This document shows positions 1 to 25,694 of a stretch of DNA of 25,694 nucleotides, piece after piece. Every line of letters starts with the position of its first letter. Positions within the stretch are counted from its first letter, which is position 1. Location: positions 1 through 25,694 of the IMG/VR virus record IMGVR_UViG_3300020145_000002. One strand, given 5' to 3'. The DNA comes from a virus. Position numbers and translations under genes: made by a program. Under the pieces are notes generated by a model. That model did no database searches. It had not been told where the DNA came from and worked only from the letters and a program-made list of their open reading frames with translations.

Positions 1-90
1 GAGCGGTTGAGGGCTGGTGCCCTCCCAGGACTTCAAATCCTGTGCACCGCCCAAAAGGCGGTGGGTGGGTTCAATTCCCATCCGCTCCCG
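1..90 (+). tRNA. selC: Selenocysteine tRNA (UCA anticodon), missing its first 2 bases
   Basis: The sequence folds as a bacterial tRNA-Sec. Bases 1-6 pair with 82-87, and C88-C89 would pair with two bases just left of the window, giving the 8-bp acceptor stem typical of tRNA-Sec. The D-stem has 6 bp (9-14 with 19-24) around a 4-base TGGT loop. The anticodon stem is 26-30 with 38-42, and the loop CTTCAAA carries TCA. The long variable arm has 7 bp (45-51 with 57-63). The T-loop is TTCAATT (70-76), and the discriminator is G90, as in other bacterial tRNA-Sec. No CCA is encoded. An opal-suppressor tRNA-Ser is the alternative, but the 6-bp D-stem and 8-bp acceptor argue for Sec. Whether it belongs to the host or the phage cannot be decided here; selC is a known integration site for mobile elements. 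Confidence 0.88.
60..90 (+). other. Candidate phage attachment site (attL) in the 3' end of tRNA-Sec
   Basis: Tyrosine recombinases commonly integrate into the 3' half of tRNA genes and leave a copy of the tRNA 3' end at each prophage boundary. Here phage genes start just after the tRNA, and a tyrosine integrase sits at the opposite end of the window. I found no second copy of this 3' end inside the window, so the partner site would have to lie beyond 25694. The call rests on position, not on a seen repeat. Confidence 0.35.
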
Positions 91-223
91 CTTTATTTTG
101 CTTGCGTTTCCCATCCCTGCTACCCCCTTTCCCTACGAATTTGGTGCACAGGATTAAATTTGCACTTGTTTGCGGGGTTGTCAATGCGAAAACGCTGCAA
201 GTTTGGGGTAATTTCCCGCAAGT

Positions 224-1594
224 TTACACCCATTCTGCATCCGCAATAGCGGGGGCAACCTTCAAAGTTTCATAGAAAGCCCAAACCAGCGCATAAACGC
301 AGTCATCGTGATACCCTTTCCCCGCACGATACCTTCCCCCCACAAATTCCAACCCTTCTAATTCACGCAGAAGTTCGGGGTGGCGGGGGATGATGATGTT
401 GTTGTTTTCCACCGCTGCGATAAGGAACTGGAAAGCGCTTTCTTGTTGCTTTAGCGTAGCGTGTTCCAAGCGGGCGGGTAGCCCCATCTTGCTTGCCCAT
501 TGGTGCAAATCAAAGGCTTGGTAAACTTCAAACACTATGGAAGCAAGGGGATACTGCGCAGCCATTTGTTGAAGCCAGAATTGAATTTCTTCCCCCATCC
601 CAGTGGGGAATACTGTGCAATCCAACACCACCCAGCGGGGGGATTTCTGCAAATCTTCAAACACCTTCGCAACCACAACCCCCGCAGACAAATCCCCGTG
701 CTTGCTATGCGGAAGCGCTCTATCCACGCCCGCACAAACCACCACCCCTTTGGGTTCAAACCCCACGATTTCGGGCAACATGCTAAGGGGCAGGGGGGTG
801 GGGTAATCTTTCACGCACTTATCTAACTTTTCGGGCATAAACACCTTGCGGGAACTTGCACCCCACAAGTTCAGGTGATATTGGGCGAACATCGCTTCAG
901 GCATAGTTTCCTTACGCTTTTGCAACCATTCTTCCGTCAGCAGCGGGTTCAATCTTGCAGCATCTTCCCCGCTTAGGTAGATGAAGTGTATCCCGCTACC
1001 TTCCTTTTGGGATGCTTGATACAACTTATAAAGCAAGTGTTCTTTCGTGCTTGCCGTGCTGGCTATTACCACGCTTGAATGGGGTTTTTCCGTTTGGGAT
1101 AATGCAACTTGCACCACTTCTTCATCATCAATCAGCGCTAATTCATCCACCACCAACACATCCAGCCCCCGCCCCGCAACGGCTTCAACCCTACACGGGA
1201 CGGCTTCAATGATTGTGCCGTTCTTGAATTCAAGCCTAACGATACTTTTCTTTTCCACCAAATCCGCCAGCGGGGGGTGGGAAGCGAAGCGGTAGATGTA
1301 TCTGAAACACACGCTACTTGCATGGTCTTTGGAAGTTGAAAGCACGATTATGTTACCTTCGGGGGTTAGCAATGCTTTATGAAGCGCTAAAATCGCAGCC
1401 AGCAAAGATTTCCCGCAGCGCTTGGGCAAGCAAATCACAACGAACTTTTTCCCAGCGACATCCCGCAGGATTTCACGCTGATAATCAAACAACTTCAGGG
1501 GTTTCCCCTGCAAAGTTAGGAACTTTTCAGCGAACTGGGCGGGGCTGGGGGGAATTTCTATTTCAACCTTCTTGGTTTTCTTTGTGCCCTTCAT
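224..1594 (-). CDS. terL: Terminase large subunit (packaging ATPase/nuclease)
   Basis: This is the motor that cuts phage DNA and pumps it into the prohead through the portal. The 456-residue length fits the family. The N-terminal ATPase has a variant Walker A, CLPKRCGKS (about residues 55-63), Walker B LDVLVVDE (144-151) and a coupling motif IAST (177-180). The C-terminal RNase H-fold nuclease shows an acid in AGVDRA (D291), one in IVFEVY (E357) and HDD near 429-431. The gene is transcribed away from the portal, with only 39 bp between the divergent start regions of this operon and the virion operon. It follows a small membrane-protein gene and overlaps it by 32 bp. No small terminase subunit is recognisable next to it. 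It stops 134 bp from the tRNA-Sec gene. Confidence 0.92.
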   Translation of the reverse strand: MKGTKKTKKVEIEIPPSPAQFAEKFLTLQGKPLKLFDYQREILRDVAGKKFVVICLPKRCGKSLLAAILALHKALLTPEGNIIVLSTSKDHASSVCFRYIYRFASHPPLADLVEKKSIVRLEFKNGTIIEAVPCRVEAVAGRGLDVLVVDELALIDDEEVVQVALSQTEKPHSSVVIASTASTKEHLLYKLYQASQKEGSGIHFIYLSGEDAARLNPLLTEEWLQKRKETMPEAMFAQYHLNLWGASSRKVFMPEKLDKCVKDYPTPLPLSMLPEIVGFEPKGVVVCAGVDRALPHSKHGDLSAGVVVAKVFEDLQKSPRWVVLDCTVFPTGMGEEIQFWLQQMAAQYPLASIVFEVYQAFDLHQWASKMGLPARLEHATLKQQESAFQFLIAAVENNNIIIPRHPELLRELEGLEFVGGRYRAGKGYHDDCVYALVWAFYETLKVAPAIADAEWV

Positions 1595-1784
1595 CTTTAA
1601 TCACCTTCAACAACTTTCCCCAGTGAATTTGAAACGCTGGGGAAGGGGCAAGTAATGCGATAACAGCGATACTTAGCGCCAACACTACCCCATCAATACC
1701 CCGCATTAGCGCAAACACTTCCAGAAACACGATGCACAAAATTGCGAAGATTGTAACTAAAACCCTTGCTTTATCTTCACGCAT
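1563..1784 (-). CDS. Small two-helix membrane protein, possible holin
   Basis: A 73-residue protein with two hydrophobic segments, at about residues 8-27 and 31-48, separated by a short charged turn, and a charged Lys/Glu-rich C-terminus. This shape fits a class II holin, which would let the lysozyme reach the cell wall, but no motif proves it and the lysozyme gene is 2 kb away on the other strand. The gene starts the leftward two-gene operon; its 3' end overlaps the terminase start by 32 bp, suggesting translational coupling. The spacing of GTGGGGATG upstream gives only a modest ribosome binding site. It could also be a membrane protein with no lysis role. Confidence 0.6.
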   Translation of the reverse strand: MREDKARVLVTIFAILCIVFLEVFALMRGIDGVVLALSIAVIALLAPSPAFQIHWGKLLKVIKDEGHKENQEG

Positions 1785-1823
1785 TCTTTCATCCCCACAA
1801 GCAATTGAAGGTGGTGATAGCGC

Positions 1824-3719
1824 ATGATAAGAAAGTTTTTTGATTTCATTCGCAAACTGTGGGTGTGGAAAGGCGGGGGTTACATTGAAGTCATTGAAGC
1901 CCCAACCCCCACAGTGGGTATCAACGAAGCGCTGGAAAACCCAATCCTGCGGGCTGCCCTAACACGCATAGCGCAATCTGCATCCAGCGTGCCCCTACTT
2001 GTTTACAAGGGTGAAGATTTTGCCCCAGATGGCGACCCCGCTTCAACTTTTGCGGAACGCTTCAACGAAGAATTCACTACGCCCAACGCCGTGCAAACCA
2101 TTGTTTCAGACCTAATCCTGTTTGGGAATTCCTTCTGGAAGGTGCGCAAGTTGGGGCGTAGGGTGCTTGCTTTAGATTACATTCACCCCACCCAAGTAGC
2201 GCAGGATTTAGAAGGCAAGCACTTCATCATCTATTCCCTTGAAGGTAGCGAAACAGTTACACGGGATGAACTTGTGCACTTCAAACTTTACAACCCCGCA
2301 GACCCGCAAGGTTTGGGGCTGCCTTTGGTGGTTTCAATTAAGCAAGCGCTAACCCTTTTGCGGGAAATTGATAAACTTGCTGCAGAATTTTTTCATAACG
2401 GTGCAATCCCGCTGGGTGTGGTCATCAACAAAAGTGCACTTACCGACCAGCAAAGGCAGTATCTTTACGAAAAAATCCAAGCACGCATAGGTAGGGGGCA
2501 CAGGTATAATTGGTTGGTCTTAACTGGGGATATGGACTTAAAGGTTGTGGATGTTCAACTTAACAACGCTAACCTACTTGAATTGAAACGCATCTTGCGG
2601 GAAGAAATCCTTTCGTGCTTGAATGTTCCCCCCGCCATCGTGGGGGTGTTTGAATATGCCAACTACGCAAACGCACGGGAACAAACCAAGATTTTCTGGC
2701 GGGAAACCATCATCCCCATCCTTACGCTAATTCAGGAAACCTTGAACCTTCAGTTCTTTGCACGCCACTTCGGGAACGATTATTGGTGCGCATTTGATAC
2801 CACGCAGGTTGATGCGCTGCAAGAACACCTTACGGATGTTGCAGATAGCGCAGTTAGGTTGGTGCAAGCGGGTATCATCACCATCAACGAAGCCCGCCAG
2901 ATGCTTGGCTTTGAAGAACCCCTTAACTGGGGCGATACTTGGTGGGGCAATATCAGCGTAGTTCCCATCGCACAGCGAAAATCGCTGCAAAGTTCCCCCA
3001 TTGTTATCGCCAAGAACCTTTCCCAACGGGAACTTGTGTTTTGGCAACGCTTCCTTCGCTGGCAAAGCAAGTATGAAAGGTTCATCCAAGAAGCGCTACA
3101 GGATTACGCAGAAGGGTTGCGCAAACGCTTGAAAGGGGCTCTGCGGGGGAAGGACATCACCGATAGGATTTACGACCCAGATAGGGAAGCAGAAATTCTG
3201 TGGGAAATCCTTGCACCTATCTACGAAGAAATCCTGCACAAAGCCCCAGAAATTTTTGAAGTTAGCGTTGAAGACCAAGTGCTGTTTGATGCTAAAGTTC
3301 GTGCCCACCTGCTTCAATTCAAAAACCGCATTCAATGGATTAGCGAAACCCAATACGAACGCTTGAAGGAAGTTCTTGCGGATGCGTTGGAAAGCGGGGG
3401 GAACTTGATTGATGCTGTGGAAAGCGTGGTTGGTGAAATTGAAACTTGGCGTGCGGAAAGGATAGCCCGCACGGAAAGCACAGCAGCGCTGAATGCGGGA
3501 TACACTGATAGCCTTATCCTTGCAGGTTTCCGCAAAAAGATGTGGCTTGCAGCGTTAGATGAAAGGACAAGGGAAACCCACGCAGCAGCGCATGGGCAAG
3601 TTGTGGGCGTAGAAGAACCCTTTGAAGTTGGTGGTTACTTGCTTAAGTATCCCGCTGACCCAAACGCACCGCCCGAAGAAACTATCAATTGCAGGTGCAC
3701 GGTTATCCCAGCGGATTAG
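1824..3719 (+). CDS. Portal protein fused to a MuF/SPP1-gp7 head morphogenesis domain
   Basis: The first ~395 residues look like an HK97-type portal, the dodecameric ring through which DNA enters and leaves the capsid. The last ~90 residues (543-631) match the MuF/SPP1 gp7 minor-head domain: RAERIARTES, then a Trp and the D-ERTRETH region, and a final INCRC motif followed by a Pro. In most phages these are two adjacent genes; here they form one reading frame of 631 codons with a linker rich in Glu, Leu and Arg (about 400-540), probably helical. The start is set by AAGGTGGTGAT (1808-1818) five bases before the ATG. It opens the rightward virion block, 39 bp from the divergent leftward operon. 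Family assignment is confident; the role of the fused domain in head assembly or ejection is inferred from relatives. Confidence 0.88.
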   Translation: MIRKFFDFIRKLWVWKGGGYIEVIEAPTPTVGINEALENPILRAALTRIAQSASSVPLLVYKGEDFAPDGDPASTFAERFNEEFTTPNAVQTIVSDLILFGNSFWKVRKLGRRVLALDYIHPTQVAQDLEGKHFIIYSLEGSETVTRDELVHFKLYNPADPQGLGLPLVVSIKQALTLLREIDKLAAEFFHNGAIPLGVVINKSALTDQQRQYLYEKIQARIGRGHRYNWLVLTGDMDLKVVDVQLNNANLLELKRILREEILSCLNVPPAIVGVFEYANYANAREQTKIFWRETIIPILTLIQETLNLQFFARHFGNDYWCAFDTTQVDALQEHLTDVADSAVRLVQAGIITINEARQMLGFEEPLNWGDTWWGNISVVPIAQRKSLQSSPIVIAKNLSQRELVFWQRFLRWQSKYERFIQEALQDYAEGLRKRLKGALRGKDITDRIYDPDREAEILWEILAPIYEEILHKAPEIFEVSVEDQVLFDAKVRAHLLQFKNRIQWISETQYERLKEVLADALESGGNLIDAVESVVGEIETWRAERIARTESTAALNAGYTDSLILAGFRKKMWLAALDERTRETHAAAHGQVVGVEEPFEVGGYLLKYPADPNAPPEETINCRCTVIPAD

Positions 3720-3734
3720 GGTAGGTGAACGAAC

Positions 3735-4304
3735 ATGCTTCCACGCTTTCGTGAATGCTTGAAGTTTGTGCTTAAGTGGGAAGGTGGGTTCAGTAACCAT
3801 CCAGCGGACAGGGGCGGGGCAACTAACAAAGGCATTACGCAAGCAACTTACGATGCTTACCGCAAGGGGAAGGGTTTACCGCTTAGAAGCGTGAAGTTCA
3901 TCACGGATGAAGAAGTGGAAGAAATCTACTACACCAAGTATTACCTGCCTTCCAAAGCGCACTTGATGCCCCCGCCCTTGGATGTTGTAGTATTTGATAC
4001 TGCAGTGAACATGGGCGTGAAAACTTCCGCAATTTTGTTGCAGAAAGCGCTACAAGAACTGGGCTACTACACGCTTGCGGTGGACGGGATTGTAGGTGAA
4101 CTTACCCTTCACGCAATCAGAAAAGCACAAGAAAAGGATGCGCTGTTTTCGGTGATAGTTAAGTATGTGCAACTTCGCATTCAGCGTTATCGGGGGATAG
4201 TTGCAAAAAACCCTTTCCAGCGGGTTTTCTTGAAGGGATGGTTAAACAGGGCGTTAGATTTGCTGAACTACTGCAAGAAGTGGGGGGCACAAGTTGGGGC
4301 TTGA
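3735..4304 (+). CDS. Endolysin, GH108-type N-acetylmuramidase with peptidoglycan-binding domain
   Basis: This enzyme cuts the glycan strands of peptidoglycan for host lysis. The N-terminus holds the GH108 signature: WEGGFSNHPADRGGATNKGIT begins at residue 15, with E16 of the EGG motif as the expected catalytic acid. The remainder, from about residue 90, resembles the peptidoglycan-binding domain that usually follows GH108 (VDGIVGELT at about 115-125). The length of 189 residues is normal for the family. There is no signal peptide, so release would need a holin. The ribosome site GTAGGTGAACGAAC precedes the ATG, 15 bp after the portal stop. The last 23 bases of the coding region also form the 5' part of a tRNA-like fold (separate entry). 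A virion-bound lysozyme acting at entry is a less likely alternative. Confidence 0.85.
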   Translation: MLPRFRECLKFVLKWEGGFSNHPADRGGATNKGITQATYDAYRKGKGLPLRSVKFITDEEVEEIYYTKYYLPSKAHLMPPPLDVVVFDTAVNMGVKTSAILLQKALQELGYYTLAVDGIVGELTLHAIRKAQEKDALFSVIVKYVQLRIQRYRGIVAKNPFQRVFLKGWLNRALDLLNYCKKWGAQVGA

Positions 4305-4365
4305 CGCCACCATAGCCCCGAAGCGGGCGGTGGCGGAAGGGGTTCAAATCCCCTGCCCTCCACCA
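4282..4365 (+). ncRNA. tRNA-like element with encoded CCA, overlapping the lysozyme 3' end
   Basis: GGGGGGC (4282-4288) pairs with GCCCTCC (4355-4361) to form a 7-bp acceptor stem with a G3-U70 wobble, followed by A and an encoded CCA (4363-4365). The T-arm is perfect: AGGGG, loop TTCAAAT, CCCCT (4338-4354). CAAG/CTTG (4290-4303) can form a short D-like arm. No normal anticodon arm exists; CGCCACC (4305-4311) pairs with GGTGGCG instead, enclosing GCCC/GGGC. A long helix in this position, with G3-U70, resembles the tRNA-like domain of tmRNA without its tag-coding part. It may equally be a tRNA 3' remnant left by an old integration, with chance pairing upstream. The T-arm/acceptor/CCA part is clear; the function is unknown. 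Confidence 0.5.
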
Positions 4366-4369
4366 ACGG

Positions 4370-4387
4370 AATTTATTCAAATAAATT
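4370..4387. repeat. Palindrome AATTTATT-CA-AATAAATT, copy 1 of 3
   Basis: Two 8-base arms form a perfect inverted repeat around a CA centre, directly after the tRNA-like element and before the convergent NAGPA-type gene. The same palindrome recurs, nearly complete, at 23827-23842 and 24815-24830. It could be an operator or a weak bidirectional terminator. Confidence 0.6.
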
Positions 4388-4462
4388 GTTTGTGGGGTTT
4401 GGGTAAGGGTTTGCGTCTGATGGGATAAATCAGGATTGCCGACCCACTGCCCAACCCCCGCC

Positions 4463-5062
4463 CTATCGGGGTAACCCCACAGCGTTGTTCAACCACGAAG
4501 GTTTGCGGGAATTGAAGAAGCAGTAGGTAGCACTTCCCCCATCCAACCGCAGCAAAGCGTAGAAATCACCTTCCAACATCTTCGCAAGCCGTGCGGGGGG
4601 AATTCCATTTTCGCTTACCCCCAGCGAAATCTTCCTTCTATCTTTGTGCACTAAAATGAATGTGTAATTTCTGTGTGAAACAATGTAGGAACTTAAACCT
4701 TCCCGTTTAGAAACTTCCGCAGCACTGATTGCGATACCATCCTTCAGAAACAACCCCCCGCCCGTCAGCGCCCAACGGACATCTTGCGGGGAAATCTTTT
4801 TCCCGTTGAACTTCCTTCCTGCTTCAAAGTATCCCGCTTCAACCCTTCCATCTTTCCAGCACACCAACCCACCACGCCTGCGCATGGGAAGGGGGGAAAT
4901 TTCCTTCCCATCCCACCACACCAAACCCGCTAACCTTCCCGTTTTGGTGCAGTAAAAAGTCCCGCTGATGCCCACCTTGAACACAAGATAGGGGTTGTGG
5001 CGGGGTTTGTTGCTGCTAAACGCTAACGCTATCGCTAAAAATGTCCCTAAGAACTTCACCAT
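4463..5062 (-). CDS. NAGPA-type phosphodiester glycosidase-like protein, probably exported
   Basis: A 199-residue protein with a short basic start and a hydrophobic stretch (about residues 4-16) that looks like a signal peptide or anchor. The core matches the NAGPA/phosphodiester glycosidase fold: TGGGLFLKDG (100-109), KISLGVSENG (144-153) and the hallmark LDGGSAT (173-179) near the C-terminus. Relatives cleave N-acetylglucosamine-phosphodiester bonds or act in exopolysaccharide metabolism; the actual substrate here is unknown. It is the only leftward gene inside the virion block, convergent with the lysozyme and divergent from the protease, which is the arrangement of a moron. Its ribosome site is GGTGGTGGGGG just before the ATG. 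It might alter the host surface or assist wall breakdown. Confidence 0.7.
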   Translation of the reverse strand: MVKFLGTFLAIALAFSSNKPRHNPYLVFKVGISGTFYCTKTGRLAGLVWWDGKEISPLPMRRRGGLVCWKDGRVEAGYFEAGRKFNGKKISPQDVRWALTGGGLFLKDGIAISAAEVSKREGLSSYIVSHRNYTFILVHKDRRKISLGVSENGIPPARLAKMLEGDFYALLRLDGGSATYCFFNSRKPSWLNNAVGLPR

Positions 5063-5114
5063 AACGCTTCCCCCACCACCAATTCGGGCGGGTTAATTGA
5101 AGGTGGTGATGGAC

Positions 5115-6056
5115 ATGGAAAAGAAGTTCTTTGTCATCAAGCAGATTGAAACCCGTGAAGATTTGTATGTTGGCGTTGCAACTTCAAACATTCCCGACAG
5201 GTTGGGGGATGTTGTGAATGTTAAAGGTGTGCTTAATCTGGAAGAATACCTTTCCAACCCTGTGCTCCTTTGGATGCACGACATGCGTGAACCCATCGGG
5301 AAGGTTGTGGATGCGAAAATTTTGGAAGACAGGATTGAAGTTTCTTTCAAGTTCGCAAGCACCCCCAAAGCACAAGAAATTAAGCAACTTGTAGATGAAG
5401 GTGTAGTTAATGCGCTTTCCATTGGCTTCATTCCTAAGAAAACACGAAGGGAAGGTGAACACCTTGTTTATGACCAATGGCTTTGGGTTGAAACTTCGCT
5501 GGTTACCATCCCCGCTAACCCGCAAGCGTTGATTGTTCGGGGAATTGTGCCAGATGACGATGCTTCCTTCCCACTTTATCCCAACGAAGAAAAAGAATGG
5601 GATGCAGATGCTTCAGAAGTTCGCTGGCGCAAGTATGTTGGCGTAGAAACTAACGAAGATTTACAAGATAAAGAAAAGCAGCGCAGGTATGCGAAACGCT
5701 TCTTCTGGGCAGATGATGAAAAACTTGAAACATTCGGTGCTTACAAGTTACCCCATGTAGATGTCGTTGATGGTAAACCCTACGCCATCTGGCGGGGTGT
5801 GGTGGCTGCGATGGCTGCGCTGTTGGGTGCAAGGGGCGGGGTTGATATTCCCGATGAAGACAGAGAAAAAGTTTACAACGCAATCGCTAAGTATTACAAG
5901 AAAGCGGATAAAGAACCCCCACCTCTGCACAAAAACTACACGCAGGAAGAACTGGAATTCATCGCAGAATACGGGGAAACCTTTGAAACTGTGGTTGCCC
6001 GCTTGCTTCGTGAACTTCGCAAAAAGTTGGTAATTGTAGGTGGTGATGCCAAATGA
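5115..6056 (+). CDS. Prohead maturation protease (HK97 family, S78) with C-terminal extension
   Basis: This serine protease trims the capsid scaffold during prohead maturation. Residues 1-145 hold the protease, with the catalytic His in LLWMHDM (H55), the Ser in NALSIGF (S102) and an acidic residue in WLWVETSLV (E126) followed by the usual IPANPQA. A second domain (about 162-290), starting with EWDADASEVRWRK and containing YKLPHVDVVDG, resembles a module often attached to phage proteases; its role is not known to me. I chose the ATG at 5115 because AAGGTGGTGAT (5100-5110) lies 4 bases upstream; the frame also allows a TTG at 5097 inside that site. The stop overlaps the capsid gene start as ATGA. 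Confidence 0.9.
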   Translation: MEKKFFVIKQIETREDLYVGVATSNIPDRLGDVVNVKGVLNLEEYLSNPVLLWMHDMREPIGKVVDAKILEDRIEVSFKFASTPKAQEIKQLVDEGVVNALSIGFIPKKTRREGEHLVYDQWLWVETSLVTIPANPQALIVRGIVPDDDASFPLYPNEEKEWDADASEVRWRKYVGVETNEDLQDKEKQRRYAKRFFWADDEKLETFGAYKLPHVDVVDGKPYAIWRGVVAAMAALLGARGGVDIPDEDREKVYNAIAKYYKKADKEPPPLHKNYTQEELEFIAEYGETFETVVARLLRELRKKLVIVGGDAK

Positions 6057-7240
6057 CGGAAATTACTAAGGAACTTGAAGCAACCATCAAAGCCGTTGAT
6101 GGTTTAGTGAACAAACTTGCATCTATTGAAGCAACCCAGAAGGCGTTAGAAGAGCGGGTTGCAAATGTGGAAGAGGTTTTGTCAAAGGGCGTGAAGGGTG
6201 TTGCCCCGCTTACGCTGGAAGGTAGCAACCCCGCCGAACGCTTTGAAAACTTCCTTCTGGGGCGTTGGCAAGATGAAAGGCTTGTGAAGTATCAAGACTT
6301 GTGTGATGCTTACACCATCTTTGCTGCAATCCGCAGGCACAAGGGGTTGTCTGTTGAAGGTTGGTTGCATCGCAGGTTCGTTGAAATCACCAAAGCGGTT
6401 ACGGGTTCTGACTTGCCTAATTACATCCCCACCACTTTTTCCAGCCGTGTTATTCAACTTATCCGCTTGAAGCCATCCCTTGCGAATGTCTTTGACCGCC
6501 TTGAAATGCCAAGTGAAATTTACAAGCCACCGCTTTCCGTCAGCGGGATTACAGTTTCCTATGTTGCCGCTGGAACTTCCATCCCCACTTCCAGCCCGTC
6601 TGCGCAAGCATTTGAACTGCGGGCGAAGAAGTTAGGTGCTGCTGTTGAAATCGCTGATGAAGTTACTGAAGACAGCATCGTTGCTATCATGCCTACCTTC
6701 CAAGATGCGCTTGCTTTTGCCTTCGCAGATGCGCTTGATAAGGCAATTCTACAAGGCGATACCGCAAGCGCTGATGCGCTTTTGAAGGTGTGGGATGGTA
6801 TCCTTAAGTTAGCAAATCAATTGGACATTACTGGCAGTCTTCAAGCATCCCACATTCAAGACGCTACCGCACTGCTTGGTGAATTGGGTGTTGACCCCAA
6901 TCGGGTTGTTGTGGTAGTTTCACCCAGCGTTTACGCTAATATGGTCAAGTGGGATGAAGTTTCAACTGTGGATAAGTATGGGGCACAAGCAACAATCCTT
7001 ACGGGCGAACTGGGCAAAATTTATGGTAAGCCCATCGTTGTTAGCCCGCATGTGCCTAATGATGTGCACGCAGTTGTGGTTGCCCGCCCCGCATTCCTGC
7101 TTGGTGAACGCAGGGGCTTGCGTGTTGAAACCCAACGGGATGTGCTGAAGCAGGTGGACATTTTGGTTGCCACTGGGCGCTGGGACTTCGCTAAGTTGCC
7201 TTATAGTGTGGTTGCTGTGAAGATTGCTTCAGGTAGTTAG
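6053..7240 (+). CDS. Major capsid protein, HK97 fold
   Basis: A 395-residue protein in the exact position expected after the protease. The first ~50 residues (Glu, Lys, Val and Leu in heptad-like spacing) look like the coiled-coil delta domain that acts as an internal scaffold and is cut off by the protease. The rest reads like an HK97-type shell protein, with a mature start likely near residue 100-115 and a conserved C-terminal stretch (ILVATGRWDF, near 365-375) typical of these capsids. AGGTGGTGAT (6038-6047) lies five bases before the ATG, and the start overlaps the protease stop (ATGA), so the two are translationally coupled. A strong intrinsic terminator follows 27 bp after the stop. Confidence 0.92.
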   Translation: MTEITKELEATIKAVDGLVNKLASIEATQKALEERVANVEEVLSKGVKGVAPLTLEGSNPAERFENFLLGRWQDERLVKYQDLCDAYTIFAAIRRHKGLSVEGWLHRRFVEITKAVTGSDLPNYIPTTFSSRVIQLIRLKPSLANVFDRLEMPSEIYKPPLSVSGITVSYVAAGTSIPTSSPSAQAFELRAKKLGAAVEIADEVTEDSIVAIMPTFQDALAFAFADALDKAILQGDTASADALLKVWDGILKLANQLDITGSLQASHIQDATALLGELGVDPNRVVVVVSPSVYANMVKWDEVSTVDKYGAQATILTGELGKIYGKPIVVSPHVPNDVHAVVVARPAFLLGERRGLRVETQRDVLKQVDILVATGRWDFAKLPYSVVAVKIASGS

Positions 7241-7266
7241 TAAGGTAACAAGGTAAGCAAGTAAGC

Positions 7267-7310
7267 GCAGGGGGGATGGGGTTGTTAGCCCCACCCCCTG
7301 CTTTTATTTT
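7267..7310 (+). terminator. Intrinsic terminator after the major capsid gene
   Basis: GCAGGGGG (7267-7274) pairs perfectly with CCCCCTGC (7294-7301), and TGGGG with CCCCA inside it, with a two-base bulge and the loop TTGTTAG. TTTTATTTT (7302-7310) follows directly. It lies between the capsid gene and the connector genes, so it may lower expression of downstream tail genes relative to capsid. Confidence 0.88.
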
Positions 7311-7338
7311 GGGGGGCAAATGGTGGTGGGTGATGAAC

Positions 7339-7692
7339 ATGTTTTCGTTTTTGAAAAACATCTTCAACCCGCTTAAGCGTGCTGCGAAGAAGTTTCAAAA
7401 AAGCGATGCGTTGATGCGCTTAACTGTTGCATTATCTGAAAGTGCTGCTTTGTTTCACATCATCCGCCAGCATGGTTTCCCCGTTGCTTTCCGTGTAACT
7501 ACTTACAGCGGTTATGTTCTGTTTTGCGTTGTCAACGAAGAAAAAACTTACGATTTGGATGTAGGAATTCGCATTGCGGGTTGGTCACGCAGACTGGGGG
7601 GAAAGAAGTTGCACTTCATCTTGCGCATTTGTGAAAGAGATGATTACGAAGAACTTAAAGCAGACCCGCCAGCGGGGGTGTTAGTTTTATGA
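7339..7692 (+). CDS. Small head-region protein of unknown function
   Basis: A 117-residue protein not recognised by motif. It starts with MFSFLKNIFNPLKRAAKK, a basic amphipathic segment, followed by a mixed alpha/beta-looking body. The frame is open back to 7276, but that upstream start lies inside the terminator hairpin; the ATG at 7339 is preceded by GGTGGTGGGTGAT and is preferred. Its stop overlaps the next gene (ATGA at 7689). Its place between capsid and head-tail connector suggests a head accessory or decoration role, but the sequence does not show it. Confidence 0.7.
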   Translation: MFSFLKNIFNPLKRAAKKFQKSDALMRLTVALSESAALFHIIRQHGFPVAFRVTTYSGYVLFCVVNEEKTYDLDVGIRIAGWSRRLGGKKLHFILRICERDDYEELKADPPAGVLVL

Positions 7693-8186
7693 AAACTGAA
7701 ACTTACGCTGCAATCTACACTTACTTAACAAACAAGTATCCCGACCTTGAAGGTAAAGATTTTCACAGGGAAGCGGAAGCAAGTCTTGAACTTCTGCAAG
7801 CATTGTGCGGGCGCATCTTTGAATATGACACCTACACTGAAACCCACACTGTTTTCGCAGGCAGGGTGTTTCTTGCTGCTAAACCTGTGGATGAAGTTCT
7901 TTCCGCAAAGGTGGATGGTGTGGATGTTGATTTCAAAGTGAACAAACCGTTGGGCATCTTGTATGTTGATGCACCCGATGGGGCGGAAGTGGAAGTAACC
8001 TACAGGGGCGGTTACCAAACCCTTCCATCTTCCATCATTATTGCGCTTGCGGATTTAACCTTCTTCTTTATGCAATTAGACCCGCATATAAAAGAAGGCA
8101 GGTTGGGTGAACTTACTTTCGCTTTCACGGAACTTCCAATTTCAGTGCAGCAAGTTGTTTCCGCCTACAAAATGCTGGGGGTGTGA
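7689..8186 (+). CDS. Head-tail connector (adaptor) protein, gp6-like
   Basis: A 165-residue protein resembling the HK97 gp6/lambda-type adaptor that docks under the portal. A helical N-terminus (YAAIYTYLTNKYPDLEG) is followed by a beta-rich middle with AKPVDEVLSAKVDG, a VTYRGGYQTLPSSI motif (about 104-116) and a helical C-terminus (VQQVVSAYKMLGV). The YRGGY-x-x-LP-x-x-I pattern is typical of this family. It is translationally coupled to the gene before it by an ATGA overlap, and the next gene starts 3 bp after its stop. Confidence 0.78.
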   Translation: MKTETYAAIYTYLTNKYPDLEGKDFHREAEASLELLQALCGRIFEYDTYTETHTVFAGRVFLAAKPVDEVLSAKVDGVDVDFKVNKPLGILYVDAPDGAEVEVTYRGGYQTLPSSIIIALADLTFFFMQLDPHIKEGRLGELTFAFTELPISVQQVVSAYKMLGV

Positions 8187-8189
8187 TGA

Positions 8190-8498
8190 ATGTTGCGATA
8201 CTTGCAAGGTAAAATCTTGCGCAGAACAACAAACATAGTAGGAAACGAACTTGTTACAGAACTTCAAGAAGTGGGGGATGTTTGGGGATACTTGTTTTAC
8301 CTTCCGCTGCGGGAACAAATTCGCAATTACGCCACCGTTGGGGTAGTGGATGCCACTTTGATTGTTACAAGAAGCACAGTAGAAATTCAAAACGATGATG
8401 TTTTGCAGTTTGGTAGCAAGAAGTTTGAAATCGTAAGCAGGTTTAAGGTAGATTTGAAGCGTGTTCAAGAAAGATTGGAACTAAGGAGGGTGGAATGA
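8190..8498 (+). CDS. Head closure / head-tail stopper protein candidate
   Basis: A 102-residue, mostly beta-strand protein located between the adaptor and the gp10-like gene, the slot of the head-completion or stopper protein that caps the connector. The C-terminal region (DDVLQFGSKKFEIVSRFKVD) resembles the small beta-barrel seen in such proteins, but there is no diagnostic motif, so the assignment is mostly positional. GGGGGTGTGATGA precedes the ATG, and the stop overlaps the next start (ATGA at 8495). Confidence 0.6.
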   Translation: MLRYLQGKILRRTTNIVGNELVTELQEVGDVWGYLFYLPLREQIRNYATVGVVDATLIVTRSTVEIQNDDVLQFGSKKFEIVSRFKVDLKRVQERLELRRVE

Positions 8499-8956
8499 TG
8501 GCAACTGTGCAATGGAAAGGTTTGGATAGATTTATGAAAAAGATGGAAAATGCAGCGAAAGCAGCGAAAGAAGGTTTGGTGAAATTTACGGGGCAAGTTT
8601 CCGCAGTTGCGAAACAACACGCCCCAGTAGATACAGGTAGATTGCGCAACAGTATTCAGTTTGGGGTGGAAAGGGATGTAGGCAAAGTGTGGGTAAATGT
8701 GGAATATGCGCCCTTCGTGGAATTTGGGCACAAAGCGGAAATTAGACCCGTCCGTGCAAAAGCGTTGCGCTTCTACTTGCGTGGTGTTGGTGAAGTTTTC
8801 GCAAAGTATGTTATTCAGGGGCGTAGTGGTAAAAGTGCAACTTGGGAAAAAGTGGGTGATATTATCCGCAAGCCTTTCATGAAGCCCGCAGCAGAATGGG
8901 CTGCTAAGAACTTGCATAAAATCTTTGAAGAAGTTCGCAAAGCACTGATGGGGTGA
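8495..8956 (+). CDS. HK97 gp10-like tail completion protein
   Basis: A 153-residue protein of the HK97 gp10 family, which helps form the neck or head-tail joining complex. The family signature APVDTGRLRNSI is present (about residues 42-53), followed by VNVEYAPFVEFGHKA (68-82) and a basic C-terminal helix. An AGGAGGG site lies upstream; translation could begin at 8495 or at the second ATG (8498). The start overlaps the previous stop (ATGA). It is followed after 7 bp by the tail terminator candidate. Confidence 0.85.
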   Translation: MMATVQWKGLDRFMKKMENAAKAAKEGLVKFTGQVSAVAKQHAPVDTGRLRNSIQFGVERDVGKVWVNVEYAPFVEFGHKAEIRPVRAKALRFYLRGVGEVFAKYVIQGRSGKSATWEKVGDIIRKPFMKPAAEWAAKNLHKIFEEVRKALMG

Positions 8957-8963
8957 TGAAACT

Positions 8964-9368
8964 ATGCGCATAGCGACAAGCGAAATCGCTGAATTCCTAA
9001 AAGATTTGGTGAAAACGCAATACAAAGTGACCTTTGTGGGGGGCGTGGATAAGTTGGACATCAACAGGCTTGCGAAACCCATTGTCGTGATTACCCCCAC
9101 CCGAACGGAATTGCGAACTGTTGCCCCCGCACATATCTACGAAGTTCAAGATACATTCACTTTCTACATCATCGCAACCAACCCAGCGGAAAAACAAACG
9201 GTAACGGAAGGGGTGGTAAACCTTTTGCTAAACGCTGCGTTTAACCCCAACATTTCTGGGATACAGCCCAAACTTCTGCAAGTGGGGGAAATCTTGTGGG
9301 TTACCGATACCGATACCACATTTGAAATTGCGCAAGTTACAGTTACCGCCACCTACTTGACCCCGTGA
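8964..9368 (+). CDS. Tail terminator-like protein
   Basis: A 134-residue protein between the gp10-like gene and the tail tube gene, the usual slot of the tail terminator (lambda gpU-like). The sequence has helices at both ends and beta-strands between (IYEVQDTFTFYIIATNP, then TFEIAQVTVTATYLTP), compatible with that fold, and GGVDKLDINRLAKPIVVI near the N-terminus. No catalytic or diagnostic residues are visible. The function is inferred from order and fold. Confidence 0.6.
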   Translation: MRIATSEIAEFLKDLVKTQYKVTFVGGVDKLDINRLAKPIVVITPTRTELRTVAPAHIYEVQDTFTFYIIATNPAEKQTVTEGVVNLLLNAAFNPNISGIQPKLLQVGEILWVTDTDTTFEIAQVTVTATYLTP

Positions 9369-9393
9369 AGGTAAATGTAGGTGGTGATGAAGC

Positions 9394-10215
9394 ATGCGAA
9401 CACACATTCAAGACATTTTCTTGATTAAGCCTGAACTAAACGCTGGGGAAGAAGACACTGCAGCAACTTGGCAGACATTTGGTTTCGTCAACGGTGGTGA
9501 TATTGAAGTTAACGAAAACTTGAAAACCGAAAAGGCAATTGGCGGGATTGTGCGCTACTACAGCATAGTTGAACCTTCAGTTTCAGTTGATACTTTGATT
9601 ACACCTGCGGATTTGTCACTGTTTCAATCTTTCTGCTTGGAAAACAAATCTTTCACTATCTTGGCAGGTAACCCCGATTACTGCGTGAAATTCTTAGGTG
9701 CATTCCCTTCAGAAATCAGCGTGGACGGGAAAGTTGGTGAAGCGTTGAAGGTTTCCGTAAAGTTTGAAGTGATGGATGCCGATTTGACTACCCCACCAGC
9801 GACTATTCCCACGCCAACGGGCAGCCCATTCCTGTGGTATCAGGGGGTAGTTACTGTTGCGGGCAACAACTATCAAGTTAGCGAATTCAAAGTTAGCGTT
9901 AAGCGCAATGTCAAACTTGAAGCAGATTTTTCCGCCCGCCCTGCGGGAAAGAAGCGAACCCGCAACTTGTGGGCTTTTGGTTTGAACGAAGTGGAATGCA
10001 GCCTTTCTTTGTTTTTGCCTTATACTGCAGATTTCGCAGCAGATAACATTTCACCTGTTGATGTGTTCATCGGACTTGATGATACTAAATCTATCACGCT
10101 TCAAAACATGTTAGTTTCCCGCAGGCGTGCACCTGTGAAAGGTGGGGATGATATTTGGGTTCTTTCGCTGGACTTGGTTGGGGATAACAACAGTTTAGTG
10201 CTTGACATTGAATGA
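9394..10215 (+). CDS. Major tail tube protein
   Basis: A 273-residue beta-rich protein immediately upstream of the tail chaperone and tape-measure genes, where the tube protein of long-tailed phages sits. Its body has alternating strand patterns and an Asp/Thr/Pro-rich linker near 128-142 (LTTPPATIPTPTGSP), suggesting two domains of similar size; the second half (GVVTVAGNNYQVSEFKVSV onward) resembles the first in layout. Two-domain tube proteins are known in siphoviruses. AGGTGGTGAT (9379-9388) precedes the ATG by 5 bases. I did not see a signature motif, so the call rests on position and composition. Confidence 0.75.
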   Translation: MRTHIQDIFLIKPELNAGEEDTAATWQTFGFVNGGDIEVNENLKTEKAIGGIVRYYSIVEPSVSVDTLITPADLSLFQSFCLENKSFTILAGNPDYCVKFLGAFPSEISVDGKVGEALKVSVKFEVMDADLTTPPATIPTPTGSPFLWYQGVVTVAGNNYQVSEFKVSVKRNVKLEADFSARPAGKKRTRNLWAFGLNEVECSLSLFLPYTADFAADNISPVDVFIGLDDTKSITLQNMLVSRRRAPVKGGDDIWVLSLDLVGDNNSLVLDIE

Positions 10216-10232
10216 TGGTGGGTGATGAAAGT

Positions 10233-10451
10233 ATGCTAACTTCTTACGAACGCCAAGTCCTTTACATCGCTGCGATGAAAGAAGGTGTAGAAGAATTCTG
10301 CGAAAGAATTGGCATCACGCTGAAAGACTTCCAAAAATTGGTGCGGGGGGCTTATCACCCTCTTGCGGAAGCAATTGTGCGGGAACACTGGGATGAAGTA
10401 TTGTGTGTATTAGAAGGTAGAACTTTGCGCAAGGTGGTGAAGAAGCGATGA
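10233..10451 (+). CDS. Small tail-region protein of unknown function
   Basis: A 72-residue, mostly helical protein between tail tube and tail chaperone. GGTGGGTGAT (10217-10226) supports the ATG at 10233; an in-frame ATG at 10212 would overlap the tube stop but has no site. GVEEFCERIGITLKDFQKLVRGAYHPLAEAIVREHWDEV looks like a short helix-turn-helix-like helical bundle, though DNA binding is not shown. The stop overlaps the next gene (ATGA at 10448). It may act in tail assembly, judged only from position. Confidence 0.65.
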   Translation: MLTSYERQVLYIAAMKEGVEEFCERIGITLKDFQKLVRGAYHPLAEAIVREHWDEVLCVLEGRTLRKVVKKR

Positions 10452-10699
10452 CTGAAGAAATCAAAGCACTTGCGGGCAAATCTGATGACCTTCTTGCCAA
10501 CTTAACTTGGCGGGACATGCTTTCCTTCGTTGAAACTTTTGGGGTTGGGATGGATGAAATTTCAAGTTTAGACCCAGCCACCCAAATCAAAGCAACCGCA
10601 TGGTTGGTGTGGCGTGCACATTGCAGGAAAACGGGGGAACAAATAGACTTTGAAACTTTCTTGGATACCCCCATCCCAAGGGAATTTTTTTCGCAGTAA
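10448..10699 (+). CDS. Tail assembly chaperone, zero-frame product (gpG-like)
   Basis: An 83-residue acidic helical protein directly before the tape measure gene, the position of the lambda gpG/gpGT chaperones that bind the tape measure during tail assembly. It ends PIPREFFSQ, where FF is encoded by a run of seven T bases (10685-10691). A second open frame continues from that run to the tape measure start with no good start codon of its own, so a fraction of ribosomes probably shift and make a longer form. The ATG overlaps the previous stop, and AAGGTGGTGAAGAAGCG lies upstream. Confidence 0.75.
   Translation: MTEEIKALAGKSDDLLANLTWRDMLSFVETFGVGMDEISSLDPATQIKATAWLVWRAHCRKTGEQIDFETFLDTPIPREFFSQ
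10685..10691 (+). other. Slippery T7 run, candidate programmed +1 (or -2) frameshift site
   Basis: Frame zero reads GAA TTT TTT TCG CAG TAA. Phe-tRNA on the second TTT can re-pair perfectly after slipping +1 or -2, both of which enter the downstream open frame; a -1 shift would not. The zero-frame stop comes 6 bases after the run. Confidence 0.6.
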
Positions 10700-10901
10700 G
10701 CACCTAAGGCGCAGGCGGAGGGTAGATGAAAAACCAACATCCCCCGCCCTGCTTTATGTTATCCTTGCCCACTACAACCTTGTCCACAGCATTGATGACT
10801 TCCTTAACCTAACCTTCGCACAAACGGAACTTCTATTGACCCGCCTAACCGAATTTGTTGAAGAAATCAACCGCCAAATGAAAGTGGGTGATTTGCGGTA
10901 A
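10692..10901 (+). CDS. Tail assembly chaperone extension made by frameshift (gpT-like)
   Basis: This frame, read as RSKHLRRRRRVDE after the T run, encodes 69 residues to the TAA at 10899-10901, which overlaps the tape measure ATG. Upstream it is closed by a TAG at 10644; between that and its end the only early start is a TTG at 10650 without a ribosome site. A +1 slip would give a product of about 150 residues in total. Its Arg-rich junction and its helical C-terminus (LLTRLTEFVEEINRQMK) fit the gpT-like part that binds the tape measure. Expression by fusion is inferred, not shown. Confidence 0.6.
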   Translation, partial: RSKHLRRRRRVDEKPTSPALLYVILAHYNLVHSIDDFLNLTFAQTELLLTRLTEFVEEINRQMKVGDLR

Positions 10902-13441
10902 TGGAAGTTCTTGAACTTGTAATCAAAGTTTCTGAAAACATAGCGGAAGTCAGCGGGAAGATAAAGGGGCAACTGGAGGAAATTCAAAAGGCAGCGGAAA
11001 GTGCGGGGAATTCTATTGAAAACATGGCTTCAAGGATGAAAACTGCGGGGAACATCATGCTGGGGGTAGGTGCGGGGTTGCTGGGAACTTTCATCGCCCT
11101 TTCCCGTGCGGGGATGAACTACGCTACTATGCTTGATAAGCAAAGCAAACAATTGGGGCTTACCGCTGAACAAACCGCAGTGATGCTTGGAACACTTGAA
11201 GAATTAGATGTTGAAGCCAACGCAGTTATCCCCGCAATTTACTACTTACACGGTCAACTTGCGCACGGTGCAGAAAAGACGGGGGATGCAGCGGAAAAGG
11301 CTTCATCAAAAATCAAGAAGGGGCTTAGCGAACAAGAAAAGGCTTATAACAAACTAATGCAGCCAGTTAGGGAATTAAATGAAAGGAAACAAAGGTTGTT
11401 GAACAATCTATCGGAATTAAACTTGAAGTTTGCCGACCACGCTATGCGGGTTGAAGAAGTGGGGAGGCAATATAAGGCTGCTTTAAATGCAATTGCTTTA
11501 GCGCAACAGAAACTTAATTGGGAAAGCCAATCAAAAATGCTTATGCTTCAATACAACTTGTTCAACAGATTGCGTGATATTCAATTAGAAGCAGCACTTA
11601 TCAATCTTGAATACGCTGCGAACATGAAGAAACTGAACGCTGAATTCTACTACGGGCAAATTAACGCACAACAGTATGCTGCCCGCTTAATGGAACTTCA
11701 AATTGAACGACAAACCGCTTTAGCAAGGTTACAAGTTGCACAAGAAAGGGCTTATCGTGAACATGTAGGGAAAGCAATGGAATTACAGTTTACTCTTTAC
11801 GAAAAGCAAATTGAAATCCAGATGCAGGCTGCACAGGCAGCAGAACAATACAGAAGACAACAAGCGGAATTGGCAAGGTTATACATGCAATTGCAAGCAC
11901 AACAGCAAAGTTACATCAGCGAACTGGCTTCAGTTAACAATCAACTGCAGGCTTCAATGATGCAAGTTGGGGTTGCGATGACATATGTTGCAAATAGTGT
12001 TGATACCGCTGCAAATAAAATTGTAATGGCGTTTGAAAAAGTAAGTGCATCTTCGGAAAGGGTTAGTCAAGTTGTGGAAGCAATTAAAGCGAAAGCAAGG
12101 GAAGCAGCAACCCCAACGGAAGCGTTCTTCACTACAGTTTCTGAATTGCGCAAAATCCAAGATGAAACTTTGCGAATGCAAGCGATGCGCCAACTCTTTG
12201 GAAGGTATGCACCCCAAATTGCCCCGCTGGTGCAGATGTCAGAAGAAGAATATCAAAGAACACAACAACAATATCAAGCGATTGCATCAAGCCCTGAAAC
12301 AGTGGCAAGGGTTGACAGTTTAAGCGATAGCATAAACCGCTTATCCCTTGCTATCAAATCTTTAGGTGCGGAATTGCTTGCCGCTATAGCGCCCCAACTT
12401 CAGCAGTTCATTGAACACTTAACAGAACTGATTATCAAGATAAAAGAATTCATCAAAGAACACCCCAATTTAGCGAAACTTTTCGCCACCTTCATGTTGG
12501 GGGGCGGTGCGATTTCATCCTTCTTGGGTGCTGCGTTGCACTTTGCTGCTAACATCGCACTAATCGCAGGCAACTGGGGCGCATTGACGGGTGCGCTAAG
12601 GGGTGGGTTCGGTATTCTTTCCTTTGGAAGGTTCATCTTCATGGGATTTGGTGCTGCTATTAAGTTCGTGGTGGGTGCTGTTACAGCACTTGCTGCTGCG
12701 TTGGGGTTGCCCGTGTGGGCTGTGGTGGCACTGATTGCAGCAATCATCGCTGTTATCGCTGTAATCATCAAGTTCAGGAAGGAAATTTGGGAATTCATCA
12801 AGAAAGCAGCAAAATGGATTTGGGAAGGATTGAAGAAGATAGGCGAAGCAATTTGGAACTTCCTGAAGGGTTTGTGGGAAAAACTGAAGGGTTGGTTCAA
12901 ATACTTGTGGGAACTTAGCAAAGAAGGTAGGAAACTTATCTTTGACTACATCAAAGGCTTAGTGTCAAAGATTGCTGAACTTCCTTCCGCCTTGTGGGAA
13001 AAGATAAAAGAAATTGCTTCTAAGGCATATGAATGGGGTAAGAAACTTGTGGAACAATTTTGGGAAGGTATCAAATCCCTTGCACGAAAACCTGTGGAAG
13101 CGTTCCAGTGGATTGTCCAGAAAATTCGCAACCTGCTACCGTTTTCGCCCCCGAAAGAAGGTGCTTTGCGTGATTTGCCTGTTGCTGCACGAAAGTTGGG
13201 CGAAATCTTGGCAGATAATTTCGTTATCCCGATTGATAAAATCAACGCAAAACTAAGCAACTTAGTGGCTGGGGTTAGCCCCGCTGTGGCAACCCCACGA
13301 ATTGCACCCGCTGGCGCTTCGGGGCACTATGTTTACACCATATCTTTCGCTTCCGATAAGGAAATCAGCAGCCAACTTCGCAGCAAGATTGCTGAATTCA
13401 TTGAAAACGAATTCGTGCCATTCCTGCGGAGGGTGATGTGA
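10901..13441 (+). CDS. Tape measure protein
   Basis: An 846-residue protein that fixes tail length and is ejected with the DNA. The N-terminal half is almost wholly helical and Gln/Ala/Glu-rich (long coiled coil, about residues 150-420). A hydrophobic central block follows (about 525-630, with long Ala/Ile/Val stretches that look membrane-inserting), then an amphipathic Trp-containing helical repeat region (about 635-760, repeated pattern W-x2-I/L-K). Near the C-terminus is LPFSPPKEGALRDLP, the PFSP motif commonly found in tape measures. At about 1.5 angstrom per residue, the tail would be near 125 nm. The ATG overlaps the stop of the chaperone extension. Confidence 0.92.
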   Translation: MEVLELVIKVSENIAEVSGKIKGQLEEIQKAAESAGNSIENMASRMKTAGNIMLGVGAGLLGTFIALSRAGMNYATMLDKQSKQLGLTAEQTAVMLGTLEELDVEANAVIPAIYYLHGQLAHGAEKTGDAAEKASSKIKKGLSEQEKAYNKLMQPVRELNERKQRLLNNLSELNLKFADHAMRVEEVGRQYKAALNAIALAQQKLNWESQSKMLMLQYNLFNRLRDIQLEAALINLEYAANMKKLNAEFYYGQINAQQYAARLMELQIERQTALARLQVAQERAYREHVGKAMELQFTLYEKQIEIQMQAAQAAEQYRRQQAELARLYMQLQAQQQSYISELASVNNQLQASMMQVGVAMTYVANSVDTAANKIVMAFEKVSASSERVSQVVEAIKAKAREAATPTEAFFTTVSELRKIQDETLRMQAMRQLFGRYAPQIAPLVQMSEEEYQRTQQQYQAIASSPETVARVDSLSDSINRLSLAIKSLGAELLAAIAPQLQQFIEHLTELIIKIKEFIKEHPNLAKLFATFMLGGGAISSFLGAALHFAANIALIAGNWGALTGALRGGFGILSFGRFIFMGFGAAIKFVVGAVTALAAALGLPVWAVVALIAAIIAVIAVIIKFRKEIWEFIKKAAKWIWEGLKKIGEAIWNFLKGLWEKLKGWFKYLWELSKEGRKLIFDYIKGLVSKIAELPSALWEKIKEIASKAYEWGKKLVEQFWEGIKSLARKPVEAFQWIVQKIRNLLPFSPPKEGALRDLPVAARKLGEILADNFVIPIDKINAKLSNLVAGVSPAVATPRIAPAGASGHYVYTISFASDKEISSQLRSKIAEFIENEFVPFLRRVM

Positions 13442-14640
13442 AAGTGATTGTGTCAATCCCCACTAAGGTTGATGTGTTCGTTCACTTGAAGGCATTCTTA
13501 ATCCAACTTGATGCAACCCAGCGCACCCCAGTTGAAATCTGCAATAGCGGTAGTCAATACACTTACGATTGCAGAATTTACCCCGCACTGCGCAGGAAAG
13601 TGAACTTTCGCATAACTTACGCTGGGAGAGATTACATGCACAGTTTAATTTACCCGCACCCGCTTTTCGCAGACACCCCACTTTATCATGTGTGTGTGCC
13701 CATAAAAATCTACATTCGTGGGACTTTCGTGTTGGATGTAAGTTCACCTTCCCCAACGAAATCAGGTAGGTGGAATTCGCATTACTTCAATCACAAAATC
13801 GCTTACAACTTCAGCGGTAGCGTTAATTATGTTTACAACAACGAATGGCAAAGAACGCCGTTTGAAAATGAAGTTTCAGGGATACTTGATGCCGAAAGCG
13901 ATAAAGTGGGGCGTCCCGTTAGGATAACTTTCAACCTTGCGGATTTGCCCACCGTTTCTGTTTACGCTATAGATGTTCATGCTATTTTTGATGATAAAAC
14001 CGCTATCCAATACCGCCCCTATGGAAGCCCCGTTCCGCTTTTAGGTGCAGAATTTGGGCGTCACGAAGCCTGTCATGGGATGGAAGTCCGCAACGGAAAG
14101 TTAACTTTCTATAAAGCATCAGATATGTTGACAAAAATATATGGCATCGTTGATGCTTGCCTTGAAAACTTTTCAAATCCAGATGCTTTACCCCCATACC
14201 CAGAAGAAGAAAGCGGTGTGTATCCTTTCACGCTGCCCGACCCGCAGGAAATTGAATTCATTGCAGACAGGCGTGCCGTGTGGCTTTATCACACTATCGG
14301 GAAAAACAGGTTTAACGAAGATGTCCCCACATTATGCGGGTTTAGAAGTTTGCGTGTTTTGTTTTACCTTGGACATCCACTATTGTGGAAACCTGTTGTG
14401 TCGGTGCAAGATGACTTTGGTAGGTGGTGGGTTTGGCAGTATTCGCTTACATACTTAAACAAAAATGTTAACTACTACGAAACTACTGTGCTGCGAAGAT
14501 TTTATCTTCACGGGATGCTTCAAGAAAGCAAAACTTGTCGTGAAGTTGTGATTTACGAAGCGTTACCTTCCCCCGCAGTGCACGCTTCAACACCTAAAGT
14601 TCCCCCCGACCAACGGGTTGTGAATGAAAATAGATTTTAA
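13438..14640 (+). CDS. Tail protein of unknown type, next to tape measure (distal tail candidate)
   Basis: A 400-residue beta-rich protein rich in Tyr, Pro and aromatic residues, without a motif I can name. It begins with GTG (13438), overlapping the tape measure stop, after GGAGGGTGAT; a second GTG at 13444 is equally possible. The position right after the tape measure is that of the distal tail protein or first tail-tip protein. A Cys/His cluster occurs in the middle (FGRHEACHGM). The C-terminal ~30 residues (PSPAVHASTPKVPP) look disordered. Confidence 0.7.
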   Translation: MKVIVSIPTKVDVFVHLKAFLIQLDATQRTPVEICNSGSQYTYDCRIYPALRRKVNFRITYAGRDYMHSLIYPHPLFADTPLYHVCVPIKIYIRGTFVLDVSSPSPTKSGRWNSHYFNHKIAYNFSGSVNYVYNNEWQRTPFENEVSGILDAESDKVGRPVRITFNLADLPTVSVYAIDVHAIFDDKTAIQYRPYGSPVPLLGAEFGRHEACHGMEVRNGKLTFYKASDMLTKIYGIVDACLENFSNPDALPPYPEEESGVYPFTLPDPQEIEFIADRRAVWLYHTIGKNRFNEDVPTLCGFRSLRVLFYLGHPLLWKPVVSVQDDFGRWWVWQYSLTYLNKNVNYYETTVLRRFYLHGMLQESKTCREVVIYEALPSPAVHASTPKVPPDQRVVNENRF

Positions 14641-14659
14641 ATGCTGGTGGTGATGTTTC

Positions 14660-14950
14660 ATGTCAGCAGAAAACCCGATGCTTTGGGGGAAAAAGGAACT
14701 GACAAACGATTTCAACTATTCGCTAACATTTTGCTTTACTGCTACAAGGCAAATCGGAAGGTTGGACATTTACGCCGTGCACCCAACCACTTTTCAGGTG
14801 CTGGATTACATTAACGATATTGACCTTCAATTTGGGGAAGTAGATTTTCTTGTGCTACCTGACCAAACATTTGCCGTGAAGTGGGGTAATAGAATTCACG
14901 CAAAATACCACCCTATCACTTTGCAACGCTTGAAGGAGGGTGAATTTTGA
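14660..14950 (+). CDS. Small tail-tip protein of unknown function
   Basis: A 96-residue protein in the tail-tip block, with GGTGGTGAT (14646-14654) five bases before the ATG. It shows a DFNYSLTFCF segment and a hydrophobic VDFLVLPDQTFAVKWG pattern that suggest a small beta domain. I recognise no family. Its 3' end contains the ribosome site (GGAGGG) of the following large gene, and the two overlap by one base. Confidence 0.65.
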   Translation: MSAENPMLWGKKELTNDFNYSLTFCFTATRQIGRLDIYAVHPTTFQVLDYINDIDLQFGEVDFLVLPDQTFAVKWGNRIHAKYHPITLQRLKEGEF

Positions 14951-16590
14951 TGGGGTTATCAATTCTTCGTGCACCCGCCACTTGGTGGGGAATTCCAAAC
15001 ACTATTGCATATTTGCGTGAACTTAATTTTGAAAGCGTTAGCGATAAAATGTTCATGTGGGGGCGCAACTGGCGCAAACTTGAATACGAAAACGAAGCGC
15101 TAAACAAGAAAATTACTTTCTTGCTTGAAATGCCTTACGGTTTTCAATTAAGACTTGTTGAAAATTACGATTACATTGTGTATCCTTTCCACCCAAATGA
15201 CCCCTACTATCTGGGCATAAAAAAGCGGATGCGTGTAACTTTGTTCAACAATTTCGGTGTGTTCTATGTTGTGCAACCACCCCTTTACGGTAGCAGTTAC
15301 AACATCACTTCTTTCGTTTGCCCAATCCCCTACTGGTATTTTCTTGTGCAATTTCCCGATAAGAATGCAGTCTATTTCAAAGGTCAACCAGTTGATTTTC
15401 AAGCGGAAACATTAACAAACAAAAGTTATTCCTACAACTTCGCTGTCACAAACTTCTTCTTAACAGTTGATGAAGAAAGAAACGCAGTTGCGGGGGTAAC
15501 TGCACTGTGGCACGGGAAAGATGAACCCTACATTAGTATTGATTTGAATAATGTCCCTGCAACTATGCTAACTTTCGTAGACATCAGCGATTATGTCGCT
15601 GTGAAAGTGCTGGAAGGGGTGTTCAGCGCTAACACGACATTTTACGCAAACTGGTATTTCGTAGTTGAAAGTCCAAAGGGGTTAACTTATGTCGCAGGTA
15701 ACCCAGCCTACGCTACTTCCTTGCGCCCGCTTGTTTTGCGCAAAGCGTTCTATTTCGTTGCCCCCACAAGTTATGAAAAGAGCGGGGGGCTGGTGGATGG
15801 TGCGGCAGGGACTTACCGCATCAATTGGGATTTTCTTTCCTGCGAACTTGAAACTTACCAACCCTTCCAATTGGGGGATTTCATTCTTGTCATCGCAGAT
15901 GATAACTACTTCATTTACAAAGTTACGAAAGTTGATGTTCAGTATCAACCCGAAAGTCCCCCAGTTTACAAAGTTAGCGGGGTTAATCCGATAGATGATG
16001 AAGGTAGCGTGATAGAATGCGAATTTAGCCCCAACTTGCTGCCCGTGCACGGTTTCGTTGCGATAGCGAAGGGTTTGTGTCACTTCCCTAATCAAATCAT
16101 CGTCCCAGATGAAATCCGAAATGTTATTTTGCTTGATGAAGAAAAGAAAACCTTCAAAACCTTGCGGGAATTCATTGATTACTTGCAAAACTACTTCTTC
16201 GGGGATTATGGTGGGTTTATTTTGCAATATGATAGCAACTACAACCTTGTGATTTCTTTCCCCACAGAGGTGGCAGGTTTGCCTGATTTGCCCCTTTTAA
16301 GTGTCACTGAAAGCGAAGATATTGACACCCCTTCTGTTGTAGTGACCCCAAGGGGATATGTTTACAATCCAATATTGTTGGCGCAGCGGGGGGTAGTAAT
16401 TTCGCAATCCCAACCCGCCCCCGCTACTAAAGAATATTCCTTCACATTTCTGGGCTTCGCTTACTATCCTGTAAACCAACCCATCCAAATCAATGAAAAT
16501 GAAGTGGGGTTAATCACCGATATTCGTTGGGATGCAGATGCATCAGGAAATGTGCGAACCGAAGTGAAGGTGGTGATTTACAATGCTTAG
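14950..16590 (+). CDS. Large tail-tip protein, probable baseplate hub or tail-associated protein
   Basis: A 546-residue beta-rich protein. The ATG at 14950 follows GGAGGGTGAATTTTG; the frame also allows a TTG one codon earlier. The final ~80 residues (KEYSFTFLGFAYYP through RTEVKVVIYNA), with the pattern VGLITDIRWD-x-D followed by a strand, resemble the C-terminal domain of gp44/gpD-like baseplate hub proteins. The rest has no motif I can name. In many siphophages the gene here builds the tail tip and host-contact platform. The role as hub is inferred. Confidence 0.65.
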   Translation: MGLSILRAPATWWGIPNTIAYLRELNFESVSDKMFMWGRNWRKLEYENEALNKKITFLLEMPYGFQLRLVENYDYIVYPFHPNDPYYLGIKKRMRVTLFNNFGVFYVVQPPLYGSSYNITSFVCPIPYWYFLVQFPDKNAVYFKGQPVDFQAETLTNKSYSYNFAVTNFFLTVDEERNAVAGVTALWHGKDEPYISIDLNNVPATMLTFVDISDYVAVKVLEGVFSANTTFYANWYFVVESPKGLTYVAGNPAYATSLRPLVLRKAFYFVAPTSYEKSGGLVDGAAGTYRINWDFLSCELETYQPFQLGDFILVIADDNYFIYKVTKVDVQYQPESPPVYKVSGVNPIDDEGSVIECEFSPNLLPVHGFVAIAKGLCHFPNQIIVPDEIRNVILLDEEKKTFKTLREFIDYLQNYFFGDYGGFILQYDSNYNLVISFPTEVAGLPDLPLLSVTESEDIDTPSVVVTPRGYVYNPILLAQRGVVISQSQPAPATKEYSFTFLGFAYYPVNQPIQINENEVGLITDIRWDADASGNVRTEVKVVIYNA

Positions 16591-17590
16591 ACGCAAGCGC
16601 TTTGATATATTGCGCAAACGCCCCATCAGGTTCACGCAGAAGGCTACAGAACACACTTCAACAGACAGAAAGCAGATATTGTTTGATAATGTGCAAGTAA
16701 GCGAAAAAGTAACACCAACTATTGAAGTGCTTCCGCAAGATTTCATTGATTTAAGTGATGCAATCTTTACTGAAGTTGAATTGTTCCCGCTTGATTTGAT
16801 TAGCGTTTACGATGCAGTGTTGTATGAAGAAAGCGCAGAAAGCGAAGGAAGCGTTTCTTCAATAGCAAGTGATGCTATATCTGTTTCAGATTTCGTTTCT
16901 TTTATGCTGGACGCTGAAAGGTTTGTTATTGACACGATTGATGTTACTGATGCAGTTGATTACATTATTGAACGCTTCATCACTGAAACCGCTTCAGATG
17001 CTGTTTCTGTGTTTGATGATGTCACTTACGCTATTGAAACTACCAGCGATGTCGTGCAAACTGTAGTTGATAGCGTTTTAGTTGAAGATAGCGTTGATTA
17101 CTTCACTGAACAAGAACTTGTGCAAACTGTTACTGATGAAATCAGTGTCAGCGATAGCGTAACTTACAGCACTGAAGTTACTGAAGTAATTGCTATCCCT
17201 GATTATTATCTTGTCTATAATCACAACTACATTCCAATCAGCGCTAATTTAGATACTTGGTGGGATAACGATACTTCAACAAGTTACACGCTTTACTACA
17301 CACCACCCAACCCACCAAACCCGCACATTGCGGAACTTTACTACGAATACTTTACAACTGTCAGCAAGTTCAAAATTTACTTCAACACCTACACGGGTGG
17401 GAAAACGCTGAATATTGTCGCTTACGATGTGATAGATTATCCTTTGTTTACGACACAAGTTACCCCGCAGGCAGGTTGGGTTGAAGTTGTGCCACCTAAT
17501 AAGTTGGAAGGGGTTTATTACATCGTTGTTTACCCTGACACAAGCGTGTTAGGGGCTATTGAAGTTGCTGAATTCCAAGTGATACCTTAG
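16583..17590 (+). CDS. Repeat-containing tail fibre / receptor-binding candidate
   Basis: A 335-residue acidic protein. Residues ~53-200 carry seven imperfect units of the pattern D-x-I-x-V-x-D-x-V-x-Y-x-x-E, starting near D53, D71, D97, D117, D139, D163 and D185 (spacing 18-26). This sort of repeat forms beta-rich stalks in surface proteins. The C-terminal ~130 residues (from DYYLVYNHNYIP) have the strand pattern and aromatic residues of a beta-sandwich such as a carbohydrate-binding or F5/8 type domain; this is an inference. The N-terminus is basic. Ribosome site AAGGTGGTGAT (16567-16577). A stalk plus binding head at the end of the tail block points to host recognition. Confidence 0.6.
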   Translation: MLRRKRFDILRKRPIRFTQKATEHTSTDRKQILFDNVQVSEKVTPTIEVLPQDFIDLSDAIFTEVELFPLDLISVYDAVLYEESAESEGSVSSIASDAISVSDFVSFMLDAERFVIDTIDVTDAVDYIIERFITETASDAVSVFDDVTYAIETTSDVVQTVVDSVLVEDSVDYFTEQELVQTVTDEISVSDSVTYSTEVTEVIAIPDYYLVYNHNYIPISANLDTWWDNDTSTSYTLYYTPPNPPNPHIAELYYEYFTTVSKFKIYFNTYTGGKTLNIVAYDVIDYPLFTTQVTPQAGWVEVVPPNKLEGVYYIVVYPDTSVLGAIEVAEFQVIP

Positions 17591-17614
17591 GGTAATTGAA
17601 AGTGGTGATGCACG

Positions 17615-18082
17615 ATGAAAGTGAAAGATTGCGCACAACTTTTCGGTGAAGTTGAAGTTATTTTGACTGACGCAAAAACAGGGAAGGTTCTTTATTACGA
17701 AAAGGGGCGCAACCTTGTGGTTAATCAAGGGAAGGAATACATGAAGCGCAACATCATTAAAGATACCACTACTTACGACGGCAGTTACCTTGTGCTTAGC
17801 ACTTCTACCGCTGACCCTTCAGCATCTGAAACTTCTATGCCCGCTACTGTGATAAGTCCAGCAAAAACTGCAACGAAATCAATCGTGGAAGAAGGTGGCG
17901 TTAATTATTGCCAGTGGACGGCAACATGGGAAACTAATGAAGCGAATAACACAATCGGTTCTGTTGGGATTTGTGAAAATTCAGATGGCAGCGGGCTGTG
18001 GGCAAGGTATAAGTTTTCTACTGCTATCACAAAAGATAACACGATGCGATTAACGATTAACTACAGAATTGGCATCAACTGA
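17615..18082 (+). CDS. Tail fibre-associated protein of unknown function
   Basis: A 155-residue protein with a GEVEVILTDAKTGKVLYYEKGRNLVVNQGKEYM start, a pattern also seen in the first domain of phage tail or collar-fibre proteins. The remainder is Thr/Ser-rich and beta-like, ending TMRLTINYRIGIN. The ribosome site AAGTGGTGAT precedes the ATG by five bases. It is the last rightward gene and its last 8 bases overlap the tail of the convergent sigma gene. Function is inferred from position; it could also be a fibre chaperone. Confidence 0.65.
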   Translation: MKVKDCAQLFGEVEVILTDAKTGKVLYYEKGRNLVVNQGKEYMKRNIIKDTTTYDGSYLVLSTSTADPSASETSMPATVISPAKTATKSIVEEGGVNYCQWTATWETNEANNTIGSVGICENSDGSGLWARYKFSTAITKDNTMRLTINYRIGIN

Positions 18083-18716
18083 TGAATTCTTGAAGCACTT
18101 TGCGAATTTCGTGTAGCATCTTTTCCACTTCCTGCGGGGGTAGCCCCAACGATTTTGCAATTTCTGCGGGGCTATCCCCTTCCCAAGCAGCCCAGAAAAC
18201 CCGCTGCTGAAGTGGGGGTAACTTCTTCCGCACGAAATCTTTTAGTTCAAGCATGTAGAATTCGTTTTCAGCGTTTTCATCCACAAATTCCGAAGGTTCA
18301 CGAATGTCTGCTGGGGAATGGTTTCCTTCGTCGTCTTCTTCTGTGAACATGCTTTCCAAACTTACTTTTTCAAGTGCGGTGTCGGGTTTAGATACAACAT
18401 TAGCGAACGCAAGGGTGGAAGCAAGTCTTTTCAGCATCCCCTTCAGTGTTTGGCGGGCGTAAGCGAAAAACTTTTCTGCGTTAGTGCACTTGATGCACGC
18501 AGTTGTGATTGCTTCAAGCATAGTAGCATCAATGTCTTCTTCGCTTAAGTATCCCCCGAACTTTTTCTGCGTTTCAAACTTGATTGCTTCCCACACCTGT
18601 TTGCCTTCCTTCAAGGTTTCGTTGATGAAAGTTTCAAGTTCAATTTCCCCCCGCATATACTTGTGCGCAAGTTCTGTAATCTTCTTCTTCGCAGAAGAAG
18701 TGGTATTGCGCTTCAT
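18075..18716 (-). CDS. Sigma-70 family-like transcription factor
   Basis: A 213-residue protein whose C-terminal ~55 residues (158-211) form a region-4 helix-turn-helix: LPPLQQRVFWAAWEGDSPAEIAKSLG followed by PQEVEKMLHEIRKVLQEF. Residues ~60-105 resemble sigma region 2, and the middle is an acidic Glu/Asp-rich linker. It probably directs host RNA polymerase to phage promoters, perhaps those of the late virion genes; I cannot see which. The start at 18716 is set by GGAGGGTGAT ending 5 bases before the ATG; a longer frame back to 18767 would overlap the upstream gene and has no site. It lies 1 bp downstream of the Cys-rich gene and runs into the convergent tail gene. Confidence 0.72.
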   Translation of the reverse strand: MKRNTTSSAKKKITELAHKYMRGEIELETFINETLKEGKQVWEAIKFETQKKFGGYLSEEDIDATMLEAITTACIKCTNAEKFFAYARQTLKGMLKRLASTLAFANVVSKPDTALEKVSLESMFTEEDDEGNHSPADIREPSEFVDENAENEFYMLELKDFVRKKLPPLQQRVFWAAWEGDSPAEIAKSLGLPPQEVEKMLHEIRKVLQEFIS

Positions 18717-18717
18717 T

Positions 18718-19380
18718 TTAATCACCCTCCCGCAAAATTTGCAATACCTTTGCTTTGAACGCATCAAAAGGAAGGATTAACTGCTTCAAGTATTCTTCAT
18801 CCTTGATGAATTCCCCCCGCTGCAGGTGTTCGCACAACTGTGCGGGGTGGATAGCAAGTATCAGTTCATAAAGGAAGCGCAAGAATTGATGTGGGTTTAA
18901 CATCATTTCTTCTTCAGTTAGTTCATCACGAAACGCATAAAAAAGCGTGGGGGGTGTAGAAACAATGTTGCCCCGCAAGGGGTTGGTGAAGGGGTAAAAC
19001 AGGGGGCGGATGTGGATTGATGTTGGGATTAAGATTTCCCCGCCCGCCCCGAAAATTTCTTGCGCTGTGGAAAAGTGTTTATCTGAATAAATTACAAGTA
19101 ATGCAGCGTTGGGTATACCCGCAAGGGTTGCGATGAATGCTTCTTTGGTGGTTAGATGGCAAAAATGCGGGGTTCTATCAAAGCGTGTTGAAATTTCCAA
19201 GCGGATAATGGGGTTTTTGCACTTCTTGCACGCAACTAAGCAATCGGTGTTAGCAGCGTAAACTTCCCCCCTTTTCAGATTGTTCGCTTTTTCAAGAAAG
19301 TAAACTAAGTTGTTCACTGCTAAGTAGATGTTTCGCTTGTAACCAGCACAGGGCTGATAGCGCAAATTTTCGTTACGCAT
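18718..19380 (-). CDS. Unknown protein with a Cys/His cluster
   Basis: A 220-residue protein that I do not recognise. A Cys/His cluster at residues 47-75 (CLVACKKC and then HFCH) could bind zinc. The body contains a hydrophobic stretch (ALLVIYSDKHF) and charged helices at the C-terminus. It is directly upstream of the sigma-like gene, and its final codons supply the ribosome site of that gene, so the two are coupled. It could be a sigma partner, an anti-sigma or a nuclease-like factor; none of these is supported by motif. Immediately in front lies an 8-codon leader ORF. Confidence 0.7.
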   Translation of the reverse strand: MRNENLRYQPCAGYKRNIYLAVNNLVYFLEKANNLKRGEVYAANTDCLVACKKCKNPIIRLEISTRFDRTPHFCHLTTKEAFIATLAGIPNAALLVIYSDKHFSTAQEIFGAGGEILIPTSIHIRPLFYPFTNPLRGNIVSTPPTLFYAFRDELTEEEMMLNPHQFLRFLYELILAIHPAQLCEHLQRGEFIKDEEYLKQLILPFDAFKAKVLQILREGD

Positions 19381-19381
19381 G

Positions 19382-19408
19382 TTACACTAACCCACCTACA
19401 TTTAGCAT
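19382..19408 (-). CDS. Eight-codon leader ORF before the Cys-rich/sigma operon
   Basis: ATG CTA AAT GTA GGT GGG TTA GTG TAA (minus strand) encodes MLNVGGLV, with a perfect AAGGAGGTGA site 7 bases before its ATG (19408). Its stop is 1 base before the start of the next gene, whose own site (AGGTGGG) is inside this ORF. The layout would let ribosomes terminate and restart, a form of translational control. It may also be a chance open frame. Confidence 0.4.
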   Translation of the reverse strand: MLNVGGLV

Positions 19409-19600
19409 ACCTTATTCACCTCCTTACCTTTACTTTTGTTTTTGCTTCTACTACGCTTCAATCAAACAAACGGAAGAAGTGATAAAGTTTGCTGCTTCTG
19501 CGCTTCGCAGTGAAGAAGCGAAAAGTGTGCCACACCTTACTTGCTGCCTTCCGCTCCCTGCGGGGCAACTTTCTTATGTTTGCACCGAAAAGCCAGCCAA

Positions 19601-19623
19601 TTAATAACCAAAGGCAGCCTTTG
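19601..19623 (-). terminator. Weak terminator-like hairpin after the RNase H gene
   Basis: On the minus strand, CAAAGG and CCTTTG (19609-19623) form a 6-bp stem with a 3-base loop just after the RNase H stop, followed by GTTATTAATT. The T run is poor, so termination is uncertain. The rest of the 216-bp gap (19409-19624) holds another hairpin near 19493-19520 and no recognisable promoter. Confidence 0.35.
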
Positions 19624-19624
19624 T

Positions 19625-20287
19625 TCATTCACCATCACCTTCGTGTTCGTTGTTGTGATTGATGTGTTCTGCGCAGAAGATTTTCCACTCTTCACTGAAT
19701 GGAATACCCACAACATCTTCGCCGATGGGCATCAAGTTGTCACAAACGCAACAGGTGGTAGGTTTCTTCAATTTAAAGTATCTTGCACGCTTTGGGTTTT
19801 GTTGAATGTAAGTCTTGTAAGCAAGCGTGTTAGCAAGCAAGTTCGCTTCAGCGTTGTAAACTCTGCTGTGCCAATGAAAGATGACTTTGTTCCCTAATGC
19901 AACTACTTGTTCTAACAGTTCGTTTGCTTCACGGTAAGCGGGATAGTAGCCTGCTGTTTCATCCTGGGGCTGCCATTCTTTATTCATGATGTTCACAACT
20001 AATCTGCTATCGCTGAAGATTGTGATTTTTGAATTTACCCAACCTTCTTGCAGCACCCATCGCAGGGCAGCGCACACAGCAGCGAATTCTGCTAAGTTAT
20101 TAGTAGCACCTTTGCCTTCGGCAACAACCCCAGCCTCTTCGTGAATGCGAATTCTATCTTTTCTTTCTTCCCCTTCGTAGACAATAAAAGCGTAAGTTGC
20201 TACGCCATTTGGGTTATAAGGTGCACATGCACCATCACAGTAAATTCGTAATCTTCCAGTTTTTTCTGCAGTTGTTAATATTTCCAT
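19625..20287 (-). CDS. rnhA: Ribonuclease HI with a C-terminal zinc-knuckle tail
   Basis: This enzyme would degrade RNA in RNA-DNA hybrids, for instance primers left by the primase below. Residues 12-165 carry the RNase HI core: D18 (IYCDGACAPYNPNG), E67 (NNLAEF) and D93 (SDSRLVVN). The fourth usual acid is replaced by Asn (N149 in NAEANLLAN). The C-terminal ~45 residues hold a Cys/His set, C179, C182, C205 and H208, that looks like a zinc knuckle and is not part of standard RNase HI. The ribosome site AAAGGAGGGTGA is 6 bases before the ATG. The gene follows the small Cys-rich gene and the primase-helicase gene on the same strand. Confidence 0.85.
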   Translation of the reverse strand: MEILTTAEKTGRLRIYCDGACAPYNPNGVATYAFIVYEGEERKDRIRIHEEAGVVAEGKGATNNLAEFAAVCAALRWVLQEGWVNSKITIFSDSRLVVNIMNKEWQPQDETAGYYPAYREANELLEQVVALGNKVIFHWHSRVYNAEANLLANTLAYKTYIQQNPKRARYFKLKKPTTCCVCDNLMPIGEDVVGIPFSEEWKIFCAEHINHNNEHEGDGE

Positions 20288-20312
20288 CGCTTTTCACCCT
20301 CCTTTGTTTTGT

Positions 20313-20561
20313 TTAATCACCTACATCTGCGTAAACTTCTAAATCCCTGTCTAAGTCTTGAACTTCTACTTGTGCCCAGAAAGGAAGATGTTCGTAACAC
20401 AGCGCTGCGCCCACCGCTTGGGGCAACGCACGGTCACAACGGATGTAGAAGTTCGTTAACTTCCCGCATACTTCCCCGCTTTCGTGGCGGAATGTGCACC
20501 CCCGCAAGATGTGCGATTTTAACAACACTGCGATGCCTTCTTGCTTAAGCACTTTAGTCAT
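20313..20561 (-). CDS. Small Cys-rich protein, possible zinc-binding
   Basis: An 82-residue protein with Cys at 22, 32, 42 and 55 and His at 58 (CYEH), a spacing that allows zinc binding. It has a basic start and an acidic end (DLDRDLEVYADVGD). The ribosome site is AAGGAGGTG, which overlaps the stop codon of the primase-helicase gene upstream, so the two are coupled. No known family is recognised; a role in replication is guessed from the neighbours. Confidence 0.65.
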   Translation of the reverse strand: MTKVLKQEGIAVLLKSHILRGCTFRHESGEVCGKLTNFYIRCDRALPQAVGAALCYEHLPFWAQVEVQDLDRDLEVYADVGD

Positions 20562-20575
20562 CGTTACGCACCTCC

Positions 20576-23344
20576 TTAGATTAGTTCATATTTTTCTTCA
20601 TCATCGCTACCTTCATCATCATCAAACGCATCTAATGGGAAAGGTTTAACTTCTTGCACATCTTCACCTTCTTCATCTTGTTCATCAAGAAGTGTATCAG
20701 TAGTAGTTTCTGATGTTGCGCTTAACGCATCAAAGTTAATCTTTATCCCCACGCAGCGAAGTCCATCCCATTTATTGATTAATTGGTAGTTCAATAAGCG
20801 AAGTTGCGAAGTGAATTGCTTGTAATTAATCGCACGAACTTCGTGTTCTTTACAAAATTGTTTGTATGCTTCATGTAATTCCTTCGCTTTCGTTTCGGCA
20901 AGGGGGTCTTCAATGATGCACACTGATAAGAAGTAAGAAAGTGCGTTCGCAGCAAAACGCACAGGTTCAGTGATTTCCAGCACTTTCGCAGGCATTTCAA
21001 GTCTGAAGTTCTTTTGCGCAGCAAGTTTGAAGTGCTTTCGCAACGCTGCGATGACGGCGGGGGTGTTTTCTTTAAGCGCTATTACTTTGTTTTCATCCCT
21101 TCGCTTTACTGCTTTGGTTTCAGTCGTGATGTCGTCAGCAAAACGGATAGGAAACTTAACGCACACTATTCTATCTGCAAGTGCGAAGTTCTGGGATTTA
21201 AAGTTCTGTGGAAGCATGTTAGAAAGAATACATAAGATAAAGGTTGCAGGAAAGGCTTCAACATCCTTATATAAGCGTTTGGCGACAATTGTTTCCCCGC
21301 CCGTGATGGCTTTGAATGCTTCTTCATTTATATGTTCAAGCGGAACTTCATCAGTGAACGCAATAGCGCTACCTTTCAAACGATAGCGGGCGGATAGTGA
21401 AGTGTTTTCGTTGTTTCCGTTCTGTGTGATTACGCTGGGCAAGGTGCTGACAACAAGTTTATCCCCCAGCGCTGCTTGTAAAATTTCAAAGAAGGATGAT
21501 TTACCGTTCCGTCCCCCGCCCAAGCAGAAGATAGCCTTACGGAAGGGGTTGCGCCCCAAACCTAACACGGAAGCAAGCATCTGAAGCAGATAATCCGCAG
21601 TATCTTTGTCATCAACGATTTCTGCCACAAATTCTTCAAAGGGGGTGGGGTCAGCGTGTTCATTTACTTCAGAATTCACTGTATGCGTTGCAAAAAAGCG
21701 CCTGTGGGGTTCTTCGCTGTCAGGAATGAAAACAGTATCCCCGTTTGTTAGCCAAAGAAGTGCGCCATTTTTGTGGAAAGTGATGCGCCCCACTGGGGCG
21801 GGAAGTTCATCAAGCACTTCAGGAGGCAGGTAGGGGAAAGAATGCTGAACGGTAAGCATATACCTTACCGCATGGAATAAGTTAGTTCGCACGAAGACTT
21901 CGTTCATCAACTTGTTCAAGCAGTTTAGCACTTGTTTCGTGAATTCTACCCCTTGCATCTGCAGGATTTCTTCTATTTCCTTGCGTAATTCAAGACACGC
22001 TTTCATCAAATAGTAAAGTGCTTCTGTGTTGTTGCTAAGTTCTTTCCACCGTTTTTCTTCTTCCGAAAATGCGTAGAATGCATCTTCTTTTTCGTTGTAA
22101 ACTAAATCGTTGCGAAGCAGTGCAGCAATCTTCTGTGCAAGTTGTTGATAATCGTTGAACCAATTCAGAATATCAACGGAAGGCTTCAGCCCGTAGATTG
22201 CATTAATTATCAACTTCGCAACTTCCGCAGGAATACCTGCATCTAATGCAACTTGATAGAACTTCCTTGCGCCTGCGCATACTTTTTCGCCTTCAAGCGG
22301 TAACTTGTATTCGTAAGAAACAACTTTCAATCTTTGCGCTTTTTCTTCATCTTGTGTGACATCGCAGATAGTAGCGATAATATCTAACGCTGCTGCTTCA
22401 CTAATTCCACCCCTGCGCAACATCCCCGCAAGTGTGAAACAAAGAAGGTCACGGAAACCTTCCCGCCAATAGGGGGTAAGGTTTTGCAGCAGGAAATCTT
22501 TCAGTGATGTGAATGTAGTGGAAACAATGGGGTGTTTTACTTCTTCCCCCCGCTTTTGCGGTTTAAGTAAACTTAAAATCCATTCGGGAAGGGGTGCTTC
22601 TTTTGTTTCTTCGTTCAGTTCACGCAAGAATTGATACCTTCGCACAACAGCCCTTCCACCCACCACTTCAATCCCCGCAACTGACGGGGGTGCTTGCACT
22701 AAAACATCTTTAGAACGAACTTCAATGTGTTGGTATTCCCCCAACCCCTTGCGGTTCGGAATTTCAGGGTCATGCTTGAAGTAAACATGATAACCCCGAT
22801 AGGTTCGCACAATAGCGTTTTCGGGGAACGCTTGAAGTAGCACTTCTTCAATGTTGTTCGCATCGCAAGTGAACCCGTTTGCGTTCAACAACTTGATTAG
22901 TTCTTCTGTGTCGTCAAAATCAATCACGCTGATGTTTGAAATGTGCCCCAACATGATAGCAACCCCACTTGCAAGCGGGGCGTAAACTTCAATGATTTTG
23001 CGCACTTCTTCAGGGGTTTGGCGCACTTTGTAGTAGAAATCATAAGCATTTTTGTTATCACCCTTGCGTTTTCCTGTAGTTTTAAAGAAGGAAGGCGGGG
23101 TCTGCAGGTGGGGGAAGTTTTTCACTACTTCGTTTCTGATTTCCGAAGAAAAGGTGGGCACTTTCAGAAGTTGGCGCAAGCGGGATAAGAAGTTTCCACC
23201 CCACTTGTTTACTAAATCTTCGCATGCTTTTTCATCTGCAAAGGCATACAGCGCAATGTCAACAAACTTTGCGTAGCCGACGGGGATGATGTTGAAGCCC
23301 AGTTTGTAGTAGTTTTCGCATGCTTGTGCCAGTTCTTTTTTCAT
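20576..23344 (-). CDS. Primase/SF3 helicase (Prim-Pol plus D5-type helicase)
   Basis: A 922-residue replication protein. Residues ~1-260 carry an archaeo-eukaryotic-type primase-polymerase with the acidic motif VIDFDD (140-145), the GYHVYF motif (184-189) and a conserved IEVRSKD segment (207-213). A D5-type linker follows. The helicase is in the last third: Walker A GGGRNGKSS (609-617), Walker B AIAFTDE (660-666), motif C ending ILSN (706-709) and a probable Arg finger in ADRIV (near 725). The final ~45 residues are very acidic (DEQDEEGED and DDDEGSDDEE), as in proteins that bind DNA-binding partners. Ribosome site AGGAGGTG and a consensus promoter lie upstream. It would start phage DNA replication. 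Length is normal for such fusions. Confidence 0.9.
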   Translation of the reverse strand: MKKELAQACENYYKLGFNIIPVGYAKFVDIALYAFADEKACEDLVNKWGGNFLSRLRQLLKVPTFSSEIRNEVVKNFPHLQTPPSFFKTTGKRKGDNKNAYDFYYKVRQTPEEVRKIIEVYAPLASGVAIMLGHISNISVIDFDDTEELIKLLNANGFTCDANNIEEVLLQAFPENAIVRTYRGYHVYFKHDPEIPNRKGLGEYQHIEVRSKDVLVQAPPSVAGIEVVGGRAVVRRYQFLRELNEETKEAPLPEWILSLLKPQKRGEEVKHPIVSTTFTSLKDFLLQNLTPYWREGFRDLLCFTLAGMLRRGGISEAAALDIIATICDVTQDEEKAQRLKVVSYEYKLPLEGEKVCAGARKFYQVALDAGIPAEVAKLIINAIYGLKPSVDILNWFNDYQQLAQKIAALLRNDLVYNEKEDAFYAFSEEEKRWKELSNNTEALYYLMKACLELRKEIEEILQMQGVEFTKQVLNCLNKLMNEVFVRTNLFHAVRYMLTVQHSFPYLPPEVLDELPAPVGRITFHKNGALLWLTNGDTVFIPDSEEPHRRFFATHTVNSEVNEHADPTPFEEFVAEIVDDKDTADYLLQMLASVLGLGRNPFRKAIFCLGGGRNGKSSFFEILQAALGDKLVVSTLPSVITQNGNNENTSLSARYRLKGSAIAFTDEVPLEHINEEAFKAITGGETIVAKRLYKDVEAFPATFILCILSNMLPQNFKSQNFALADRIVCVKFPIRFADDITTETKAVKRRDENKVIALKENTPAVIAALRKHFKLAAQKNFRLEMPAKVLEITEPVRFAANALSYFLSVCIIEDPLAETKAKELHEAYKQFCKEHEVRAINYKQFTSQLRLLNYQLINKWDGLRCVGIKINFDALSATSETTTDTLLDEQDEEGEDVQEVKPFPLDAFDDDEGSDDEEKYELI

Positions 23345-23464
23345 CTTTAAAGCACCTCCTGACAGTGAACGAACTTTTGTCTACCTTAGCCTAATCTATC
23401 CCTCCTTTCCCCAAAATTTAGGTGTTTCTTTGCGCACCTACTTCTATTTTAGCCTCCACCTAAT

Positions 23465-23492
23465 ATTATACGCACAAGTTTTGTGATGTCAA
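23465..23492 (-). promoter_or_regulatory. Consensus sigma70 promoter for the primase/helicase operon
   Basis: On the minus strand, TTGACA (23492-23487) and TATAAT (23470-23465) are both perfect, with a 16-base spacer. The expected start is near 23457, giving a leader of roughly 110 bases before the helicase ATG. This is the clearest promoter in the window. Confidence 0.88.
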
Positions 23493-23499
23493 TACACAA
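23473..23499. promoter_or_regulatory. Candidate operator: overlapping CACAA/TTGTG inverted repeats
   Basis: CACAAGTTTTGTG (23473-23485) is an inverted repeat with a 3-base centre, inside the promoter spacer. TTGTG (23481-23485) also pairs with CACAA at 23495-23499 across the -35 box. A repressor bound here would block polymerase. The protein that binds it is not in the window. Confidence 0.6.
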
Positions 23500-23627
23500 A
23501 TACCCACCAGTTTTCACAGATTTGGCGCAATTTTGAAGGGTTTTGATGCTTTCAAAATCGTGAATTTTGGCGGGAAAATAAGGTCAAACTGGTGGGGTTT
23601 TTAGTGTGACGGGGGCAAAAATAAAGC

Positions 23628-23653
23628 AGGGGCAACCGCTTTGGGCTGCCCCT
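23628..23653 (-). terminator. Intrinsic terminator for leftward transcription
   Basis: AGGGGCA (23628-23634) pairs with TGCCCCT (23647-23653). Read on the minus strand, GC then TTTATTTTT follow, a good U tract. The plus-strand side is TTTGTTAC and weaker. It would end transcripts from the zinc-finger/integrase side before the helicase promoter. Confidence 0.7.
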
Positions 23654-23678
23654 TTGTTACGACAGGAGGTGCTTCAAG

Positions 23679-23804
23679 ATGCCAAAGAACTGGCGTAAGC
23701 ATGCGAAAACTACTACCACCTTTTATTTTAAGCGCAACGCTTCACTTGTCAATAGCAATTTCCCCCGATTTCCCTACCAGTTTTCAATGATTTGCCCCCA
23801 CTAA
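23679..23804 (+). CDS. Possible small basic peptide (41 residues)
   Basis: The frame MPKNWRKHAK... (41 residues) starts after ACAGGAGGTGCTTCAAG, a near copy of the site before the helicase gene (TCAGGAGGTGCTTTAAAG on the other strand). It ends at TAA 23802-23804. Composition is basic and Thr/Phe-rich; there is no known domain. It follows the hairpin at 23628-23653, which may form in its leader. With only the site in its favour, it is uncertain; it may be non-coding. Confidence 0.38.
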   Translation: MPKNWRKHAKTTTTFYFKRNASLVNSNFPRFPYQFSMICPH

Positions 23805-23826
23805 CATTTGTAGGGCGCATAAACGC

Positions 23827-23842
23827 AATTTATTTGAATAAA
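23827..23842. repeat. Palindrome AATTTATT-TG-AATAAA, copy 2 of 3
   Basis: This matches the 4370-4387 palindrome read on the other strand for 16 bases and continues as AACACT, shared with copy 3 at 24815. Confidence 0.55.
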
Positions 23843-23880
23843 CACTGTTGCGCACCAACCCGCCAGCGGGCGGGGGGGAA

Positions 23881-23976
23881 CTTATCTTCTTCCTTCCCTT
23901 TTATCTTTCACTTATCCTTACCTTACTTTCTTATCTTACCTTTCCCTTCCCTTCCATCCCCACACCCCGCCCCACC
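23881..23976 (+). other. Long polypyrimidine tract (96 bp)
   Basis: C and T make up nearly all bases, with scattered A and a single G (near 23969). A second, shorter tract is at 24446-24483. Such asymmetry can mark a region that melts or forms unusual structure, as near some origins. It may be simple compositional drift. Confidence 0.6.
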
Positions 23977-23977
23977 T

Positions 23978-24020
23978 AAAATTTTCACAACACCTTGCTG
24001 CAAACATGGTGGGTCACATT
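23978..24020 (-). repeat. Element A, copy 1 (inverted)
   Basis: Read on the minus strand: ATGTGACCCACCATGTT, then GCAAGGTGTTGTG, then AAAATTT. The core GTGACCCAC-ATGTT and GCAAGG is shared with copies at 24080 and 24751. It faces copy 2 as an inverted pair, with GGTCATGTGACC and GTGACC units between them. Confidence 0.7.
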
Positions 24021-24038
24021 ATTTACGGTCATCTTTGC

Positions 24039-24094
24039 GGTCATGTGACCAAAAAGCGTGACCGTGACCGTGACCCGATATTGTGACCCACTAT
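24039..24094. promoter_or_regulatory. Palindrome GGTCATGTGACC plus tandem GTGACC iterons
   Basis: GGTCATGTGACC (24039-24050) is a perfect inverted repeat. It is followed by three tandem GTGACC units (24058-24075) and a fourth GTGACCC at 24083. Repeated hexamers beside palindromes resemble initiator or repressor binding sites. Confidence 0.6.
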
Positions 24095-24120
24095 GTTTTT
24101 TGCAAGGGTTTCTAAGATTT
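24080..24120 (+). repeat. Element A, copy 2
   Basis: ATTGTGACCCACTATGTT, then TTGCAAGGGTTTC and AAGATTT. It is the same family as copies 1 and 3, the most diverged in its second half. Confidence 0.65.
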
Positions 24121-24210
24121 ATTTTGGGGCAAAATCCGCAAAAATTAGGGGTGAATTTTGAAAGGTTTTGCCCGCATTTTGCTGGATTTTGGGGGTGGGC
24201 TTGCGGTCAT

Positions 24211-24258
24211 GGGAAATTTCCATACCTTGGGCATAATCATGGTAGGGTTGTATATTTT
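24211..24258 (+). repeat. Element B, copy 1
   Basis: GGGAAATTTCCATACCTTGG continues as GCATAATCATGGTAGGGTTGTATATTTT. It matches copy 2 (24704-24752) with few changes. TTGGGC and TATATT in it, 18 bases apart, are weakly promoter-like. Confidence 0.75.
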
Positions 24259-24384
24259 GGGGGGGTGCTTCCAAAATCGGGCAAAATTGGGGCAAAATCC
24301 GCAATTTTGGGGGTGGTTTTTGTGCCCATGGAACCTGACGCAAAACGGGTTTTTTCCATAAAATTCCCTAAGAAAGCGTTTTGC

Positions 24385-24394
24385 GGTCATGACC
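24385..24394. promoter_or_regulatory. Palindrome GGTCATGACC
   Basis: A perfect 10-base inverted repeat, related to the 24039-24050 site and to AGTCATGACT at 24545-24554. GCGGTCATG also occurs at 24202-24211. These look like repeated operator sites. Confidence 0.6.
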
Positions 24395-24412
24395 GATGAC
24401 CAAGTGTCCACC

Positions 24413-24450
24413 AAATTACCATACTTTTGCCCAAGGTTTCTGGAAATTTC
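24413..24450 (-). repeat. Element B, copy 3 (inverted, diverged)
   Basis: On the minus strand it reads GAAATTTCCAGAAACCTTGG, then GCAAAAGTATGGTAATTT. The shared core is AAATTTCCA, CCTTGGGCA and TATGGTA/CATGGTA. Confidence 0.55.
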
Positions 24451-24544
24451 TTCCTTCTTCCTTCCCCCCTTTTTTCTTCTTCCTGATGTAAGTATCATTC
24501 ATAGTCCGTCCTATAAAACCCAAACCGCTTACGCTTTGGTCACA

Positions 24545-24554
24545 AGTCATGACT
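24545..24554. promoter_or_regulatory. Palindrome AGTCATGACT
   Basis: A perfect 10-base inverted repeat, two end bases different from GGTCATGACC at 24385, and preceded by GGTCAC at 24538. Confidence 0.5.
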
Positions 24555-24703
24555 AAAAATTAAATTCTAAAGAAGTTTAATGCGAAAAACCGCTTTTTCA
24601 TCAGGTGGGGGGAAGAAGTAGCGCAGCAGAAACACCCCCCCCAAAATCCCCCCAAAATTGCGCAAAATTGCTCCAAAATCGGGGGTCTTTTCGGGCGTGT
24701 GCG

Positions 24704-24752
24704 GGGAAAATTTTCATACCTTGGGCATAATCATAGTAAGGTTGTATACTTT
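24704..24752 (+). repeat. Element B, copy 2
   Basis: GGGAAAATTTTCATACCTTG continues as GGCATAATCATAGTAAGGTTGTATACTTT. It joins directly onto element A copy 3, which is followed shortly by the palindrome copy 3 at 24815. Confidence 0.75.
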
Positions 24753-24794
24753 AGTGACCCACAATGTTGGTGGCAAGGTGTTGTGGAAATTTTT
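24751..24794 (+). repeat. Element A, copy 3
   Basis: TTAGTGACCCACAATGTTGG, then TGGCAAGGTGTTGTGGAAATTTTT. Closest to copy 1 (inverted) in its second half, GGCAAGGTGTTGTG. Confidence 0.7.
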
Positions 24795-24814
24795 GGGGTG
24801 GGGGAAGCAAACAG

Positions 24815-24830
24815 AATTTATTCAACTAAA
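24815..24830. repeat. Palindrome-like AATTTATTCAACTAAA, copy 3 of 3
   Basis: Differs from the 4370 site by one base within its first 15 and shares the AAACACT extension with the 23827 site. Confidence 0.45.
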
Positions 24831-24970
24831 CACTAAACCCAACCCCCAGCATCCCCCAAATTTTCACAATCTACTGCCATTAAATTTTAATGTCAACTAT
24901 TATGAAAAAGGCGGGGGAAGTTTTGAATTTTCACCCCTAACAACCTTACCCCTTAACCTTACCCTTCACA

Positions 24971-25234
24971 CTAAATCCAATCTATATCTACCACCACAAC
25001 CTGTTCTTTCACTTCCCTTTCCCTTTGCGCTTGCTTTTCCCGCTTTTTGCGTTCCTTCCACGCAAGTAAGCGGGCAAGGGAGCGCTCTTTAAAGTGCGGG
25101 TCACGCATCATCCTTCTATAAACCTTCAACCGATTGCGATATTTTTCCCTGCACGCTTTGCTGCAATACTTCCTTTTCACGCTTCCCAGAAAGCGTTTTC
25201 CGCATAGCAAGCACTGTTTCCATTCAATCATCAT
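24971..25234 (-). CDS. Small zinc-finger DNA-binding-like protein
   Basis: An 87-residue basic protein. The N-terminal Cys set C8, C11, C24 and C28 (C-x2-C...YCSKAC) is a typical treble-clef-like zinc motif found in small bacterial and phage proteins and some nucleases. A long Arg/Lys-rich helix follows (from REKYRNRLKVYRRMM), then an acidic VVVDIDWI end. The ribosome site GTAGGTGGGTGATGA overlaps the two ATGs (25234 and 25231). It may be a regulator or nucleic-acid-binding protein; the exact role is not shown. Transcripts would run leftward across the repeat region to the terminator at 23628. Confidence 0.7.
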   Translation of the reverse strand: MMIEWKQCLLCGKRFLGSVKRKYCSKACREKYRNRLKVYRRMMRDPHFKERSLARLLAWKERKKREKQAQREREVKEQVVVVDIDWI

Positions 25235-25502
25235 TCATCACCCACCTACAATTGCGGAGTAGTGTTTAAGATGTGTATAGGATTGTGTTTTACCTATAAG
25301 GAAAGTGGGTGGGGAAAGTGATATGGTTGTGCTTGTGGATGAAGTGGGTGGAAGTAATGATGGGAAAGTGCTTACTTGCCCAGCCCACCCCGACCAACAA
25401 ACCCATCAACCCACCCCCAACCATCAACCCACAGCAACCTACCTACCCCAACCCACGCCCAGCGAAAAAATGTCCGATAACTTCCGTTAGTTGACCTTTG
25501 GG

Positions 25503-25694
25503 CTACCTAATGCGTTGGCGGGGCAACTTAAGGGGAAGGTTAGCAAGGGGTGTGTATTTTTCATGCGGGGTTTTCAAATCTGAAGCGAACAAGCGTGCAT
25601 AATAAGAGGTCATGATGGGGGTAGTGTGCCCCAAGATGCGCTGAAGGATTAAACTATCACCCCCGCTTTCCAACCACTTGCGAACAAAAGTGAA
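25503..25694 (-). CDS. int: Tyrosine integrase, C-terminal part (start lies beyond the window)
   Basis: The last 63 codons of a tyrosine recombinase, open at the right edge. FTFVRKWLESGGDSLILQ is the helix after the catalytic H-x-x-R (just outside), LGH (residues 21-23 of the fragment) is the next catalytic box, and MTSYYARL ends with the nucleophile Tyr, probably the second Y (residue 32). The tail DLKTPHEKYTPL matches many phage integrases. It would catalyse integration and excision. Gene order, with the tRNA-Sec at the far end, fits a prophage whose right attachment site lies beyond this gene. Confidence 0.9.
   Translation of the reverse strand, partial: FTFVRKWLESGGDSLILQRILGHTTPIMTSYYARLFASDLKTPHEKYTPLANLPLKLPRQRIR

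Follow-up and report, generated by a model that had tools for sequence, protein, structure and literature searches.

What is the structured element that overlaps the 3' end of a phage lysozyme gene, and what would it do for the phage? The window, a 25,694-bp virus record, carries a tRNA-Sec gene at its left edge, followed by genes for the terminase, a portal protein with a Mu F-like domain, the lysozyme, a prohead protease, and the capsid. A reading made from the letters of the window (the sequence-only reading) had likened an element at the end of the lysozyme gene to the tRNA-like domain (TLD) of tmRNA. In bacteria, tmRNA rescues stalled ribosomes, and trans-translation is a main route of ribosome rescue. 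AlaRS, EF-Tu, and SmpB all bind tmRNA at its TLD; the G3-U70 pair is an alanine identity element.

The element is a tRNA-like domain without a tag frame

The covariance search proposed by the sequence-only reading favored tmRNA. The Rfam tmRNA model RF00023 aligned end to end (model positions 1-374, with the middle deleted), with 30.8 bits and an E-value of 5e-9 in a search of the whole window; this score falls below the curated cut-off of 47 bits. Of 20 other records that carry TLD-only phage RNAs, 18 exceed this cut-off. The tRNA model RF00005 listed nothing at the element up to an E-value of 10, and ARAGORN, run on the window, called it neither a tRNA nor a tmRNA, standard or permuted. A close relative, IMGVR_UViG_3300022545_000025 (L002/L009), carries the same element; RF00023 gives it 33.3 bits.

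A perfect T-arm, a 7-bp acceptor with G3-U70, an encoded CCA, and a long helix replacing the anticodon arm had been described earlier, and all were found in place in the fold and in the RF00023 alignment (Table 1). All seven acceptor pairs form, G3-U70 included, and with A73 the alanine identity for AlaRS is present. The long hairpin corresponds to tmRNA helix P2. It is an 11-bp arm with an AUA bulge on the 5' side and a 6-nt closing loop; a tRNA-type anticodon arm with a 7-nt loop is absent. The earlier judgment that there is no room for a tag reading frame also holds: in the RF00023 alignments of the window and its close relative, 13-14 nt separate the P2 strands, and there is neither a tag frame nor a pseudoknot. 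A CGGA junction connects the P2 hairpin to the T-arm. The element measures 84 nt, versus several hundred for bacterial tmRNA, and has a minimum free energy of -46.7 kcal/mol (z = -2.97). The minimum-energy fold contains a possible 5-bp D-stem (4290-4294 with 4299-4303); the family model described below is without such a stem. A full or permuted tmRNA at this location was rejected, because the tag-coding mRNA-like domain is absent and ARAGORN was negative.

Table 1. Positions of the element, its parts, and other features. Positions refer to the window unless another record is named.
Feature	Position	Strand	Evidence and remarks
TLD-only tmRNA (complete TLD, no mRNA-like domain)	4282..4365	+	RF00023 and family model R1
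Acceptor 5' strand, GGGGGGC	4282..4288	+	Partner 4355-4361, G3-U70; fold; acceptor covaries in the family
D-domain, ACAAGUUGGGGCUUGA	4289..4304	+	Followed by C-G (4305-4306), completing the GACG motif; fold and R1
P2 hairpin, CGCCACC-AUA-GCCC-loop-GGGC-GGUGGCG	4305..4335	+	Stands where tmRNA has its tag-coding region and pseudoknots
T-arm, AGGGG-UUCAAAU-CCCCU	4338..4354	+	5 bp, loop UUCAAAU; RF00023 alignment and fold
Acceptor 3' strand, GCCCUCC (4355-4361), with A73 and encoded CCA (ACCA, 4362-4365)	4355..4365	+	RF00023 alignment and fold
Lysozyme (glycosyl hydrolase 108 and peptidoglycan-binding domain)	3735..4304	+	PF05838 (E 8.6e-29), PF09374
Lysozyme UGA stop, within the D-domain	4302..4304	+	The UGA of UUGACG
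tRNA-Sec	1..89	+	69.7 bits, cut by the contig edge
tRNA-Sec, L009	10743..10835	-	80.1 bits, complete
Non-coding stretch 3' of the TLD	4388..4480	+	No Rfam match
Tyrosine recombinase C-terminus, ..LQRILGHTTPIMTSYYARL..	25587..25688	-	PF00589 (E 3.7e-4), cut by the right contig end
Nucleotide-sugar epimerase, L212	1634..2695	+	PHROG (E 2e-35), 353-codon open frame
TLD-only RNA, L212	2668..2747		
TLD-only RNA, L004	6137..6215	+	42.6 bits
TLD-only tmRNA, cultured phage L290	2996..3076		Unannotated, no ARAGORN call
TLD-only tmRNA, cultured phage L298	1001..1082		Unannotated, no ARAGORN call
TLD-only tmRNA, cultured phage L299	1001..1083		Unannotated, no ARAGORN call
TLD-only tmRNA, cultured phage L307	596..676		Unannotated, no ARAGORN call

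TLD-only RNAs form a family in phages

Pattern scans of IMG/VR gave more than 70 distinct TLD-only RNAs in diverse phages. The first pattern asked for both tmRNA halves close together; it matched some full tmRNAs by coincidence and also gave RNAs in which roughly 80 nt or less separate the 5' acceptor and D-loop from the CCA. A stricter pattern matched 112 stretches. The distinct TLD-only candidates number 82 (74-85 nt; window and L009 not counted), or 56 after merging sequences within 15% of one another. The initial filter had required a paired acceptor whose 3' strand ends in UCC, so the count was redone on the second pattern, in which the 3' acceptor was unconstrained. Seven of seven acceptor pairs, G3-U70, and A73 were present in 72 of its 77 distinct hits; in three of the remaining five this acceptor is shifted by a single base, and the other two resemble ordinary tRNAs. 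The GACG motif (UUGACG at the end of the D-domain) is invariant or nearly so across the family.

Every helix covaries, P2 included, in both alignments A3 (18 sequences) and A4 (65 sequences). Two-sided changes occupy 342 cells of A4, versus 105 in shuffles, and the covariation score of A4 is 0.625, versus 0.06-0.10 with the partners slid. Fitting to the model biased A4 in the model's favor; A3, aligned with MAFFT alone, agrees with A4. Since P2 was part of no filter, its covariation is the cleanest evidence. The acceptor 5' arm, for which the sequence-only reading had named covariation as the test, covaries across the family in A3 and A4. The compensatory changes expected between related phages were thus found for the family in all helices; between the window and its close relative they were not, as the acceptor is unchanged in this pair and the differences, all confined to the P2 hairpin, leave its pairing intact. 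One of these differences is a one-base insertion in L009, which shifts any reading frame through the hairpin. The two records are 89% identical in the lysozyme body, 97.6% in the TLD, 97.9% in the structured stretch after it, and 96.5% in the next gene; because the value for the next gene is near that for the TLD, we do not use the identity of the TLD as evidence of constraint.

The model R1 was built from A3, which excludes the window and L009 elements. R1 finds the window element with 38.2 bits and an E-value of 9e-8 (4284-4365, model positions 1-81 of 81) and the L009 element with 41.6 bits and an E-value of about 1e-8; besides these two, nothing in the 37 kb searched exceeded 13.5 bits. 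Most other members score 50-93 bits on this scale; tRNAs reach about 30 bits, and full or permuted tmRNAs, when aligned locally, at most 37. The window element departs from the family in the D-domain and in the junction 5' of the T-arm. By these scores the window element is a divergent member of the family; we based its membership more on the complete, two-sided TLD than on its score.

Most members are intergenic or lie in tRNA arrays. A tRNA was present within 1 kb in 29 of 124 sampled loci, and in L165, L277, and phage Shaeky the TLD-only RNA occupies the gap between neighboring tRNA genes. Members tend to avoid the interior of open reading frames (18% inside, versus 61% for random places). 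In 20 whole records, the short TLD-only match was the only strong one, and no other tmRNA match exceeded 30 bits. None of 39 records contained an SmpB gene. For L082, L083, L105, L135, L261, L271, and L295, ARAGORN stretches a tmRNA of at least 300 nt over the short element, and none of our conclusions rests on these seven. The P2 internal loop (A4 columns 44-51) has a 5' strand whose consensus contains A-A-R.

Cultured phages carry these RNAs as well. We found them in Streptomyces phages LuckySocke, GiJojo, pSt2308, BRock, Alone3, and Shaeky and in Stenotrophomonas phage Jojan60, with 60-90 bits; none of the seven has a tmRNA annotation for the element, and a hypothetical protein is drawn over the whole TLD in GiJojo and over its start in Jojan60. 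TLD-only RNAs are thus missed by annotators and by ARAGORN, even in cultured, sequenced phages. Several further BLAST matches were rejected as TLD-only: Yeezy and Nibb have the tmRNA 3' half alone, adjoining an integrase gene, and in Rb1, XacN1, S-CRM01, PA_L9, RpAliso, and DLP_6 ARAGORN calls full or permuted tmRNAs. The BLAST matches SM1 and Vibrio D239 were left outside the set.

The lysozyme stop codon lies inside the TLD

The sequence-only reading had placed the 5' arm of the element in the end of a coding sequence, and the lysozyme frame does enter the 5' part of the TLD, by 23 nt. The TLD encodes the last seven lysozyme residues, WGAQVGA, and the UGA stop, and the overlap is kept in the close relative. 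Lysozyme relatives in L004, L005, and L008 stop earlier, with '..NRVIDLYNLIKK' or '..NRVIDLYKEVNK' aligned to '..NRALDLLNYCKK' of the window protein. A second coding gene, the putative epimerase of L212, also ends inside its own TLD-only RNA, where a UAA in the internal loop of P2 closes its frame. Coding genes thus end inside a TLD in two separate cases, the window pair and L212.

L004, a phage with a window-related lysozyme, carries a divergent TLD-only RNA that begins 3 nt past the stop of an open reading frame and lies 2.7 kb from the lysozyme gene. Among the 71 loci related to the window by portal or lysozyme, L004 was the only one in which a TLD was found; the link between TLD and lysozyme is therefore not general.

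Relation to known tmRNAs

To the sequence-only reading, a lysis mRNA ending in an aminoacylatable tRNA-like fold would have been new. The RNA has a precedent: the tmRNA of mycobacteriophage DS6A is reported as 'TLD only' (Mao et al. 2009, as related in PMC4131195 and PMC11915505). DS6A is the one phage named with a TLD-only tmRNA in the literature that we found, and no further phage is named in a 2025 tmRNA database paper. As described in these accounts, the kind is thus already known from one phage. The DS6A RNA is likened here by its description rather than its sequence: like the window element, it is phage-encoded, consists of little beyond the TLD, and has no tag frame. The overlap with a lysozyme stop and the longer D-domain of the window element are not part of that description. 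This analysis adds how widely the family occurs, the covariation of its helices, the strictness with which alanine identity is kept, and the location of a stop codon within the TLD.

Bacterial tmRNA (ssrA, RF00023) shares the G3-U70 acceptor, the GACG D-domain, P2, CGGA, the T-arm, and CCA with the window element; the latter differs in its lack of a tag frame and pseudoknots, its small size, and its short-looped P2. The tag-less mitochondrial and plastid tmRNAs (RF02544; jakobids, Mallomonadaceae) are likewise reduced to little beyond the TLD. These, however, are organellar and have a dedicated SmpB in the same cell, whereas the window element is phage-encoded and comes with no phage SmpB. The tmRNA-type attachment sites of temperate phages (e.g., OQ658364.1, Nibb) share the T-arm and acceptor 3' strand with the window element, but they hold only the 3' half, at the attachment site or adjoining an integrase gene.

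What the element may do

Because SmpB is bound by the TLD, and because a similar molecule is reported to be inhibitory, we read the element as a decoy that probably blocks host trans-translation through the host's SmpB. The TLD would be co-transcribed with the lysozyme gene and excised from the transcript by host tRNA-processing enzymes. Host AlaRS would then alanylate it through G3-U70 and A73, and host SmpB and EF-Tu would bind it. The TLD would compete with host tmRNA for SmpB and stalled ribosomes with no tag frame to offer, so that host trans-translation would be inhibited during phage gene expression. While we infer transcription, processing, charging, and SmpB binding, the inhibitory effect is suggested by analogy: a similar RNA is reported to inhibit host tmRNA, whether chargeable or not, perhaps via titration of SmpB (PMC4131195, citing Mao 2009). 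Phages may commonly block or hijack host ribosome rescue by TLD-only RNA, and whether they disable or rewire it with a minimal RNA has become a testable question.

One point speaks against a decoy: alanylation would be needless for it, yet the alanine identity is strictly kept, which leaves room for a tag-less rescue function. The alanine-charged RNA would enter stalled ribosomes with SmpB and help to free them without tagging, so that the ribosomes stay in use and phage proteins escape degradation. We consider this possible, though hardly likely. A pure SmpB decoy would not need the conserved identity elements, and tag-less mitochondrial tmRNAs with SmpB, for which the same function was suggested, provide a precedent. 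However, nothing is known to bring a reading frame or a stop codon into the decoding site, and the similar molecule is, in the account cited above, inhibitory rather than helpful. Stop triplets occur in 34 of 65 P2 internal loops, versus 19.6 in shuffles; this excess may be a structural motif and is no evidence of decoding.

The TLD might instead form the 3' terminus of the lysozyme mRNA, either as a site of RNase P cleavage or as a shield against exonucleases, and have no role in trans-translation. This agrees with the direct overlap between the TLD and the end of the lysozyme gene, which the relative shares, and with the second coding gene that ends inside its TLD in L212. Most members do not stand at the end of a gene, however, and a tRNA would suffice for such a purpose, whereas these RNAs keep a tmRNA-specific D-domain and G3-U70 and are missing the anticodon arm; we regard this explanation as unlikely.

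The position of the lysozyme stop has one further consequence: 5' processing would take the stop codon off the message. A lysis timer can be imagined on this basis, with coding stops inside the TLD and an RNase P cut at 4281/4282 that, if it occurs, would leave the upstream message without a stop. The lysozyme made from the nonstop message would be tagged by host tmRNA for destruction, until accumulating free TLD blocks trans-translation and lysozyme is spared. We see a parallel in arfA, whose expression is controlled by tmRNA. The idea is speculative and we consider it decidedly unlikely; if it were true, a single RNA would create a nonstop message and also disarm its surveillance. The arrangement in the window, an RNA holding the stop codon of a lysis gene, links RNA processing, nonstop messages, and lysis.

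A degenerate tRNA that lost its anticodon arm is very improbable. In favor of this reading, the fold of lowest energy is a cloverleaf that includes a D-stem, and the tRNA-Sec model RF01852 gives 22.7 bits on the relative; RF00023 nevertheless scores higher, RF00005 lists nothing at the element, and G3-U70, GACG, and CGGA are tmRNA features common to the family, whose model R1 finds the element at an E-value of about 1e-7.

The alternative offered by the sequence-only reading, an old attachment-site remnant, here from integration into a host tmRNA gene, has turned out to be highly improbable. It would fit the tmRNA 3' halves that adjoin integrase genes in other phages, and the truncated tyrosine recombinase at the right contig end indicates that the phage may be temperate. 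However, the whole TLD is present, its 5' half intact, and no exact copy of the 28-nt core (4338-4365) occurs in 84,980 species genomes; these may not include the host, so the absence is not final. Among viral contigs, L009 was the only other carrier of a 27-nt core. The recombinase is the only such trace and lies about 21 kb from 4282, with no integrase gene adjacent to the element; tRNA arrays hold independent members of the family; and, if the phage is temperate, the more natural candidate for an attachment site would be the tRNA-Sec at the left edge.

That the lysozyme UGA is read as selenocysteine, with the hairpin as a bacterial SECIS, has a negligible probability: the hairpin is directly 3' of the UGA at 4302, the phage encodes tRNA-Sec, and the frame is open past the UGA in the window, but the extension is not conserved, since the relative's one-base insertion puts it out of frame, and the lysozyme relatives in L004, L005, and L008 end short of this point.

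Other features of the window

The portal protein, compared with genome contigs, had two distant matches only, to Planctomycetota and Zixibacteria, at 31% identity. The tRNA-Sec, which is complete in the close relative, is either an unusual cargo for a phage or an attachment site. The non-coding stretch 3' of the TLD is conserved between the window and the close relative and folds strongly in both; when folded from 4366, its z-score is -2.95 in the window and -3.74 in the relative.
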